From assembly GCA_017882455.1 (NCBI GenBank), contig JADGPL010000007.1:1-64000 (forward strand): a DNA stretch of 64,000 bases, given 5' to 3'. A program made the position numbers and the translations under genes. Within the stretch, counting starts at the first letter, position 1, and every line of letters begins with the position of its first letter. The stretch is from Solirubrobacteraceae bacterium (GTDB taxonomy: Bacteria; Actinomycetota; Thermoleophilia; Solirubrobacterales; Solirubrobacteraceae). Shown here in pieces: positions 1-64,000 of this stretch. The notes under the pieces are model-generated. The model worked only from the letters and a program-made list of their open reading frames with translations. It was not told the origin of the DNA and did no database searches.

Positions 1-256
1 AGTCCTGCCCGTTCATCCATCGGCCACCGCTGCCACACTGATGCTTTGACGCCATTGCAAGCGTGCGGGGAGCCTAGTGCGAGGCTCTCGCTCGGGACGA
101 CCAGCAGGCGCACGGATGCCGGATCGCGATGCGATCGCTTGGGGTTGGGCGAAGCAGAAGCGCTTCCGACCCCAACCCTCAAGTAGGTTTTGGCAAGGAC
201 TGGCGCGAGTTGTGGCGCGAGCAGTCAATTTTCCGCTCTACAGAGCCAAATTTTAA
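1..256. other. No gene recognised
   Basis: No convincing coding frame, RNA or repeat is seen in this stretch. Short open frames on both strands have low-complexity Arg/Pro-rich translations typical of GC-rich shadow frames. If the adjoining tRNA-Ser fragment is an attachment scar, this would be the inner edge of an element lying to the left of the window, but nothing in the bases themselves proves that. Confidence 0.5.
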
Positions 257-318
257 CGGTCTTGAAAACCGCCAGGCGGGCGAACCCCGTCTCGGGGGTT
301 CGAATCCCCCCCCTTCCG
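257..318 (+). pseudogene. 3' half of a tRNA-Ser(TGA) gene, possible att site
   Basis: The stretch reads as anticodon loop CTTGAAA (anticodon TGA), 3' anticodon stem ACCGC, a long class II variable region, a perfect T arm (GGGGG-TTCGAAT-CCCCC at 294-310), a 3' acceptor strand CCCTTCC and a discriminator G at 318. The 5' half is missing: upstream sequence has no matching GGAAGGG acceptor strand and no D arm. tRNA 3' ends are common integrase targets and leave such a copy at the far end of the inserted element, so this may be an attR with the element to the left. The first ASST gene ends only 3 bases further on. Confidence 0.7.
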
Positions 319-321
319 TCT

Positions 322-2166
322 CTATTTCAGCGTCGCCTCGGACGCGGCCGGCGAGGTTCCCAGCAGCCTCCCGCCTGCGTCGAGCGCCTCGACCTCGACG
401 ACGGGACCCCGGACGCCCGCCGGCAGCTGGATCGAGGTCTCGAAGCCCGAACGCGGTGCTTCGGCGACCGCCTCGAGGGCTCCCGGAGCAGGTCCCGCGA
501 GAACCTTCCACGAGGCCACCTGCGTGGCACCGTTCCAGCTCGCATACACCGTCCCGGCGCCTGGGGCGCCGGCGGCGCCCGGAGCGCCCGGAGCGAAGGC
601 GAACGCCGGCGGATGTGCGGGGCTCCCCGTCCAGGCGAAGCGGAAGCTTCGATAGGACTGCACGTGCACGGGGAAGTGCGCGTCGAACAGGAGCGCGCCG
701 GCGGGGCTGTACTCCGAGAAGTCCGGTTCCTGACCCCATCCGAGGAACCAGTCGCCGTTGGCAAGCGCCTGGACATTGCCCTGGCTGTCGGCCACAAGCG
801 CCGGGGTGTGGGTGAGCTGGCTCACCAACGTGGCTGTCCCGGCCTGGGCGTTGAGACTCAAGACGATCCCCCGCGACTGCGGGTGGACGGTCGGCGAGGC
901 CCCGTTGTCGAAGAGGCTGATCAGCCCGCCTGGGAGCACGCGCGGATCGTGCTGATAGGCCGTGCTGGTGCCGGGGCCGGCCGTGAAGCTGCTCTTCCTG
1001 CCCCCGAGACGCCACACGATCTGCCCGCTGCGAGCGTCCACGTCATAGATGGCCCACGTGTTGCGAGCCGAGACCAGCAGGCTGCCGTCAGGGTCGAGGT
1101 TGATCGAGTTGATGTGGAAGAAGTCGAACGGCGTGCCGGTCGAGGAGATGTTGATGGGGGCGTAGGACTCCTCCAGGCCCACGTGGTCGAGGCTCGTCCA
1201 TTCGTACATCACCAGTCCCGTCTTCACGTCGATCTCCTGCAGCACGCCGTCGGTCAGGCCCGAGTAGGCCGGTCCGCCGACCGAGGAGAGGTTGCAGAGG
1301 ATCGGGTGATAGGCGGTTATGAGCGCGGTCCCGCTCGGCGTGAGCTGGAGCTCGTGCAGGTCCGCCTGATCGCCGTTGCCCGCCCTGATGTGAGCGATGT
1401 CCGTATAGCTGCTGTCTGCGATCACGTCCTCGCCGCGGCCGAAGCCGTGCACCGAGATGCCGCCCTGCCACCACGTGAGCACGGGCCTGCCGGCGTATTC
1501 CTGCACGCGGAAGCTGGTCGCCGAGGTGTAGCGGGGCAGCGCCTTGAACCACACGAGCCCTCCACCCTGGTCGAGGATCATCGGGCCGGCCTCGCCCGGG
1601 CCCGAGTACGGCGCCACGAACTCATCGCCCGGCGCCACGGCCGGTGAGGAGGCCGTCACAGATACCACCGGTGGCTGCAGGTCCGGGCGCGAGTGAAAGC
1701 TCTGGACTTCGGCGGCGCTGCCCGGGTGGATCGCCTCGGGCGTGGTGGTGAGAGGATCCTCATCTGCGATCCCGAACTGGTCGAGGATCGGTTGGGACGA
1801 GCCCCCGCTGCGCAGGCGGGCGCGCACCGTCACGCGCTCGCCTTCTGAGAACGGCCTCGCCGGCACGAAGCTCGCCCCGTCGCCCTGGGAGTAGGAGAGC
1901 AGCCGTCCGGCGTGCACCCCGCTGCGCGAGCCCGTCACGCTGATCACGCTAATGTCAGCAGCTGGGACGCCGAGGAAGCTGATCTGGGTGGCCGGCGAGG
2001 CGTCGCGGCCGCCGGACACCGGCGACACCGTCACTGATCCGGCCTTTATCGCCGAGCTGTTCAATGTCGCCGGCGTGCACGTCGGGCCGACGAGCGCCGC
2101 AGGTGCCGCGGCAGCGGCAGGCCCCAAGGCCAAGGCAACCCCCGGCCCTAGGATGAGAGCGCGCAT
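322..2166 (-). CDS. Secreted arylsulfotransferase-like protein (ASST paralog 1)
   Basis: 614 aa from the chosen ATG. Residues 1-25 look like a Sec signal peptide. Residues about 45-120 form an Ig-like N-terminal domain, about 155-510 the beta-propeller ASST domain (Arylsulfotrans_2 type), and about 538-610 a fibronectin-III-like tail containing YASWNGAT. Family enzymes transfer a sulfuryl group from a phenyl sulfate donor to a phenol through a histidine outside the cytoplasm. Three conserved His motifs are present: LHE (H271), H351-I-N353 followed by R368, and QHD (H406); their order matches the active-site His/Asn/Arg residues known from E. coli-type ASST. The start codon overlaps the ATG of the divergent sulfatase gene; an ATG 9 bases upstream (2175) is an alternative. 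No clear Shine-Dalgarno. Substrates are unknown. Confidence 0.85.
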   Translation of the reverse strand: MRALILGPGVALALGPAAAAAPAALVGPTCTPATLNSSAIKAGSVTVSPVSGGRDASPATQISFLGVPAADISVISVTGSRSGVHAGRLLSYSQGDGASFVPARPFSEGERVTVRARLRSGGSSQPILDQFGIADEDPLTTTPEAIHPGSAAEVQSFHSRPDLQPPVVSVTASSPAVAPGDEFVAPYSGPGEAGPMILDQGGGLVWFKALPRYTSATSFRVQEYAGRPVLTWWQGGISVHGFGRGEDVIADSSYTDIAHIRAGNGDQADLHELQLTPSGTALITAYHPILCNLSSVGGPAYSGLTDGVLQEIDVKTGLVMYEWTSLDHVGLEESYAPINISSTGTPFDFFHINSINLDPDGSLLVSARNTWAIYDVDARSGQIVWRLGGRKSSFTAGPGTSTAYQHDPRVLPGGLISLFDNGASPTVHPQSRGIVLSLNAQAGTATLVSQLTHTPALVADSQGNVQALANGDWFLGWGQEPDFSEYSPAGALLFDAHFPVHVQSYRSFRFAWTGSPAHPPAFAFAPGAPGAAGAPGAGTVYASWNGATQVASWKVLAGPAPGALEAVAEAPRSGFETSIQLPAGVRGPVVEVEALDAGGRLLGTSPAASEATLK

Positions 2167-3991
2167 GGAGACCATCGATCCGAAAGAGCATAAGAGAGTC
2201 GACCGGCGCACGTTCCTGAAGACGGGACTGATCGCCGGTGGCGCCATCGCCGGCGTCGGCCTCGGGATCAAGGCGGTGGCCGACACCACGAGCGAGTCGA
2301 GCTCCAAATCGGTCCCCACGCCTCGAGCCGCGCCGGCCGCTCCGGCGCTCAGCAGCGACAAGCCGAACATCCTGGTGATCGTCGTCGACCAGCTGCGATT
2401 CCCGCAGTGGTTCTCACCCACTCCGCTCGGGCTCGCGCTGCCACCCAACATCGCGCGCCTGCGCCGCGGCGCGGTCTCCTTCGCCCGGCACTACACGGCC
2501 TCCAACGACTGCACGCCCGCGCGCGCCACGCTGCTGACGGGCCTCTACACCCACCAGACCGGCTGCATGATCACCGGCGGCAGCACGCTGGACCCCGGCT
2601 TCCCCACGTGGGGCACGCTGCTGCGCGAGCACGGCTACCACACCCGCTGGTTCGGCAAGTGGCACCTGACCCACCGGGACAACCACTGGAACGCCCTCTC
2701 CGGGGAACGGGCGCTCGAGCGCTACGGCTTCGCGGGCGGCGTCTACCCCTCGCCCGACGGTGGGCCCGGCCAGGGCTGGCACACCGACCCCAAGATCGCC
2801 GGCGCGTTCGCGGACTGGTTCAAGCAGGAGGGCGGCGCCGAGCCGTGGTGCACCACGGTGTCCTTCGTCAACCCGCACGACATCGCCTGGTGGTATCGCT
2901 GGAGCGAGCGCGTCCCGGCCGAGGCCTCGGCCCGTCCGACCGTGCGCAGCCTGCCGCCCAACTACGAGACGCCCGAACTGCTCGACGAGCGCCACAAGCC
3001 GCGCCTGCAGCGCTCGCTGCAGGAAACCGCCGCCGCATCCTTCGGGCCTGTGCCGTTCAGCGGTCCCGAATCCGAACCTCAGTGGCTCTCCTTCCTCGAT
3101 CTCTATCTCAAGCTCCAACGCGAGGTCGACAGGCACGTCGGCCACGTCCTGCGCACGCTCGCGAGCAATCCCAAGGTCGCCGCCAACACGGTGGTCGTGT
3201 TCACCTCAGACCACGGCGAGTACGGCGCCTCGCACGGCCTGCGTGGCAAGGGCGCAAGCGGCTATGAGGAGGCGATACGCGTCCCACTGATCGTCAAGGA
3301 CAAACGGGGAGCGCTCACGAGCGCCACCGCACGACCGCGCACGCAGCTCAGCTCGAGCGTCGATATCGCCCCGATGCTGCTGACCATCGCCACCGGCTCC
3401 TCGGCATGGCGCAGCGAGGGCCACTACTCCCACCTCGCCCCTCGGCTCGACCTGGCCCGCATCCTCACCGACCCCCAAGCGCCCGGGCGCCCCTACGTTC
3501 TGCACGCAACCGACGAGATCGTGACCGAGTTCGCGACCGAGACCTACCAGGCACCCCTGCACGTCGTGGCGATGCGCACCCCCGAAGCCAAGTATGCGAC
3601 GTACTCCAACTGGCCCAAGGAAGGGATAACCCCCGAATCGCGGGGCGAGGAAAGCGAGCTCTACGACTACAGCACGCAGACGGGGCGGATGGAGCTCCAC
3701 AACAGCGCCGGCGAAAGCCCGCTCGAGTCCTCGCTGCGCGAACAGCTCGATCACGCCTTCCACTCCGAGCTGCGCGGGCCGCTGCCGCCGCGCCTGACCG
3801 AAGCGCACGCGGGCGGCTTCGCCGACTACTTCTCGACAGCGCGCACCGCGGCCGAGAGCGCCACCCTACGGCGCCGGCTCCGCGAGGAACGGGGCGGCCC
3901 CCCGACCGCTACCACTCCCGAAACCGAAGACTCCCTGGCCCCCCAGCGAGGTCGCCGGGCTAGGCGCGGGCGGCGGGGGAAACGCCCATGA
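2165..3991 (+). CDS. Tat-exported type I (formylglycine) sulfatase
   Basis: 608 aa. The N-terminus has a twin-arginine signal (DRRTFLK at 13-19 followed by a glycine/alanine-rich hydrophobic stretch), so it is probably exported folded. The alkaline-phosphatase-fold sulfatase domain starts near residue 66 (NILVIVVDQLR). C116-TPAR is the sulfatase signature whose cysteine is converted to formylglycine; GKWHL and TSDHGEYG (near residue 350) add metal and active-site residues. It would hydrolyse sulfate esters outside the membrane. No formylglycine-generating enzyme is in the window. It sits among five sulfotransferase-like genes, head to head with one and convergent with the next (32-base overlap of 3' ends), which makes its last residues very Arg-rich. 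An in-frame ATG at 2153 is an alternative start, but the Tat motif fits the chosen one. Confidence 0.9.
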   Translation: METIDPKEHKRVDRRTFLKTGLIAGGAIAGVGLGIKAVADTTSESSSKSVPTPRAAPAAPALSSDKPNILVIVVDQLRFPQWFSPTPLGLALPPNIARLRRGAVSFARHYTASNDCTPARATLLTGLYTHQTGCMITGGSTLDPGFPTWGTLLREHGYHTRWFGKWHLTHRDNHWNALSGERALERYGFAGGVYPSPDGGPGQGWHTDPKIAGAFADWFKQEGGAEPWCTTVSFVNPHDIAWWYRWSERVPAEASARPTVRSLPPNYETPELLDERHKPRLQRSLQETAAASFGPVPFSGPESEPQWLSFLDLYLKLQREVDRHVGHVLRTLASNPKVAANTVVVFTSDHGEYGASHGLRGKGASGYEEAIRVPLIVKDKRGALTSATARPRTQLSSSVDIAPMLLTIATGSSAWRSEGHYSHLAPRLDLARILTDPQAPGRPYVLHATDEIVTEFATETYQAPLHVVAMRTPEAKYATYSNWPKEGITPESRGEESELYDYSTQTGRMELHNSAGESPLESSLREQLDHAFHSELRGPLPPRLTEAHAGGFADYFSTARTAAESATLRRRLREERGGPPTATTPETEDSLAPQRGRRARRGRRGKRP

Positions 3992-5810
3992 CGGCGCCCG
4001 TGGCGTCCAGCGCCTGCACCGCCACGTAGGGCGCGCTCGAACCTGCGGGCAGGGTGATCGCGGTCTCGAAGCCGGTCCTGGGGGTGGCGCTCAGCGGCTT
4101 CACGCTCGTGGGCGAGGAGCCGGCCAGCACCCGCCAGGAGGCGACGCCGGTGGCGCCGTTCCAGCTGGCATAGATCCTCGCCCCGTGCGCGCCCGCCGCC
4201 GGCACGACCGCCAGCGCAGGCGGCCCGCTCGGGCGCCCGCTCCACGGCAGTCGATAGGCGCGGTAGGACTCATAGGCGGCCGGGAGATGCGCACCGAAGA
4301 GCAGCTGGCCGCTCGCCGAGGATTCCGAGAGGTAGGGCTCCTCTCCCCAGCCGACCATCCAATCGCCCTGGGCAAGCGCCTGCACGTTGCCCTGGCTGCC
4401 CGCCACCAGCGCCGGCGCGTGCTGCTCGGAGCGCACGAGCGTGGCGGTCATGCGCCCCATGTCCAGGCGCAACTGGATCGCCCGCGACTGCGGGTGCTTG
4501 CGCGGGGTGGCGCCGTTGTCGAAGAAGGTGATCGTGCCATCGGGCTGCTGGCGCGCGTCGTGCTGGAAGGCCGTGCGAGTGCCGGGACCCATGGCGAAGC
4601 TCGAGCGCCTGCCCCCCAGGCGCCAGCCCACGATCCCCGTGTGCGGATCCACGTCGTAGGCCGCCCAGGTGTTGCGCGAGTCGACCAGCAGGGTTCCGTC
4701 CTGCTGCACGTCGATCGAGTTGATGTGGAAGTAGTCGAACGGCGTGATCTGGCTGGAGTGGGCCGCCGACACATAGGCTTCGCCGAGGGCCACGTGATCG
4801 AGCGCGTGCCACTCGTACATCACCAGTCCCGTCTTCAGGTCGATCTCCTGCAGCAGCGTGTCCGCCACCGCCGCCCTGGGCGAGCCGCCCACCGATGAGA
4901 GGTCGCAATCGATCCCCGCGTAGACCGTGATCAGGGCGGTTCCCTGCGGGGTGATCTGGAATTCGTGCAGGTCGGGCTGGTAGCCGTTGCCGGCGCGGGC
5001 GATCGCGATGTCCTGGTAGGAGCCGTTCGCGATCACCTCGCCCGCCTTGCTGCTCCCGCCGGCGATGAGCGGGTCCTGCCACCACGTCAGCACCGGCTGG
5101 CCTTCGTATTGCTGCACGCGGAAGTCCGCCGCACGAGTGCCGCTTGGCGAGAGCGGCTCGAACCACACGAGCTGCCCGCTTTCGTCGAGGATCATCGGCC
5201 CGTACTGGCCCGGTCCGGAGTAGGGCGCGAGGAAGATGTCCCCGGCGCTGGCCGCCGGCGAGCGCACCGTCACGGTCACGAGCGGCGGCCTGAGGTCGGG
5301 GCGTGAGTGGAAGCTCTGGTAGTCGCTCGGGTCCGAGCGCGGCGTGGAGCTGCCGCCCGCTTCCCCGGCCCTGTCCGGCGTGGCCACGATGAAGCTCCAG
5401 GCGAACGGGACCGCCTGTCCTCCCGTCTGCAGCTGCGCGCGAACGCTCACCCGCTCGCCCGCCGCGAAGGGGCTGCTCGGCACGAAGCTCGCCCCGTCGC
5501 CCTGCGAGTAGGCGAGCAGCCGACCGGCGTGTGCGCCCGTGCGCGAGCCGCTGACCGTCACGCCCGTCAGCTCGCCCGCGGGCACGCCCAGCATGCTGAT
5601 CTGCGTGGCCGCCGAGGCGTCCCTCGTTTCAGGCCCGGGCGAGACCGTCACGCGCGAGCCGGCCAGCGCCGCCGAGACGTTCAGGTGCGAGGGAACACAG
5701 CTGACCGGCGCCGAGGCCGCCGCGGCCCGGGCCCGGGCAGGATCCGAGACACCGCCGAGGAGACCACCCAGCATGGCGAGCGACACTCCACCGGCGAGCA
5801 GGACACGCAT
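3960..5810 (-). CDS. Secreted arylsulfotransferase-like protein (ASST paralog 2)
   Basis: 616 aa with a signal peptide (about 1-30), N-terminal Ig-like domain (about 50-140), ASST beta-propeller (about 165-525) and C-terminal FN3-like domain with YASWNGAT. Active-site-like motifs are LHE (H282), H362-I-N364, R379 and QHD (H417). It is the closest in layout to paralog 1 (shared stretches such as SYSQGDGASFVP and YQSFHSRPDL-like). It likely acts outside the membrane as a phenol sulfotransferase; donor and acceptor are unknown. The start lies 15 bases downstream of the stop of paralog 3, so the two are probably co-transcribed. The 3' end overlaps the sulfatase gene. Confidence 0.85.
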   Translation of the reverse strand: MRVLLAGGVSLAMLGGLLGGVSDPARARAAAASAPVSCVPSHLNVSAALAGSRVTVSPGPETRDASAATQISMLGVPAGELTGVTVSGSRTGAHAGRLLAYSQGDGASFVPSSPFAAGERVSVRAQLQTGGQAVPFAWSFIVATPDRAGEAGGSSTPRSDPSDYQSFHSRPDLRPPLVTVTVRSPAASAGDIFLAPYSGPGQYGPMILDESGQLVWFEPLSPSGTRAADFRVQQYEGQPVLTWWQDPLIAGGSSKAGEVIANGSYQDIAIARAGNGYQPDLHEFQITPQGTALITVYAGIDCDLSSVGGSPRAAVADTLLQEIDLKTGLVMYEWHALDHVALGEAYVSAAHSSQITPFDYFHINSIDVQQDGTLLVDSRNTWAAYDVDPHTGIVGWRLGGRRSSFAMGPGTRTAFQHDARQQPDGTITFFDNGATPRKHPQSRAIQLRLDMGRMTATLVRSEQHAPALVAGSQGNVQALAQGDWMVGWGEEPYLSESSASGQLLFGAHLPAAYESYRAYRLPWSGRPSGPPALAVVPAAGAHGARIYASWNGATGVASWRVLAGSSPTSVKPLSATPRTGFETAITLPAGSSAPYVAVQALDATGAVMGVSPAARA

Positions 5811-5825
5811 GGCAGGGGGCCGGCC

Positions 5826-7640
5826 TCAGGCCTTGACCGTCGGCGAGACCGCGATCACGGCACCCGAGGCGTCAAGCGCCTGAACGGCCACGTATGGCCC
5901 GGGGGAGGGTGCCGCGATGTTGCTCTGAAAGCCGCTCTTGGCGGCCGTGGCGACCGCTGCGAGCGCACCGGCGGAGCGGCCCGCGAGCACCCGCCAGGAG
6001 GACACGCTCGTCGCCCCGTTCCAGCTCACCGCCACCGCCAGCGCACCCGCGGCCGACTTGGCGATGACCGACGGCGCGGTCCTCGGCTGCCCGCTCCAGG
6101 GGGACAGGTAGGTCCTGAAGTCCTGCACGTTCTTGCCGAGCGTGCCGTCGAGCAGGACGTGGCCCGCGGTGTCGTACTCGGTGAAGTTGGGCAGGCCGCC
6201 ATAGCCCATCAGCCAGTCGCCCCCGGGGAGGCTGAGGGTGTTGCCCTGGCTGGTGGCCAGCAGCGTCCTCGAGGGGTTCACGAACTGCTTGACCAGGCTC
6301 ACGGTGTGGCTCGCCGTGTCCGCCTTCAACAGCAGCCCGCGCGACTGCTTCTCCTTGGGCGGGTCCGAGCCGTTGTCGAACACCGAGATCAGCCCGTCGG
6401 GCTGGAACTCGGCGTCGTGCTGCCAGTAGAACCGTGTTCCCGGCCCCTGTCTGAAGCTGCTGTGCGAGCCACCGAGACGCCAGCGGATGGCGCCGCTGTG
6501 GATGTCCACGTCATACAGCGCCCAGGTGCTGCGCGCGGAGAGCAGAACATCGCCAGCCGGTCCCGGGTCGACGGAGTTGACGTGGATGTAGTCCCACGGC
6601 GAGCTCGAATGCGAGATCGGTTTGAGCGATTCGCTGACCGGGACGTGGCCCAGGGCGTGCCACTCCCACATGACCAGACCGGTCTTGATGTCGATCTCCT
6701 GCACGACAGAGTCGGTGAGCACTCCTGCCGCCGAGCCGTGGATCGAAGACAGGTTCATCTCGATCGGGTCGAACATGTCGATCCATGCGGTGCCGTTGGA
6801 GGACAGGCGGATCTCGTGCAGGTCGGCGTGGTAGCCGTTTCCCGCCCGGACCCTTGCAACGGGCTGGTAGGAGGTGTCGTAGATCTCATCTTCGCCCTGC
6901 CCGAAGCCGACTTCGAGGATGCGTCCCTGCCACCAGGTCAGCACGGGCCTGCCTTCGTATTGCTGGACCTCGAAGTTGGTTGCGGCCTCACCGGCCGGCA
7001 GCGGGTGAAACCACACCAGACCGCCGTTCTGTTCGGTGATCATCGGCCCCGCGATGCCCTCGCCCTGGTAGGGGGCGAGAAAGAGATCGCCCGGCGCCGC
7101 GCCTGTCTTGGCGGGTGTCGTGATGTGCACGGTCGAGGGCGTGAGCGAGGGCGCAGAGCTGTAGTGCTGGACGGCCTGCGGGTCGCCCGGGTTGATCGGG
7201 AACTGCTTCTGGCTGATCGGTGCCTGGCGGGCGATCGTGAAGGACGTGCGCGCCTGCGTCGTGGAGCCGGCCGAGGTGACCGTCGCGCTGACGCTCACGC
7301 GCTCGCCCGCCGCAAACGGGTGAGACGGCAGGAAGCTCTCGCCGGTGCCCGTCGAGTAGGCGCGCAGGGCGCCAGCGTGACTGCCGCTGTGCGAGCCGAC
7401 CACATGGACATTCGACACCTGCGTGGCCGCCGTGCCCAGGAAGCTGATCTGCGTGCCCGGCGAGGCGTCCGGCGTCCCGGGCTGCGGCGAGACCGCAACC
7501 GGGTTGGCGACCGCGATGCTCGCCGTGCGTTCCCCCGTCACCACCGCCTGGCTGGCGGAGGACGTGCCGCCGGCGCAGGCTGCGAGCGCGGCGGCGCCGA
7601 GCGGGACGGCCAGGCAGGAGAAGATGACCTTCAGCTTCAT
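5826..7640 (-). CDS. Lipoprotein arylsulfotransferase-like protein (ASST paralog 3)
   Basis: 604 aa from ATG 7640. The N-terminus is a classical lipoprotein signal ending in LAAC with the lipidated cysteine at C22, so unlike paralogs 1, 2 and 5 this one should be anchored to the outer face of the membrane. Ig-like domain about 45-140, propeller about 155-515, FN3-like tail to the end. Motifs LHE (H275), H353-V-N355, R370 and QHD (H408) are all kept. An upstream in-frame TTG (7655) would add five residues before the lipoprotein signal and is less likely. It follows the MFS-ASST fusion gene by 112 bases and is 15 bases ahead of paralog 2, which suggests one transcript for the three. Confidence 0.85.
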   Translation of the reverse strand: MKLKVIFSCLAVPLGAAALAACAGGTSSASQAVVTGERTASIAVANPVAVSPQPGTPDASPGTQISFLGTAATQVSNVHVVGSHSGSHAGALRAYSTGTGESFLPSHPFAAGERVSVSATVTSAGSTTQARTSFTIARQAPISQKQFPINPGDPQAVQHYSSAPSLTPSTVHITTPAKTGAAPGDLFLAPYQGEGIAGPMITEQNGGLVWFHPLPAGEAATNFEVQQYEGRPVLTWWQGRILEVGFGQGEDEIYDTSYQPVARVRAGNGYHADLHEIRLSSNGTAWIDMFDPIEMNLSSIHGSAAGVLTDSVVQEIDIKTGLVMWEWHALGHVPVSESLKPISHSSSPWDYIHVNSVDPGPAGDVLLSARSTWALYDVDIHSGAIRWRLGGSHSSFRQGPGTRFYWQHDAEFQPDGLISVFDNGSDPPKEKQSRGLLLKADTASHTVSLVKQFVNPSRTLLATSQGNTLSLPGGDWLMGYGGLPNFTEYDTAGHVLLDGTLGKNVQDFRTYLSPWSGQPRTAPSVIAKSAAGALAVAVSWNGATSVSSWRVLAGRSAGALAAVATAAKSGFQSNIAAPSPGPYVAVQALDASGAVIAVSPTVKA

Positions 7641-7752
7641 GATCACGGCGAGCAACCTACAGCCCCGGCCGGGTGGCCTGCGCCGGTCGCGCAGACGACC
7701 GTCCGCGAGCCCTTCGCCTGCGTCGCGAGGAGCACGGTGGAGGGACGGATCA

Positions 7753-10722
7753 TCATCGGGCCGCCCCCGGGAACGGCTGGGAGGCTCCGATCACGCGACC
7801 GCCCGTTCCGAGCGCCTGGACCTCGAAGCTCTTGTAGCTCTGCGGCACCGGTATCGCCGTCTCGAAACCGGACTTGGCCTGGGTCGCCACTGCGGTCAGC
7901 CGGCCGGCGGCCCCTGCGGCCAGGACCCTCCACGAGACGACCCGGGTGGCGCCGTTCCAGCTCGCGTACACGGTGGTCTTGGCGCCCGTCTGGCGGGCGG
8001 CGCCCACGGGAGCGGAGAGCGGCAGGCCGACCCACTGCTCGAGCGTCGCCCGGTAGGTGAGGTCGGGCCCGGGGAGTTCTCCCTGAAGGAGCAGCTTGCC
8101 GGAGCGGCTGTACTCCGAGAGGTACGGTTCGGATCCCCAGCCGACGAACACGTTGCCGTTCGCCAGCGGCTGCGTGTCCCCCATGTATTCCGATTCGAAC
8201 TCGTCCTCGCCCTTGTACTGGGACACGAGCGTCGCCGTGTGAGCGCCCTGGTCCAACTTGAGCACGAGCCCACGAGATGGCCCCGTAGCCGGGACGGAGG
8301 TCCCTCCACCGGTCAGCTGGCAGCAGTGATCGTCGAACATCGTCACCGTCGAGTCGCCTTCGAGCCTCGCGTCGTGCTGCCACTGGAAGGCGGCCCCCGG
8401 GCCGAACTTGAAGCTCGAGCGCTTGCCGCCGAGCGTCCACTCGATCCTGCCGGTGGCGATGTCGATGAGGTAGGCGCCCCAGGTGTTGCGCATCGAGACG
8501 AGGAACGTTCCGTTGCCGGTCAGGTCGATCGCGTTGACGTGGTAGGCGTCCCAGGGAAACCCGTTGGTCGGCAGCGAGGCCTGGGCCTCGCTCAGGGGAA
8601 TGTGCTCGAGCGCGTCCCAGTTGCGCAGGAGCTTGCCCGTCTTGAGGTTGTACTCCTGGACCGCCGAGTCGACCAGCGCGCCGTTGTAGGCGCCGCCGTA
8701 CTTGGAGAGGTCCATCGGGATGTTCTTGTTGGCGGTCACCCAGGCGTCTTCTCCGCTGATCAGGAACTCGTGGAGGGTGAGGACCCAGCCGTCCGTGGCC
8801 TTCAGCCTCGCGACCGCCTGGTAGTGCTGGTCGATGACCACGTCTTCGCCGGTTTCCGTCGCGCCGGTGTTCGTGACACGACCCTGCCACCAGGCCAACG
8901 CCGGCTTGCTCTGGTAGGTCTGCAGGCTGAGGTTGGCGGCGGCAACCCGTTCGGGCACGGGCTGGAACCAGACCGGCTGCAGGTTGTTGTCGAGGATCAG
9001 CGGGCCGCTCTGGCCGACGATCGGCGGTTCGTTGAGGTTGTAGAAGTTGGTGGTGAATATGTACCCCGGCGCCAGCTGCCCCGAGGCCGCCCGCTGGGTG
9101 CTGCGGATCATCGGCGGGTGAAGCGTGGGCGCCGTGACGTAGCTGTAGGCGTCGTCGGTGGTGTACCTGCCGATCGGAGCGCCGTGAGAGCCCGCGAACG
9201 CGGCGGTGAGCGCGACGAAGACCAGGAGAACCACGCCGGTCGCGAGCGCGAAGCGCCGAGCGGCCGCCACAAGCGTGGCGTCGGGCCGCGGGAGCGAGGT
9301 GAACGTGATCAGCGCCGCCGCCGCAGCCAACCCGGCGCCGATCAGGTACGCGAGCCGAAAGCCCGCGGTCAGCGCCGGCGCGACCTGCTGGCCTGAGCCG
9401 ATCAGATGGGTGGTGCGCTGGGTCGCGAACGTGATCAGCAGCGCAAGCCCGAGGCCGCCGCCGACCTGACGCGAGGTGTTGACGAGGCCCGATGCGAGCC
9501 CGGCCTGCCCCTCCTTGGCGCCCTGGGTGGCGGCGATCGTCGAGGGAACGATCGACATCGCGATCCCCGCCGCCGTGAGCACGCCGGGGATGACCACGTA
9601 GACGATCGGGCTGCCGCTCGCCCCGATCCTCGTGAACAGCAGCAGTCCGCCGGTGAGCATGATCAGCCCGCCGCCGAGCACCGGTCGCACGCCGTACTGG
9701 CTGACGAGCTTGCCTGCCCGCGAGGCGATGAGCATGATCGTCAAGGTCATCGGCAGGAATATGAGACCGGTGTGAAGCGGCGAGAGGCCCAGCACCTGCT
9801 GCAGATACAGAGAGCCCACGAACCACATCGGGAAGAGCGCCGCGCTGAACAGCAGGACGATCGTGTTGGCGGTCCTCAGCGGCTTGGTCAGCTCCTTGAA
9901 GGGGATCAGCGGCGCAGACGCCACGCGCGTCTCGATCGCGCCGAATGTCCCGAGCAGGATCAGGCCAAGCGCGATCGGGCCGAGCGCGGCGAACGTGCCC
10001 CAGCCCTTGAGGCCCGCTTCCACGACCCCGTACACGAGCACCATCTGACCGATCGTCAACGTAAGCGCGCCGGCGAGGTCGAAGCTCGCGCCCGCCTGCG
10101 CCCTGCGGCGTTCGCTCACGACCGCATAGGCCACCAGCGCTGCCCCGATCGCGATCGGCGGGTTGATCAAGAGGACCCAGCGCCAGCTGAGCACTTCGGT
10201 GATGATCCCGCCGAGCAGCACGCCAGCTGCGCCACCGAGCCCGTTCATCGCCGCCCAGATGGCGATCGCACGGTGGAGCTTCGGCCCCGGCGGAAACGAC
10301 CCCGTGATGATCGCCAGCGAGGTCGCGGCCATCAGGGCGCCGGCGAGGCCCTGCACCGCGCGAGCGCCGACGAGCACGACCTGATCGGGCGCGGCGCCCC
10401 CGGCCAGCGAGGCGAGCGCGAACAGGACCAGGGCGATGACGAGCGTCCGGCGCTGCCCGAAGTGATCGGCCGCGCGACCGCCGAACATCAGGAAGCCCGC
10501 GAACGTGATCGCATAGGCGTCGACGACCCATTGCAGGTCGGGCGAGGAGAAGCCAAGGCTCGACTGGATCGAGGGCAGCGCGACGTTGACGATGCTCAGG
10601 TCGAGGATGACCATGAACTGGGCCACGCAGCACACGGCCAGCAGCCACGCCGAACCTGAGCCCTTGCGCTCCTCGGGAGGTGTCTCGCTCAAACCCTGGG
10701 GCGCCGTCGCCCCAGCGCTCAT
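7753..10722 (-). CDS. MFS (DHA2) exporter fused to an arylsulfotransferase domain
   Basis: 989 aa in one uninterrupted frame. Residues about 22-480 are a 14-helix DHA2/EmrB-like drug exporter: LDLSIVNVALP at 40-50, QWVVDAY at 64-70, the loop 2-3 motif GGRAADHFGQRR at 81-92, and a glycine-rich motif C region near 161-172. A further hydrophobic helix at 491-511 leads into an ASST propeller and FN3-like tail (about 515-989), which would be outside the membrane. The catalytic-type motifs are intact: LHE (H651), H728-V-N730, R745, QHD (H783). The N-terminal Ig-like domain of the other paralogs is absent, so the transporter replaces it. Inference: the protein exports a phenolic or other aromatic compound and sulfates it on the outside. 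GTG at 10743 is an alternative start. This is either a true fusion or a very old one, since both halves keep their key residues. Confidence 0.88.
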   Translation of the reverse strand: MSAGATAPQGLSETPPEERKGSGSAWLLAVCCVAQFMVILDLSIVNVALPSIQSSLGFSSPDLQWVVDAYAITFAGFLMFGGRAADHFGQRRTLVIALVLFALASLAGGAAPDQVVLVGARAVQGLAGALMAATSLAIITGSFPPGPKLHRAIAIWAAMNGLGGAAGVLLGGIITEVLSWRWVLLINPPIAIGAALVAYAVVSERRRAQAGASFDLAGALTLTIGQMVLVYGVVEAGLKGWGTFAALGPIALGLILLGTFGAIETRVASAPLIPFKELTKPLRTANTIVLLFSAALFPMWFVGSLYLQQVLGLSPLHTGLIFLPMTLTIMLIASRAGKLVSQYGVRPVLGGGLIMLTGGLLLFTRIGASGSPIVYVVIPGVLTAAGIAMSIVPSTIAATQGAKEGQAGLASGLVNTSRQVGGGLGLALLITFATQRTTHLIGSGQQVAPALTAGFRLAYLIGAGLAAAAALITFTSLPRPDATLVAAARRFALATGVVLLVFVALTAAFAGSHGAPIGRYTTDDAYSYVTAPTLHPPMIRSTQRAASGQLAPGYIFTTNFYNLNEPPIVGQSGPLILDNNLQPVWFQPVPERVAAANLSLQTYQSKPALAWWQGRVTNTGATETGEDVVIDQHYQAVARLKATDGWVLTLHEFLISGEDAWVTANKNIPMDLSKYGGAYNGALVDSAVQEYNLKTGKLLRNWDALEHIPLSEAQASLPTNGFPWDAYHVNAIDLTGNGTFLVSMRNTWGAYLIDIATGRIEWTLGGKRSSFKFGPGAAFQWQHDARLEGDSTVTMFDDHCCQLTGGGTSVPATGPSRGLVLKLDQGAHTATLVSQYKGEDEFESEYMGDTQPLANGNVFVGWGSEPYLSEYSRSGKLLLQGELPGPDLTYRATLEQWVGLPLSAPVGAARQTGAKTTVYASWNGATRVVSWRVLAAGAAGRLTAVATQAKSGFETAIPVPQSYKSFEVQALGTGGRVIGASQPFPGAAR

Positions 10723-10825
10723 GACGGGCTGCCCAACTGCCACCGACCGTCAAGCCTCGACCGGCACCGCAAACGGTTGGTACGGTGAGCCCTCGTGTCC
10801 TCTAGCGACGATTGGATCCCGGCCC

Positions 10826-11017
10826 ATGAGAAGAACGCCACTGACCGCCATGCTAACCGCAGCGGCCGCGCTGGCAGCCACTGCCGCGGTGGCAGGGTGC
10901 GGCGGTAAAGGAGCGAACTCTTCCTCCACGCCGGCGACGAGCAGCACCCCCACGACCACGACGCCCACGACGCCCACGACGACAACGCACAAGCACAAGT
11001 CCAAACCGGCCTACTGA
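10826..11017 (+). CDS. Small threonine-rich lipoprotein
   Basis: 63 aa. A lipoprotein signal ends in VAGC (cysteine about residue 23), followed by a low-complexity Ser/Thr/Pro tail with repeated TTTTPTTP and a final His/Lys patch. No catalytic domain. It is the only plus-strand gene within the ASST block besides the sulfatase and is convergent with ASST paralog 5, whose stop is 9 bases away. Function unknown; similar tiny lipoproteins occur at 46606 in this window. Confidence 0.65.
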   Translation: MRRTPLTAMLTAAAALAATAAVAGCGGKGANSSSTPATSSTPTTTTPTTPTTTTHKHKSKPAY

Positions 11018-11026
11018 GCGGCCGGT

Positions 11027-12901
11027 TCACTGGAGCGAGGCGGCGTAGCTGATCACCCTGACCGTCTTTGACGTGCCGAGGACGTGGCCGGCTGAGTCGA
11101 GCGCCTGCACCGCCACATACACGTGCTTCACGGGCAGCGTTGTCGAGCTCTCGAAGCCGGTGGCCGGGATCTCGGCCTGAGCCTGCAGCGGCGATCCGAG
11201 GTGCTCGCTCGCAAGCACGCGCCAGGACGCGAGACCGGTGGCGCCGTTCCAGCTGGCGTGCACGATCGTCTCTTCGGCTGTGTTGTTGAGGCTGGCGAGG
11301 ACCGCCGGCGGGCTCAGCGGGCGCCCGCTCCAGGGGAAGCGGAAGGCACGGTAGAAGGACATGTCGAACGGCTGATGGGCGTCGAAGAGCAGCGCGCCGC
11401 CCTTGGCGTACTCGCTGATCGCCGGCACCCCGCCGTAGCCTACGAGCGTGTTCCCGTCCGCCAGTGTCTGCATGTTGCCCTGGCTTGCCGCGAGCAGTGG
11501 CGGGTCGGCGTGCGTGTAGACCGACGCGAGCTGCGCTTCACGGGTCCTGAGGTCGAGCTTGATGCGCACGGCACGCGACTGGCTGTGGATCGGCGGGTTC
11601 GAGCCATCGTCGAAGAAGGTGAGCTCGCCATTCGCAAGGACACGGCCGTCGTGCTGCCACGCCATGCTCGTGCCCGGCCCCATCTTGAAGGAGCTCTCAT
11701 TGCCGCCCAGGCGCCAGAGGACCTTGCCCGTGCCACCCTCCAGCTGATAGCCGGCCCACGTGCTGCGCGCCGAGATCAGGATGTTGCCATCCGGCTCTGG
11801 ATCGATCGAGTTGAGGTGGAAGTAGTCCCACGGCGTGGCATCGCTCGGCGCTTCGACTTCGGACTCAGAGGCGCCGATGTGATCCAGGCTGTGCCATTCC
11901 CAGCGCACGAGGCCGGTCCTCATGTCGATCTGCTGGATCGCGGTGTCGACGATCGCCCCGCCAGACTTGCCTTTGACCGGTCTGAGATCGCAACGGATCG
12001 GGTTGAACGCGGTGATGTAGGCGATGTCGTGCGGAGCGATCTGGAAGTCGTGCAGGTCCGCTTTGAGGCCGTTGCCGCCGGTGACCCTCGCGACCGTCTC
12101 GTAGTTGGAGCTCATGACGATGTCTTCGCCCTGCCCGAAGCCGAGCGAGAGCACGCGCCCCTTCCACCATGTGAGGTCGCGCTGGCCTTCATATGTCTGC
12201 TCGGACAGGTTCTCCGCTGTTTCGCCCCCTCCCAGCTCCTCGAACCAGACGAGTCGGCCCTGCGGTGTGTAGATCAGCGGTCCGTACCGACCGGGGCCTG
12301 GCCCGTTGGTCGTGAGGATGTCACCGGCGGCGGGATCGCGATCGGGCACGGTGACCGTCATCACCGGGGCCTGGACGCCGGGCAGGGTGTAGAAGCTCTG
12401 GTAGTCGGCGGGCGCCGCCTGTGCGTTGGGGAACTCCGGCGTCCTCGCCGTCCGATATGGCGTATCGACTCGAAACTGGAAGGCGACTCGCTTCGAGCCG
12501 ATCACAGCCCGCACGAAGACCTGCTCGCCGGGATCGAACGGCTCCTCGGGCACGAAGCTCGCGCCATCGCCCTGGAAGTACCCATGCACGTGACCGTGGT
12601 GCTCGCCCGATCTGGAGCCGAGGACCGAGACCTCCCGCACGTTCGTGGAGCTCGCGCCGAGGAAGCTGATCTGGGTGTCCGGGTTGGCCGTGTCGGTTTC
12701 CGGCGCGGGAGAGACATCGATGGCGGTGCCGGGCAGGCTCGCGCTGTGTGCGAGCGTCGCCGACAGGCAGGCGGGCGAGATCCGGCTCGCCTGTCGCGCC
12801 GTCCCCGAGCCGAAGACACCGAGGCTGGGAGAGCCGAGCACGATCGCGGCCACGGCCCATGCGAGCACCACGACCAGTAGGACGATGTATCGGTTTCGCA
12901 T
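11027..12901 (-). CDS. Membrane-anchored or secreted arylsulfotransferase-like protein (ASST paralog 5)
   Basis: 624 aa. Residues 5-22 form a hydrophobic helix without an obvious cleavage site, so it may be a signal anchor. Ig-like domain about 55-145, propeller about 165-525, FN3-like tail with HASWNGAT to the end. Motifs LHD (H284; Asp in place of the usual Glu), H362-L-N364, R379 and QHD (H417) are present. It is the most divergent of the secreted copies and is separated from the others by the small lipoprotein gene, so it probably has its own promoter in the 12902-13040 gap shared with the divergent gene at 13041. Confidence 0.83.
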   Translation of the reverse strand: MRNRYIVLLVVVLAWAVAAIVLGSPSLGVFGSGTARQASRISPACLSATLAHSASLPGTAIDVSPAPETDTANPDTQISFLGASSTNVREVSVLGSRSGEHHGHVHGYFQGDGASFVPEEPFDPGEQVFVRAVIGSKRVAFQFRVDTPYRTARTPEFPNAQAAPADYQSFYTLPGVQAPVMTVTVPDRDPAAGDILTTNGPGPGRYGPLIYTPQGRLVWFEELGGGETAENLSEQTYEGQRDLTWWKGRVLSLGFGQGEDIVMSSNYETVARVTGGNGLKADLHDFQIAPHDIAYITAFNPIRCDLRPVKGKSGGAIVDTAIQQIDMRTGLVRWEWHSLDHIGASESEVEAPSDATPWDYFHLNSIDPEPDGNILISARSTWAGYQLEGGTGKVLWRLGGNESSFKMGPGTSMAWQHDGRVLANGELTFFDDGSNPPIHSQSRAVRIKLDLRTREAQLASVYTHADPPLLAASQGNMQTLADGNTLVGYGGVPAISEYAKGGALLFDAHQPFDMSFYRAFRFPWSGRPLSPPAVLASLNNTAEETIVHASWNGATGLASWRVLASEHLGSPLQAQAEIPATGFESSTTLPVKHVYVAVQALDSAGHVLGTSKTVRVISYAASLQ

Positions 12902-13040
12902 GTGGCTGAGGACCGGGGCGAGGCGTGCCAGACAATATCGGTGAACCCGCTCGGCCCTGCCGGCAGCGCGCGGATCAGGGTCATCCTTACCGAGTTCTTA
13001 GTGACGTGGGCTCGGCATTCATGACGTACGCTCTGACCAT

Positions 13041-13733
13041 ATGCGCCCGGGGATTCCAACTGTGGCAATCGTGGCGAGCATGGCCGCTGGCCTCTGCGCC
13101 GGCCCGGCCGCGAGCGCTGCACGGGCAAGCGACGCGAGCGCCACCAAGCAGTACATCGCCGCGAACTACGCGCTGGTGCGCACAGCGCGCTCCTACCTCA
13201 GGCGTGGTGAAGCAGCGCCGCTTGCCGTGCTCGCGCGCGTCACACGCGAATGCCCACGCGCGGCGGCCGCCTCGCCCCAGGACCCTCAGTCAACAGAACT
13301 GAGCAACGAGGTGATCGGCGCGATGGTCATCGCCGCCTACCACCTCGACGTCCCGGGGCTCAGACGCTTCGTGGCGAGCGTCTCGCAGCTGCGGTGGAGC
13401 AGCTCCCGCCTGACCGCAGCGGTCAGGGCCTACGCGCATAAGGTGAATGTGCTCGCCGGCCTGGCTCCGCCGAATCTGTGCGCGGACCTGAGGGCCTGGG
13501 CGACGAGCGGCTTCAAGGCGCTGCCAGCGAGCACCCTCCGCTTCGACGCCGTCTTCATGCCCGCGTGGGTGGCACTCGGCGAGCTCCCCGGCTCGCTGAG
13601 GGCCCACGAGACGCCTGAAGAGAAGAGCGTGGCTGCACGCTCGTACGCACTTGAAGTGGAACTGACAGACGGCGAAGCTCGCGCTGTCGAATCGTGGGGC
13701 AAAATCATGAACGAGCTGGAACTGAAGCCCTGA
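13041..13733 (+). CDS. Secreted hypothetical protein
   Basis: 230 aa with a signal peptide (about 1-26, Ala-rich, ending near ASAARA) and a mostly helical mature part with Cys at about 71 and 148. No family recognised. It is divergent from ASST paralog 5. The stop is followed within 10 bases by a palindromic repeat that could act as a terminator. Role unknown; probably extracellular. Confidence 0.7.
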   Translation: MRPGIPTVAIVASMAAGLCAGPAASAARASDASATKQYIAANYALVRTARSYLRRGEAAPLAVLARVTRECPRAAAASPQDPQSTELSNEVIGAMVIAAYHLDVPGLRRFVASVSQLRWSSSRLTAAVRAYAHKVNVLAGLAPPNLCADLRAWATSGFKALPASTLRFDAVFMPAWVALGELPGSLRAHETPEEKSVAARSYALEVELTDGEARAVESWGKIMNELELKP

Positions 13734-13742
13734 TCGCACGGG

Positions 13743-13764
13743 CTGTATAGCCATGGTTATACAG
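13743..13764. repeat. CCATGG-centred palindrome (dispersed repeat, copy 1)
   Basis: A 22-base near-palindrome with arms CTGTATA and TATACAG around GCCATGGT. It is the exact reverse complement of 17841-17862, and the flank CTGTTG is also shared. Both lie between convergent genes. It can form a 7-bp hairpin, so it may be a bidirectional terminator or a REP-like dispersed element. Confidence 0.7.
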
Positions 13765-13783
13765 CTGTTGCAAACGGACATAT

Positions 13784-13868
13784 GGCCCCCGCACCCGCAA
13801 TGGCCCCCGGACCCGCAATGGCCCCCGGACCCGCAATAGCCTCCGGACCCGCAATGGCCTCCGGACCT
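13784..13868. repeat. 18-bp tandem repeat (minisatellite)
   Basis: Four full and one partial copies of an 18-base unit, consensus GGCCCCCGGACCCGCAAT, with one to three changes per copy. It fills the gap between the palindromic repeat and the stop codon of the helicase gene. No coding function is visible; there are no spacers, so it is not a CRISPR array. Confidence 0.85.
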
Positions 13869-16654
13869 CAGGCGACCGCCCTCAGGTGACGGTAGGGGGT
13901 GCCGCGCAGCTCGCGCACGAGCGCGTCGACGACTCCCTCCTCGTCCTCCTCACGCCCGTCCGTGACCGCGCCGATGACCGCCCGCTTGCGCTCGAGCAGC
14001 GTCGTGATCGTCTCATCGACGGTCCCCGCCGCCAGCAGGTAGTAGGCGTTGACGGCGTCCTGCTGGCCGATCCGGTGGCAGCGGTCCTCGGCCTGGTCGT
14101 GCTTGGCCGGCGTCCAGTCGAGCTCGAGGAAGGCCACGTTGGAGGCGCGGGTGAGGGTGAGGCCGTGGCCGGCCGCCTCGATCGAGCAGACGATCAGCTG
14201 GTTGGCGGAAGAGTCGGGCGCCTGGAAGGCCTGCAGCGCGGCGTCGCGAGCCGCGTGTGAGTCGGCGCCGAGGATGTGCAGCGCCGCGGGGAAGTGCTCG
14301 AGCACGGCCCGCTGGATCTCGCGATGGTGAGCGAAGACCACGAGTCGCTCGCCCGATGAGCAGAAGTCGTGGATCCAGGTGAGCGCGGCGTGGAGCTTGC
14401 CCCGCGCCGCCAGGACCTTCAGCGCGTTCAGGCGCACGAGGCGTTCGGCTCGCAGCGCCGCGGCCACCTTGGCGTCGAGCTCGCGCAGGTCGAGCGGCTG
14501 GCTGCGAAGCCACGCCACCAGGTCGCGCTCGGCCAGGCGATACTCGGACTCGTTGTCGAGCTCCACCGGCACGACCGCGCGGGTCTTGGCCGGGAGCTGC
14601 GTGAGCACGTCCGCCTTCAACCGGCGCACGAAGCAGCGGGCGCGCAGGTGCCAATGCAGGCGCAGGTGGGCATCGGCCCCGCGGAAGCGCTCGCCGAACT
14701 TGGCCCCGGAGCCGAAGTCCTGCAGGCGCCCGAGGATGCGCAGCTGAGAGATGAGCTCGGCCGGGCGATTGACGACGGGCGTGCCCGTCAGCGCCAGCAC
14801 GATGCTCTCGCGATCCATCGCCGAGGACAACCGCTGAGCCGCCTGCGTGCGCTTGGCGGCCGCGTTCTTGCAGTAGTGGGACTCATCCAGGACGAGCGCG
14901 ACAGGTGCGAGCGCCAGCAGCTCCTCCAGGCGCGGGCCAAGGATGTCGTAGTTGACGATCGTCACGTCCGCCGTCGCGATCGGGCTGCCGGCGCCGTTGC
15001 CGCTGAGCGCCTGGGCGCTGCGCCCGGGAAGCCAGCGGCGCAGCTCGCGCAGCCAGTTGAGCTTGAGGCTCGCGGGGCAGACCACGATCGCCGGATAGGC
15101 GCCCGCGGCCTCGATCGTCGCGAGCGCCTCGATCGTCTTGCCGAGACCCTGCTCGTCCGCCAGGAAGGCGCGGCGCTGGGCGAGCAGATAGCTCACGCCG
15201 GCGCGCTGGAACGGCTTGAGCTCACCACCCAGTCCCTCGATCCGCAGGGACGCGTCGGTGGCGGCCGAGAGCTCGACCAGACCGGCCGCCGCGGCGTGCT
15301 GCTCGCGGATCTCCTGCAGCAGCTCGAGCGCCGGCGGGTCCACCCAGACGGCGCCGGCGGAGAGGAAGCGGTCGAGCTCGGGAACGCAGAAGGGGTCGGC
15401 GCGCAGGGCCCCGAGACGGGCGTGCTCGCCGCCGCCGCTCGCGCGCCCGCGCGGCGAGCCGGCGCGCGGCTGCAGGACCCCCTGCAGCGCCGCAAAGCGC
15501 TCCAGCAGCGAGAGGTCATGGCCGGGCGCCAGCACGAAGCTCGCCTCCTCGTGGACGCTCGAGAGCTCGAGCACGGCCGGCGGTGCAGGGCGTCCGTCGA
15601 GGATCGCAGCCACGCAGCGCCTGGCCGCGTGGCTCATCCAGCCGTCCAGCCTGGCCTCGATCAGCCGCCAGGTCTCGAGCCTCAGCGGCACCGTCGCTCC
15701 GCCGTCCACCGTCGAGGCCACGTCCCGGAGCGCCCGCGGCAGCCGCGCCTCGTCGCCGAGGAGCAGGAACACGGGCGCCTCGCCGGGACCCTGGACGTCG
15801 ATGTTGCCGCGCCAGGTGGTCGCGCGCTTCAGCCAGGCGGCCACGCGCGGATCGACCGTGGCGTCCTCGAGGTGGGCGAGCAGCTCCACGATCAGCTCGG
15901 CGTCGTGCTCGATCGCGCCGAGCCCCACACTGCGCTCGGGGCCCTCGAGCGCCCGCAGCCCCGCCTGCGCGGCGAGCACGCGTGCGATCTGGGCGTGCGG
16001 GGCGGCGATCAGGATCCAGTGCTCACCGCGCCGATCCCGGCGGAACTCGACCTCGTAGCGGGGGCGGGCCTCCTCGGAGGCATGCTCGCGCGCGCGAGTC
16101 CCCGCGCCGTCCCTCCCCGCCGCGCCGTCCGCCCCCGCCGCGCCCGCGGGCACCGCCCGGGCGGAGAGCGCCCGACGAACCGTCTCGCTCAGACGCAGCC
16201 TGCCGGTACCCTCGCCGAGATCCTCGAGCAGCCCGGCGGCATGGTCGTCGAGCGGAACCAGCGCCCGGCCGATCGCCGGCAGCTCACGCGCGTCTGGGTG
16301 TTCGAGCAGGGTGCCCACGGCCGTGGCCGGGCCGTCGGTGGCAAAGCTCAGCCACCAGTTCTCATCCGGCCGGGCGAGATCGACGAGGCATTCGTCGCGC
16401 GCGCGTCGCGCTCTCCTGCGACCGATCGCCCGCTCCAGCCCGCTGCTCAGCTCCGGCTCGAAGGGCAGCCCATCAAAAAGCTGGGCCAGCGCCTCGGCCT
16501 GGTCCGGCTCGAGCGGTATGCACCAGGCGCGCTGGCCCGGATCCCAGCGCCTGCCGGGGATCGCGCGCAGCAGCTGGCGCAGGCCCTCGTCGTAGGGGAA
16601 GCGCAGCACGGCCTCCTCGTGGGCGAGCTCGGCGGAGAAGGGCAGCGGGGACAC
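13868..16654 (-). CDS. SNF2-family DNA helicase (SMARCAL1/HepA-like)
   Basis: 928 aa. The C-terminal half is a complete SNF2 ATPase: motif I DEQGLGKT near residue 500, motif II DESH, motif III LTGTP, and motif VI HRIGQ near the C-terminus. The N-terminal half (about 1-460) has no motif I can name, with an Ala/Gly/Asp-rich low-complexity link near 185-200; its first 60 residues resemble a HARP-like region (short hydrophobic motif with GRRWDP and AWCIPL). Such proteins remodel or re-anneal DNA during repair and fork restart; here the role is inferred from family. It is followed only by repeats and stands alone as a transcription unit, divergent from the alcohol dehydrogenase gene. Confidence 0.88.
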   Translation of the reverse strand: MSPLPFSAELAHEEAVLRFPYDEGLRQLLRAIPGRRWDPGQRAWCIPLEPDQAEALAQLFDGLPFEPELSSGLERAIGRRRARRARDECLVDLARPDENWWLSFATDGPATAVGTLLEHPDARELPAIGRALVPLDDHAAGLLEDLGEGTGRLRLSETVRRALSARAVPAGAAGADGAAGRDGAGTRAREHASEEARPRYEVEFRRDRRGEHWILIAAPHAQIARVLAAQAGLRALEGPERSVGLGAIEHDAELIVELLAHLEDATVDPRVAAWLKRATTWRGNIDVQGPGEAPVFLLLGDEARLPRALRDVASTVDGGATVPLRLETWRLIEARLDGWMSHAARRCVAAILDGRPAPPAVLELSSVHEEASFVLAPGHDLSLLERFAALQGVLQPRAGSPRGRASGGGEHARLGALRADPFCVPELDRFLSAGAVWVDPPALELLQEIREQHAAAAGLVELSAATDASLRIEGLGGELKPFQRAGVSYLLAQRRAFLADEQGLGKTIEALATIEAAGAYPAIVVCPASLKLNWLRELRRWLPGRSAQALSGNGAGSPIATADVTIVNYDILGPRLEELLALAPVALVLDESHYCKNAAAKRTQAAQRLSSAMDRESIVLALTGTPVVNRPAELISQLRILGRLQDFGSGAKFGERFRGADAHLRLHWHLRARCFVRRLKADVLTQLPAKTRAVVPVELDNESEYRLAERDLVAWLRSQPLDLRELDAKVAAALRAERLVRLNALKVLAARGKLHAALTWIHDFCSSGERLVVFAHHREIQRAVLEHFPAALHILGADSHAARDAALQAFQAPDSSANQLIVCSIEAAGHGLTLTRASNVAFLELDWTPAKHDQAEDRCHRIGQQDAVNAYYLLAAGTVDETITTLLERKRAVIGAVTDGREEDEEGVVDALVRELRGTPYRHLRAVA

Positions 16655-16758
16655 GAGCTCAACACGATAGGCCCCGCCGGGGATGCCCTCGGGCCGGCGG
16701 TCGAGCGTGGATAGGGTGACCGTGTCCGGTGATCACCCAACTTCGAGGAGCGAGCAAC

Positions 16759-17778
16759 ATGGCGAGCATGCGAGCGGTGCAGGTCAAACAGCAGGGCGGC
16801 CCGTTCGAGCTGGTGGAGCGCGAGGTGCCCGAGCCGGCCCGCGGCGAGGCGCTCGTGCGCGTGCACGCGTGCGGGATCTGCCACAGCGACATGTTCGCCA
16901 AAGAGGGCGGCTTCCCGGGCATCTCCTGGCCCCACGTCCCCGGGCACGAGATCGCCGGCGAGATCGCTGCCCTGGGCGAGGATGTCAAGGGCTGGGAGGT
17001 CGGCCAGCGCGTGGGCGTGGGCTGGTTCGGGGGCAACTGCGGCTACTGCCGCCAATGCCGCCGCGGCGACCTCATCAACTGCGCCAACATGGGCATCCCC
17101 GGGATCACCTTCGACGGCGGCTACGCCGACTATGTGGTTGTGAAGGCCTCAGCGATGGCCTCGATCCCGGATGAGCTCTCGGCCGAGGAGGCGGCGCCGC
17201 TGCTGTGCGCGGGGATCACCACCTACAACGCCCTGCGTCACAGCGGCGCGCATGCGGGCGACCTCGTGGCTGTGCTGGGAGTGGGCGGCCTCGGGCACCT
17301 GGGCGTGCAGTTCGCGAGCAAGCTCGGCTTCGACACGGTGGCGATCGCGCGCGGGACCGAGAAGGAGGAGTTCGCGCGCAAGCTCGGTGCGCGCCACTAC
17401 ATCGACAGCACCGCCCAGGACCCGGCGGCCGAGCTGCAGGCGCTGGGCGGCGCCAAGGTGGTCCTCGCAACCGTCACCAACGCGCCGGCGATGACGGCCG
17501 TGCTCGGCGGGCTCGGCGTGCGCGGCAAGCTGCTCGTGGTGGGCGCCTCGATGGAGCCGATGCAGATCCCACCGGCGATGCTGATCGGCGGCAGCAAAGC
17601 GATCGCCGGCCACGCCTCGGGGCACTCGGGCGACTCCGAGGACACGCTCGACTTCAGCGCCCTGTCGGGCGTGCGCCCGATGATCGAGACCTTCCCGCTC
17701 GAGCGGGCCACGGAGGCCTACGAGCGGATGCTGAGCGGCGAGGCCCGCTTCCGGATGGTGCTCACCACGGGGGCCTGA
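16759..17778 (+). CDS. Zinc-dependent alcohol dehydrogenase
   Basis: 339 aa MDR-family enzyme. Catalytic zinc ligands are C41 and H63-E64 (GHE); structural zinc cysteines are C94, C97, C100 and C108. The NAD(P) fold shows VLGVGGLGHLG near residue 175-185. It resembles AdhA/AdhP-type enzymes that oxidise primary alcohols or reduce aldehydes. The start is chosen because GAGGAG sits 8 bases upstream of ATG 16759; an ATG 9 bases later (16768) is possible. Confidence 0.92.
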   Translation: MASMRAVQVKQQGGPFELVEREVPEPARGEALVRVHACGICHSDMFAKEGGFPGISWPHVPGHEIAGEIAALGEDVKGWEVGQRVGVGWFGGNCGYCRQCRRGDLINCANMGIPGITFDGGYADYVVVKASAMASIPDELSAEEAAPLLCAGITTYNALRHSGAHAGDLVAVLGVGGLGHLGVQFASKLGFDTVAIARGTEKEEFARKLGARHYIDSTAQDPAAELQALGGAKVVLATVTNAPAMTAVLGGLGVRGKLLVVGASMEPMQIPPAMLIGGSKAIAGHASGHSGDSEDTLDFSALSGVRPMIETFPLERATEAYERMLSGEARFRMVLTTGA

Positions 17779-17837
17779 GGACCGTAGCCTCTCGGGGAGT
17801 CCCCTCGCCTCACCGGGTTTGAGATGCCCCCCAACAG

Positions 17838-17966
17838 CTGCTGTATAACCATGGCTATACAGCACCCGAGAAGAGAGTCAGCGGGGCCGAGCTCTACCTG
17901 TTGTCTCTTTGCGACTGCTGTATCACCATTGCAATACACCACCCGAGAAGAGAGTCAGCCGGGCCG
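17838..17966. repeat. Two tandem 77-bp units carrying the CCATGG palindrome (copies 2 and 3)
   Basis: The first unit starts at 17838 and the second at 17915. Both begin CTGCTGTAT and end with the shared stretch ACCCGAGAAGAGAGTCAGC followed by GGGCC. The first unit contains the intact palindrome (17841-17862), exact reverse complement of the copy at 13743; the second is decayed (CCATTG instead of CCATGG). The repeat fills the gap between two convergent genes (17779-18018), in which nothing else is seen. Confidence 0.75.
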
Positions 17967-18018
17967 CGCAGATGCGGCGTCCGCCCGCGCGGCACCCCGA
18001 GGGACACGCGGCCTGGAG

Positions 18019-18450
18019 CTAGGCGTCGCGCTCGACTTTGGCGAGGCTCCCGTTGATCGAGCGGGTGAGGGATGCCTTCACGATCGCTGCCACCCCGGGG
18101 ATCGGCGAGGCGAGGCGGATGTCGTAGACGAAGCGGGTGCCGCCGCCGACTGTGGGCGCGAAGGTCATCTCGCCGACGTGGCCGCGCAGAGGGCTGCCCT
18201 TGGTTATGCGGTAGACGATCCGCTCGGGCACGACGAACTCGGTGACCGTCTCCTCGAACGGCGGCAGCGGCCCGATCTGGAGCTTGCGGACGGAGCCGAC
18301 CCCGTTGCGCTCGCCGCCCTCGCCGTCGCGCAGGCGGGTGACCTTCGCTCCGAACACCTCGGCCAGGTTCTCGTGCTCGGCCAGGTGGGCGAAGATCAGC
18401 TCGGGCGCCTTGGCGAAGTCGTGCTCGATGTGGACATGGTGGGCGCGCAT
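18019..18450 (-). CDS. SRPBCC-family (polyketide cyclase-like) protein
   Basis: 143 aa, the usual length for a START/Bet v1-type SRPBCC domain. It opens with a beta strand (HHVHIEHDFAKAPELIFAHL) and has the FGAKV and GSVRKL patterns seen in polyketide_cyc2 members. These bind hydrophobic ligands in a cavity; no catalytic residue can be assigned. Convergent with the alcohol dehydrogenase across the repeat region. Ligand unknown. Confidence 0.75.
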   Translation of the reverse strand: MRAHHVHIEHDFAKAPELIFAHLAEHENLAEVFGAKVTRLRDGEGGERNGVGSVRKLQIGPLPPFEETVTEFVVPERIVYRITKGSPLRGHVGEMTFAPTVGGGTRFVYDIRLASPIPGVAAIVKASLTRSINGSLAKVERDA

Positions 18451-18530
18451 GGGCGTGAGTGTACGTGTACGGGTCCATGGCGCGCGGCACGCGCGGGCGG
18501 GGACTTCTGGCTGCCGCGCGGGTGCGTCTC

Positions 18531-19580
18531 TCAGCGCGGGCTGGAGCGGGCGTCGGAGAGTTCCTCCAGACGCTCGAGCGCGGTGGGGGTTCCCATCGCG
18601 AGGATCACATCGCCGGAGCTCAACTGCGTCTCGGCGGGCGGCTGGGGCTGGAAGTCGGCGCCGCGTCGCACACCCACGATCATCGAGCCGCCGCGGATGT
18701 CGCCGACGGTCTGGCCGACCGCCCCGCAGCCCTCGTCGAGGCGGATCTCCTCGAGGCGGTATTCGGCGTCGACGTCGACTACGCCGCTCAGCTGGGGGTG
18801 CAGAGCGAGGCGCGCCATCTCGGTGCCGCTGGCCTTATACGGGGAGATCACGCGATCGGCGCCTGCGCGCTTGAGCTTCTTCTCGGTGTCCTCGTTGGCG
18901 GCGCGGGCGACGATCGGGATGTCGACTCGCAGCTCGCGGGCGGTGAGCGTGATGAAGACGTTGTCGGCGTCCGAGTCGGCGCAGGCGAGGATCGAGCGCG
19001 CGCGCTCGATCCCGGCATTGATCAGCACCTCGTCCTCGGCGGCGTCGCCCTCGATGAAGCTGATCCCGAGCGCCTCCGCGCGGTGGCGGTTGCGATCGTC
19101 GGCGTCGATCACCACGTAGCGCGCCCGGGCGGCGTTCAGGTCGCTGGCCACCTGGCGCCCGACGCGGCCGAAGCCGCAGATGATGTGGTGGTCGGTGAGC
19201 GAGTCGATCATCCTCTGCATGCGCCTGGCGCCCAGCAGGTCGCCGAGGTGCCCGGCGACGAAGAACTCGGTGACGGTGGCCAGCGCGTAGAAGAGCGTAC
19301 CGACGCCGAGGACGGTGATGGCGACCTGGACGATCTGCCCGGCGGTGGTGTGGGGCTGGGGGAAGCCGCCCACCGTGGCGGCGGTGTCGAGGGCCCAGCG
19401 AAACCCGTACCACAGCCCCACGCCCTCGCTCAGAGCCAGGCCGATCGCGCCGGCCACGAGCAGGCCGAGGGCGATGGTGGCGAGCGTGACGATGCGCCGG
19501 GCGAAGATCGAGAGCTGACGGTGGGTGGCCGGACCTGAGCGATCGGGAACGCGGTGCAGGATCGGATCGAGGTCGGCCAT
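18531..19580 (-). CDS. Two-helix ion channel with TrkA-N/TrkA-C (RCK) domains, unusual filter
   Basis: 349 aa. Two membrane helices (about 30-50 and 83-105) flank a pore loop, followed by an RCK/TrkA-N domain (GFGRVG at 136-141) and a TrkA-C domain at the C-terminus. This is the MthK-like K+ channel layout. The loop that should read TVGYGD is T69-V-G-G-F73, so the signature Tyr-Gly-Asp is missing; the channel may have altered selectivity. Start placed at the ATG 19580 because the upstream extension is Arg-rich and overlaps the divergent gene's promoter. Confidence 0.8.
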   Translation of the reverse strand: MADLDPILHRVPDRSGPATHRQLSIFARRIVTLATIALGLLVAGAIGLALSEGVGLWYGFRWALDTAATVGGFPQPHTTAGQIVQVAITVLGVGTLFYALATVTEFFVAGHLGDLLGARRMQRMIDSLTDHHIICGFGRVGRQVASDLNAARARYVVIDADDRNRHRAEALGISFIEGDAAEDEVLINAGIERARSILACADSDADNVFITLTARELRVDIPIVARAANEDTEKKLKRAGADRVISPYKASGTEMARLALHPQLSGVVDVDAEYRLEEIRLDEGCGAVGQTVGDIRGGSMIVGVRRGADFQPQPPAETQLSSGDVILAMGTPTALERLEELSDARSSPR

Positions 19581-19678
19581 CGCCGGCCGAGGATAGGCGC
19601 AGAGGGAGACAGGGCGCCGCGCCTCGCGTGCCCTCGCCCACCGGACCGCCGAGCGGCGCACTGACACAATGGCCGGCG

Positions 19679-20461
19679 ATGCGTGCGATCGCGGTCATCC
19701 TCGCGCTGCTGGCCAGCGCCTGCCTCATCACCGCCTGCGCGGGCAAGGGAGGCCAGACCAGGACCCGGACGGTGACGGTGAAGGCCGCCGCCACACCCCC
19801 GTCGACTCCGCCTGCGAGCGGTGCTCCCAAGAGCCAGATGACGAAGACCCGGGCTCTCGCATTCGCCCGCGCCGTGAACCTGCGCGAAGAAGACGTCCCC
19901 GGCCTGCGCGCCTCGTTGCAGGGCAGGCAGCGGTCCACCGCGCATGAACAGCGCCTGAGCCATGAACTGCAGCAGTGCGTGGGCGGCGGCGGGGCGGGGG
20001 CGCAGCCGGTGGCCGAAGAGAGCTCGCCGAGCTTCCAGCGCCGCGCGTCCATCGCCCAGCAGAGCGTCAGCTCGGAGGTCACCGTGGCGCGCTCCTCCAC
20101 GATCGCGACGAGGGAACTGAACGAGATTCGCAGCGCCCACGCGCGCTCGTGCTTCGTCCACTACCTCAACGGCCTGTTCGCGGGCGCGGCGGGCCAGGGA
20201 TCGAGCATCGGGCCCGTGTCGGTCGCCCACGGCAATCCTCCGGCGCAGGGGGTCACGGGCAGCTTCGGCCTGCGCATCAGCACCGCGATCGTGGTTCGCT
20301 CCGTGCGCATCCCCTTCTACCTGGACATCCTCGGCTTCGTCTACGGGCCCACCGAGGTCATCCTGCAGAGCTCCGGCATACCCGTCCCCTTTCCCGCGGC
20401 CGCCGAGCAGCACCTGTACACACTGCTGCTCTCCCGAGCCAAGGCGCAGCACCTCGGGTAG
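19679..20461 (+). CDS. Lipoprotein of unknown function
   Basis: 260 aa. Lipoprotein signal with a lipobox ITAC, cysteine at about residue 20, then a Thr/Pro-rich linker and a domain with two further cysteines. No recognised family. It is 5 bases upstream of the metallo-beta-lactamase-fold gene, so the two are probably co-transcribed. Start chosen so that the hydrophobic signal is at the N-terminus. Confidence 0.7.
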   Translation: MRAIAVILALLASACLITACAGKGGQTRTRTVTVKAAATPPSTPPASGAPKSQMTKTRALAFARAVNLREEDVPGLRASLQGRQRSTAHEQRLSHELQQCVGGGGAGAQPVAEESSPSFQRRASIAQQSVSSEVTVARSSTIATRELNEIRSAHARSCFVHYLNGLFAGAAGQGSSIGPVSVAHGNPPAQGVTGSFGLRISTAIVVRSVRIPFYLDILGFVYGPTEVILQSSGIPVPFPAAAEQHLYTLLLSRAKAQHLG

Positions 20462-20466
20462 CGGAC

Positions 20467-21297
20467 GTGAGCGCGGAGATCATCGACCTCCACTACGGCG
20501 GGCGCAGCGGCGCGCTCGGGGCGTGGATCAGCGGCGATGTGCTCATCGACTGCGGTCCGAGCGCCTGCCTGCCGAGGCTGCTCGCGGGCCTCCGGGAGCG
20601 GCGGCCGCGACAGCTCTTGCTCACCCACATCCACTTCGACCACGCCGGCGCGGCCGGGGCCCTGGTGGAGCGGTGGCCCGACCTCGAGGTCTTCGTGCAC
20701 CCGCGCGGCGCCCCGCACCTGGTCGATCCATCCCGCCTGGTGGCGAGCGCGCGTCGAGTGTTCGGCGAGCGCTTCGACGGTCTCCTGGGCGAGGTCGTGC
20801 CGGTGCCCGAGGCCAGCCTCGCCACGATCGAGGACGGCCAGCCGATCGGGCGCTTCCGGGCCGCCTGGACGCCGGGGCACGCATCCCACCACGTGGCCTT
20901 CCTCGACGAGGAGAGTCGCTGGGCGTTCCCGGGCGACGTCGCCGGGGTGCGGCTGGCCCCGGGCGTGGTGATCCCCCCGACGCCACCGCCCGACATCGAC
21001 CTCGACGCGTGGCGGGACTCGCTGAGCGTGCTCGAAGGATGGCGAGCGGCGCGCCTGGCGCTCCCCCATTTCGGCCTGGTGGAGGATCCGGTCGCGCACC
21101 TGGGCCAGCTGCGCGAGGCGCTCGACCGACACGAGGGCTGGGCCCGCGAGGGCGAGGAGGCGTTCGTGGGGCATCTGAGCGAGTACCTGCGGGCGCGCAT
21201 GGGCACGAGCGAGGCCGAGGACTACGACTTCACGGCGCTCGCCAGGCCCAGCGCGGCCGGCCTGCGCCGCTGGCTCGAGCGCGACGGGCCGGCCTAG
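20467..21297 (+). CDS. Metallo-beta-lactamase-fold hydrolase
   Basis: 276 aa from GTG. H54-I-H56-F-D58-H59 is the HxHxDH metal motif; GHASHH further on supplies another histidine ligand and D near FPGDVAG the bridging aspartate. A helical C-terminal part follows as in glyoxalase II-like enzymes. Substrate cannot be told. Starts 5 bases after the lipoprotein stop, and its stop overlaps that of the convergent TetR gene by 4 bases. Confidence 0.85.
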   Translation: MSAEIIDLHYGGRSGALGAWISGDVLIDCGPSACLPRLLAGLRERRPRQLLLTHIHFDHAGAAGALVERWPDLEVFVHPRGAPHLVDPSRLVASARRVFGERFDGLLGEVVPVPEASLATIEDGQPIGRFRAAWTPGHASHHVAFLDEESRWAFPGDVAGVRLAPGVVIPPTPPPDIDLDAWRDSLSVLEGWRAARLALPHFGLVEDPVAHLGQLREALDRHEGWAREGEEAFVGHLSEYLRARMGTSEAEDYDFTALARPSAAGLRRWLERDGPA

Positions 21298-21908
21298 TCA
21301 CCAGGAGCCGGTGCGCCCGGAGCGGCTGCGCCCGGAGCGCCGGCCTCGAGCGCGTCGATTCCGAGCTCGAGCATCCGTCGCCAGGCCCCCGGCTCGAGCG
21401 CCTCGGCGGCGCGCGTGGCGGCGAACAGCAGCCGCAGGTCGAGGCTGGTGGCGTCGGCGCGCAGCCGTCCCTCGGCGCGCGCGGCCGCGAGCAGCCGTTC
21501 GAGCGACCAGATGGTGCTGGCGAGCGCGCGCTGCACGGCGGGGTGCTCGGAGACGGTGGCCATCGCCTCGCCGAGGACGTCGTCGGCGGCCTGGCGCTCG
21601 GCGAGAGTCCACAGCAGCCCCATCAGCGCCGAGAAGGGACCCTGGCATCCGGCCAGCGCAGCCTCGGCTCCGTCCTCGGCTTCGTGCAGGCGCTCGACCA
21701 CGAGCGCGGCCAGCAGGTCGTTCTTGGAGGGAAACTGCCGGTAGACGCTGCCCACCCCCGCGCCTGCGGCGGCGGCGATGGCTGGCATCGGCGCATCGAG
21801 GCCATCCCGGGCGAACACCTCGCCGGCCGCTTGCAGCAGCCTCGCCCGCTTCTCATCGGCGCCGAGCGCCGACCAGCACGTCTCGGGGGCTTGGGACGGA
21901 ATGCTCAT
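21294..21908 (-). CDS. TetR-family repressor
   Basis: 204 aa. Residues about 15-65 are a TetR helix-turn-helix (AIAAAAGAGVGSVYRQFPSK), followed by a helical ligand domain and an Ala/Pro/Gly tail. It is divergent from the MFS exporter at 22012 and its ATG lies inside a row of direct repeats (21898-21990), so it probably represses both itself and the exporter. The longer upstream frame runs through these repeats and is rejected. Confidence 0.88.
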   Translation of the reverse strand: MSIPSQAPETCWSALGADEKRARLLQAAGEVFARDGLDAPMPAIAAAAGAGVGSVYRQFPSKNDLLAALVVERLHEAEDGAEAALAGCQGPFSALMGLLWTLAERQAADDVLGEAMATVSEHPAVQRALASTIWSLERLLAAARAEGRLRADATSLDLRLLFAATRAAEALEPGAWRRMLELGIDALEAGAPGAAAPGAPAPGD

Positions 21909-21990
21909 TCCGCTACTGTAGTGCCCTTCCGGGGGGTAGTCCACTTCCGCGGCGGCAGTCCCCTTCCGCGGGCGGAATCGCCATTCCGCC
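21898..21990. promoter_or_regulatory. Array of five TetR-operator-like repeats
   Basis: Five imperfect copies of a CTTCCGC-like word preceded by A-G-T-C (for example GTAGTCCACTTCCGC at 21936-21950 and GCAGTCCCCTTCCGC at 21955-21969) recur every 18-20 bases across the gap between the divergent TetR and MFS genes. The first and last copies also contain GGAAT...ATTCC palindromes. This spacing of about two helix turns fits multiple repressor dimers on one face of DNA. Confidence 0.6.
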
Positions 21991-22011
21991 GCCACGGCAG
22001 CTCCGTCACGC

Positions 22012-23469
22012 ATGAGCTCGAACACCGCCGAGAGAACCCATCCGACCCTGATCCTGGCCGTGCTCTCGCTCGGCGGGGTCGCCTACGCGATGCTGAGCTC
22101 CTCGGTGGTGCCGGCGCTGCCCACCATGCAGCACGCGCTCCACACGAACGAGACCGGGATCACATGGCTGCTGACCGCCTACCTGCTCTCGGCGTCCGTG
22201 GGAACGGCGATCCTGGGGCGCCTGGGGGACATGTACGGCAAGGAGCGCCTGCTGCTGGTGACGCTCGTGATCCTCGCCTTCGGAACCCTGCTGGCCGCCG
22301 TGTCGAGCTCGCTCGGCGTGATCATCGTGGCCCGCTTCATCCAGGGCGCAAGCGGCGGGATCTTCCCGCTGGCATTCGGCATCGTGCGCGACGAGTTCCC
22401 CCGGGAGAAGGTGGCGGGCTCCATCGGCCTGCTCTCGTCGATCCTCGGCGTGGGCGCGGGCATCGGGATCGTGCTGTCGGGCGTGATCGTGGAGCACCTC
22501 AGCTATCACTGGCTCTTCTGGATCCCGCTGGTCGCGACCGTGATCGCCGCCGTGGCGACCTGGCGGTTCATACCGGAGTCTCCCGTGCGCGTGCCCGGAC
22601 GCATCAACTGGCTGGCCGCCGCGCTGATGACGATCGGCATCTCGACCGTGCTGCTGGCGATCAGCAAGACCACCACCTGGGGCTGGGGCTCGACGAAGAC
22701 GCTCGGCCTGATCGCCGCCGGGCTGGCCGTCTCGGCGGTATGGATCGCGGTTGAGACGCGCAGCCCGAAACCGCTGATCGACATGACGATGATGCGCATC
22801 CGCGGGGTGTGGACCACGAACCTCGCCGCCTTCCTGCTGGGAGCCGGGATGTACGCGTCGTTCATCGTCTTCCCCCAGTTCGCCCAGCTGCCCAAGAGCA
22901 CCGGGTTCGGGTTCGGAGCGTCCGTGGTCGTCTCCGGCCTGTACCTGCTGCCATCGACGATCGGCATGACGATCCTGGGCATCTACGCCGGGCGTATCTC
23001 CTCTCGCTTCGGCTCACGGGCGGCGCTGCTGTCCGGAACCGCGTTCACCACCATCTCGTTTGCGCTGCTGGCGATCGATCACAGCCATCCGATCGAGTTC
23101 CTGGTGGCCGCGGGGCTGCTCGGCGTCGGCATCGGCCTGGCCTTCGCGGCGCTCGGCAACCTGATCATCCAAGCTGTCTCGAGCCACCAGACGGGCGTCG
23201 CCAGCGGTATGAACACGGTCATGCGCACGCTGGGGGGCGCGCTCGGCGGTCAGCTCTCGGCGACCTTCATCGCGGCCCATGCCGCGCACGGCGAGCCCAC
23301 GGTGACCGGCTTCACCGAGACGTTCCTGATGGCCACGGGATTCCTCGTGGTGTGCCTGCTCGCCGGCGTGCTGGTGCCGAAGGCCCGTCACACACACATG
23401 GTCGAGGTGCACGGGAGCGAGGGCGAGGCGGCGCTCGGGACCGTCGCCTCCGAGGGCGCCGGGGTCTAG
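22012..23469 (+). CDS. MFS multidrug exporter (DHA2, EmrB/QacA-like)
   Basis: 485 aa with about 14 hydrophobic helices. The first helix carries SSSVVPALP in place of the usual LDxTIVNVALP, WLLTAYLL follows, and the loop 2-3 motif reads LGRLGDMYGKER. Such proton-driven pumps export drugs or toxic metabolites. It is divergent from a TetR repressor across a repeated operator region, so it is very likely substrate-inducible. The PLP enzyme gene follows 14 bases downstream and may be co-transcribed. Confidence 0.9.
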   Translation: MSSNTAERTHPTLILAVLSLGGVAYAMLSSSVVPALPTMQHALHTNETGITWLLTAYLLSASVGTAILGRLGDMYGKERLLLVTLVILAFGTLLAAVSSSLGVIIVARFIQGASGGIFPLAFGIVRDEFPREKVAGSIGLLSSILGVGAGIGIVLSGVIVEHLSYHWLFWIPLVATVIAAVATWRFIPESPVRVPGRINWLAAALMTIGISTVLLAISKTTTWGWGSTKTLGLIAAGLAVSAVWIAVETRSPKPLIDMTMMRIRGVWTTNLAAFLLGAGMYASFIVFPQFAQLPKSTGFGFGASVVVSGLYLLPSTIGMTILGIYAGRISSRFGSRAALLSGTAFTTISFALLAIDHSHPIEFLVAAGLLGVGIGLAFAALGNLIIQAVSSHQTGVASGMNTVMRTLGGALGGQLSATFIAAHAAHGEPTVTGFTETFLMATGFLVVCLLAGVLVPKARHTHMVEVHGSEGEAALGTVASEGAGV

Positions 23470-23483
23470 CGCTGGGCGCCTCG

Positions 23484-24479
<996 letters not shown>

Positions 24480-24488
<9 letters not shown>

Positions 24489-26693
24489 CGGCGCGTTCAC
24501 GTCGCGACGGGCCGAGCGCCCGGCGGTCCCGACGCGGCCGCGAAGCCATGCGGGTCGCGCGGGCATGTACCAGTTGCGCTCGCCGAGCAGCTTCATCGCA
24601 GAGGGCAGCAGCACCGCCCGCACCACGGTGGCGTCGATCAGCACGGCCACAGCGAGCCCGACCCCGACCTGCTTGAAGGCCACCTCGCCGAGCGTGGCGA
24701 AGATCGAGAAGACCGCGACCATCACGATCGCGGCGCTCGTGACGACGCCCGCGGTGGCCTTGAGCGCGTGCCCCACGGCCTCCGCCGTGGGCAGGCCGCG
24801 ATCGTGATCCTCGCGGATGCGGCTGAGGATCAGCACGTGGTAGTCCATCGACAGGCCGAACAGGATCACGAACAGGAACAGCGGCAGCCAGTCGATGACG
24901 CCTCCGATGTTGCCCGCGCCCAGCAGCGAGCGCAGGTAGCCGTCCTGGAAGACGAGCGTGAGCACGCCGTAGGCGGCCCCGACCGAGAGCAGGTTGAGCA
25001 CGATCGCGGTCACGGGGATGACGATCGAGCGGAAGGTGACCAGCAGCAGGAGGAAGGCGAGGCCGAGGACGAACGTGAAGACGAGCGGCAGGTGCGACTT
25101 CATCGTGTCGTTGAAGTCCTTGGAGCCGGCGGTGAGACCGAAGACGTAGGCGCTCGTCCGCGGGACCCGCCCGATCGTGGCGGGGATGACGCGACCGCGC
25201 AGGGTCTGCAGGGCGGCGTTGGAGCGCGCATCGGTGCCGCGCCCCGCCAGCGAGATGCTGACCGCTGCGACGCTCCGGTCGGGGCTGACCGACACGGAGA
25301 CCGGACCGGACATCTGCCCGCTGGCGAGCGCGACCGCGGCCATCCGTTCGATCCCGCCGCGGACCGCCGGCGCGGTCACGTCGGACGCCTGCACGACCAC
25401 GGTGGCGGGCAGCGGGCCGCCGGGAAAGGCGCGCTGGATGCTGTCGTAGGTGCGCATGATCGGAAGATCGTGCGGCAGCCCCACGGTGCCCGGGTCGACC
25501 GTGTGCATCCTCACCGCCGGCAGCGCGAGGGCAAGCAGCGCACCTGCGCCCAGCAGGAGTGACAGCAGCGGCCTGGCGAGCACGTGGTCCACGATGAAGC
25601 CCCACGCCCGTGACTGGCCGCGTTCGCGCCGGCGCGCTATGACCGGCGCGCGACCGGTCTCGAGACGGTCGCCGAGCTTGGCCATGACCGCCGGCAGGAC
25701 GGTGACGGAGCCGACGATGGCCACGGCCACCACGAGCATGGTGCCCATGGCGAAGGAGCTGAAGACGGCGTTCCCGGCCAGGAACATGCCGGCCATGGCG
25801 GTCATGACGGTCAGCCCGGAGATCAGCACGGCGCGTCCGGAGGTGGCGGCCGCGCGCGCGAGCGCCGTCTCGCCGTCGCTTCCGCGATGGCGCTCCTCGA
25901 GCTTTCGGCGAAGGTAGAACATCGAGTAGTCGACGCCCACCGCCAGGCCGATCAGCAGCACGACCGAGTCGATCTGGCCTTCGGAGACGGGGATCAGGTG
26001 GCTGAGGGGGCCGAGCAGGCCGAGCGCACCGAACACGGCGGTGAGTCCCAGCAGCAGGGGCACGCCCGCGGCGACGAGCGCCCCGAACGCGAACAGCAGG
26101 ATCAGCAGGGTGACAGGGAGCGAGGTGTACTCGGCCTTGCGGAAGTCCTTTACGAAGGCCTGCGTGAGGGCCTTGTTGGAGCTCGCTGTGCCGAACTCCC
26201 CGATCCGCACGGCCGGATGCGCCCGCGCCGCCGCAGCGGTCGCGGCGAGCGCCGCATCGACATTGCGCTGCGCCTGGTTCTGATCTCCGGCGATCCTGAA
26301 CGTCACAAGCGCCGAGCGCCCGTCGCGGGAGAGCAGGTTGGCGTTGCCGGGAGTGAGCGGCGAGCGGATTTCGCCAACGGTCCTCAGGCTCCCCAGCCGG
26401 GCGAGCAGGTCACGCACGGCGGACTCGAACGCGGGCGTGCCGGGGCGCGCGGCGCCGCGACCCTGTATGAGCACCTGCTCGGCCTCGGCGTTTGGGAAGG
26501 CCGCTTCGTAGGTGCGCAGGGCACGCCCCGACTGCCCGTTGCCCATCTCCGCGTTCGTGAGGTTTCGCTGGCCGACGGCCGAGCCCACGAGGTAGGCGAT
26601 CGCGACGAAGGCGAGCCAGCCCAGGATCGCGGTGCGGCGATGCGCGGCGCTCCACCCTCCGGCACGCGCGGCGAGGTTGCGCCGGGGGCTCAT
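24480..26693 (-). CDS. MMPL-family RND exporter
   Basis: 737 aa with two MMPL repeats, each with a large outside loop after the first helix and a five-helix bundle; total about 12 helices. The motif VGVDYSMFYLRR in the first half and FGLSMDYHVLILSRIREDHDRG in the second carry the proton-relay Asp-Tyr pairs of the family (given here in parts: VDYS and MDYH). Actinobacterial members export lipids or other hydrophobic compounds. It lies just downstream of a WS/DGAT acyltransferase gene on the same strand, which could hint at lipid substrates, though a 135-base gap separates them. TTG 26705 is an alternative start. Confidence 0.9.
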
Positions 26694-26828
26694 CCGCGCG
26701 CCCAATGAGATCCGAGGGGACTGGGACCGAGGCCACTGATCACACTGCGACGATCTCTGACCGCTCGCCTTCGGCCATCGGTGCTCCGGCGCACAGACGC
26801 GCCGAGAACTACGTAACGGGCATGGCGC

Positions 26829-28100
26829 CTAGGCTCGGCGCACCGCGCTCGCCAGCGCCTGCGCTTCGGCTTCGATGCCCTCTGCCATCAGGTGCAGCCT
26901 GTCGAGGAGATCGGCGTCCGCGCACAGGCCGAAGCAGAGCACATCGGCAAGCGAGGTGGCCGAGACGCGCAGCGCATGGTGCTCGGCGATCTCGGCGATC
27001 GAGTGCAGGTGGACGACCGGCGCCTCCAGCACGCTGACCGGCGAGCGCGGCCCCGGGACATTGGACACGTTGAGCGCGAAGGTGCGAGGGCTGCGCTCGA
27101 GGCGGGTGACGAAGTGCTTCAGCGGTGGCACACCGGAGAGCTCGCGCAGGAGCTGCTCGCGATAGCGCGCATCATGTGCCTGCTTGCGCGCCGTGGTGGC
27201 CGCGTGGATCATGCGCAGGCGCACGACCGGATCGGCCTCGCTCAGCGGCACCGCAAGGAAGAAGAAGGAGTCGTGGTTGGCCGCGTCGTCCCCCTCCTGG
27301 TGCAGGCTGACCGGCACCTTGACCCGGATCGTCCCGGGATGGCCGTGGCGCAGGCGCACCCAGCGCCCCAGAGCCCCGGTGACGATCGCCAGGACCCCGT
27401 CGTTGAGCGTCGCCCCGCAGAGGCTCTTGACGGCGTCGTGCAGCGCGGGCAACGGCACCGCCGCAAAGGCCACCTCGCGTCGGCCGCCGATCGTTCCGTC
27501 GAACGGAGAACGGCGTGCGCCCCGGGCGTACTCCCGGCGCAGGAAGCCGGCGAGATGCGCACGCCTGCGCACTTCATCGGCAGCATGCGCCGTGACGAGC
27601 TGGGCCGGGGTCATCGAAGCCTCCGGCCCCTGATCCCACAGCAGCGTGCGGGCATAGCGCGCGGAGGCGGTGCCATCGGCGAGCGCGTGGTGGATGCGCC
27701 ACACAAGAGCGCTGCCCCCGTCCGCGAGGGCCACGACGTCCATCCGCCAAAGCGGGAGCGCGCGATCGAGGCGCTGCTCGAACAGCCGCGCCACGAGCTC
27801 GAGCAGCCCGGCCCGGTCGACCGGTCCCGCCACGGGCGCGGGCACGATGTGATCGGCCACGTCGAAGCGCTCGTGGGGCACCCACCCGGGCTCTGAGGCG
27901 CCGCCGCCGAGCCTGCGCTCGAGGGCCGGGGCAAGAGCGATGCGCTCGGCCACGCGCGCCCGCAACCGCTCCACGTCGAGCCCACCGTCGCCGAGGCGCA
28001 CGACCTTGCAGGTGTGCCCCGCGATGGTTGGGCTCTCGAGTGCCAGGATCGCGCGGTCCTCGGCTCCGAGCGGAATCACCTCGTCCATGCCGCTGCACAT
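26829..28100 (-). CDS. Wax ester synthase / diacylglycerol acyltransferase (WS/DGAT)
   Basis: 423 aa. The catalytic HHxxxDG motif is H137-H138-A-L-A-D142-G143; the C-terminal half carries NVSNVPGP, typical of the family (usually ND/PLW and SNVPGP motifs). The enzyme esterifies fatty acyl-CoA to alcohols or diacylglycerol for storage lipids. An AGG five bases before ATG 28100 supports this start; ATG 28088 is also possible. It may be transcribed with the MMPL exporter downstream. Confidence 0.9.
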   Translation of the reverse strand: MCSGMDEVIPLGAEDRAILALESPTIAGHTCKVVRLGDGGLDVERLRARVAERIALAPALERRLGGGASEPGWVPHERFDVADHIVPAPVAGPVDRAGLLELVARLFEQRLDRALPLWRMDVVALADGGSALVWRIHHALADGTASARYARTLLWDQGPEASMTPAQLVTAHAADEVRRRAHLAGFLRREYARGARRSPFDGTIGGRREVAFAAVPLPALHDAVKSLCGATLNDGVLAIVTGALGRWVRLRHGHPGTIRVKVPVSLHQEGDDAANHDSFFFLAVPLSEADPVVRLRMIHAATTARKQAHDARYREQLLRELSGVPPLKHFVTRLERSPRTFALNVSNVPGPRSPVSVLEAPVVHLHSIAEIAEHHALRVSATSLADVLCFGLCADADLLDRLHLMAEGIEAEAQALASAVRRA

Positions 28101-28138
28101 TCTCGCCTATATCTCAGCCGGGCCACCCGGCCGCGGAG

Positions 28139-28375
28139 CTACTTTCGCCTGAGCCGCGGCGGCCTGTAGCGGGTGCTGCAGATGAACCCGTAGCGTTCGT
28201 ACTGGCGCTCGTAGCGGGTGGCGCAGTACTCGCCGGGGCCAAGGCACTTGTGCGCTCCGCCGATGGTCGCGGGAACGTCGCGGCTGCACGCGACCCTGGC
28301 CGTCGGCTGAGCTGAGCTCGCGGCGGGAAGCGCCAGCGCGAGCATGGTGCCGGCAAGCGCGATTCCGGTTCTCAT
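28139..28375 (-). CDS. Small secreted cysteine-containing protein
   Basis: 78 aa with a signal peptide (about 1-22, ending ASSAQ) and a short mature part with four cysteines in the order C-x(14)-C-x(6)-C-x(14)-C, enough for two disulfides, and a basic C-terminus. A GGAGGAG ribosome site six bases ahead of the ATG makes the gene convincing. No family recognised. It is on the same strand as and just upstream of the WS/DGAT gene. Confidence 0.72.
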   Translation of the reverse strand: MRTGIALAGTMLALALPAASSAQPTARVACSRDVPATIGGAHKCLGPGEYCATRYERQYERYGFICSTRYRPPRLRRK

Positions 28376-28526
28376 CGTCTGCTCCTCCTGATTGGCATGC
28401 CGACAGACCCGCGCCGGTTGCCTGCGAGCGTACCGATTCTCAGAACTGGGCGAACTGCCGGAGAGCGTGGATCGGATCGAAAGGGCAGACCCCCCGGGAC
28501 CCGACCTCACACGACATCGACGAGCC

Positions 28527-28811
28527 TCAGCCCGGGCGCCGCGGGCGCTGGCGCAACCGGGGTCTCCTGCGCAGGCTGAGCGCTCGGCTGTCGCGGTTGC
28601 GCCGCTGGCGCTCTTCGTCCGCCAGGTCCCGTTCCTCTTCGAGGCCGATTTCCAGGAAGAGCAGGAGCACGCCCCCTGCGAGTCCTGCCGACATCAGCGC
28701 GATCGTGAGAACTTCGCCGGTCACCCCGGAGACGAGGGCCGCGCAGATGCCGCCCGCCACCACCAGGGCCGCTGCTGTGCCGAACGCCACGATCCGCCAC
28801 CTGGGTCCCAT
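28527..28811 (-). CDS. Small membrane protein with charged C-terminus
   Basis: 94 aa. Two hydrophobic helices (about 7-30 and 33-55) are followed by an acidic then strongly Arg-rich tail, likely cytoplasmic. No family recognised. Divergent from the TetR gene at 28873, with the TetR operator in the shared gap, so it could be co-regulated. Confidence 0.65.
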   Translation of the reverse strand: MGPRWRIVAFGTAAALVVAGGICAALVSGVTGEVLTIALMSAGLAGGVLLLFLEIGLEEERDLADEERQRRNRDSRALSLRRRPRLRQRPRRPG

Positions 28812-28835
28812 AACTCAAAGGTACGGCAGCGCCTA

Positions 28836-28853
28836 ACTTGTTGGCCGACAAGT
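28836..28853. promoter_or_regulatory. TetR operator palindrome
   Basis: ACTTGTTGGCCGACAAGT is an 18-base palindrome with perfect 6-base arms, 20 bases upstream of the TetR start codon. Its position and size fit autoregulation by the TetR protein at 28873. Confidence 0.75.
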
Positions 28854-28872
28854 AAAGTGCTACGGTCGCTCA

Positions 28873-29544
28873 ATGAGCGCGGTCGAGGCGACCAAGCGAG
28901 TGCGTGATGCGGAGCGTTCGCGACGCGCGATCCTCGAGGCTGCTGAGGCCGTGTTCGCGGAACGTGGCTTCCCGGAGAGCACCTTGAGCGAGATCGGACG
29001 CCGCGCCGGTCTCTCGCGAGGCGCGCCCGCGTTCTTCTTCGAGTCCAAGGACAATCTGTACGCCGAGGTCATCAAACGTGTCTTCGCCGAGCGCCATGAG
29101 GTGCTCGGCCCGGCACTCGAGCTCGCGCGGACGGTCGACGCTGACGAGGCCTCCTCGCGCGACGCGCTCCAAGCCGCGCTCGAGGCGGCCGTTGGCAGCT
29201 ACATCGACTTCCTGGCCTCACGCCCCACGTTCGTGCGGTTGATGCAGTGGGAGGCACTCACCGACGGCCAGCGGCTTCGCGCGATCCCGCACGAGTCGAG
29301 CGCACTCGAGCGCGGCCTCTCCGCGCTCGCCGGAAAGCTGCCCAAGGGAGATGGTCGCGGCGAGGCCGGCCAGTTGCTTCTGTCCTTTGTCGCGCTCTGC
29401 CTGCTCCCGTTCGAGCACGACACCACGCTGCTTCCCACGCTAGGGGTGAGTGCCACCGACGGGCGGTTCCTGCGTGAGCGCAAGCGGCATGTGGTGCGGC
29501 TGCTGCTGGACCACCTGACCATCGACAGGGCTTCGGCGCGCTGA
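28873..29544 (+). CDS. TetR-family repressor
   Basis: 223 aa. HTH domain at about 15-62 (LSEIGRRAGLSRGAPAFFFESK) followed by a TetR C-terminal ligand domain. An operator-like palindrome lies just upstream. The gene overlaps the isomerase gene by TGATG, so both form one operon, and the repressor probably controls it. Confidence 0.9.
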   Translation: MSAVEATKRVRDAERSRRAILEAAEAVFAERGFPESTLSEIGRRAGLSRGAPAFFFESKDNLYAEVIKRVFAERHEVLGPALELARTVDADEASSRDALQAALEAAVGSYIDFLASRPTFVRLMQWEALTDGQRLRAIPHESSALERGLSALAGKLPKGDGRGEAGQLLLSFVALCLLPFEHDTTLLPTLGVSATDGRFLRERKRHVVRLLLDHLTIDRASAR

Positions 29545-30113
29545 TGACGGCATCGTTCTACTACGACGTTGGATCGCCTTATGCGTACCTGGCAGCGGAG
29601 CGCGTCGATGGGCTGATGCCGATCGACGTCGAGTGGCATCCGGTTCTGCTTGGTGGGTTGTTTCAGGCCACGGGTCGTTCCTCGTGGGCACTGACCGAGC
29701 ATCGCGAGGCCGGCATCGCGGAGATCGAGCGTAGGGCAGCCGAGCGCGGTCTGCCGCCAATGGCATGGCCGGAGCCATGGCCGGGCGACGGCCTGCTGGC
29801 GATGCGAGCGGCGGTCGTCGCGCACCAGCTGGGCCGAGGCCGTGAGTTCGCCTTGCAGGCGCTGCGCGCGCATTTCCGCGAAGGTCGATCGCTGAACGAC
29901 CGCGACGCCCTCGAGGACACCCTGGCGCGCGCCGGCCTCGATCCCGCGGGCGTCCTCGAGGCAGCCACGGATCAGCCGACCAAGACCGAGCTTCGCGACC
30001 TGACCGCCCAGGCACTCGAGCGGGGCGTGACCGGAGTCCCGTCGATCATCGTGGCCGGTGAGGTGCTCTGGGGCGATGACCGCCTGGAGGACGCGGCGCG
30101 CGCGGCGCGCTGA
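29544..30113 (+). CDS. DsbA-family isomerase, HCCA isomerase-like
   Basis: 189 aa thioredoxin-fold protein of the 2-hydroxychromene-2-carboxylate isomerase / GST-kappa type. The N-terminal YYDVGSPYAYLA holds the catalytic serine position instead of a CxxC pair, and GVTGVPSI carries the cis-proline. Family members isomerise aromatic degradation intermediates with glutathione; whether this one uses glutathione or mycothiol is open. Translationally coupled to the TetR gene. Confidence 0.85.
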   Translation: MTASFYYDVGSPYAYLAAERVDGLMPIDVEWHPVLLGGLFQATGRSSWALTEHREAGIAEIERRAAERGLPPMAWPEPWPGDGLLAMRAAVVAHQLGRGREFALQALRAHFREGRSLNDRDALEDTLARAGLDPAGVLEAATDQPTKTELRDLTAQALERGVTGVPSIIVAGEVLWGDDRLEDAARAAR

Positions 30114-30278
30114 CCAGCAGCGGAAAGACCCAGCTCCGCCACACCGCGACCCCTGCACAAACATCAGCCTGCGACGCTGGTAGCGCCCCCGAGACCGCAG
30201 GAAACCTGCTCCATCTCGTTTTGAGTAGTACGTTTACGCGTGGAGGAGCGGGTTTCTCATGACCGCGCTTAGCGCCGG

Positions 30279-30605
30279 TCAATCCCCAGTCAGGCAGCGC
30301 CAGCGGGCGCCGCGGCCCGTGCCCAGTGGTTCGATCCTGCCGGCCTTCTTGAGTTCGCCGAGCAGCTTGTTGGTGTAGCCATCGCTGACTCCCGGCGCCG
30401 CCTGACGAACATCGGCGGTCGTGAACTCTGGAACCATCAGCGAGTCGATGAAGGTCGTGATCAGAGCCTTCTTGGAACCGCGGCCAGCGCCCGCTCTGGT
30501 GCGGCTCTCGAACTCCTTGTACGCGGCAATCAGGATGCCTAGGAAGTAGTCCGTCCACGGCGGCAGATCGTGCTCGCCCCCGTGCCAGCCGGCGGTGGAC
30601 TGGCC
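30279..30605 (-). pseudogene. C-terminal remnant of a Fic-family protein
   Basis: About 105 codons match the C-terminus of actinobacterial Fic/DOC proteins: the segment GWHGGEHDLPPWTDYFLG, then a winged-helix part ending GRGARWR. The catalytic HPFxxGN domain is absent. The open frame continues upstream only by reading through the adjoining tRNA, so the real 5' part is lost, apparently cut near 30605. It lies directly next to the tRNA-Thr integration site and is probably left over from an earlier insertion or deletion. Confidence 0.65.
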
Positions 30606-30646
30606 CGACACGCCTGAGCCCGGCAGCCCATCGACGGAGTACCCAG

Positions 30647-30719
30647 AGCCGACGCGGGGACTCGAACCCCGGACCCCTTCATTACGAGAGTGGTGCTCTA
30701 CCAACTGAGCTAAGTCGGC
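30647..30719 (-). tRNA. Chimeric tRNA-Thr(CGT)-like gene at the left junction
   Basis: On the minus strand the 5' half equals the 5' half of the intact tRNA-Thr at 33189-33261, while the 3' half belongs to a different tRNA-Thr. The two halves meet in the anticodon loop (CTCGTAA). The anticodon stem then reads CCACT against TGAAG, with only two good pairs, and the acceptor GCCGACT against CGTCGGC loses one pair, so it is probably not functional. The missing matching 5' half is at 33281-33311. Confidence 0.8.
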
Positions 30720-30738
30720 GCGCCTGCGTCATTACGAG
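30682..30738. repeat. 57-bp direct repeat, left copy
   Basis: Identical over all 57 bases to 33224-33280. It spans the anticodon loop and 5' half of a tRNA-Thr plus a 19-base link ending CATTACGAG. CATTACGAG also sits at 30680-30688, so the left junction has the core word twice. Confidence 0.92.
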
Positions 30739-30929
30739 GGGGGTATGGCCCGAGCGTGCTGAGGCCAGACGCCATGCGGGTTTCGAGTCCGCTCCGGCGA
30801 GCCGTACCAGCACCGGTACCGCGCACCCGACGATGCGCAGCCAACAAGGCCGTGGGGCTGCGTGCGTGGCCTGCGTGACGAGCACTAGATCGGCTCGCCA
30901 CTTCGCAGCGTCGATGCTACGTTTAGCCC

Positions 30930-31181
30930 ATGACTGTCAAGGAGCGGCTACATACTGCGGTCGAGACGATGAGCGACGAGGAAGCGCAAGCCGCGCTTCG
31001 CACGCTCGCCGAGTCCTCCGGCAACCCGGTTGCCTGGATGCTCGATCACGCGCCGCTCGATGACGAGCCTGAGACCGAGGGAGAGCGCCGCGCGATCGCT
31101 GAGGCCCACGCCGACCGTGAGCGGGGCATCCAGCCTGTGCCGCTTGAGAGCGTGATTGCCGAGTTCGACGGCGATCTGTGA
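30930..31181 (+). CDS. Antitoxin of a ParE/RelE-type module
   Basis: 83 aa, acidic C-terminal half (DDEPETEGE) as in many antitoxins, with a short N-terminal helical part. It overlaps the toxin gene by four bases (GTGA), the usual antitoxin-first order. DNA binding is assumed, not seen as a clear HTH or RHH motif. It probably neutralises the downstream toxin and represses the pair. Confidence 0.8.
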   Translation: MTVKERLHTAVETMSDEEAQAALRTLAESSGNPVAWMLDHAPLDDEPETEGERRAIAEAHADRERGIQPVPLESVIAEFDGDL

Positions 31182-31447
31182 GCGATCCGTACTGGCGTGT
31201 CGTCGTTGACGACCGCGCTCGCAAGGATATCCGCAGGATCGACCCGCCGACCCGAGAGCGCATCCTGCGCGCCATCGCACGGCTGGCCCAGGGCGCAGAG
31301 CTGACCGGCGATGTCAAGCGGCTTCAGGACTCGCACGAGTACCGGCTACGAGTCGGTGACTGGCGCGTGCGATTCGAGCGCGACGACCAGCAACTGACCA
31401 TCACAGTCGTGCGTGTCCTACCGCGTGGCCGCGCATACGACCGCTGA
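31178..31447 (+). CDS. ParE/RelE-family toxin
   Basis: 89 aa, right length for the RelE/ParE fold. The pattern RARKDIRRID near the N-terminus and YRLRVGDWRVRFERD in the middle are hallmark basic strands of the superfamily. RelE-type members cleave mRNA on the ribosome, ParE-type poison gyrase; RelE-like basic strands favour mRNA cleavage, but this is inference. GTG start inside the antitoxin stop gives coupling. Confidence 0.87.
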   Translation: MSDPYWRVVVDDRARKDIRRIDPPTRERILRAIARLAQGAELTGDVKRLQDSHEYRLRVGDWRVRFERDDQQLTITVVRVLPRGRAYDR

Positions 31448-31564
31448 GCGTCGAGGCCAAGCGAACCTGTTCAAGCAGGCCGACGGCTGCATGTTGCTGG
31501 CCATATCATCGCAGCGCCCGGTGCGCAACTGTCGTGCGCGCGCAGGCTGGCGGCGATCAAGTGC

Positions 31565-31963
31565 TCAGCGGATAGGGCGCAGCTCGACACCGTGAGCTAC
31601 CCCTTGCCAATCGGTATCGGCTGTCAGAGCTGGAGCATCCAGCCGTCGCGCCAGTGCCAGGCACGCCCGGTCGCCAAGCGAGAGCCCTGCATCGCGGGTC
31701 AACGATCGTAGGCGTCCCACCTCGACGGCGTCAGCGGCCGTGAACGGCTCGACAGTGATCGCCCCATCGAGTAGTCCGCTTTGAGTGAGTTCAGCCGCGA
31801 GCTTCGCCGGGTCCTCTCCCCGATCGGCGACGCGGCTGAATACCTCGGCAAGATTGACGGTCGAGATCACCGCACCGCTGGCGATCGCCTCGGCAACAAC
31901 GTCGGCGCCGGGCTCGTCTCGAAGATGCGCGAGAAGCGCCGAGGCGTCGAGTACGGGCGCCAA
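31565..31963 (-). CDS. VapC-type PIN-domain toxin
   Basis: 132 aa PIN ribonuclease. The acidic metal ligands are visible at D6 (VLDASALL), E40 (NLAEVFSR), D98 (SLGDRACLALA) and D116 (LTADTDW). VapC toxins cut tRNA or rRNA. The start is TTG, immediately after the antitoxin stop TAG with no gap, so translation is coupled. Confidence 0.9.
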   Translation of the reverse strand: MAPVLDASALLAHLRDEPGADVVAEAIASGAVISTVNLAEVFSRVADRGEDPAKLAAELTQSGLLDGAITVEPFTAADAVEVGRLRSLTRDAGLSLGDRACLALARRLDAPALTADTDWQGVAHGVELRPIR

Positions 31964-32224
31964 CTACTCGGCGTCCTCGCGCTCCGCTTCTGCGCGCCGC
32001 TCGGCGAGCAGATCGTCCACCATCGACCCTCCGGGGAGACCACGGAGCAATCCGCGACTCTGCTCGGCCACGGCGCGATATGGGCGTAGTCGCAACGAGC
32101 CGTCGTTCTCGGTGCTCAGCAGCATGTGAGTACCGGGTTTCAGGTCCAGCTCACGGCGTACAGCGGACGGCAAGACAAGTCGCCCCCGGTCGCCGACAGT
32201 GATGCGCCTCTCAGTGTGGGCCAT
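31964..32224 (-). CDS. AbrB/SpoVT-type antitoxin (VapB-like)
   Basis: 86 aa from ATG 32224. The N-terminal swapped-hairpin AbrB domain shows ITVGDRGRLVLPSAVRRELDLKPG; here GDRGRLVLP is the core motif. The C-terminal tail (DDLLAERRAEAERED) is the likely toxin-binding helix. It should bind its own promoter and neutralise the PIN toxin. The longer upstream frame has no family support. Confidence 0.88.
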   Translation of the reverse strand: MAHTERRITVGDRGRLVLPSAVRRELDLKPGTHMLLSTENDGSLRLRPYRAVAEQSRGLLRGLPGGSMVDDLLAERRAEAEREDAE

Positions 32225-32472
32225 ATTGTGAGTGTACCACGATTGCGGAGCGACCCACACAACCCGCGGCTTCACGATCTCAACAGCCTCCGGGGTCCGG
32301 GCGCATGTGGACGAACCGCAGGCCACCGATAGGGAGGGTCTACCTCATGTATCTTCTTCCGCTACCAGTCCGCTCTGCACGCACGCGCCGTGGCGCGTGA
32401 CCTTGCAGCCCGTCTGCGGTTGGACGGAAGCGGGAACGTCATGCACCACGGTTCGCCCCTGGAGGTTCTCTC
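32225..32472. other. Gap between the AbrB and GNAT genes
   Basis: No coding frame with a credible start is seen. The gap should hold the divergent promoters of the VapBC-like pair and of the acetyltransferase, with GGAGG at 32461-32465 serving the latter. No other structure was recognised. Confidence 0.4.
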
Positions 32473-33066
32473 GTGAACGAGACGGGTTGGCTGAACCCGC
32501 CGACGCTCAGCGGTCGCCGGGTCTTGCTTCGTCCAATGAGGCTGTCAGATGTCGCCGGGCTGATTGCAGCCCATGACGATGACGAGACGTTGCGCTACTT
32601 CCCATATGGGGTCGAGTCCGAGCCGCCGTGCGAGCGGACGGTCGCCCACGCTCTCGCGTCTGGGCGCCAGGTCCTGACGCAGATCGACACGCTTACGGGT
32701 CAGATCGCCGGAACGACCTCGCTGTACAACATGAATGAAGCGCATGCACGAGTGACTGTCGGCTACACCTGGCTGGCGAAATCTGTGCGTGGCTCCGGCT
32801 TTAACCGCGAGTCGAAGCTTCTGCTGCTCGACTACGTATTCGACGTTCTCGATGCGAGGCGCGCCGAATTCAATGTCGATAACGAGAATGTCCGATCTCG
32901 GCGAGCCGTTCTCGCAACTGGTGCAACGGAGGAGGGCGCGCTGCGCGAGCACGCTCGTCGGCGGGACGGCTCCTGGAGAACCACGATCGTGTACTCCATT
33001 TTGGCTGAGGAATGGCCGCAGGTGCGGCTGATGCTGTTGGCCAGCGACCAGTCCGGCATTACGTGA
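32473..33066 (+). CDS. GNAT acetyltransferase, RimJ/RimL-like
   Basis: 197 aa GNAT of the Acetyltransf_3 type. It begins RRVLLRPMRLSDVAGL, contains AGTTSLYN and VGYTWLAKSVRGSGFNRESKLLLL-like acetyl-CoA binding strand and helix (key part RGSGFNRESK), and ends with SWRTTIVYSI. Such enzymes acetylate N-termini of ribosomal proteins or antibiotics. GGAGG seven bases before a GTG fixes the start. It is the only non-TA cargo gene of the island and could be a resistance gene. Confidence 0.85.
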   Translation: MNETGWLNPPTLSGRRVLLRPMRLSDVAGLIAAHDDDETLRYFPYGVESEPPCERTVAHALASGRQVLTQIDTLTGQIAGTTSLYNMNEAHARVTVGYTWLAKSVRGSGFNRESKLLLLDYVFDVLDARRAEFNVDNENVRSRRAVLATGATEEGALREHARRRDGSWRTTIVYSILAEEWPQVRLMLLASDQSGIT

Positions 33067-33188
33067 TCGAGGGCGAGGCTATGGGGGCGATTGCTCAGCG
33101 CGGCGGCAGTCATAGACGTTGGCGCACAGCGGGATTCTCGCCCAACGCAGCGAAGGCCGACCCACAGTGACCCTCGGCAACCTCTTGA

Positions 33189-33261
33189 AGCCGACTCCGG
33201 GACTCGAACCCGGGACCCCCACTTTACGAGAGTGGTGCTCTACCAACTGAGCTAAGTCGGC
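33189..33261 (-). tRNA. tRNA-Thr(CGT), intact
   Basis: Perfect cloverleaf on the minus strand: acceptor GCCGACT/AGTCGGC, D arm GCTC/GAGC, anticodon arm CCACT-CTCGTAA-AGTGG with anticodon CGT, T arm CCGGG-TTCGAGT-CCCGG. It lies inside the island and would supply the tRNA lost by the insertion. Confidence 0.95.
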
Positions 33262-33280
33262 GCGCCTGCGTCATTACGAG
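33224..33280. repeat. 57-bp direct repeat, right copy
   Basis: Identical to 30682-30738. It covers the 5' part of the intact tRNA-Thr and the link to the core word CATTACGAG at 33272-33280, where the disrupted host tRNA resumes. Confidence 0.92.
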
Positions 33281-33311
33281 TGAAGTGCTCTACCAGCTGA
33301 GCTACGTCGGC
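33272..33311 (-). pseudogene. Separated 5' half of the disrupted tRNA-Thr(CGT)
   Basis: On the minus strand this reads GCCGACG acceptor strand, D arm, and anticodon stem/loop CTTCA-CTCGTAA, then stops. It fits exactly the 3' half left at 30648-30688, 2.6 kb away, and is the proof that one tRNA gene was split in the anticodon loop. Confidence 0.9.
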
Positions 33312-33556
33312 ATTTTGCTCTACAGTGCGGTTTCTGCCCAGGGTGGGGGCGATGCCCCCGTCCAGATGGACTCTTGGTGGAACAAAGGGCATCTAGATCA
33401 CCCTGCATCGCCGTGCCATCGTAGCGTCCGGAGACCGCGCGGAGACGGCTTGGCAAACGGTCGAGACACGCGCAAGGTCGGAGCGCGGCGGGCAAGCTCA
33501 GCTTCGGACCGCCGCCGACCTCCAAGCCGCCCGGGCATCCATGGGCGATTTATACG
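33312..33556. other. Gap right of the tRNA-Thr island
   Basis: No gene recognised. It should contain the promoter of the tRNA-Thr genes (minus strand). A short hairpin-like GGGGGCGATGCCCCC is seen at about 33346-33360. Confidence 0.4.
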
Positions 33557-33584
33557 CCATATGGCTTGTAATATATCCATATGG
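33557..33584. promoter_or_regulatory. Paired CCATATGG palindromes, likely MNT-HEPN operator
   Basis: CCATATGG occurs at 33557-33564 and 33577-33584, 20 bases apart, within a larger inverted repeat (TATACGCCATATGG against CCATATGGGCGCTATA). A TAATAT -10-like word lies between them. This fits an operator bound by the winged-helix part of the MNT protein that follows. Confidence 0.55.
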
Positions 33585-33604
33585 GCGCTATAGTTGCCAC
33601 CCTA

Positions 33605-34225
33605 ATGGATGTCTCCAAGCCCTATACGGCGATCTGTCCCACTCTCGACAGCGAGGTCCTCGCGGTCCTCGCCGGCACCACTCGACCACTGACCGGACGC
33701 GAGGTCGCTCGCCTGACCGGAAGAACCTCTCACCGAGGTGTAGCGGAGGTCCTCAGCCGGCTCGTAGAGCACGGGCTCGTGGAGCGCCAGGAGGCAGGGC
33801 GCGCACTGCTATTCACGTTGAACCGCGAGCACCTGGCAGCCCCTGCGGTCGAGGCCCTCGCAGGCATGCGGGCCGAGCTGCTACGCCGCATCCGCGGACT
33901 CGTGGGCGCCTGGAAGACAGCGGCCGTCCACGTTTCGATCTTTGGGTCGACGGCGCGAGGGGACGGTGGTACACAGAGCGATATCGACGTGTTCGTCGTC
34001 CGGCCTGACGTCGTATCCGAGGATGATCCTCGGTGGCGGAAGCAGCTCGATGACCTTGCGGAGAACATCGAACGATGGACAGGGAATCGAGCGAGTATCG
34101 CCGAGGCGGCTGAGGGTGAGATCGAGCGCCTCCTCAGGGAGGACCGACCGATCGTCGCAGAGTTGCGTTCAGACGCGATCGGCATCAGCGGCGCAGATAT
34201 TCCGACGCTGCTAGGCAGCAAGTGA
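33605..34225 (+). CDS. MNT-type nucleotidyltransferase with N-terminal winged helix (antitoxin)
   Basis: 206 aa. Residues about 12-75 form a winged helix (VARLTGRTSHRGVAEVLSRL region), then a polymerase-beta-like minimal nucleotidyltransferase domain with G114-S115...D126-I-D128. In MNT-HEPN modules the MNT protein neutralises its HEPN RNase partner, in studied cases by AMPylation. It overlaps the HEPN gene by one base (TGATG). An ATG at 33581 would add eight residues but lies inside the palindromes; the chosen start fits the fold better. Confidence 0.85.
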   Translation: MDVSKPYTAICPTLDSEVLAVLAGTTRPLTGREVARLTGRTSHRGVAEVLSRLVEHGLVERQEAGRALLFTLNREHLAAPAVEALAGMRAELLRRIRGLVGAWKTAAVHVSIFGSTARGDGGTQSDIDVFVVRPDVVSEDDPRWRKQLDDLAENIERWTGNRASIAEAAEGEIERLLREDRPIVAELRSDAIGISGADIPTLLGSK

Positions 34226-34641
34226 TGGCGCGAGCAGTGACGCGAACGCAGACTTGCTCTGACCAGGACGCCAAGACACGGCTGGCTCACGCCCGCAGGT
34301 TTCTTGACGTAGCTGAGTTGGTCGCGGACGAAGGTGACGATCTGGAATACAGCAGCGCGGCGGCTGCATTGGCGGTGCTGGCCGGCATCGCCGCATCTGA
34401 CACGGCGTGCTGCAAGGCGCTCGGGCGTCGTTCGCGAGGCCAAGACCATCGGGCGGCGATCGAACTGGTCGAGCAGGTCGAGCCTGGTGGCAGAGACGCG
34501 AGCAAGGCTCTTCGCCGGCTGCTGGCCCTCAAGGACGAGGCTCATTACGGCTTCTTCGATGTCAGCGGCGCCGACCTCAAGACGGCACTCCGTCAGGCGA
34601 GAGCACTGGTTGACTTCGGCGCCGACGTGCTGATCCGTTAG
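34225..34641 (+). CDS. HEPN-domain protein (toxin partner)
   Basis: 138 aa, all-helical. The HEPN RNase motif R-x(4-6)-H is present as R69-SRGQD-H75. Coupled by a TGATG overlap to the MNT gene. HEPN proteins of such pairs are RNases held in check by the MNT protein. GTG 34222 is a possible start that adds one residue. Confidence 0.83.
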   Translation: MARAVTRTQTCSDQDAKTRLAHARRFLDVAELVADEGDDLEYSSAAAALAVLAGIAASDTACCKALGRRSRGQDHRAAIELVEQVEPGGRDASKALRRLLALKDEAHYGFFDVSGADLKTALRQARALVDFGADVLIR

Positions 34642-34652
34642 CTCGCGCTCCT

Positions 34653-36494
34653 CTACAGCGCCGCCACCTCCGCAAGCAGCGACTCGCCGTGCTTCTCGCA
34701 GAAGGCCGGGCCGATGCCCTTGATCTCGATCAAGGCCGCGCTGCTCGCAGGGCGCCTGCGCAGGATCTCCTCCAGGACCGTGTCAGCTGCCACCGTGAAG
34801 GCCGGCTTGCCCTCAGCACGCTGCATGCGCCAGGCCCGCAGCCGCTCGAACTCCTGCTCGTCCACCGGCCTGCCGACCGGCTCCGGTGTGCTCGCCGACA
34901 CAGCGCCGCCACCTGCCGCGCGAACGCGGTCGCGTTTGCGAGCCGACGTCGTTGGTGCCGCCGCCACCGCTCGCCCCAATGCCGGATCCGGGTCGCATAC
35001 ATCACAGCAGCGGCCCGTCGGGCGGCCCTGCTCGCGATCACCGAAATGGTCGAGGATCTGGCGCCTGCGGCAGGTCTCAGCGCTCGCGCTATAGCGCTCG
35101 ATCGAGCGGTAGGACTCCCAGCTGCGATCCCGCGCCTGCTTGATCGCCGCGTAGGCCCTGCGCGGGCTGCCCTGTCCCGTCAGGCGCACCAGCAGGCCGT
35201 CACGACCGCCCGGCTGGAGCTCGACCGCGCCTGCCCGCTCAGCGATCGAGAGCAGCACCCGCTGGCGCTCCCCCAGCTCGCCGTGCCCGATCGCAAGGAC
35301 CCCGCCCTCGGCGCCCGCGCGCAGGCCGGCCACGTATCTCTTGACGTCATCCACCGTCGTCTCACGCTCCTTGATGAACCTGATCAGCCGCCCCAGGTCC
35401 ATGCGCGAGGCCAGCAGCAGCGCGCGCGCCTGCTCGCCGTCGCGCCCGCCTCTTCCCGCCTCCTGGTAGTAGGCCTCCAGGCTCGTCGGAAGCGCCCAGT
35501 GGGCCACCGTGCGCACGTCCGCCTTGTCCACGCCCATCCCAAACGCGTTCGTCGCCACCACCACCTCAGCGCGACCCTCCATGAAGGCCGCCTGGCTGTC
35601 CCTGCGCGAATCCGGGCTCATGCCCGCGTGGTAGACCACCGCCGAGATGCCCTGCCGGGCGATGTCGTCTCTCACGCTCTCCGTGTCTTTGCGCGTGCCG
35701 CAGTACACGATCGCCGGGCGGGCCTCCGGATCGCTCAGCACGTGCATCAGCGCGGCACGCTTGCGCGCCACCGCCCCCTTGCCCTCCGCACTGACCACGT
35801 CGAAGGTCAGGTTCGGGCGGTCGAAGCCCGAGCGGATCGACACCCAGTCGCGCAGCCCCAGGCGCTCCGCAATCTCCTCCGCCACCCGCGGAGTCGCCGT
35901 CGCCGTCGCCGCCATCACCGCCGGGCGGCCCAGTGAAGCGATCGCCTCGTGCAGGCGCAGGTAGTCCGGCCTGAAGTCATGGCCCCACTCCGCCACGCAG
36001 TGCGCCTCGTCCACCACGAACAGGCCCACCTTGCGCCTAGCCAGCGCTGCCCTGAACGCCCCTGAGGCAAAGCGCTCGGGCGCCGCCAGCACCAGCTGGG
36101 TCGATCCGCTCTCGATCTCTTCGAGCGCTCGCGCGTTATGGCCATCCTCCATCCCCGATGCCAGCATCGTCGAGCGCACCCCCGCCTCGCGCAGCCTGCG
36201 CCACTGGTCACTCATCAACGCGATCAAAGGGCTCACCACGACCACAAGCGGACGGGCCGAGTCCCAATCGCTCGCCAGCGCAGGCAGCTGGTAGCAGAGC
36301 GACTTGCCGCCCCCCGTCGGCATCACCACCAGGCTGTCCCGACCCTCCAGCGCAGCCTGAACCGCCTCGCGCTGCCCAGGCCTGAAGGACTCCAGACCGA
36401 AGCGGGCGAGCAGCTGCTCGGGCGTGGGAGCGGCGAGAGTGCTCGCGCCGTGCTCCACGGGCGCGCTGAGGGTGCTGGCCGACACGACACTCAC
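34653..36494 (-). CDS. recQ: ATP-dependent DNA helicase RecQ
   Basis: 613 aa with the full RecQ layout: helicase core with motif I TGGGKS (60-65), motif II DEAH, motif VI QEAGRGGRDG, the zinc-binding module (CRRRQILDHFGD then RCCDVCDP), a short winged-helix part and a C-terminal HRDC domain (about 530-605). It unwinds recombination intermediates. Start ATG with no nearby alternative. It is 34 bases downstream of the P450 gene on the same strand. Confidence 0.95.
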   Translation of the reverse strand: MSVVSASTLSAPVEHGASTLAAPTPEQLLARFGLESFRPGQREAVQAALEGRDSLVVMPTGGGKSLCYQLPALASDWDSARPLVVVVSPLIALMSDQWRRLREAGVRSTMLASGMEDGHNARALEEIESGSTQLVLAAPERFASGAFRAALARRKVGLFVVDEAHCVAEWGHDFRPDYLRLHEAIASLGRPAVMAATATATPRVAEEIAERLGLRDWVSIRSGFDRPNLTFDVVSAEGKGAVARKRAALMHVLSDPEARPAIVYCGTRKDTESVRDDIARQGISAVVYHAGMSPDSRRDSQAAFMEGRAEVVVATNAFGMGVDKADVRTVAHWALPTSLEAYYQEAGRGGRDGEQARALLLASRMDLGRLIRFIKERETTVDDVKRYVAGLRAGAEGGVLAIGHGELGERQRVLLSIAERAGAVELQPGGRDGLLVRLTGQGSPRRAYAAIKQARDRSWESYRSIERYSASAETCRRRQILDHFGDREQGRPTGRCCDVCDPDPALGRAVAAAPTTSARKRDRVRAAGGGAVSASTPEPVGRPVDEQEFERLRAWRMQRAEGKPAFTVAADTVLEEILRRRPASSAALIEIKGIGPAFCEKHGESLLAEVAAL

Positions 36495-36527
36495 GGTACC
36501 CCTACCTCCGGCCGGGACCGTCCGCCG

Positions 36528-37913
36528 CTACCTGCGCTCCCACACCACCCGTGCGCCAGCCGCCGGCACCAGCGTGATCGCCCGCCTGCGGACCAGCTCC
36601 CCCGCGCGCCACATCGGGCCGGGCGGCCTGCTCGGGCGCAGCTCCGAGAGCATCGTGCGCAGCATCACCCGCATCTCCAGCTGAGCAAACGACGCTCCGA
36701 TGCAGCGGCGGATGCCGCCACCGAACGGAATCCACGAGAACGTCTCCGGCGTGCTGCCCAGGAAACGCTCCGGCTCGAACTCCCGCGGCCGCGCGTACGC
36801 CCGCGGGTTGCGGTTGGTCAGGTAGATCGACGGCGCCGCCCGTGTGCCCGCCGGAAGGACGTGGGAGCCCACCTGCAGCTCCTGCGTGAGCATCCGCACC
36901 ACGATCGGCACCACCGGGCGCACCCTCAGCGTCTCGTTGACCACCGCCGAGAGGTACTCCTCGCTCTCGCCCGCCTCGATCTCATCCGTCAGGCGCGCGA
37001 GCTTCTGCGGGTGGCGCACCAGGCGCTCGATCGCCCACGCCACCGAGGTCGCCGTCGTCTCGTGCCCCGCCAGCAGCAGCGTCACCAGCTCGTCGCGCAG
37101 TTCCGCATCGCCCATCGCCGCGCCGTCCTCGTCCCGGGCCTGCATCAGCAGCGACAGGATGTCCGTGCGCTCCTGCAGGTCCGCCTGCGCGCCCCGGCGC
37201 TCGATCTCCTCGTAGATCAACGCGTCGAGGTGATCCAGCGCACGCCCGATCTCGCCCGTGGGGCGCTCGCCCGTGGGCCGGCTCATCAATGCCCGCACCA
37301 CAGCCACGATGTGCATCGGCTCCACCAGATCGCCGATCGCCTCGCGCAACGGCCCCATCCGCTCCGCCTCCACGCCAAACACCGCCCGCAGGATCACCTC
37401 CAGCGTGATCTTGCGCGTGTGCGGATGCAGGCGCATCGGCCTGCCCAGCTCCCAGCCGGCCATGTCCCTGCGCGTGGCCTCCACGATCACCTCCTCGTAC
37501 TCGCGCATGCGCTCCCCGTGAAACGGCGGCAGCAGCAGCTTGCGCTGGCGCATATGCTCGGGGCCCGTCAGCACCAGCACCGAGCTGTGGCCCATCACCG
37601 GCGCGATCGGCGAGTTTCCCGCAGCCGACGGCGCCACCTCGGGCGAGGCCGTGAAGATCGTCTTCACCGCCTCCGGGTCGCTGAACAGCACCAGCTGCAT
37701 CCCGCTCGGCGCAAACGTGATCGTGAACGCCTCGCCCAGACGCTCGGAGCAGCGGTCCATCACCCATGTCGGCGCAAGCGCCCACGCAAGCGTCTGGAGC
37801 ACCGGCGGCGCCTTCGGGCCCGGAGGCAGGCCCTCCCGCCGCGTGGCACGCACCCCGCCCGCATGCGCTGCGTCGCTGCTCGTGGCGCTGTGTGTGGCCG
37901 CGGCCATGCCCAC
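36528..37913 (-). CDS. Cytochrome P450
   Basis: 461 aa soluble-type P450. The I-helix oxygen motif AGHETT, K-helix ETLR, and heme loop FGGGIRRC with Cys404 are all present. No membrane anchor. Members of this broad group hydroxylate lipids, terpenes or aromatics; no redox partner is next to it. Probably transcribed with recQ, which says little about its substrate. Confidence 0.93.
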   Translation of the reverse strand: MGMAAATHSATSSDAAHAGGVRATRREGLPPGPKAPPVLQTLAWALAPTWVMDRCSERLGEAFTITFAPSGMQLVLFSDPEAVKTIFTASPEVAPSAAGNSPIAPVMGHSSVLVLTGPEHMRQRKLLLPPFHGERMREYEEVIVEATRRDMAGWELGRPMRLHPHTRKITLEVILRAVFGVEAERMGPLREAIGDLVEPMHIVAVVRALMSRPTGERPTGEIGRALDHLDALIYEEIERRGAQADLQERTDILSLLMQARDEDGAAMGDAELRDELVTLLLAGHETTATSVAWAIERLVRHPQKLARLTDEIEAGESEEYLSAVVNETLRVRPVVPIVVRMLTQELQVGSHVLPAGTRAAPSIYLTNRNPRAYARPREFEPERFLGSTPETFSWIPFGGGIRRCIGASFAQLEMRVMLRTMLSELRPSRPPGPMWRAGELVRRRAITLVPAAGARVVWERR

Positions 37914-37946
37914 ACGCTAGCGCCGGGCGAGCGCTGGCGTCGAACC

Positions 37947-38219
37947 CTACTTGTTGGGAGTGCTCGATTCCTTGGAACCGCCGGCGGGCTTGTGCCTCGC
38001 CGGGCCGCTGCTCTTCTTGTGCTCGCCGCCCTTGTCGCGGTCCAGCACACGACTGACGCTGTGGGCGGCATGGCGCACGTCGCGCCTGACCCCCGGTGAG
38101 ATCGCGTAGGCCAACAGCGTCGCCGCGATCCCGACCGTCGCGATCGCCAGCACCAGCCGCGCCCGCCGCCGCTCGCCCCCGGGCGACGCCGGACGTACGC
38201 CAAATGGAGATATGGACAT
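37947..38219 (-). CDS. Small membrane protein with Lys-rich tail
   Basis: 90 aa from ATG 38219, supported by GGGGAG just upstream. One membrane helix (about 23-43) followed by a charged His/Lys/Ser tail. No family recognised. Confidence 0.68.
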   Translation of the reverse strand: MSISPFGVRPASPGGERRRARLVLAIATVGIAATLLAYAISPGVRRDVRHAAHSVSRVLDRDKGGEHKKSSGPARHKPAGGSKESSTPNK

Positions 38220-38296
38220 GCTCCCCACCAAACTAGCGCCCGCCGCACATCCAGCGTCCGGCCACCCCACCAGCGCTCCCGACTCCGCTCGTCCTC

Positions 38297-39010
38297 TCAG
38301 CCGATCATGGGCCTGCGCTCGCGCGCCCTGCCGCGACGGTCCCGCTCATCTGAGAGCGCCTGCGCCACCGACCTGCGCGCCTGCAAGATCTGCTCCTGCG
38401 AGAGCCTCTCCGGGCGCCGCTTCAGGTAGCCAACGAGCATCCTCGCCGGGAGCATTCGCACGCCCTTGCGGCGGGCCGTCGGCCGGTCCACCCATGCGCG
38501 GCTGAACACGATCAGCGGCTCCACCGGCAGCCCGGTCACTCGTTCGATCGCCTTCCGTTGAGCATGCGCCTGACCCAGCGCCGAACCGTGCACCCGTCCT
38601 ACCCGCACCGGCCCCGGATGGCTCTTGGTCTCGAGCGTGAACACTCCTGCGCGCCCGATCAGGATGTGGTCCACGTTGCCGTGGCCCAGCGCCGCATCGT
38701 GGATCACCTGCCACTCCTCCGACGGAAGCTCGTCCAGGAGCTCGCCCACCTGCTCCTCTGCCGAAGCCCCGCGGTCGCGGCGCTCCACCAGCGGCAGCAC
38801 GTAGCGCGAGATCACGAACATGCTCACCAGCAGCGCTATCTCCGCCGCCAGGAAGCGGGCGTCACGCAGCCCGAACGTGCGACCGAGCAGGGCGGTCGCC
38901 ACCGCCAGGACCCCAAGCGCGACGAGCGTACGCATGCGCAGGCGCCTGACAGTCGCGCGCGCATACTGTCCTGCCGTGCGGCCTGTGGGATCAGAGTGGA
39001 TTACGTACAT
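38297..39010 (-). CDS. Membrane-anchored NERD-domain protein
   Basis: 237 aa. Two hydrophobic helices (about 27-45 and 53-70) precede a NERD (nuclease-related) domain about 82-195: DHILIGRAGVFTLETKSH holds the D...E-x-K catalytic-like set. NERD domains are presumed nucleases; here at the membrane face. A GC-rich basic tail ends the protein. Role unknown. Confidence 0.85.
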   Translation of the reverse strand: MYVIHSDPTGRTAGQYARATVRRLRMRTLVALGVLAVATALLGRTFGLRDARFLAAEIALLVSMFVISRYVLPLVERRDRGASAEEQVGELLDELPSEEWQVIHDAALGHGNVDHILIGRAGVFTLETKSHPGPVRVGRVHGSALGQAHAQRKAIERVTGLPVEPLIVFSRAWVDRPTARRKGVRMLPARMLVGYLKRRPERLSQEQILQARRSVAQALSDERDRRGRARERRPMIG

Positions 39011-39139
39011 CTCGCTTTCCTCGTTGGCGCTCTAGGTCATTCATCGGTCCATAACCGCAGGGGCCTTGAGCGCGGGCACGAAGTGTGACGTGAGCCTGGA
39101 GAAGCGTGGAGTGCGCCCCCCAACTCCTAAAGCACGCCC

Positions 39140-39595
39140 ATGCACCCGCCGAAGCCCAAGAGTGAGCGACCACACCTCGATCGCCTCGTAGACCACGTGT
39201 ACCGCATGAGCGAAAACCCCCATCTCTCCGAGCCCCAGGACATCTGTGTCCTGCTGCGCGCCCACGGCGAGCAGCGTTGGCTGATCAACAAGGTGCTACC
39301 CGTTCTGCGCCAGATCGAGACACCCGAATCGATCCCCGAGGATCAGCTCGGGGCCGCCCTGGCCTATCTCGAGCTGCTGTGGCTGGACGCCTGCCAGCGG
39401 GCGCGCGAGACCGACGCCACCTACGCCAAGCTCGACCCCTGCAGCCCTCTTCATCAGCACGACCTGGTCCTCTACGAGAAGGCCCGCCACTACCACGCCG
39501 CCGTGCGCCGCCTGCGCACAGCCATCGGCCATCGCGTCACCCGGCGCATCCGCCTCGCCGACGAGCCCGTCGGCCACGCGCACGCCAGCCGCTGA
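39140..39595 (+). CDS. Hypothetical cytoplasmic helical protein
   Basis: 151 aa, soluble, mostly helical and rich in His and Leu, with no signal or membrane helix. No family recognised. It is 23 bases ahead of the PHP gene on the same strand and may share its transcript. Confidence 0.7.
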   Translation: MHPPKPKSERPHLDRLVDHVYRMSENPHLSEPQDICVLLRAHGEQRWLINKVLPVLRQIETPESIPEDQLGAALAYLELLWLDACQRARETDATYAKLDPCSPLHQHDLVLYEKARHYHAAVRRLRTAIGHRVTRRIRLADEPVGHAHASR

Positions 39596-39618
39596 TCCGA
39601 TCGCATACGCTCAGCGGG

Positions 39619-40509
39619 ATGGCGCCCCGCTTCGACCTGCAGTCTCACTCCACCAACTCCGACGGCGCCCTCCCGGCCGCCGAGGTCGTCGAGCGCGCCG
39701 CCCAGGCCGGCGTCGAGCTGCTCGCCCTCTCCGATCACGACACCATCAGCGGCGTCTCCGAGGCCATCGCCGCCGGCGAGCGCCTGGGGGTACGCGTGGT
39801 GCCCGCCGTCGAGATCTCCGCGGTCGACGAGGGCTCGGGGCGGGCGGGAACTCCAGACGCTCGTGAACTGCACATCCTCGGCTACAACATCGACCACACG
39901 GGGGCACTGCTGACCGAGCGCCTCGTCGAGTTCCTCGCCGACCGCGAGCGTCGCACGCTGCGCATGGCCGCCGGCCTGAAGGAGGCGGGCTTCGAGCTCG
40001 ACGAACGCCAGATCGAGGCTCGCATCGCCGCCGGCAAACCGATCGGGCGCCCACATCTCGCCGAAGCCGTGCTCAGCGCCCCCGCCAACGCCTCGCGCCT
40101 GGCCGAGGAGGACATCGACGACATCGGCTCGCTCATCCGCGGCTACCTGATCGAGGGCAAGCCGGCCTTCCGCCTGCGCGAGACCCCGACCGTGGCCCAG
40201 GCCATCGAGGCGATCCACGAGGCCGGCGGGGTCGCAGTCTGGGCCCATCCCTTCTGGGACATATCCGAGCCCGCCGAAGTCCTCTCCAGCCTCGACCGCT
40301 TCAAGGCGCTCGGGATCGACGGCGTCGAGACCTTCTACATCACCCACGACGAGCCCCAGACTCGGCTGCTCGTCGCGCGCTGCGAGGAGCTCGGCCTGCT
40401 CACCACCGGCTCAGCCGACTACCACGGACCCGAGAACAAGCTCTTCTCGCGCTTCCTGGCGTTCGAGACCTATGGCCTCGAGCCCAACCTCGGCCCCATC
40501 GGCGACTGA
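39619..40509 (+). CDS. PHP-domain phosphoesterase
   Basis: 296 aa PHP-family protein of the 3',5'-nucleoside bisphosphate phosphatase / RNase AM type. The N-terminal metal motif reads DLQSHSTNSDG (residues 6-16): the usual first His is a Gln (Q8) while H10 is kept. SDHD follows near 42, and AHPFW and ADYHG later supply further ligands. It may hydrolyse short oligonucleotides or nucleotide phosphates; the Gln change could alter the metal site. Confidence 0.85.
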   Translation: MAPRFDLQSHSTNSDGALPAAEVVERAAQAGVELLALSDHDTISGVSEAIAAGERLGVRVVPAVEISAVDEGSGRAGTPDARELHILGYNIDHTGALLTERLVEFLADRERRTLRMAAGLKEAGFELDERQIEARIAAGKPIGRPHLAEAVLSAPANASRLAEEDIDDIGSLIRGYLIEGKPAFRLRETPTVAQAIEAIHEAGGVAVWAHPFWDISEPAEVLSSLDRFKALGIDGVETFYITHDEPQTRLLVARCEELGLLTTGSADYHGPENKLFSRFLAFETYGLEPNLGPIGD

Positions 40510-40556
40510 CTCGCAGTGCGGGCTGGGCGCCCGTGCACCAAATGCCCGGAGGGCAC

Positions 40557-40588
40557 ACTTGCGCGCGCGCACGTACGCGCGCGCAAGT
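40557..40588. terminator. Bidirectional terminator hairpin
   Basis: A 32-base near-perfect inverted repeat with arms ACTTGCGCGCGCG and CGCGCGCGCAAGT lies between the convergent PHP and holB genes, so it can end transcription from both sides. Confidence 0.75.
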
Positions 40589-40595
40589 CAGGCCG

Positions 40596-41771
40596 TCAGA
40601 GCACCGCCTGCAGGCGGTAGGCCAGCGCCTCCAGCGCAAGCTCTTCAGAGACGTTGAGAGAGAGGCTCATGCGCGTCTGGGCGACCAGGTCCATGCCCTC
40701 CCGCACCGCCGCCGCGTCGCGCCCCGAAGCGTCCTGCTCGAGCTCTGCGCGCCTGTCCACCGCGTAGATCAGCTCCGCCGCCCCTTCGCACACGCACAGC
40801 ACATCTCGCAGCCACAGCTCCGACAAGCGCAGTGCCAGGTCGAGCGTCCCCGTACGCACACGCCGCTCGCCCCTGCGCCTCGCCTCGAGGCCTTCGCGCT
40901 CGTGTTTCTTGCGTTCCCTGCTCGGCACGTACTCCAGCTCGCCCGCCAACCGCTCCTGGGCCGCCTCACCCGCCGCCGTCCCCGCCGCCTTCGCCGCCTC
41001 CAGCAGGCCCGTCCACGGCCGCCCGCCCGTCGAGCCCGCCAGCGCCGCGCGCACGAAGCCCTCAGCGCCCCTGCGCAGCGCCGCCCCCTCCTCACCGGCC
41101 AGCCGAGCCGCCTCGCGGGCGTCACCCAACGCCAGGCGCGCGCACGCCAACGCCGTCTCCCGCGACGTGCCGGACGCGCCCGCCAGGCGGTCCGCGATCA
41201 AGGCCGACGGGAGCGAGTCGAAGCGGACCTGCTGGCAGCGCGAGACGATCGTCGCCAGCACGTCCTCGCGGCGATCTGTCAGCAGCAGCAGATGCGCGAA
41301 CGCCGGCGGCTCCTCGAGCGTCTTCAACATGCGGTTCGCCGCCTGGTCGTTCATCGTGTCCACCGACTCGATCACGAACACCCTTCGCGCCGACTCGAAC
41401 GGGGTGCGCGCCGCCGCCGCCACAACCGGCTCCTCGATGTCGCCCACCAGCACTTCCGCAGCCCCCGACGGGCGCACCCACGTCAGATCCGGGTGGCTGT
41501 CGCGAGCCACCCGCTCCGCCACCGTGGCCGGTGTGCGCGCGCCCTCCCTGAGCAGGGCCGCCGCAAAGGCCCGCGCGATCGCCCGCTTGCCCGTGCCCGC
41601 CGGGCCGTGGAAGAGGTACGCATGGGAGGGCCTGCCGCCCTGCGCAAGTGCCGGAGCCAGCACCGCGCGCGCGTGCGGGTGGGCATCGATGCCGGGGAGG
41701 AGCTGCTCGTCGTGCTCGGGGCCACTCACCCCAGAGCCCGGCGTCGAGGACAGCGATGCGGCAGGTGGCAC
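40596..41771 (-). CDS. holB: DNA polymerase III delta' subunit
   Basis: 391 aa AAA+ clamp-loader subunit. P-loop-like GPAGTGK at 56-62, sensor-like LLLLTDRREDVLATIVSRC with the SRC motif, NRMLKTLEEPP typical of HolB/DnaX. The four zinc cysteines of DnaX-type proteins are missing, as expected for delta'. It loads the beta clamp. tmk, its usual neighbour, lies on the opposite strand 280 bases away. Confidence 0.9.
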   Translation of the reverse strand: MPPAASLSSTPGSGVSGPEHDEQLLPGIDAHPHARAVLAPALAQGGRPSHAYLFHGPAGTGKRAIARAFAAALLREGARTPATVAERVARDSHPDLTWVRPSGAAEVLVGDIEEPVVAAAARTPFESARRVFVIESVDTMNDQAANRMLKTLEEPPAFAHLLLLTDRREDVLATIVSRCQQVRFDSLPSALIADRLAGASGTSRETALACARLALGDAREAARLAGEEGAALRRGAEGFVRAALAGSTGGRPWTGLLEAAKAAGTAAGEAAQERLAGELEYVPSRERKKHEREGLEARRRGERRVRTGTLDLALRLSELWLRDVLCVCEGAAELIYAVDRRAELEQDASGRDAAAVREGMDLVAQTRMSLSLNVSEELALEALAYRLQAVL

Positions 41772-41829
41772 CTGCTCATCCTAGAGGCGCCCCACCCTCC
41801 CGCTCTGCAGAGCCGTCAGACTGGGCAGG

Positions 41830-42036
41830 GTGCTCACCACCTTCGGCGTGATCGTGCTCACGTTCATGATGCTCATGTACGCGTTGGAGCATCGTGGTTC
41901 GCGCTTCGTGCTGGCCTTCGCCGGCGGGTGCGCGCTGTCCAGCCTCTATGGATTCCTGGCCGGAACCTGGCCGTTCGGTGTCGTTGAGGCGATCTGGGCC
42001 CTCATCGCCCTACGCCGATACGGGACACACGCGTAG
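41830..42036 (+). CDS. Small two-helix membrane protein
   Basis: 68 aa from GTG. Two hydrophobic helices (about 2-20 and 27-60 broken by Gly) with no soluble domain. The pattern ALEHRGSRFVLAFAGGCALSS suggests a conserved small family of actinobacteria, but I cannot name it. It ends 18 bases before tmk on the same strand. Confidence 0.72.
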   Translation: MLTTFGVIVLTFMMLMYALEHRGSRFVLAFAGGCALSSLYGFLAGTWPFGVVEAIWALIALRRYGTHA

Positions 42037-42054
42037 CCCGCTACTGTCCCGCGC

Positions 42055-42696
42055 GTGGCCCGCGGCCGGCTGATCACGATCGAGGGGCTGGACGGCGCCG
42101 GCAAGTCCACGCTCGCCGAAGCCCTCGCCCGCGAGCTCGCCGCGCGGGGTGCGCATGTGGAGCTGCTGCGCGAGCCCGGCGGCGTCGAGACCTCCGAGCG
42201 CATCCGCGAGCTCGTCAAGGATCCCGCACTGGCCGTCTCGGCGCGCACCGAGGCGCTGCTCTACGCGGCCGCCCGCGCCCAGCTCGTAGAGGAGCGCCTG
42301 CAGCCGCTGCTGGAACAGGGCGCGGTGGTGCTGCTCGACAGGTTCGTCGACTCCTCGCTTGCCTACCAGGGCGCCGGGCGCTCGCTCGGCATCGACGCCG
42401 TGCGCGCCATCAACCGCTTCGCCACGGGCCCCCTCGCGCCCGACCGCACGCTGCTGCTGCGCATCTCTCCCGCCGCCGGACGCGCGCGCCAGCACGGGCG
42501 CGCCGAGGAGCCCGATCGCCTGGAGCTCGAGGGCGAGGACTTCTTCACCGCCATCGCCGGCGCCTACGACGAGCTCGCCCGCCAGGAGCCCGAGCGGATT
42601 CGCGTGATCGACGCCGCCCTGGCTCCCCAGCAGGTGCTCCAGGAAGCGCTCACGGCCATCGACGATCTGCTCGAGCTACCGCCGGCACCCCATTAG
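42055..42696 (+). CDS. tmk: Thymidylate kinase
   Basis: 213 aa. P-loop GLDGAGKST at 11-19, the DR-Y/F motif LLDRFVDSSLAYQG, and a lid region with RAEEPDRLE. It phosphorylates dTMP to dTDP. GTG start. Close to holB (divergent) as in many actinobacteria. Confidence 0.95.
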   Translation: MARGRLITIEGLDGAGKSTLAEALARELAARGAHVELLREPGGVETSERIRELVKDPALAVSARTEALLYAAARAQLVEERLQPLLEQGAVVLLDRFVDSSLAYQGAGRSLGIDAVRAINRFATGPLAPDRTLLLRISPAAGRARQHGRAEEPDRLELEGEDFFTAIAGAYDELARQEPERIRVIDAALAPQQVLQEALTAIDDLLELPPAPH

Positions 42697-42697
42697 C

Positions 42698-43279
42698 ATG
42701 CCCTGCAGGATGCCCTCCGCCCCACGCCCCCATCCTTCATCCGCGTCTCGGGCAGCTCGGTTCGGCGTAACCCTCGCGGCCGTCAGCGCAAGCGCCGTCC
42801 TGGTTGCGGGCCTCGCCAGTCCGGGACTCGCCGCGACAGCGACACGGGCAACCACCACCCCCGCGTTTACCGTGCCGGCCTCAGCCAAAGTCCAGCCGAC
42901 CGCCACAGGCGGCGGTACCCCTGCCACCAGCAACACCACGACTACACCGACCGCCACCTACGCCCCCACGACCACGCAGCCGGGCGGCGCTGCAACGTCC
43001 ACGACACCCGCGACCACCACGGGCGCCGCCGCCGGCGTAGCCCAGGGCGCCAAGCTGCCCCCCCGCACCGCCCGCGCCAGCAAGCTCTCGACCCCCGCGA
43101 TCGCCCTCGCCGTGCTCGCCGCGCTGCTCGCCCTCGGCTGTGCCGCCTGGGGCGCCGCCCGACTCACCGCCTACGAACCGCGCTGGACGCGCTCGGCCCG
43201 CCACGCCCTGTCCGAGGGCGGCTTTCGTGCGTCCGCCACGTGGGCTGAATTCACCGACTGGCTACGGCTCGGGCGCTAG
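42698..43279 (+). CDS. Secreted, C-terminally anchored Thr/Pro-rich protein
   Basis: 193 aa. Signal peptide about 15-45, a long low-complexity Thr/Ala/Pro stretch (about 50-120), one membrane helix (about 130-152) and a short basic tail. Typical of wall-spanning stalk proteins; no domain recognised. It begins 1 base after the tmk stop. ATG 42710 is an alternative start. Confidence 0.7.
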   Translation: MPCRMPSAPRPHPSSASRAARFGVTLAAVSASAVLVAGLASPGLAATATRATTTPAFTVPASAKVQPTATGGGTPATSNTTTTPTATYAPTTTQPGGAATSTTPATTTGAAAGVAQGAKLPPRTARASKLSTPAIALAVLAALLALGCAAWGAARLTAYEPRWTRSARHALSEGGFRASATWAEFTDWLRLGR

Positions 43280-43461
43280 CGTCCGAGCACCGCTCCAGAG
43301 CGTTCTCCATGCCCGGAAACTGGGCCTTCGCCGTCGGGTCCTCAACGGCCGGCGAGGTACAATCAGGGGTGTTGGATCGGCTCGATTGACGGGACCACAG
43401 CGGCTCGCGATCCGCACCGAACCGCCCTCGAAAAGCTCCGTCCGAACGAAGGCGGATGATT

Positions 43462-43484
43462 CAGTGTTACCCCCAAGAACACTG
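43462..43484 (+). promoter_or_regulatory. Hairpin in the nrdJ leader
   Basis: CAGTGTT (43462-43468) and AACACTG (43478-43484) are perfect 7-base arms around a 9-base loop, 55 bases before the nrdJ start. AACACTGTATTT resembles half of an NrdR box. No cobalamin-riboswitch consensus was seen in the 259-base gap 43280-43538. Confidence 0.4.
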
Positions 43485-43538
43485 TATTTTAGCCGCAAAT
43501 TGAGGGTTTCTGCGGCCCAAGACGAGGAGAAAAGTCAG

Positions 43539-46394
43539 ATGGAAGGCGCCCCCCAGACAGCAACAGTCCAAGACGTCCAAGCAGGCCGGGCGCTTTCGAT
43601 CGATCGTTATTTCACGACCGCCGGGGTACATCCCTTCGAGACGGTCGAGTGGGAGCTGCGCGACGCTCACATCGGGCACGGCGACCGCGTCGCCTTCGAG
43701 CAGAAGGACGTCGAGTTCCCCAAGAGCTGGTCGCAGAACGCCACCAACATCGTGGCCCAGAAGTACTTCCGCGGACAGCTCGGCTCACCCGAGCGCGAGC
43801 ACTCGGTCAAGGAGATGATCGGCCGCGTCGCCGGCACCATCACGGGTTGGGGGCGCGCGGGGGGGTACTTCGCGAGCGAAGCGGACGCCGCCGCCTTCAA
43901 CCACGAGCTGACCCACATCCTGCTGCACCAGCTCGCCGCGTTCAACTCGCCCGTGTGGTTCAACGTCGGCTTCGAGGAGAGCCCGCAGTGCAGCGCCTGC
44001 TTCATCCTCAGCGTCGCCGACACGATGGAGTCGATCCTCGACTGGAACACCAAGGAGGGCATGATCTTCCGCGGCGGCTCCGGATCGGGCATCAACCTCT
44101 CCAACATCCGCGGCTCGATGGAGCCCCTGGCGAAGGGCGGGACGGCCTCAGGACCGGTCTCGTTCATGCGTGGCGCCGACTCGTGGGCGGGCACGATCAA
44201 GTCCGGTGGCAAGACCCGCCGGGCGGCGAAGATGGTCGTGCTCAACGTCGACCACCCGGATATCCGCGAGTTCATCTGGTGCAAGGCCAAGGAGGAGGAC
44301 AAGGCCGAAGCGCTGCGCGACGCCGGCTTCGACATGTCGATCGACGGCGACGGCTTCAAGTCGATCCAGTACCAGAACGCGAACAACTCGGTGCGCGTCA
44401 CCGACGAGTTCATGCGCGCAGTCGAGGCCAACGCCGAGTGGCGGCTGATCTCCCGCACGACCGGTGAGCCGGTGGGCGAGCCGATCCCGGCGCGCGAGCT
44501 GATGCGCGAGATCGCCGAGGCCGCCTGGCGCTGCGCGGACCCGGGAGTGCAGTACGACACCACGATCAACCACTGGCACACCTCGCCCAACAGCGGACGC
44601 ATCAACGCGTCCAATCCCTGCTCGGAGTACATGCACGTCGACAACTCCGCATGCAACCTCGCCTCGCTGAACCTCATGAAGTTCCGTCGCGCCGACGGGA
44701 CGCTGGACGTGGCCTCATTCGAGCACGCGGTCGACATCATGCTGCTGGCCCAGGAGATCGTCGTCGGTCCCTCCAGCTACCCGACCGAGGAGATCGGCGT
44801 CAACGCCCGCGCCTTCCGCCAGCTCGGCCTCGGCTACGCCAACCTCGGCGCCTACCTGATGAGCAACGGCATGCCCTACGACTCCGACCACGGACGCGGG
44901 GCTGCCGCCGCGATCACCGCACTGATGACCGGAAGGGCCTACAGGCGCTCGGCCGAGGTGGCCGGCGCGCTAGGGCCCTACGAGCACTACCAGGAGAACC
45001 GCGAGGCCCACAACGGCGTGATGCGCATGCACCGCGATGCCTCCCACGTGATTCCCGACGACACCTGCCTCGACACCGAGCTGCTCGCCGCCGCAAGGCG
45101 CTCCTGGGACGAGGCGGTCGAGCTCGGAGAGCGCAACGGCTACCGCAACGCGCAGGCCACCGTGCTCGCGCCCACCGGCACGATCTCCTTCCTGATGGAC
45201 TGCGACACCACGGGCGTGGAGCCAGACTTCTCGCTGGTCAAGTTCAAGGAGCTGGTCGGCGGCGGGCAGATGACGATCGTCAACCGCACCGTCCCGTTGG
45301 CGCTGCAGACCCTCGGCTACTCAGAGCCCCAGATCGAGCAGATCGAGGCGCATCTGGCCGAGCACGGCACGATCCTCGGCGCGCCCGGGCTGACAGAGGA
45401 GCACCTGCCGGTGTTCGACGTGGCCGTCGGCGAGCGCGCGATCTCGCACATGGGGCACCTGAAGATGATGGGCGCCGTGCAGCCCTTCATCTCCGGTGCC
45501 ATCTCGAAGACCGTCAACCTCCCGCAGGAGGCGACCGTCGAGGACATCGCCGACGCCTACACCCAGGCCTGGCACCTCGGGATCAAGGCCCTGGCCATCT
45601 ACCGCGACGGATCGAAGACCGCCCAGGCACTGCGCACCGATGCCCAGAAGGGCGTGCAGGAGCCAGTCGACGTGGACGCGATCGTCGAGCAGGCCGTCTC
45701 CAAGGCGCTGGCCGAGGCCGGCCCGAAGCGCAAGCGCATGCCCCGCGAGCGCCAGTCGCTGACGCACAAGTTCTCGATCGGCGGCCACGAGGGCTACATC
45801 ACCGCCGGCATGTACGCCGACGGCAGCGTCGGGGAGATCTTCCTCACCGACATCGGCAAGGAGGGCTCGACGCTCAGGGGCATGATGAACTCGTTCGCCA
45901 CCGCCATCTCGATCTCGCTGCAGTACGGCGTGCCGCTCGAAACGCTCGTGCAGAAGTTCAGCTACATGCGCTTCGAGCCCGAGGGGATCACCGGCAACCC
46001 CGAGATCCCGTTCGCCAAGTCGATGCCCGACTACATCATGCGCTGGCTCGCCTCGCGCTTCCTCGACACCGACGCGCAGGAGGAGCTCGGCATCATGACC
46101 CCCGAGGTGCGTGCGCGCAAAGCAGCCCAGGAGGCTGCCCAGTCGGTCATGGCATCCGACACCGCCGGCCCCAGCGGCGACGGAGCGGCGGCCGAGTCGC
46201 CCCAGGCCTCAGCGCCGGGCAACGGCGGAGGCAGCGCCCCGGCGGCCTCGTTCACCGAATCGCCGCCCGTCGTCCCAGCGCGACTGCAGGGGCTGGACCT
46301 CGGCCCGGCCTGCAGCCAGTGCGGAGGCATGATGCAGCGCACCGGGTCCTGCTACACGTGCTCGAGCTGCGGCAACAACACCGGCTGCGGCTGA
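43539..46394 (+). CDS. nrdJ: Class II (cobalamin-dependent) ribonucleotide reductase
   Basis: 951 aa. It matches NrdJ in full: N-terminal region with FNSPVWFNVG, CSACFIL carrying a redox Cys, GGSGSGINLSNIR, NPCSEYMHVDNSACNLASLNL with the thiyl-radical cysteine region (NPCSEY), ATVLAPTGTISF phosphate loop, and a C-terminal zinc/redox tail CSQCGGMMQRTGSCYTCSSC (four to six Cys). It makes all four dNTPs using adenosylcobalamin, so it works with or without oxygen. GAGGAG nine bases upstream of ATG 43539 sets the start. Confidence 0.95.
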   Translation: MEGAPQTATVQDVQAGRALSIDRYFTTAGVHPFETVEWELRDAHIGHGDRVAFEQKDVEFPKSWSQNATNIVAQKYFRGQLGSPEREHSVKEMIGRVAGTITGWGRAGGYFASEADAAAFNHELTHILLHQLAAFNSPVWFNVGFEESPQCSACFILSVADTMESILDWNTKEGMIFRGGSGSGINLSNIRGSMEPLAKGGTASGPVSFMRGADSWAGTIKSGGKTRRAAKMVVLNVDHPDIREFIWCKAKEEDKAEALRDAGFDMSIDGDGFKSIQYQNANNSVRVTDEFMRAVEANAEWRLISRTTGEPVGEPIPARELMREIAEAAWRCADPGVQYDTTINHWHTSPNSGRINASNPCSEYMHVDNSACNLASLNLMKFRRADGTLDVASFEHAVDIMLLAQEIVVGPSSYPTEEIGVNARAFRQLGLGYANLGAYLMSNGMPYDSDHGRGAAAAITALMTGRAYRRSAEVAGALGPYEHYQENREAHNGVMRMHRDASHVIPDDTCLDTELLAAARRSWDEAVELGERNGYRNAQATVLAPTGTISFLMDCDTTGVEPDFSLVKFKELVGGGQMTIVNRTVPLALQTLGYSEPQIEQIEAHLAEHGTILGAPGLTEEHLPVFDVAVGERAISHMGHLKMMGAVQPFISGAISKTVNLPQEATVEDIADAYTQAWHLGIKALAIYRDGSKTAQALRTDAQKGVQEPVDVDAIVEQAVSKALAEAGPKRKRMPRERQSLTHKFSIGGHEGYITAGMYADGSVGEIFLTDIGKEGSTLRGMMNSFATAISISLQYGVPLETLVQKFSYMRFEPEGITGNPEIPFAKSMPDYIMRWLASRFLDTDAQEELGIMTPEVRARKAAQEAAQSVMASDTAGPSGDGAAAESPQASAPGNGGGSAPAASFTESPPVVPARLQGLDLGPACSQCGGMMQRTGSCYTCSSCGNNTGCG

Positions 46395-46605
46395 CCTGAC
46401 GTCCGATAGCCGGCGTGGGACGGCGTCCTCGATCGCTCGTGTGCCGGCGCGGCCGGTGAAGAATTACCGACCGCTTAGGAAGATTCGGCGTCGCTGCGCA
46501 TCTAGGTAGCTGTAAGCGCGTTTCCCCGCGCACCTGCCTGGCAGGGCTCGCGAAGAGCGAGAACAGCCCGGCGGCACCCACAGCGACAACAGAGAGGAAT
46601 CAGCG
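46395..46605. other. Gap between nrdJ and a small lipoprotein gene
   Basis: No gene recognised; contains GAGAGGA just ahead of the next ATG and presumably its promoter. Confidence 0.4.
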
Positions 46606-46857
46606 ATGCCCACTCCCAGGCGAAGCACCTGGCTAGCAACCGCTGCCGCTGGGCTGGCCTTGGCCCTGGCCGGCTGCGGCGGGTCGAGTAGCAGCTCCCC
46701 CACCACGTCATCCTCGCCAGCCGCCACGAGCACTTCCAGCGCCCCCGCGGCGCCCGCGGCAAGCAAGGAAGCCGCGAGCGGAATCCCGCAGAACAACGGC
46801 GGCGACGGGGACTCCGACAACAACGGGGGACCCAGTGACGGCGACGGCGACCTCTAG
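46606..46857 (+). CDS. Small Ser/Thr-rich lipoprotein
   Basis: 83 aa. Lipobox LAGC with Cys at about residue 23, then a Ser/Thr/Ala run and an acidic Gly/Asn/Asp C-terminus (NGGDGDSDNNGG). GAGAGGA ribosome site upstream. No domain. It overlaps the next gene by 23 bases, so they are coupled. Confidence 0.7.
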   Translation: MPTPRRSTWLATAAAGLALALAGCGGSSSSSPTTSSSPAATSTSSAPAAPAASKEAASGIPQNNGGDGDSDNNGGPSDGDGDL

Positions 46858-47497
46858 CGGCCGAGGCGCGCGCCGACGGGGCGCGCGGCGATTGGCAGCC
46901 GCCTGCGCGCTGTCAATCGGTGCGGCGCTCCTGGCGATCGTGGCCATGCAGCACTCCTCCGGCGCCCATGCCGGAGGAGCAGCGCGAGCAGCAGAGGCCT
47001 CCGCCGCGAGCCCGCCCCGCGACCTTGCCTGGCTGCATCCCGTCCGGCCGCCCCGGGGCTGGCGCGTGGCTCGCCTGCCCTCAAGCTCAGCTGCTCTGGC
47101 ATACCCCTCGGGCTGGCACACCATCGCCACCGATTCCGGGACGGTGTCCGTCGCGCTCACAGATCGCAGCGACACGATCGTCTCCTACCTGAACGCCACG
47201 CCACGGCAGGGAGTCGAGACGCTCGCCAACTGGTCGAGCTTTCGGCCCCACCATGTGGCCGCAGAGGGAGCGCGCGACGTGCGGGTGCTGGCGAGGGCCG
47301 AGCATCTGCCCTTCCGCTCCGGTCAGGGATCCTGCGTGATCGACAGCTACTCGACCTCGAAGACGCGCTACATAGAGATCGCGTGCCTCGTGCAGGGCGC
47401 CCGTGCGGCCACCGTGATCGTCGGTGCAGCGCAGCCAGGGGCATGGAGCTCGCAGGGGCCGCTGCTCGAGCGGGCGATCGCCTCCTTTACGCCCTGA
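46835..47497 (+). CDS. Secreted or membrane-anchored protein, PsbP/LpqN-like
   Basis: 220 aa from GTG. Basic N-terminus and one hydrophobic helix (about 20-40), then a domain with the pattern LAYPSGWHTI...ETLANWSSF, similar to PsbP/LpqN-type surface proteins that open with a YPxGW strand. Two cysteines could form a disulfide. Start within the end of the lipoprotein gene suggests both act at the cell surface. Function unknown. Confidence 0.7.
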   Translation: MTATATSSGRGARRRGARRLAAACALSIGAALLAIVAMQHSSGAHAGGAARAAEASAASPPRDLAWLHPVRPPRGWRVARLPSSSAALAYPSGWHTIATDSGTVSVALTDRSDTIVSYLNATPRQGVETLANWSSFRPHHVAAEGARDVRVLARAEHLPFRSGQGSCVIDSYSTSKTRYIEIACLVQGARAATVIVGAAQPGAWSSQGPLLERAIASFTP

Positions 47498-47518
47498 ACC
47501 GACCGCCGCGCCGCAGCC

Positions 47519-48916
47519 TCAGTGGTCGGATTCGGCTTCGCTTTTCGCTTCGGGGCTGACCGCATGTTCACGGCTGGCCTCAGCTTCGTCGTCCGATTCG
47601 CCACCGGAGCCATCCGAGCCGTGATGTTCTGAGCCGCTGCCGCCGCCGCCCGCTTCGCTGCTGCCAGGGCCATCAGAGCCACCGGAGCCACCCGAGCCTG
47701 AACCGCTTCCTCCGGAGCTGCCACCGCCCGATACGGGCCGAGCGCCCGAGACTTCCTGGACCGGCACCGACCCCTGGCCAGCTCCGCCCGGCGGCGAGGA
47801 GCCGCCCTGGGCGGGCTGAGAGGCGACGGCGCTTGCCGCGCTCGAGCTCACCTGGACGGCGGTGACCGGTCGGCTCGTCGAGCCACCAGCGGCCGGGAGC
47901 AGGGCGTGCACGGAGGGAGCCGGGGCAGATCCAACGCGCGTGACCGGGGCGCTCGGTTGCGAGCCGATGCTCGTGTGCGCCGTCCGGGTCGTCAAGCGCC
48001 GCCCGGCGACCGTCGAGGGCGTGGAGAGGGCAAGGTGCGCTCCCGCCGAGGGCTGGGTATGCGCCGCCGGGGTTCCCGCCATCGCGCTCGCCTTGGACAG
48101 CGCTGGCTTGGCATGGGAGGACGACCTGCCATGTCCCCCGTGCCCGTGCAGAGGCGCGACCGTGGCGCCCACCACGAGCACGGCCGTTGCCGCCACCGCT
48201 GCGCCCTTGAGCAGCACCCCCGACCCGCTGCCCGCCGGGGGAAGGCGCTCGACGGTCGCGTTGACCCGGCCAATCGAGCCGTAGGCCCAGCTGATCAGCG
48301 GCTGGGGGATGACGGCCGCGGCTGCGCTGCGCAAGGTCGCGCGCGCCCTGTACAGGAGCCCGCGAACGGCCCCGTGGCTGATGCCGAGCGCGCTCGCGAC
48401 CTCCTCGTGCGAGTGGCCTTCAACGGCTGTGAGCAGGATCGCGTCACGCTGCATCCGCGGCAGCGCCGCCACGTCGGTGAGCGCGGCCCGCAGCGTCATA
48501 CCCCGCTCCAGCTCCCACTCCACCCCCTCGGTCGAATGCAGCTCCGTGACCCCCGCCGGCGGGCTGGCCTCGCGGCTGGCGCTGCGCATGGCGTTGACGG
48601 CCGCGTTGTGAACGACGCGATAGAGCCACGGCCTGAGCTCGCGAATCTCCTTGCCGCCCCGCAGCGTCATCCAGGCCTGCAGGAACGCGTGCTGCAGGAC
48701 ATCCTCGGCGCGGGAATCGGAGAGCCCTGTGCGCGCGCAGAAGCGCAGCAGCTCGGGGCGGTAGCGCTTGACGAGCACCTCGAAGGCGCGCTCGTGGCCG
48801 CTCGCCACGAGCTCGGCGAGGCGCGTATCGGACTGGGCGGCGAGGCGGCCCAGCGTGAACCTCGGGCTCACCGCTGCTCCTCGGCACGCCCGTACGCGCC
48901 GCTGAAAAGACGCCAT
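47519..48916 (-). CDS. ECF sigma factor with membrane helix and extracellular tail
   Basis: 465 aa. Sigma-70 region 2 at about 38-110 (DVLQHAFLQAW) and region 4 at about 142-195 (GHSHEEVASALGISHGAVRGLLYRAR part) form a full ECF core. After residue 232 comes a membrane helix (about 234-255) and about 210 outside residues rich in Ser/Gly/Pro/His with a final acidic part. Tethering the sigma factor to the membrane suggests release by proteolysis or signal through the tail. No separate anti-sigma gene is adjacent. A GTG at codon 16 is another possible start. Confidence 0.85.
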   Translation of the reverse strand: MASFQRRVRACRGAAVSPRFTLGRLAAQSDTRLAELVASGHERAFEVLVKRYRPELLRFCARTGLSDSRAEDVLQHAFLQAWMTLRGGKEIRELRPWLYRVVHNAAVNAMRSASREASPPAGVTELHSTEGVEWELERGMTLRAALTDVAALPRMQRDAILLTAVEGHSHEEVASALGISHGAVRGLLYRARATLRSAAAAVIPQPLISWAYGSIGRVNATVERLPPAGSGSGVLLKGAAVAATAVLVVGATVAPLHGHGGHGRSSSHAKPALSKASAMAGTPAAHTQPSAGAHLALSTPSTVAGRRLTTRTAHTSIGSQPSAPVTRVGSAPAPSVHALLPAAGGSTSRPVTAVQVSSSAASAVASQPAQGGSSPPGGAGQGSVPVQEVSGARPVSGGGSSGGSGSGSGGSGGSDGPGSSEAGGGGSGSEHHGSDGSGGESDDEAEASREHAVSPEAKSEAESDH

Positions 48917-49013
48917 CGTGAGGGGATCGACTTGATGGGCATGAGCAAGCCTTGATCATTGTCGCCAATCCAGGCGACGAACCGGCGCAAAGCTACGAAC
49001 CGTGGACGAAAAG

Positions 49014-49047
49014 GTACAGGGGTCGGCCCGATGGCCGACCCCTGTAC
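49014..49047 (-). terminator. Rho-independent terminator
   Basis: A 15-bp perfect stem (GTACAGGGGTCGGCC and its complement) with a CGAT loop lies just after the stop of the 49070-49717 gene on the minus strand and is followed by CCTTTTC. Confidence 0.8.
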
Positions 49048-49069
49048 ACAGCCCTTTAACGTCCGCGCG

Positions 49070-49717
49070 CTAGTGCACGAGGGTGAGGTGATCCCACACG
49101 GCGCCCGAGCCCTCGATGCTCAGCTCGGCCTCCGCCACGACAGCACCCGGGACGAGTGCTTCGCTCGAGCAGTTGCTGGAGCTGGCGCTCTGATCCCCGC
49201 CGCCGTCGCCGCCGTCCTCGCCAGCGCCGGTGGACATCGCGTCGTGATGGGTCATCGCCGGCTGGCCTTCTTCAGCCGGACCGCCGCCATCCTCGCCCTG
49301 GGAGCCCGAGTCTTCGCCTTCTCCGTCCTGGCCCGAGCCGCCTGGAGGCGTCGCGACGCGGCAGTGGATCTCGGTCTGTTCGGTGACCTTGCCGCTGACC
49401 GTCGAGCCGTCGTTGAGCGTGATCGTCAACACGCCGGCCGTGAACGAGGTGACGGTGCCGACGGTTTCGCCGGTGCTCGGCGTGTTGGCAGGCGACGTGG
49501 AGGAGCCGGAAGGCGCAGTGCTCGTGCCGGAGCCGGAGCTCGTGGAGACACCGCTGGCGGTGAAGCTGAGGACCCGCGCACGCGCCGCGTGGCGTGCATG
49601 CCTGCTCGAATGACGGGCGCGGTGGTGGTGCGTGGCGTGAGGGGCGGCCAGGGCCAGGGCCGGCGCGGCCGCTGTGAACATCGCCGATATCGCCGCAGTG
49701 AGCAGCATCCGTTTCAT
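49070..49717 (-). CDS. Secreted protein with a DUF5666-like beta domain
   Basis: 215 aa from ATG 49717, with GAGGAGG upstream. Signal peptide about 1-25, a His/Arg-rich segment, then GTVTSFTAGVLTITLNDGSTVSGKVTEQT (key part LTITLNDGSTVSGKV), which resembles DUF5666/OB-like secreted modules, then a Gly/Glu/Asp-rich linker and a C-terminal strand region. Function unknown; similar low-complexity style to the sigma factor tail coded next to it. Confidence 0.72.
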   Translation of the reverse strand: MKRMLLTAAISAMFTAAAPALALAAPHATHHHRARHSSRHARHAARARVLSFTASGVSTSSGSGTSTAPSGSSTSPANTPSTGETVGTVTSFTAGVLTITLNDGSTVSGKVTEQTEIHCRVATPPGGSGQDGEGEDSGSQGEDGGGPAEEGQPAMTHHDAMSTGAGEDGGDGGGDQSASSSNCSSEALVPGAVVAEAELSIEGSGAVWDHLTLVH

Positions 49718-49823
49718 ATCTGAGAACCTCCTCGACCGCGGTTGCCGCGATCGCTTGGTGTGGTTACAGGTATGAAGAGCCCGCCCGCGGAGGAAGCTCA
49801 CGCGGGATCGAACAGATGTCCGC

Positions 49824-50234
49824 TCAGCGCAGCGCCATCGTGGAGGCGGGGCCCGGCCTCGTGCCCCGGCCAGCGACGCTTGCGGCCATTCGTGCCTGGG
49901 TCACGCGCGCCCTGGCGCTCAGGCGTCCGGCGCGCTCGCGCAGCCAGGCGAGCGAGCGCGGCTCGCCGCAGTGCTCACGCCAGCCGTCCAGCACGCTCTC
50001 CAGGCGATCGCGGTCATCCACCCTCGCCAGCACCTCCACGCGTCCGCCGCCCACCGTGTCGGGCCCGAGGCGCACCAGATAGAGCTCGCCGGTGTCCCTC
50101 ACCCACGCAGCGCGGTGCAGTGGTCCGTCCTCGCCCTCGCGCCACCACAGGCCCACGTCGAGCTCGCGCGACTCGATGCGCCTGGAGTCCGCGGTGTAGA
50201 AGCTCGCGAGCGAGCCGTAGCGCTTGAGCGGCAC
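49824..50234 (-). CDS. Hypothetical protein with a DUF2278-like start
   Basis: 136 aa from GTG 50234, chosen because GGAGGA lies six bases upstream and the protein then starts PLKRYGSLASF. An ATG at 50264 would add ten residues. It is a soluble alpha/beta protein with RVEVLARVDDRDRLESVL in the middle (key part EVLARVDD). No firm family; the opening resembles DUF2278 proteins but it is shorter. Confidence 0.65.
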   Translation of the reverse strand: MPLKRYGSLASFYTADSRRIESRELDVGLWWREGEDGPLHRAAWVRDTGELYLVRLGPDTVGGGRVEVLARVDDRDRLESVLDGWREHCGEPRSLAWLRERAGRLSARARVTQARMAASVAGRGTRPGPASTMALR

Positions 50235-50413
50235 TGCCACTCCTCCGGCATCTTTGCGTCTCATGCGGCACCCGGCTTTCAACGAGGAGGTTGGGGAATC
50301 AAGCCTCCACCGTGCGCCTAAACGAGGGGTTACCGAGTGGTAAGGATTGACGCGGAAGCGTCCTCGCACCGCCTCGCGGCCGATCCAGTCGCGGCCCATC
50401 CAGGGACCGAGCG

Positions 50414-50438
50414 TCACCGGCGCCCCAGGCGCCGGTGA
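50414..50438 (-). terminator. Terminator of the HU gene
   Basis: TCACCGGCGCC and GGCGCCGGTGA are perfect 11-base arms with a 3-base loop, located 18 bases after the HU stop on the minus strand. Confidence 0.75.
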
Positions 50439-50455
50439 CCGGACAGCAGGGTCTC

Positions 50456-50731
50456 TCAGCCGTTCAGGCGCTTCTTCAGCGCGCTGGCAGCAGAGAATTT
50501 CGCAGCCTTGGAAGCCGCGATGTTGATCGTCTCGCCGGTCGAGGGGTTGCGCCCCTGTCGCGCGGCGCGTTGGCTGACGCTGAACTTTCCGAAGCCCGCA
50601 AGTGCGACCTCACCCCCAGCGGCCAACTCGTCAGAGACGACCTCGATCGCCGCCTCGACCACCTGCCGTGCCTGGCTGGCGGCCAGTCCTGTGCGCTCCG
50701 CCACCTGCTCGGCTAGCTCGTTCTTGGTCAT
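50456..50731 (-). CDS. hup: DNA-binding protein HU
   Basis: 91 aa, the standard HU length without the Lys/Ala-rich tail seen in mycobacterial HupB. The signature GFGKFSVSQRAARQGRNP holds the DNA-clasping arm (GRNPSTGE). It compacts DNA as a dimer. Own transcription unit with a strong terminator. Confidence 0.95.
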   Translation of the reverse strand: MTKNELAEQVAERTGLAASQARQVVEAAIEVVSDELAAGGEVALAGFGKFSVSQRAARQGRNPSTGETINIAASKAAKFSAASALKKRLNG

Positions 50732-50826
50732 GCCACTCCCTTCTCGAGTGTCGTTGCTGCGAGCAGGCTAACCGCTCGCGAGGACGACGAAACGCAGATC
50801 GGGCGTAATGCGGCGTCTAAGAAGCC

Positions 50827-51882
50827 CTAATTTCCGGGGAACTCGAGCGGCGACGGAGGCCTGAGCGCCCCCTCCGCGGAGCGCCCGGCGGCGGTTTCCA
50901 CGCTTCGGGAGGCCAGCGGGCCGGCGGCAAAGGCAGCCCAGAGCACCGCCAGCCAGGCGCCGCAGGCGAGGCCCACGTGCACCCACACGAGCTCCGTGGG
51001 CAGGTGCGTCTCGTACTGATCGAGGCCCACGACGCCTTGAAGGGCGAGCAGGACGCAGAGCACCGTCAGCGGGCGCTGCACCGTTGCGCCCACGCCACGC
51101 TTGCGCGCCAGCCACCAGACCGCCACGGCGGCCAGGCTGAACACGAGGGCGATCTCGGCGTGGCGGTGGATGACGTAGTCCATCGTCCCGCGCCCGTCGA
51201 AGCTCAGGCGGTTGATCTTCTGCCCCGGCGAGCCTCCTGCGTGCGGTCCGGCCGCGGTGGCCGCTGTCCCCGCGAAGATCGTGAGCGCGCCGAACGCCGC
51301 GAGGCCGCGGAGCGCGAGCACGATCGTGCGATCTCTCAGCGCCCGCGCGGATGTGCCTGCCGGAGAAGCCTCGCCCGCGCCCGCGCCGCCCCCCAGCTCC
51401 TCGGGCTCGTGGGTGGCCCGCCAGGTCAGCATCACGGCGGCCAGGAGGATCAGCATCGACAGCGCGAAGTGCCCCATCACCCAGCCGTAGTCCAGGGCGC
51501 CTTTGACCGTGAAGCCGCCGAGGACCGCCTGTGCAACCACGCCCAGCGGGAGCAGCGCCCCCAGCCACATCAGATCCCGGCGGTAGGGACGGCGCCGGAG
51601 CGCGCCCAGCCAGGCAAAGCCCGCGGCCAGAACCACGGGGACGCTGACGACGCGGTTGGAGAACTCGATCACCGCGTGGGTGTTCAGCGGCGGATACACG
51701 TTGCCGTAGCACTTGGGCCACGTCGGGCAGCCGAGCCCCGAGCCGGTCAGGCGCACCGCGGCGCCGCTCAGCACGATCAGCGTGAGCGCCGCCAGCGCGA
51801 TGTAGGCGAGCCACACGAACTGCGCGGGCGTGACGGTGTAGCCGTTGGTGCGTGTGCGCAGGCGCTCGAGACGGGCGTGCAT
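50827..51882 (-). CDS. ctaA: Heme A synthase (CtaA/COX15 family)
   Basis: 351 aa with about eight membrane helices. The outside loop after helix 1 holds the conserved Cys pair in GLGCPTWPKC, and conserved histidines in EFSNRVVS-type (N/H) and HRHAEIAL helices bind heme. It oxidises the heme O methyl group to give heme A for cytochrome oxidase. ATG 51882 is 5 bases after the rmlC stop, so the two are co-transcribed. Confidence 0.9.
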   Translation of the reverse strand: MHARLERLRTRTNGYTVTPAQFVWLAYIALAALTLIVLSGAAVRLTGSGLGCPTWPKCYGNVYPPLNTHAVIEFSNRVVSVPVVLAAGFAWLGALRRRPYRRDLMWLGALLPLGVVAQAVLGGFTVKGALDYGWVMGHFALSMLILLAAVMLTWRATHEPEELGGGAGAGEASPAGTSARALRDRTIVLALRGLAAFGALTIFAGTAATAAGPHAGGSPGQKINRLSFDGRGTMDYVIHRHAEIALVFSLAAVAVWWLARKRGVGATVQRPLTVLCVLLALQGVVGLDQYETHLPTELVWVHVGLACGAWLAVLWAAFAAGPLASRSVETAAGRSAEGALRPPSPLEFPGN

Positions 51883-51887
51883 CGTCC

Positions 51888-52457
51888 CTAAGGATGCCAC
51901 TCGAATGGGAGCTCGGCGGCGATCTCGCTGAGGCGGGGAGCGGCGGCGTCGCGCTCTGAGACGCTCAGCTCTCCCGCGGGCAGCGACCAGTCGATCGCGA
52001 TGTCCGGGTCATCCCAGGCGATCCCGCGTTCGACGTCCGGGTCGTAGTAGCCGGTCTGCTTGTACATCACGTCCGCAACCTCGCTGAGCGCGCAGAAGCC
52101 GTGCGCGAAGCCCACCGGCACATACAGCTCACGCATGTTCTCATCGTCCAGCTCAACGGCCGCCCAGCGGCCATAGGTGGGCGATCCTCTGCGCAGGTCC
52201 ACGCCCACGTCCAGGATGCGCCCGCGCGCACAGCGCACCAGCTTGGCCACCCCGGCGCCTACCTGAAAGTGCAGGCCGCGCACCACCCCGCGGGTGGAGC
52301 GGGAGTGGTTGTCCTGGAGGAAGGACTGATCGGGTGGCATGGCGATCCGCTCGTGCCACTCGCGGCGGTAGGTCTCGATGAAGAAGCCCCGCTCGTCGGC
52401 GTGGGCGACAGGCTCGATCGCCACCAGGCCGGGAAGTGCTGTCGGGATGACGCGCAT
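51888..52457 (-). CDS. rmlC: dTDP-4-dehydrorhamnose 3,5-epimerase
   Basis: 189 aa cupin. RGLHFQ carries the catalytic His (about 63), followed by VRCARGRILDVGVDLRRGSPTYG and YVPVGFAHGF (key parts DVGVDLR, PVGFAHGF), all typical of RmlC. It makes dTDP-L-rhamnose precursor. No other rml genes are in the window; the glycan operon further right may use the product. Confidence 0.93.
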   Translation of the reverse strand: MRVIPTALPGLVAIEPVAHADERGFFIETYRREWHERIAMPPDQSFLQDNHSRSTRGVVRGLHFQVGAGVAKLVRCARGRILDVGVDLRRGSPTYGRWAAVELDDENMRELYVPVGFAHGFCALSEVADVMYKQTGYYDPDVERGIAWDDPDIAIDWSLPAGELSVSERDAAAPRLSEIAAELPFEWHP

Positions 52458-52519
52458 GGCCGCAGAGGGTAGCCGCAGGTGGGCTTGATCGTCTGGATGC
52501 GACCACCTAGATTGGCCTC

Positions 52520-52891
52520 ATGACGGGATTGGCGGACACGTCGTTGCAGCCGGATGAGCAGGCGCTCGTCGAAGAGTTCGTGCAGGAGTTGCGTCAACGC
52601 CTCGCCGAGCAGCTGCACGCGGTCTGGCTGTTCGGATCGCGGGCACGCGGAGAGCAGCCGTCAAGTGAGTCCGACGTCGATCTGCTGGTGCTCGTCGATC
52701 ACGCCTCGTGGGACGATCGGATGCAGGTCCGCAAGATGTTGGACCAGGCCGCACGCAAGCTCGATCTGGAGGCCCTGGCCTGGTCGTTCTCCGTGCACGT
52801 GCACACGCCGCAGTGGCTGGCAGAGCGCCGCGAGATCAAATCCTTCTTCATCGCAGAGATCGACCGCGACAAGGTTGCACTGAGCGGGTGA
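52520..52891 (+). CDS. MNT-type minimal nucleotidyltransferase (antitoxin)
   Basis: 123 aa. The nucleotidyltransferase motif is FG39-S40-RARGE...SD52-V-D54. It lacks the winged helix of the MNT protein at 33605. Partnered with the HEPN gene five bases downstream. In studied systems the MNT protein AMPylates or otherwise blocks its HEPN RNase. Confidence 0.85.
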   Translation: MTGLADTSLQPDEQALVEEFVQELRQRLAEQLHAVWLFGSRARGEQPSSESDVDLLVLVDHASWDDRMQVRKMLDQAARKLDLEALAWSFSVHVHTPQWLAERREIKSFFIAEIDRDKVALSG

Positions 52892-52895
52892 CCCT

Positions 52896-53264
52896 CTGAG
52901 CCCGCGCTCCAGTGAGTTCCTCGAGGCGGCCCGACGTCGGCTGGCGGCAGCCGAGGTTTCGCTGGCCCAAGATCCCTCGACGGCCCTGAGCGCTGCCTAC
53001 CACGCGACGCTCTACGCTGCTAGAGCGGCGCTGAGCGAGCAGGACACCTCGTCCAGGACCCACCGAGGTGCATGGCACGAGTTTCGTCGCGCCTTCGTCG
53101 AGAACGGCAAGATCGACGCCAGCCTGGCTGCAGAGGTGCAGAAGATCCAGCCGGAGCGCGAGCAGGCGGACTACGACGCTTGGGCCGCGCCCGAGGAGGA
53201 GGCCAGGCGTGCGATCGATCTAGCGCACCGCTTCCTCAGTGCGATCGAAGCCCTCTTTGCCTGA
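52896..53264 (+). CDS. HEPN-domain protein with apparent CTG start (toxin partner)
   Basis: 122 aa if read from CTG 52896. The frame encodes SPRSSEFLEAARRRL, SAAYHATLYAARAAL and R54-THRGAW-H61, which is the R-x(4-6)-H HEPN motif with the usual RTH..TWH-like context. A stop lies five codons before the CTG and no ATG, GTG or TTG precedes the conserved N-terminus, so either CTG is used or the usual start was mutated. The order MNT then HEPN matches the pair at 33605-34641. Confidence 0.75.
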   Translation: MSPRSSEFLEAARRRLAAAEVSLAQDPSTALSAAYHATLYAARAALSEQDTSSRTHRGAWHEFRRAFVENGKIDASLAAEVQKIQPEREQADYDAWAAPEEEARRAIDLAHRFLSAIEALFA

Positions 53265-53985
53265 GCACATTCAGGCCGGCTCAACGCAGCGGTCGGACTC
53301 CGGCGCTGGGGCAGGTTCCTGGCCGTCTGGCCCAACTCGTCCGCATCTTGCCGAGGGCGCCGTCCACGTCTGGCGCGCCGACCTCGAGACGGTCGAGGAC
53401 GCGCTCGGGGAACTGCTCGATCCGAAGGAGACAGCGCGGGCGGCGCGCCTGTTGAACCCGCGCGACCGGCGGCGATGGACGCGCGCTCGAGGCGTGTTGA
53501 GGGCGCTGTTGGGGCTGTATCTGGACGTGGACCCGAGCTCGCTTTGCTTTCAGACGGGCCAACACGGCAAGCCCTCGCTGATCCCGCCTGCGATCTCCTT
53601 CAACCTGTCGCACTCGGGCGCGGTCGCGCTGTATGCGCTGACCCCCACGGCCGCAGTGGGCGTGGACGTGGAGGTCTCCCTACGCCCAACTGACGTGCTG
53701 GGCGTTGCCGGGCGGGTCTTCGGCGCGAGCGAGGCCGAGCGCCTGCGGACGCTCGAGCCGGTACGTCGCAGGCAGGAGTTCGTGCGTGCGTGGGTACAGC
53801 GCGAGGCCGAGCTCAAGCGCACGGGCGTCGGACTCGCCGGGCTGGACGAGAGGGGGGCCGGAGCAGCGTCATGGGTGGCCGCGCTCGACGTGGGAGCAGA
53901 CGGGGCGGCTGCCCTCGCGCTCGAGGCGCAGCCGCGCGAGCTCTGCTGCTGGGAGTGGCCTCCCGTCGCGCGGGGGATGAGCTAG
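53239..53985 (+). CDS. 4'-phosphopantetheinyl transferase (Sfp type)
   Basis: 248 aa. FNLSHSG, GVDVE and WVQREAELK are the three Sfp-type motifs; the last usually reads WxxKEAxxK, here with Arg for the first Lys. It loads phosphopantetheine onto carrier proteins of fatty acid, polyketide or peptide synthesis. No carrier protein gene is nearby. The GTG start overlaps the HEPN end by 26 bases; the true start may be some codons later since the first 40 residues are low-complexity. Confidence 0.88.
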   Translation: MRSKPSLPEHIQAGSTQRSDSGAGAGSWPSGPTRPHLAEGAVHVWRADLETVEDALGELLDPKETARAARLLNPRDRRRWTRARGVLRALLGLYLDVDPSSLCFQTGQHGKPSLIPPAISFNLSHSGAVALYALTPTAAVGVDVEVSLRPTDVLGVAGRVFGASEAERLRTLEPVRRRQEFVRAWVQREAELKRTGVGLAGLDERGAGAASWVAALDVGADGAAALALEAQPRELCCWEWPPVARGMS

Positions 53986-55148
53986 AGGATCTTGACCTTG
54001 ATCGTCTGGGTGACCGTCTTGCCGGCCACCACGGCGGTGAGCCTGGTGGTGATGCCGTGCTGCCTGCGGATCAGGCCCATGACGCTGGCGGACAGGCGAA
54101 TCGGCAGGTGGGTGGTCTTGTTGGGTGGAAGATTGAAGCCCTTGCGCCCAACGGTGCGTCCGCTGAAGCTGGTGCTGCCGGCATACCCCGACAGGCTGGA
54201 CAGCCTCAGCGTGGCCACGCCACTGCATTGGGGCTTGAGCCTGCAGTAGACCGCCACGGCCACGATCCGTTCGTGATTGACGCCGTCGGTCTGGGGGCTG
54301 ACCCTGATCGGCGGCAGCACCGGGGGCAGTCCCGCGGTTCCACCGGCGCAGATGTGGGTGGCGTCAGAGCCGGTCCCGATCTGCACCTGCATCATCAGTT
54401 CCTCGCTGTGATTGACCGCGAAGCCGTCGTTCGCTGAGAGGTCCGAGCTCGACATCACGGCGCCGTTGCCCGTGCCGTTGTTGCGCAGGAACGAGTCCGC
54501 GGTGGAGCCCTGGACGGAGCCGAGCACCTGGTAGGGGACCCCGGCGCGGTACACGTTGGGCACGTAGCCGCCGTCGTCGTTGAATCCCACGTAGTCGCCG
54601 GCGCTCACGCACAGGTTGATCGGGTCATAGGTCGAGACCGTCGAGCCGCTCGCTCCACCCTGCCCGCACACGGGGATGTTGAATCCCTGCGAGGTGATGT
54701 TGACCTTGGCGCCACCGCCGGACAGCGGGGTGAGGTCCTGGAAGTGGATTTCCGTGAGCGGCGCAGGGCCACCGGCGGCTTCCTGCGCGCATCCCTCGAG
54801 CTTGACCTTCACGGCCTGCCCCGTGGCGGGGGTACGCGACAGTCCACTCGCCTGGCCCACGTTCCACAGCGCGGTATCCGCCCCGTAGTGGTAGGTGTGG
54901 TAGAGGCCGTTGGGCGCGTCCGGGGCCGGCGGGACCGGCGTGTAGATGCCCGAGTAGCCGAGGTTTTCAGCCGTGTTCAGCGTCGCGGGCACCGACAGCG
55001 GACTGCCGATCGTGATGAACGCGGCGCTGGCGGCGGCCGGCGCGAAGCCGCTGATAAGAGCGGTGAGGGTGATCGCGAGGCCGAGCAGCGGCCGTGGGAG
55101 GTGGCGACGGGCTGGGGTGGCGTCTGTGGGTTTGCTCGCGGGAAGCAT
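53982..55148 (-). CDS. Large secreted protein of unknown function
   Basis: 388 aa. Signal peptide about 15-42 ending ASAAF, then two beta-rich domains with four to six cysteines. The C-terminal half (about 300-388) has repeated strand patterns (LRLSSLSGYAG, TTRLTAVVAG) like an Ig or CARDB fold. No enzyme motif. Convergent with the PPTase gene, stops overlapping by 4 bases. Confidence 0.75.
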   Translation of the reverse strand: MLPASKPTDATPARRHLPRPLLGLAITLTALISGFAPAAASAAFITIGSPLSVPATLNTAENLGYSGIYTPVPPAPDAPNGLYHTYHYGADTALWNVGQASGLSRTPATGQAVKVKLEGCAQEAAGGPAPLTEIHFQDLTPLSGGGAKVNITSQGFNIPVCGQGGASGSTVSTYDPINLCVSAGDYVGFNDDGGYVPNVYRAGVPYQVLGSVQGSTADSFLRNNGTGNGAVMSSSDLSANDGFAVNHSEELMMQVQIGTGSDATHICAGGTAGLPPVLPPIRVSPQTDGVNHERIVAVAVYCRLKPQCSGVATLRLSSLSGYAGSTSFSGRTVGRKGFNLPPNKTTHLPIRLSASVMGLIRRQHGITTRLTAVVAGKTVTQTIKVKIL

Positions 55149-55217
55149 CTAATCGGAAGATCGGAAGGCTAGACATCCGTCTTGAGCGGATGCGCCGGTT
55201 CTCCACGCATCTACACG

Positions 55218-57353
55218 TCAGGATCGCGGCGCGATCCTGACTCGACGGATGAACAGTCCGAGCTCGCGAGCGTCGTCCGAGATTCCCAGCGACAGCGGCG
55301 AGCGCGGATCTCGAATCCGCCAGCCGAGCAGGATCTCGCCGCCCCTGCCGGTGCCCTCTGGAAGCACCAGGCGCGAAGCGGACGCAACCGACACCTCGCC
55401 CTCGTAGCTCACCGTGTGCACGGCCCGCCCGTCTACGAGCACCTCCACGTGAACGCTGCGCCGGGACGGCGCCAGGAAGGGGATCGCGTTGAATTCCAGC
55501 TCCAACGGTCCGCTGGACTGGCCGACGTCGAGCAGCATCTGGGCCGCCGTGGCGATCGTCCAGCGTCCAGAGGGCTCGCTCGCCCCCCAGCCGCCGAGCA
55601 GCGCGCTCTCATCGCCCGATCCCACGCCGAGGCTCAGGGTGGCGCCGATTTGATATGCCCGCGGCTGGCGCACGAGCAGCCCGCGCAGGTACACGCCGAC
55701 GCGGCGATCGTCGTCTCCGATGCCCATCCGCGCCGGAGAGACCGCGTCTGGCGCCCGCAGGCGCAGCTCGAGCCTGTCGCGCCCTGCGACCGCGTGGGCG
55801 GGAACGTGGAGCGGCTCGTTTCGCAGATTGCGATTGGCCTCGATCGCCAGCTCGGCAACGTCCGCGCCGTTGACCGCCACGTTCAGCCGCTGACGCGCGA
55901 TGCCCTCGGGGAGGAATCCGTCAGCAGACAGCTCGAGCACCAGCGAGCCCCGCGCGGGCTGGGCCACCGCCAGCATCAGGCAGGCCTCGCGCCCGGCGAT
56001 CCAGCAGCCCTGCCCCTCCGCGCGCCAGGTCCCGTAGGCGGCGCACGAACGCGCCACGTCGGGGTCGCCGAGATCCATCGACGTGCCGAGCTCGATCTCC
56101 GCCGGCGTGCTCGCCTCGACCCCGCGGCCGACCGCCGCCGCCATTTCCGAGTCGGGTCGGCCCGGGCCCGGGCATCCACCCTGGCGCAGCTGGCGAAGAT
56201 CGGCCACCCGGTCGATGCCCAGCCGGGCACGTGCCACGCGGAGGTGGGCAGCGAGTGTTGGCCTTACGCCGACGGGGAGCTCGCGGCGGACATGCTGCTG
56301 GTGGTAGACGGCCTCCCACTGCAGAGCGCTGCGACGGCGGGGCGGAGTGATCTGGGCCGCGAACTCGATGCGCTCGAGTCGCGAAGGGCGCGCCGAGGCG
56401 AGCGCTCTCAGACAGCTCTGCGGGATCGGCGTGGCGAGAACCCGATGCATGTATTCGAGGCCCGCTCGTAGCGCCACCATCACACGACGCAGGCGCGCCT
56501 GCTCGACCAAGCGCGCATAGTCGATGGGGCCGATAGCCCCGCTGCACAGAAGCGCTGCGTCGACCACCCACCTGTAGGTGGGAAGGGAGTTCCAGCGCAG
56601 GCCGTGCAAGATCACGAGCAGCAGCTCGTCGGAGGGGCACAGGGCACGCGTATGCACGCCGAGCAGCTCGATCGGCTCGGCGGCCGCCCAGAAGTCCTCG
56701 TCGGCATCCGGCTGGCAGGAGGCGTGGAGCACGTGCCAGTGCAGGTCCAACTGGCGGTCGAGCCCGTCGCGGAATCCGTGGCTGGGCACGAAGCGCGGCG
56801 CGTACTCGGCCACATACCAGGCGGGCACGCCGCCCACCGGCACGAGCCCGCACTCGAGCAGCACCTCGATCGCCTCCTCGACCCGCGCGCCCGGCACCAG
56901 GACATCGACGTCGTTCATGGGGCGCATGCCCGCGTCCAGGCGAGTGTCAGCCACGAACGCCGCGCCCTTCAGCAGGAGCGTCTTCATGCCCGCGCGCTCG
57001 AGCCGCTCGACGATCGGCATCATCGGCGCCAGCAGCATCTGGTTGCGCGCCCAGCTGTAGCGATGCACGCCCTTGAACAGGCCCAGCAGCTCATCCTCCA
57101 CCCCGAGGGCCAGCAGGTTCTTGCGCAGCATCGGCAGCAGCGCCTGCGTGGCCCCGTCGAGCGTGGCGACGTCGATCTGCGAACGGACCTCGCGCCATGC
57201 CTCAAGCGCACGCTCGTCTGCCACCAGCGCGGCGCGGAGCAGCAGCTCCTGGGCGGTCGTGGGCCACACGTCGCGCCTGTGCGATTCCTCCCCCCAGGGC
57301 GGCCCCGGCGCGAGCGCGGGCTGTTCAGGCGTGAGCGGAACCGTCTCGATCAT
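55218..57353 (-). CDS. NTP_transf_5-type nucleotidyltransferase with C-terminal beta domains
   Basis: 711 aa. Residues about 30-300 are a nucleotidyltransferase-family domain (LLLKG at 126-130, then MNDVDVLV with D148-V-D150), and about 420-700 are two beta-rich domains of the kind also seen at the ends of the GT-like proteins at 60975 and 62261. NTP_transf_5 proteins are found with PqqD-like and HPr-kinase-like genes in glycan and peptide clusters, but their substrate is not established as far as I know. Last gene of the eight-gene operon; ATG overlaps the GT2 stop (ATGA). Confidence 0.82.
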   Translation of the reverse strand: MIETVPLTPEQPALAPGPPWGEESHRRDVWPTTAQELLLRAALVADERALEAWREVRSQIDVATLDGATQALLPMLRKNLLALGVEDELLGLFKGVHRYSWARNQMLLAPMMPIVERLERAGMKTLLLKGAAFVADTRLDAGMRPMNDVDVLVPGARVEEAIEVLLECGLVPVGGVPAWYVAEYAPRFVPSHGFRDGLDRQLDLHWHVLHASCQPDADEDFWAAAEPIELLGVHTRALCPSDELLLVILHGLRWNSLPTYRWVVDAALLCSGAIGPIDYARLVEQARLRRVMVALRAGLEYMHRVLATPIPQSCLRALASARPSRLERIEFAAQITPPRRRSALQWEAVYHQQHVRRELPVGVRPTLAAHLRVARARLGIDRVADLRQLRQGGCPGPGRPDSEMAAAVGRGVEASTPAEIELGTSMDLGDPDVARSCAAYGTWRAEGQGCWIAGREACLMLAVAQPARGSLVLELSADGFLPEGIARQRLNVAVNGADVAELAIEANRNLRNEPLHVPAHAVAGRDRLELRLRAPDAVSPARMGIGDDDRRVGVYLRGLLVRQPRAYQIGATLSLGVGSGDESALLGGWGASEPSGRWTIATAAQMLLDVGQSSGPLELEFNAIPFLAPSRRSVHVEVLVDGRAVHTVSYEGEVSVASASRLVLPEGTGRGGEILLGWRIRDPRSPLSLGISDDARELGLFIRRVRIAPRS

Positions 57354-58054
57354 CGCCGCGCCCCAGTCTCGCCGAAGAGCGTGCCCGCGGCCCGACGCCG
57401 ATCCAGCGAGGCCTTCAGCGCTCGGGCGTACTCCCCGATCTCGCCGCGGTGGCGCAGCGAGTTGTTCTCGCCGTGCACTCGCCGCCAGGTGACCTGGTCA
57501 TCCACCGTGAGCTCTCCTAGGCCGAGCTCCCGGGCTCGCAGCATCCAGTCGAGCCCCTCGGCCACGTGTGTGTCCGTGGGGAACGCTCCCACCCGCTGGA
57601 GCACCGTTCGACGAGCAAGCATCGCCCCCGGCAGATGCCCCGGCAGGGCCTCGCCGAGCGCGACCGGCGCGCCGTCGAGGATCTCGCAGAACCGACGAAC
57701 GGCTCCGAAGACCATGTCGATCTCCACTCGCCCGGCGAGCGCCTGCACCCGGCAGGCGAGACTGCCCGCTGTGAGGAGGTCGTCGGCGTCGAGAAACGTC
57801 ACGAGCTCCCCCTCGACGAGCTCCAAGCCGCGGTTGCGGGCCGCGCCGATACCGCCATTGGCCTGTCGCACGACGCGCACCGGTGCGCCGTAGCCTTCGG
57901 CGACCGTGGCCGTGGCATCGGTTGAGCCGTCGTCCACGACAACGATGTCGACCGGCAGGACGCTCTGGCCGAGCACGCTCTCGAGCGCCTCGCCGAGCCA
58001 GCGCTCTGCATTCCACGCGGGGATGATCACGCCCACGGTCGGCTCAGCGGACAC
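57350..58054 (-). CDS. Family 2 glycosyltransferase (GT2 a)
   Basis: 234 aa from GTG 58054. GT-A fold with VGVIIPAWNAERW at the start, DDGSTDAT and FLDADD (the DxD metal motif). Soluble. Likely adds one sugar to a growing glycan; specificity unknown. GAGG seven bases before the GTG; start overlaps GT2 b by 11 bases. Confidence 0.9.
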   Translation of the reverse strand: MSAEPTVGVIIPAWNAERWLGEALESVLGQSVLPVDIVVVDDGSTDATATVAEGYGAPVRVVRQANGGIGAARNRGLELVEGELVTFLDADDLLTAGSLACRVQALAGRVEIDMVFGAVRRFCEILDGAPVALGEALPGHLPGAMLARRTVLQRVGAFPTDTHVAEGLDWMLRARELGLGELTVDDQVTWRRVHGENNSLRHRGEIGEYARALKASLDRRRAAGTLFGETGARR

Positions 58055-58742
58055 GGTCAACCTCGCGCTGGCGTTCGGCGGTGGCGCGAAGCATCCTGAA
58101 GGTCTCGCTGCGCATGGTCGCCTGGTCGTAGGAACCGTTTGCGTCATGGATACGCCAGTGCACGAGCGTCTGCGGAAGCGTCTCGCTCATCAGTCCACCG
58201 TCCTTGGCGCGTGCCAGCCAGTCGGCGTCGCACGCGATCCGGTACTGCGTGTCGAAGACGCCCACACGCTCGAAGGCCTCCCGGCGCACCAGCCAGGCGC
58301 TCGGAAGATAGCCCCGCTGCCGAGCGGTCTCCCAGGTCAGCCAGGATGGGCGTGGCGTGCTGTCGAGAAGGACCATCTCCACGTGGCAGAGCGCAATGTC
58401 GAGCTCGGGGCGATCGACCAGCAGAGTCACCTGCCGAGCGACCTTGGATGCCTGCCACAGATCGTCCTGGTCGAGGAACGCGATCAGCTCGCCGCGCGCG
58501 GCCGCGACCCCTGCGTTGCGCGCCGCCGCCACCCCGCGGTGGGGCTCACGCAGAACTCGCACACCCGGGCGCCCCGAGGCGATCTCGGCGCTGCGGTCGG
58601 GAGAGCCGTCGTCGACGACGATCGTCTCGAGGTTGGGATAGCTCTGAGCTGCGACGCTGTCCAGAGCCTCCCCCAGAAGGCGCTCACCCGCGAACACGGG
58701 CAGGACCACGGAGACGAGCGGTAGGGTGGCGGTCTCAGACAC
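58044..58742 (-). CDS. Family 2 glycosyltransferase (GT2 b)
   Basis: 232 aa from GTG 58742. VSVVLPVFAGERLL, DDGSPDRS and FLDQDD (DxD) identify a GT-A GT2 enzyme. Start overlaps the GT2 c stop by 8 bases. Same short GT2 layout as its two neighbours, suggesting duplication followed by change in specificity. Confidence 0.9.
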   Translation of the reverse strand: MSETATLPLVSVVLPVFAGERLLGEALDSVAAQSYPNLETIVVDDGSPDRSAEIASGRPGVRVLREPHRGVAAARNAGVAAARGELIAFLDQDDLWQASKVARQVTLLVDRPELDIALCHVEMVLLDSTPRPSWLTWETARQRGYLPSAWLVRREAFERVGVFDTQYRIACDADWLARAKDGGLMSETLPQTLVHWRIHDANGSYDQATMRSETFRMLRATAERQREVDRVR

Positions 58743-59439
58743 GCTCGCTCCGCTTACGTCGGACCGATGCACGCAGCATCCGCAGTGTGGTGCTCTCGAC
58801 CGCGTCGCTGTCGCGCGAGGTGTTGGCGGCGTGGATGCGGTAGCGAAGGACCGTGCAGTCGAGACGTCCGATCCGTACTCCGGCGTCGCCCGCACGAGCG
58901 AGCCAGTCGAGGTCCTCGCTGAGTCGCAGCGACTCGTCGAAGAGACCTACCAGCTCGAAGACCTCGCGCCGTACGAGCAGCGTCGAGGGGTGGCCCTGAT
59001 AGGGCCCGTCCTCCGCGATCCGCGGATAGTGGGCCGGGCGTGGCTGGCCGGGGGTCAGGAAGACCTCTGTCAGACCCATGACCATGCCATCGTCGGGATG
59101 CTCACGCAGGTATGCGACCTGGCGGGAGAGCCTCTCCTGCGGCCAGATGTCGTCGGCGTCCAAGATTGCAACCAGCTCGCCCCGGGCCAGAACCAGACCG
59201 GCATTGCGCGCCGCCGCGGGGCCGCCATTGGACTGGCGCGAGACCGTGACCCCATGCGCAGCCGCGATCTCGGCCGTGCGGTCGGTGGAGCCGTCGTCGA
59301 TCAGGATCACCTCTCGCTCGCGGTAGTCCTGCGCGAGCGCCGATTCCAGCGCCTCGTCGAGATAGGCCTCAGCCTGGTAGGCGGGGACGATGACCGACAC
59401 GAGCGGCCGCGCTTGCTTTGCGACCCCGACGTCGATCAT
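58735..59439 (-). CDS. Family 2 glycosyltransferase (GT2 c)
   Basis: 234 aa. VSVIVPAYQAEAYL, DDGSTDRT and ILDADD (DxD) identify a GT-A GT2 enzyme. ATG overlaps the stop of the HPr-kinase-like gene (ATGA). Confidence 0.9.
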   Translation of the reverse strand: MIDVGVAKQARPLVSVIVPAYQAEAYLDEALESALAQDYREREVILIDDGSTDRTAEIAAAHGVTVSRQSNGGPAAARNAGLVLARGELVAILDADDIWPQERLSRQVAYLREHPDDGMVMGLTEVFLTPGQPRPAHYPRIAEDGPYQGHPSTLLVRREVFELVGLFDESLRLSEDLDWLARAGDAGVRIGRLDCTVLRYRIHAANTSRDSDAVESTTLRMLRASVRRKRSERV

Positions 59440-60542
59440 TGCGCGACGCTCTGCTGAACCAGCGCCGGTGTGAGCTCCCCGCCGCCGCCGGCAACGTCGA
59501 GCACGCGGTCGACCGCTTGGGCCAACTCGACCGGGTCATCGCCCACGTCCAGCGCAAACGCCGGCACCGCACGCGCCACGGAGGCTAGGGCTCGCATCAC
59601 CTCGCCCCCGTCGAAGGGCATCTGGAAGGCGGTGCTGGGAGCAAGCGCAAGCAGCGCCTCGCCGGCGGTGGCCGGGCGCAGGCGGGCCCGGCCACCGCGG
59701 ATGCGAGGCACGAGCACCGCGCGGATCGGAAGCGAGCTCGCGAGCGCATCCGGCATCAGTCGATGCACGTCGAGGACGGCCTTCTCGTCTGCCACCGGCT
59801 CAGCCGAGATCGCGACATGCGAGGCCAGGGCGGGAAAGCGCTGCACGTGGCCCGCGTCGAGCTTCGCCGTGCCAAACAGGTTCCACGCGACCGGCGGGCC
59901 CTCGGTGTGCAGCAGCACGTAGTCATCGCCTACGTAGGCCATCCCCTCCGTGAGCGCGGCGAGCGCCACGGTCGTCTTGCCCGAGCCTCCAGCCCCCGCG
60001 AGCAGCACGCCACCGCGCTGCTCGTCGCCGACGACGCCCGCGTGGACCAGGTGGCGCCCCTGCCCGCTCAGAGCCCAGAACAGCGCCGGTCGCAGCGGAG
60101 CGGCGCGCTCCCACCACGGCAGCATCGAGACACCCGGCACCCTGTGCAGCAGCGAGCGGGCCCGGCGGTGGAGCATCGTGACCGCCAGCGAGCCGGCCTC
60201 ATGCACCGCCACCACCGGGGCGCCCGCCGGGCCACGCACGAGCCCGCGCGCGCCCACGTCCGCCTGGCGCCAGGGCACAGCAGCGGCTCCGCCCGGCACC
60301 GCGCCCTCCTCCCACAGCCCGATCGTTGCATGCGCGGGAGCGTCGTCCTTCACCGCCAAGCGCGGCCTGAGCGCCGCGGTCAACACCCGCTCAAGGCGAG
60401 CACCGGCGAACCGCAGCCGCACGCGACGGTCCCCAAAGCAGAGCATGCGCTCGAGCGTGCCGACGCTCGCTGCCGCACGCTGATGCTCGCGAGCGGCTCT
60501 GTCGAAGAAGTCCTCCAGCTCGGCCTCAGCCGGCCTTGACAT
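59436..60542 (-). CDS. HPr-kinase/phosphorylase-like P-loop protein
   Basis: 368 aa from ATG 60542. The C-terminal half has an HprK-type fold: LVHAG (166-170), P-loop GAGGSGKTT (183-191), and YVGDDYVLL with D206-D207. The N-terminal 150 residues have no name. HprK-like proteins without HPr targets recur next to PqqD-like and NTP_transf_5 genes; they may phosphorylate a sugar, peptide or carrier. Overlaps the PqqD gene by 17 bases. Confidence 0.82.
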   Translation of the reverse strand: MSRPAEAELEDFFDRAAREHQRAAASVGTLERMLCFGDRRVRLRFAGARLERVLTAALRPRLAVKDDAPAHATIGLWEEGAVPGGAAAVPWRQADVGARGLVRGPAGAPVVAVHEAGSLAVTMLHRRARSLLHRVPGVSMLPWWERAAPLRPALFWALSGQGRHLVHAGVVGDEQRGGVLLAGAGGSGKTTVALAALTEGMAYVGDDYVLLHTEGPPVAWNLFGTAKLDAGHVQRFPALASHVAISAEPVADEKAVLDVHRLMPDALASSLPIRAVLVPRIRGGRARLRPATAGEALLALAPSTAFQMPFDGGEVMRALASVARAVPAFALDVGDDPVELAQAVDRVLDVAGGGGELTPALVQQSVAQ

Positions 60543-60960
60543 GCGGCCAGCCGGCCTCGGCGTCGACGTCGTGGATGGGGTCCACGAGCATGAACTCCTG
60601 CATGTCTGTGTACTTGTGCAGCACTGGCGCCACGAACTCTGAGGCCGGCCGTTGCTCCTCGCCAGGCTGAGCCACAGAAACGGCGCCAGCGGGCGCGTAA
60701 GCGAGCAGGCCCTCTTGAAGCAGCTCCTCCACGAGCGAGCCCACGCTCTGCGCCACGATGCCCGACTCGGCCTCGTAGCGCGTCTCGATGCGCGTTGCGA
60801 GATCGCTGTCGGAGACGCCCGCGATCGCCAGCCCCCAGATCTCCGCACCGACGCCGTCGAGGCTGTAGTAGGTGCCGGTGCCCAGGTGGATCAGGATCGT
60901 CTCACCGTCGATCGTCTCGTGAACGACGTGAGGCTCGTTGATCGTGAATGCTCGCAGCAT
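60526..60960 (-). CDS. PqqD-like (RRE-fold) protein with conserved-looking tail
   Basis: 144 aa. Residues about 8-92 fit the PqqD winged-helix fold (LGTGTYYSLDGVGAEIWGL region), the RiPP recognition element type. After a Gln/Pro-rich link, the last 35 residues carry YTDMQEF, then DPIHDVD and GWP (117-139). PqqD-like proteins bind leader peptides of modified peptides; with no precursor gene seen, the tail itself could be the bound or modified peptide. Coupled with the HPr-kinase-like gene. Confidence 0.83.
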   Translation of the reverse strand: MLRAFTINEPHVVHETIDGETILIHLGTGTYYSLDGVGAEIWGLAIAGVSDSDLATRIETRYEAESGIVAQSVGSLVEELLQEGLLAYAPAGAVSVAQPGEEQRPASEFVAPVLHKYTDMQEFMLVDPIHDVDAEAGWPHVKAG

Positions 60961-60974
60961 CGACCGGCCCCAGT

Positions 60975-62264
60975 CTATTGCTCACCGCCGAGCCATGACC
61001 GGCTCCGGAACAGTCGCTCGATCAGAAGCGAAAGCCGCCGGCGCCGGCGGCTTTCGCGGCCGGGGTGCACCGGTCGCGCCCAGGGGCTCTGCTCCGCTGC
61101 GTCTACGTCGATCGACAACGAAGCGGTGGCAAAGCGCCTGATGAGCCGCCCACTCAGCCGATCCTCGTGGACGAGGGTGAGCTCGAGCGAATGGCGCCCG
61201 GGACCCAGCGGTGCCTCGATCGCAACGGGCACCAGCGCGCTGGCCCCGGGAGCCAGGCCCGCGGGCAAGTTGTCGCGCACCCAGTCGCCGACGACGGTGC
61301 CATCCGGCGCGAGCCACCGGTGCGAGAGCCTGATCCAGGGCTCGCGGTCGAGTCCCGGCCAGTGCTCTGTGCCGGTGTTCCCCACACGGAACGTGATCGG
61401 ACGTTCCTGGCCGCCGTAGAGACCGGCTTCGCGCTCGAACGCCTCGATCTCGCCTCGGTAGGCCTCCTCCGAGAGCGTCCGTCGCGGCCAGGCGCGTTCG
61501 ACCTGACTCCAGCTCCACAAGGGGATCTCATCGGCCGGCGGTCCTGGGAGCTCCTCCCCCGTGGCGCCCAGCACCTCCGCGATGGCAGCGCGGTCGCGGT
61601 GCGGCACGGGAACGGGGGCGACGCCGAATCTCCGGTCCTGCTCGGGCAGGTATAACGCTGTCACGTCGACTTCAAGCACGCTTCGGCTGTGGCCGCTCGC
61701 GATGCTCAGATAGCGCTCGACCTTGGCTTCGCGATACGCGAGATCCTGGACGAGCAGAGCCAGGTGGTAGTAGCCCTCATCGAGATGGACCGACGGGAAG
61801 ACCGGCTCGAAGCGACCGTGCGAGAGCCCCGCATGCCAGAGCGTGGCGGGATCGTTGCGCACCAGGCGCGGGCTGCTGAAGTGCCAGGGAGGCTGGGCGA
61901 GGTAGTGATCTGCGTCGGGAAACAGCCAACGGCACGGCAGCCAATACTGAAAGACGTCGGGTGCGGCGATCAGCTCAGGCAGCTGCTCGATGAGCCCTGG
62001 GTTGACGACCTCGTCACCATCGATCCGCAGGATCCAGTCGCCGCTGCACTGAGACGTGATGAAGGGAGCGCTCTGCTCGACGGAGTCCACGAACTCGAAG
62101 CGCATCAGGCGGTCCGCAAGCTCGGCATAGCGGCCCAGGCGCTGAGGGTCCAAGCGCGAGTCCACCGCCACCACGATCTCGTCGGCGACGGGTCGCAGCT
62201 GGCGGAGGATCGCCGCCACGCGTGCCCCGGGATCGCTGGTCAGGCAGCAGACCGAGAGCGTCAT
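60975..62264 (-). CDS. GT2-like protein with C-terminal beta domain (copy B)
   Basis: 429 aa from ATG 62264. The N-terminal part (about 1-200) is a short GT-A-like domain: LSVCCLTSDPG, then WILRIDGDEV with a DxD. The C-terminal part (about 290-400) is an Ig-like domain with FRVGNTGTEHWPG. It may glycosylate a product or sit on the membrane side of a glycan complex. It is a paralog of the gene at 62261 (ATGA overlap) and ends 14 bases before the PqqD start. Confidence 0.8.
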   Translation of the reverse strand: MTLSVCCLTSDPGARVAAILRQLRPVADEIVVAVDSRLDPQRLGRYAELADRLMRFEFVDSVEQSAPFITSQCSGDWILRIDGDEVVNPGLIEQLPELIAAPDVFQYWLPCRWLFPDADHYLAQPPWHFSSPRLVRNDPATLWHAGLSHGRFEPVFPSVHLDEGYYHLALLVQDLAYREAKVERYLSIASGHSRSVLEVDVTALYLPEQDRRFGVAPVPVPHRDRAAIAEVLGATGEELPGPPADEIPLWSWSQVERAWPRRTLSEEAYRGEIEAFEREAGLYGGQERPITFRVGNTGTEHWPGLDREPWIRLSHRWLAPDGTVVGDWVRDNLPAGLAPGASALVPVAIEAPLGPGRHSLELTLVHEDRLSGRLIRRFATASLSIDVDAAEQSPWARPVHPGRESRRRRRLSLLIERLFRSRSWLGGEQ

Positions 62265-63433
62265 CGCTGCGGAGCGTCGGGTTCCGTTACGAGCATCGCC
62301 ACCGGCTCGGAGCGGCTCCCAAACCACCTGACGTCCTCGTGGACGAGGTCCGGCGCGAGCAGGTAGCGCCCAGCGGTCGCGGGCGCGGTCACGTTCATCT
62401 CCACCAGGCAGGACTCACCCGGCGCCAGGGGGTGGGGAAGAGGAGTGCGGTGGCCCTCGCGCTCGAGCACCTCTCGATCCTGGCTCAGCCACTGGTAGGC
62501 CAACCTGATGAGGGGACGCCGATCCATCGCCCCTGGCCACCACTCGGTTCCCTGGTTGCGCACGCACACGCGAAACGGCCGATGATCGTTGGCGAGCATC
62601 CGGCGGTGGACATCGATCGGCTCGATCGTCGCCCGATACCCACGCTCGTCGAAATCTCGAGCGGCCCAGCGTGCTTGGACCTCGCCGCGAGTGAGGCGCT
62701 CGGCGCGCGGGGCCGGTCCAGGCGCGGAGGGACCGCGCGGGCGTGACAGAACGGCGTCGATGGCGCCGCGGTCGCGGGAGTCGACGGTGGCGCGCCGGGC
62801 GGCAGGGTGGAGCTCAGGCAGATAGTAGGTCGACAGGTAGGGGTCGGCCCCGGTCGCGCGAAGCGTCGCATCGACCATGCGGTAGCGCTCGACCTTGCGT
62901 TCGCGCTCCTGGCGATCGGACAGGAGATGCGCCAGGTGGTAGAGGCCGCCGTCGAGGTAACGCGCCGGCACGGCTAGAGCAACGCTGCTGTGACAGAGGC
63001 CGGGAAACCACAGCCGGGCATCGTTGCGGACAAGTCGCCCCTGGAAGTCGGGGAACCACGGCCACTCATCCAACCAGTGGCCCGGTCCAGGATAGAGCCA
63101 CCGGCGCGCGATCCAGTACTGCAGGACGTCGCGCGCGCGTGTGAGCTCCGGAAGCTGCTCGAGCAGGTCCGCGCCCAGAACCTCGTCGTCGTCGACGCGC
63201 AGGATCCAGTCGGCTGAGCACTGCGAATGAAGCCAGGCTGCTGCAGGCTCCGGGAATGTGTCGAGCTCGATCTCGTAGAGGCGCTCGGTCACCGCGCCCA
63301 ACGGGGTGAGGTCGCGCTCGCCGCCCGACACGTCGACTGCGACCACGATCTCATCGGCGACATTCCGAAGCCCTGACAGGACAGCGGCTGCGCGACCCGG
63401 GTTGGCCGTCAGGCAGCAGATCGATAGGGCCAC
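62261..63433 (-). CDS. GT2-like protein with C-terminal beta domain (copy A)
   Basis: 390 aa from GTG. Same layout as copy B: LSICCLTANPG, WILRVDDDEV (DxD), and an Ig-like end with VRNQGTEWWPG. First gene of the eight-gene minus-strand operon; its promoter should lie in 63434-63601, shared with the divergent GT2 gene. Confidence 0.8.
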   Translation of the reverse strand: MALSICCLTANPGRAAAVLSGLRNVADEIVVAVDVSGGERDLTPLGAVTERLYEIELDTFPEPAAAWLHSQCSADWILRVDDDEVLGADLLEQLPELTRARDVLQYWIARRWLYPGPGHWLDEWPWFPDFQGRLVRNDARLWFPGLCHSSVALAVPARYLDGGLYHLAHLLSDRQERERKVERYRMVDATLRATGADPYLSTYYLPELHPAARRATVDSRDRGAIDAVLSRPRGPSAPGPAPRAERLTRGEVQARWAARDFDERGYRATIEPIDVHRRMLANDHRPFRVCVRNQGTEWWPGAMDRRPLIRLAYQWLSQDREVLEREGHRTPLPHPLAPGESCLVEMNVTAPATAGRYLLAPDLVHEDVRWFGSRSEPVAMLVTEPDAPQR

Positions 63434-63601
63434 CGGTCACAGCGTACGGCCTCGCGGCAGGCCGTGCCCTCGAAGCCCTGCGGTCCGGTAAAGCGACTGC
63501 GATTGCCCCTACACTTATCGGCAGCTCTCGGCGGCGGGTGCGCAACTCGACGGCGGCCTGCGCGTTTGCAAACCATCCACATGCACGTCGAGAGTTAGTC
63601 C

Positions 63602-64000
63602 ATGAGACGCAATCTCGCCATCGTTCCAGCCTTCAACGAGGTCGACGCGATCGCCCCGACGGTCGCGGCGATCCACGAGGCGGCGCCGGATTTCGACGTG
63701 CTCGTCATCGATGACGGCTCGGTCGACGCCACAGCCGAGCGGGCATCGGCGACGGGGGCAACGGTGTTGCGGATGCCCTTTAACCTGGGGATCGGCGGCG
63801 CGATGCAGGGCGGCTACATGTACGCCCTGGAAAACGACTACGACGTGGCCGTGCAGGTCGACGGCGACGGCCAGCACGATCCACGCCACATCCACGACCT
63901 GCTCACCCGCCTGCACTCGGACGCCGAGCTGAACATGGTCACCGGCTCCCGCTTCCTGGACGCAGACGGCGAGGGTTACCGCTCCTCAACTGCCCGCCGC
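63602..64000 (+). CDS. Family 2 glycosyltransferase, cut by window edge
   Basis: First 133 codons only. NLAIVPAFNE, DDGSVDAT, VDGDGQHDP (DxD) and GSRF match polyprenyl-phosphate-type GT2 enzymes (DPM1-like), which charge undecaprenyl phosphate with a sugar. It is divergent from the operon and probably belongs to the same glycan locus continuing to the right. Confidence 0.88.
   Translation, partial: MRRNLAIVPAFNEVDAIAPTVAAIHEAAPDFDVLVIDDGSVDATAERASATGATVLRMPFNLGIGGAMQGGYMYALENDYDVAVQVDGDGQHDPRHIHDLLTRLHSDAELNMVTGSRFLDADGEGYRSSTARR

Follow-up and report, generated by a model that had tools for sequence, protein, structure and literature searches.

Our analyses establish the fusion of an MFS exporter with an arylsulfotransferase (ASST) as a restricted protein family of some uncultured soil actinobacteria, and we propose, with a probability of roughly 55%, that it acts as a membrane-spanning sulfate relay, in which the DHA2-like half would export a sulfated carrier and the tethered ASST would spend it outside. 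The kinds of parts involved are already known, and the pathway logic resembles that of Cpz4, Cpz6 and Cpz8 in caprazamycin biosynthesis. What is new is that exporter and ASST form one covalent chain with the enzyme predicted outside, that this chain is conserved, and that its gene shares an operon with one for a PAPS-type sulfotransferase. The fusion, the topology signals, the fold, the catalytic residues and the linked genes can all be read from the sequence.

The window, that is, the whole stretch of 64,000 nucleotides of a Solirubrobacteraceae contig that was analysed, carries the following features (evidence in parentheses):

322..2451, minus strand: ASST paralog, true start probably further downstream (open frame, Pfam, ASST alignment)
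1952..3991, plus strand: sulfatase (PF00884) with a twin-arginine-like N-terminus and a CTPAR formylglycine-type motif (open frame, Pfam)
3960..5810, minus strand: ASST paralog (open frame, Pfam, ASST alignment)
5826..7655, minus strand: ASST paralog with an N-terminal beta-type domain and a secretory N-terminus (open frame, Pfam, ASST alignment)
7753..10722, minus strand: MFS-ASST fusion gene, 989 aa (open frame, Pfam, full-length conservation elsewhere)
7762..9156, minus strand: ASST beta-propeller, residues 523-987, Cpz4-like (structure match to Cpz4; PF14269)
8374..8376, minus strand: catalytic His783 of the QHD motif, equivalent to His436 of E. coli AssT (profile alignment to 3ELQ; invariant)
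8488..8490, minus strand: Arg745, equivalent to AssT Arg374 (profile alignment to 3ELQ; invariant)
8533-8535, minus strand: Asn730 of the HxN motif, equivalent to AssT Asn358 (profile alignment to 3ELQ; invariant)
8539..8541, minus strand: His728 of the HxN motif, equivalent to AssT His356 (profile alignment to 3ELQ; invariant)
8770..8772, minus strand: His651 of the LHE motif, putatively equivalent to His252 by order along the chain (ASST alignment; residue list of PMC13426309)
9196..9279, minus strand: 15th transmembrane helix, residues 482-509 (hydropathy, loop K+R in 35 homologs, model, alignment with secreted homologs)
9295..10659, minus strand: DHA2/EfpA-like MFS exporter, residues 22-476, 14 helices (AlphaFold2 helices; EfpA structure match; hydropathy and charge profile)
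11027..12901, minus strand: ASST paralog upstream of the fusion, matching Cpz4 at E 4e-88 (open frame, Pfam, Cpz4 comparison)

The fusion frame starts at an ATG and has no internal stop; an alternative GTG start at 10743, 21 bases upstream, would extend the product to 996 aa. The first-pass annotation had described one uninterrupted frame of 989 residues flanked by four ASST paralogs, and both points hold, the frame being open throughout 7753-10722 of the minus strand and all four paralogs lying on that same strand. Pfam assigned residues 32-425 of the protein to MFS_1 (E 5e-46) and residues 630-880 to Arylsulfotran_2 (PF14269, E ~1.5e-42), while the N-terminal ~110 residues of the four paralogs (322-12901) had no Pfam match. 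The sulfatase recurs next to the ASST cluster in sister loci. Further along, at 13782-13867, an 18-base tandem repeat of 4.8 copies lies just past the stop of a SNF2-type helicase gene.

The nearest solved structure to the exporter half is that of mycobacterial EfpA (MtEfpA 8ufd, Z 42.5 across residues 20-481), and hydropathy, AlphaFold2 and structure comparison agree on a 14-helix MFS fold. The closest NCBIfam models are those of the LmrA, EmrB/DHA2 and TcmA exporters, each of which scored under its curated cut-off; for the EmrB subfamily model TIGR00711 the score was 192.1 bits against a cut-off of 230.2, below what membership of the DHA2 subfamily calls for, and we therefore refer to the transporter as DHA2-like. 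Its predicted function is proton-driven export.

Hydropathy averaged across 35 homologs resolved 15 membrane segments. The exporter half thus has the complete set of 14 helices attributed to it by the first-pass annotation, but the whole frame has one more, which sits exactly at the MFS/ASST join and had been overlooked. Among the same 35 homologs the mean number of lysines and arginines per loop was 1.1-3.5 after even-numbered helices (inside) and 0-1.2 after odd-numbered ones (outside). The loop preceding helix 15 had a mean of 3.2, so that this helix is predicted to run outwards and to leave the propeller outside. An AlphaFold2 model built from 52 sequences contained the same 15 helices and the propeller (mean pLDDT 88.6, pTM 0.85). 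From the charge profile and the 15 helices, the ASST is predicted to be extracytoplasmic.

Among solved structures, the propeller is nearest to the caprazamycin enzyme Cpz4 (9kf6: 36% identity and rmsd 1.8 over 446 residues, Z 47.7), a second Cpz4 structure (9kf4) giving Z 46.7. Sequence similarity to E. coli AssT is weak, the ASST profile reaching it at E 4e-4 only. The active-site residues of AssT, including His436, the histidine that is transiently sulfated, were taken from the list compiled for the E. coli AST (PMC13426309). The LHE, HxN, Arg and QHD motifs noticed in the first pass are all present, and H651, H728, N730, R745 and H783 are invariant in an alignment of 17 ASST sequences; sulfo transfer from aryl sulfates is a predicted activity of this half. 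An adjacent cysteine pair, C800-C801 (8320-8325), lies 17 residues past the catalytic His783. This pair is invariant in 35 of 35 fusions and is also found in secreted standalone relatives, whereas it is absent from the Ig-type paralogs and from Cpz4.

Full-length fusions, 56-85% identical, recur in two taxonomic families of actinobacteria, in dozens of assemblies that are independent of one another. In the window's genus and its relatives, 18 other genomes encode a full-length fusion (67-85% identity) and two further partial copies lie at contig ends. Across the window's family 28 of 146 genomes carry it in full, namely the majority of those in genus g1, each of the four in g2 and six in g39, and no full-length fusion was found in the remaining genera among these 146. 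A scan of GTDB species contigs returned dozens of fusion loci, and 35 distinct fusion proteins from independent assemblies were used for alignment. In the second family, grouped around the genome that contains locus L073, the fusion occurs whole or in part in over one third of 32 genomes (taxon names here, Acidimicrobiaceae and others, are those given by the submitters), and three of these genomes (G861, G869, G860) hold two copies each. By comparison, in an even sample of the phylum (396 genomes) the fusion was present in the window genome only. The MFS-ASST fusion is therefore an established but restricted protein family.

These homologs also bear on whether the join is real. A sequencing or assembly error, feared in the first pass for positions 9180-9260, was rejected, as the frame is unbroken there and 35 distinct homologs read straight through the join. 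Nor do the homologs always occur as two separate genes, given the full-length fusions in both families. Apparent split genes (G136 C16/C297, G005, G001, L082 and L004) proved to be contig or locus ends and not natural splits, although real separate arrangements do exist, as unfused MFS genes amid ASST genes in G011, G012 and G016 and as secreted ASSTs in genus g39. A mobile or phage origin was also rejected: among 72,556 plasmid records no place covered 80% of the query, and the viral contigs held no relative of the fusion.

The gene neighbourhood is the main source of evidence on function. In the second family a PF17784-type sulfotransferase lies directly upstream of the fusion, on the same strand, in ten of the ten fusion loci compared, at 66-150 bp from the first aligned fusion residue; for L077 and L074, Pfam confirmed the assignment of this upstream gene. 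Of the 36 loci in the first set, many of which are cut by contig ends, 12 have a sulfotransferase within 4 kb of the fusion; some of the 12 coincide with loci of the second family or belong to its lineage. Fusion clusters with both a PF17784 sulfotransferase and a type III PKS occur in three genomes of the window's genus. The clearest layout is that of L152 (contig G006:C274, 13.9 kb), with ASST, MFS-ASST, ASST and sulfotransferase genes on one strand, followed by a divergent type III PKS and an APS kinase, the enzyme that yields PAPS. Related sets are present in L151, L153 and L194, and PKS, sulfotransferase and ASST are clustered in all four. In most genomes of the genus, the window's among them, the sulfotransferase-PKS pair is either carried by a different contig or falls beyond the region covered around the fusion. 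The pair of the window genome (L149 9110-11134, contig G000:C15) is on a contig separate from the fusion and consists of a type III PKS (367 aa, PF02797 and PF08392) and an adjacent, divergent PF17784 sulfotransferase. Fusion and pair co-occur by genome (16/21 versus 2/40, Fisher p 1e-8), an association that follows kinship and for that reason is not taken as proof, and a PF02797 type III PKS was not found in most of the second-lineage genomes checked. Single chains that combine a PF17784 sulfotransferase with a type III PKS were seen in L054 (8895-10580, 562 aa) and L154 (7633-9528, 631 aa). In some genomes, then, the two enzymes expected to produce the sulfate carrier are themselves joined.

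The reaction of an ASST depends on a donor, an aryl sulfate, and the neighbour that recurs is a cytoplasmic PAPS-type sulfotransferase, in some genomes accompanied by a type III PKS; this suggests that the fusion exports the donor and not the acceptor. Under the proposed relay, the sulfotransferase would make an aryl sulfate carrier inside the cell, in a role like that of Cpz8, and the DHA2-like half would export it, solving the exit of a charged aryl sulfate from the cell. Helix 15 would hold the propeller on the outer face, where it would take the sulfo group onto His783 and pass it to an acceptor outside the membrane, which may be a foreign phenol, a metabolite that the cell secretes or a polymer of its envelope. 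With this exported donor, the secreted ASSTs nearby, whose N-terminal parts all differ, could sulfate other acceptors. The direction of transport, the identity of the compound, its direct hand-over and the acceptor are what we infer in this scheme. In a more far-reaching version, put forward tentatively and judged less likely than not, the protein would be a single-chain sulfo relay with direct transfer of the sulfated carrier from transporter to propeller; it would then constitute the missing exporter of PAPS-independent sulfation and serve a general sulfation of the outer envelope or of secreted products in these soil actinobacteria.

The first-pass annotation had suggested instead that the chain sulfates aromatic compounds as they leave the cell. 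Its premises of an ASST placed outside, now by prediction, and of retained catalytic residues stand; the neighbouring genes, however, point to an exported donor. On this alternative, an exported phenol, antibiotic or toxic aromatic would be sulfated by the ASST on emerging, with donors supplied by another route, which would suit a DHA2/EfpA-like transporter, these being exporters of drugs, and the use of phenols as ASST acceptors (PMC13426309). We nevertheless consider it unlikely: the gene that recurs next to the fusion encodes the enzyme expected to supply the donor, that donor would still require an exporter of its own, and the neighbourhood shows no recurrent biosynthetic cluster from which an acceptor could come.

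In the MFS tree the fused transporters group together, apart from one contig-cut fragment, and their clade adjoins the unfused transporters located between ASST genes in three genomes of the same genus (G011, G012 and G016). The ASST tree unites the fused type with the g39 secreted type in a clade of support 100, far from the Ig-type paralogs, and the only standalone members of this clade have a signal peptide and no Ig-like domain. The earlier suggestion that the transporter had replaced the Ig-like domain of the paralogs therefore does not fit, and a domain swap from an Ig-type paralog was rejected. Multiple origins of the fusion were considered, as the ASST tree places the secreted forms inside the fused clade, but a single fused clade was not rejected (AU p 0.66). 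Helix 15 aligns with the signal peptide of the g39 secreted ASSTs, which are 53-55% identical to the fusion across the ASST part and have in common with it a motif, APIGxYTT...SAPxLHPP, after the helix; the exporter therefore appears, from these alignments, to have acquired an entire secretory pre-enzyme at its C-terminal side.

Such a history would also be compatible with a fusion that merely anchors or co-expresses two proteins with no substrate passed between them, or with a signal peptidase cut after helix 15 that frees the ASST. The window protein has AFA followed by GSHG at this point, some form of a small-x-Ala cleavage site is kept in 27 of 36 fusions, and standalone secreted ASSTs exist in the same clade. 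The site is missing, however, from the other nine, and the covalent join has been kept over a wide sequence range in two families, so that we judge this explanation improbable. Very improbable is a detoxification or scavenging role, in which the ASST would shift sulfo groups from soil aryl sulfates, the MFS half would clear phenols and the nearby sulfatase would free sulfate: a sulfatase does recur near the cluster in several loci and many source assemblies are environmental metagenome bins, but most fusion loci are without one, and the recurring partner, a PAPS-type sulfotransferase, works in the direction of synthesis.

The sulfate relay that we favour makes the fusion a specific exporter candidate for the supply of donors to extracellular ASSTs, amenable to a simple genetic and biochemical test, and, if true, might be turned into a tool for the extracellular production of sulfated compounds. 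The natural substrates and roles of ASSTs were described as poorly understood in a 2026 review (PMC13426309). Of the sulfotransferase-bearing clusters listed in a 2025 survey, just two contained a type III synthase, and none earlier than the survey's own example combined such a synthase with a dedicated PAPS cassette (PMC12135136). In line with the first-pass remark that no described enzyme is known to couple export and sulfation in one chain, searches of the open-access literature found no published description of an exporter-ASST fusion.

EfpA, QacA, EmrB and LmrA, as DHA2 drug exporters, have the same 14-helix MFS fold, to which the fusion adds one helix and a catalytic domain. AssT of E. 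coli CFT073 (3ELQ, PF05935) is likewise a propeller, with the ping-pong chemistry that is predicted for the fusion, and the equivalents of its His436, His356, Asn358 and Arg374 are conserved here; it differs in forming a homodimer in the periplasm, in having DsbL/DsbI and an N-terminal beta-sandwich of its own, and in lacking a transporter.

The closest parallel in pathway logic is caprazamycin, whose type III PKS Cpz6 makes pyrones (PMC6560455) that are sulfated by the PAPS-dependent Cpz8 and then serve as donors for Cpz4 (PMC4257720). The ASST half has the fold and catalytic residues of Cpz4, and related loci have a type III PKS and a PAPS-type sulfotransferase next to the ASST. The putative counterpart of Cpz8 is likened to it as a PAPS-type sulfotransferase, the PF17784 assignment being one made for the linked genes. 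Unlike the caprazamycin module, several fusion-bearing lineages are without a PKS, and the solved chain of Cpz4 (472 aa) has no MFS part, whereas the fusion unites exporter and ASST in one chain. Among 296 Streptomyces genomes sampled, no locus of a true Cpz4 ortholog was found (best 44% identity). Four Streptomyces-type loci with Cpz4-like genes (L168, L169, L171 and L172) have ASST, type III PKS and sulfotransferase in a row, the module families being confirmed for L168 alone, and are possible uncharacterised two-step sulfation clusters. No conserved MFS gene was found beside these modules, one locus having an ABC exporter and another a MacB/FtsX protein.

To our knowledge, no exporter has been assigned to the caprazamycin sulfate carrier. 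A precedent for the architecture is LplT-Aas, an MFS-enzyme fusion in which transporter and enzyme for the same metabolite form one chain. There the enzyme is on the inner face, whereas in MFS-ASST it is predicted outside and its chemistry would be sulfo transfer, which, if true, would make the fusion a rare example of a transporter whose fused enzyme sits at the exit side of the membrane.
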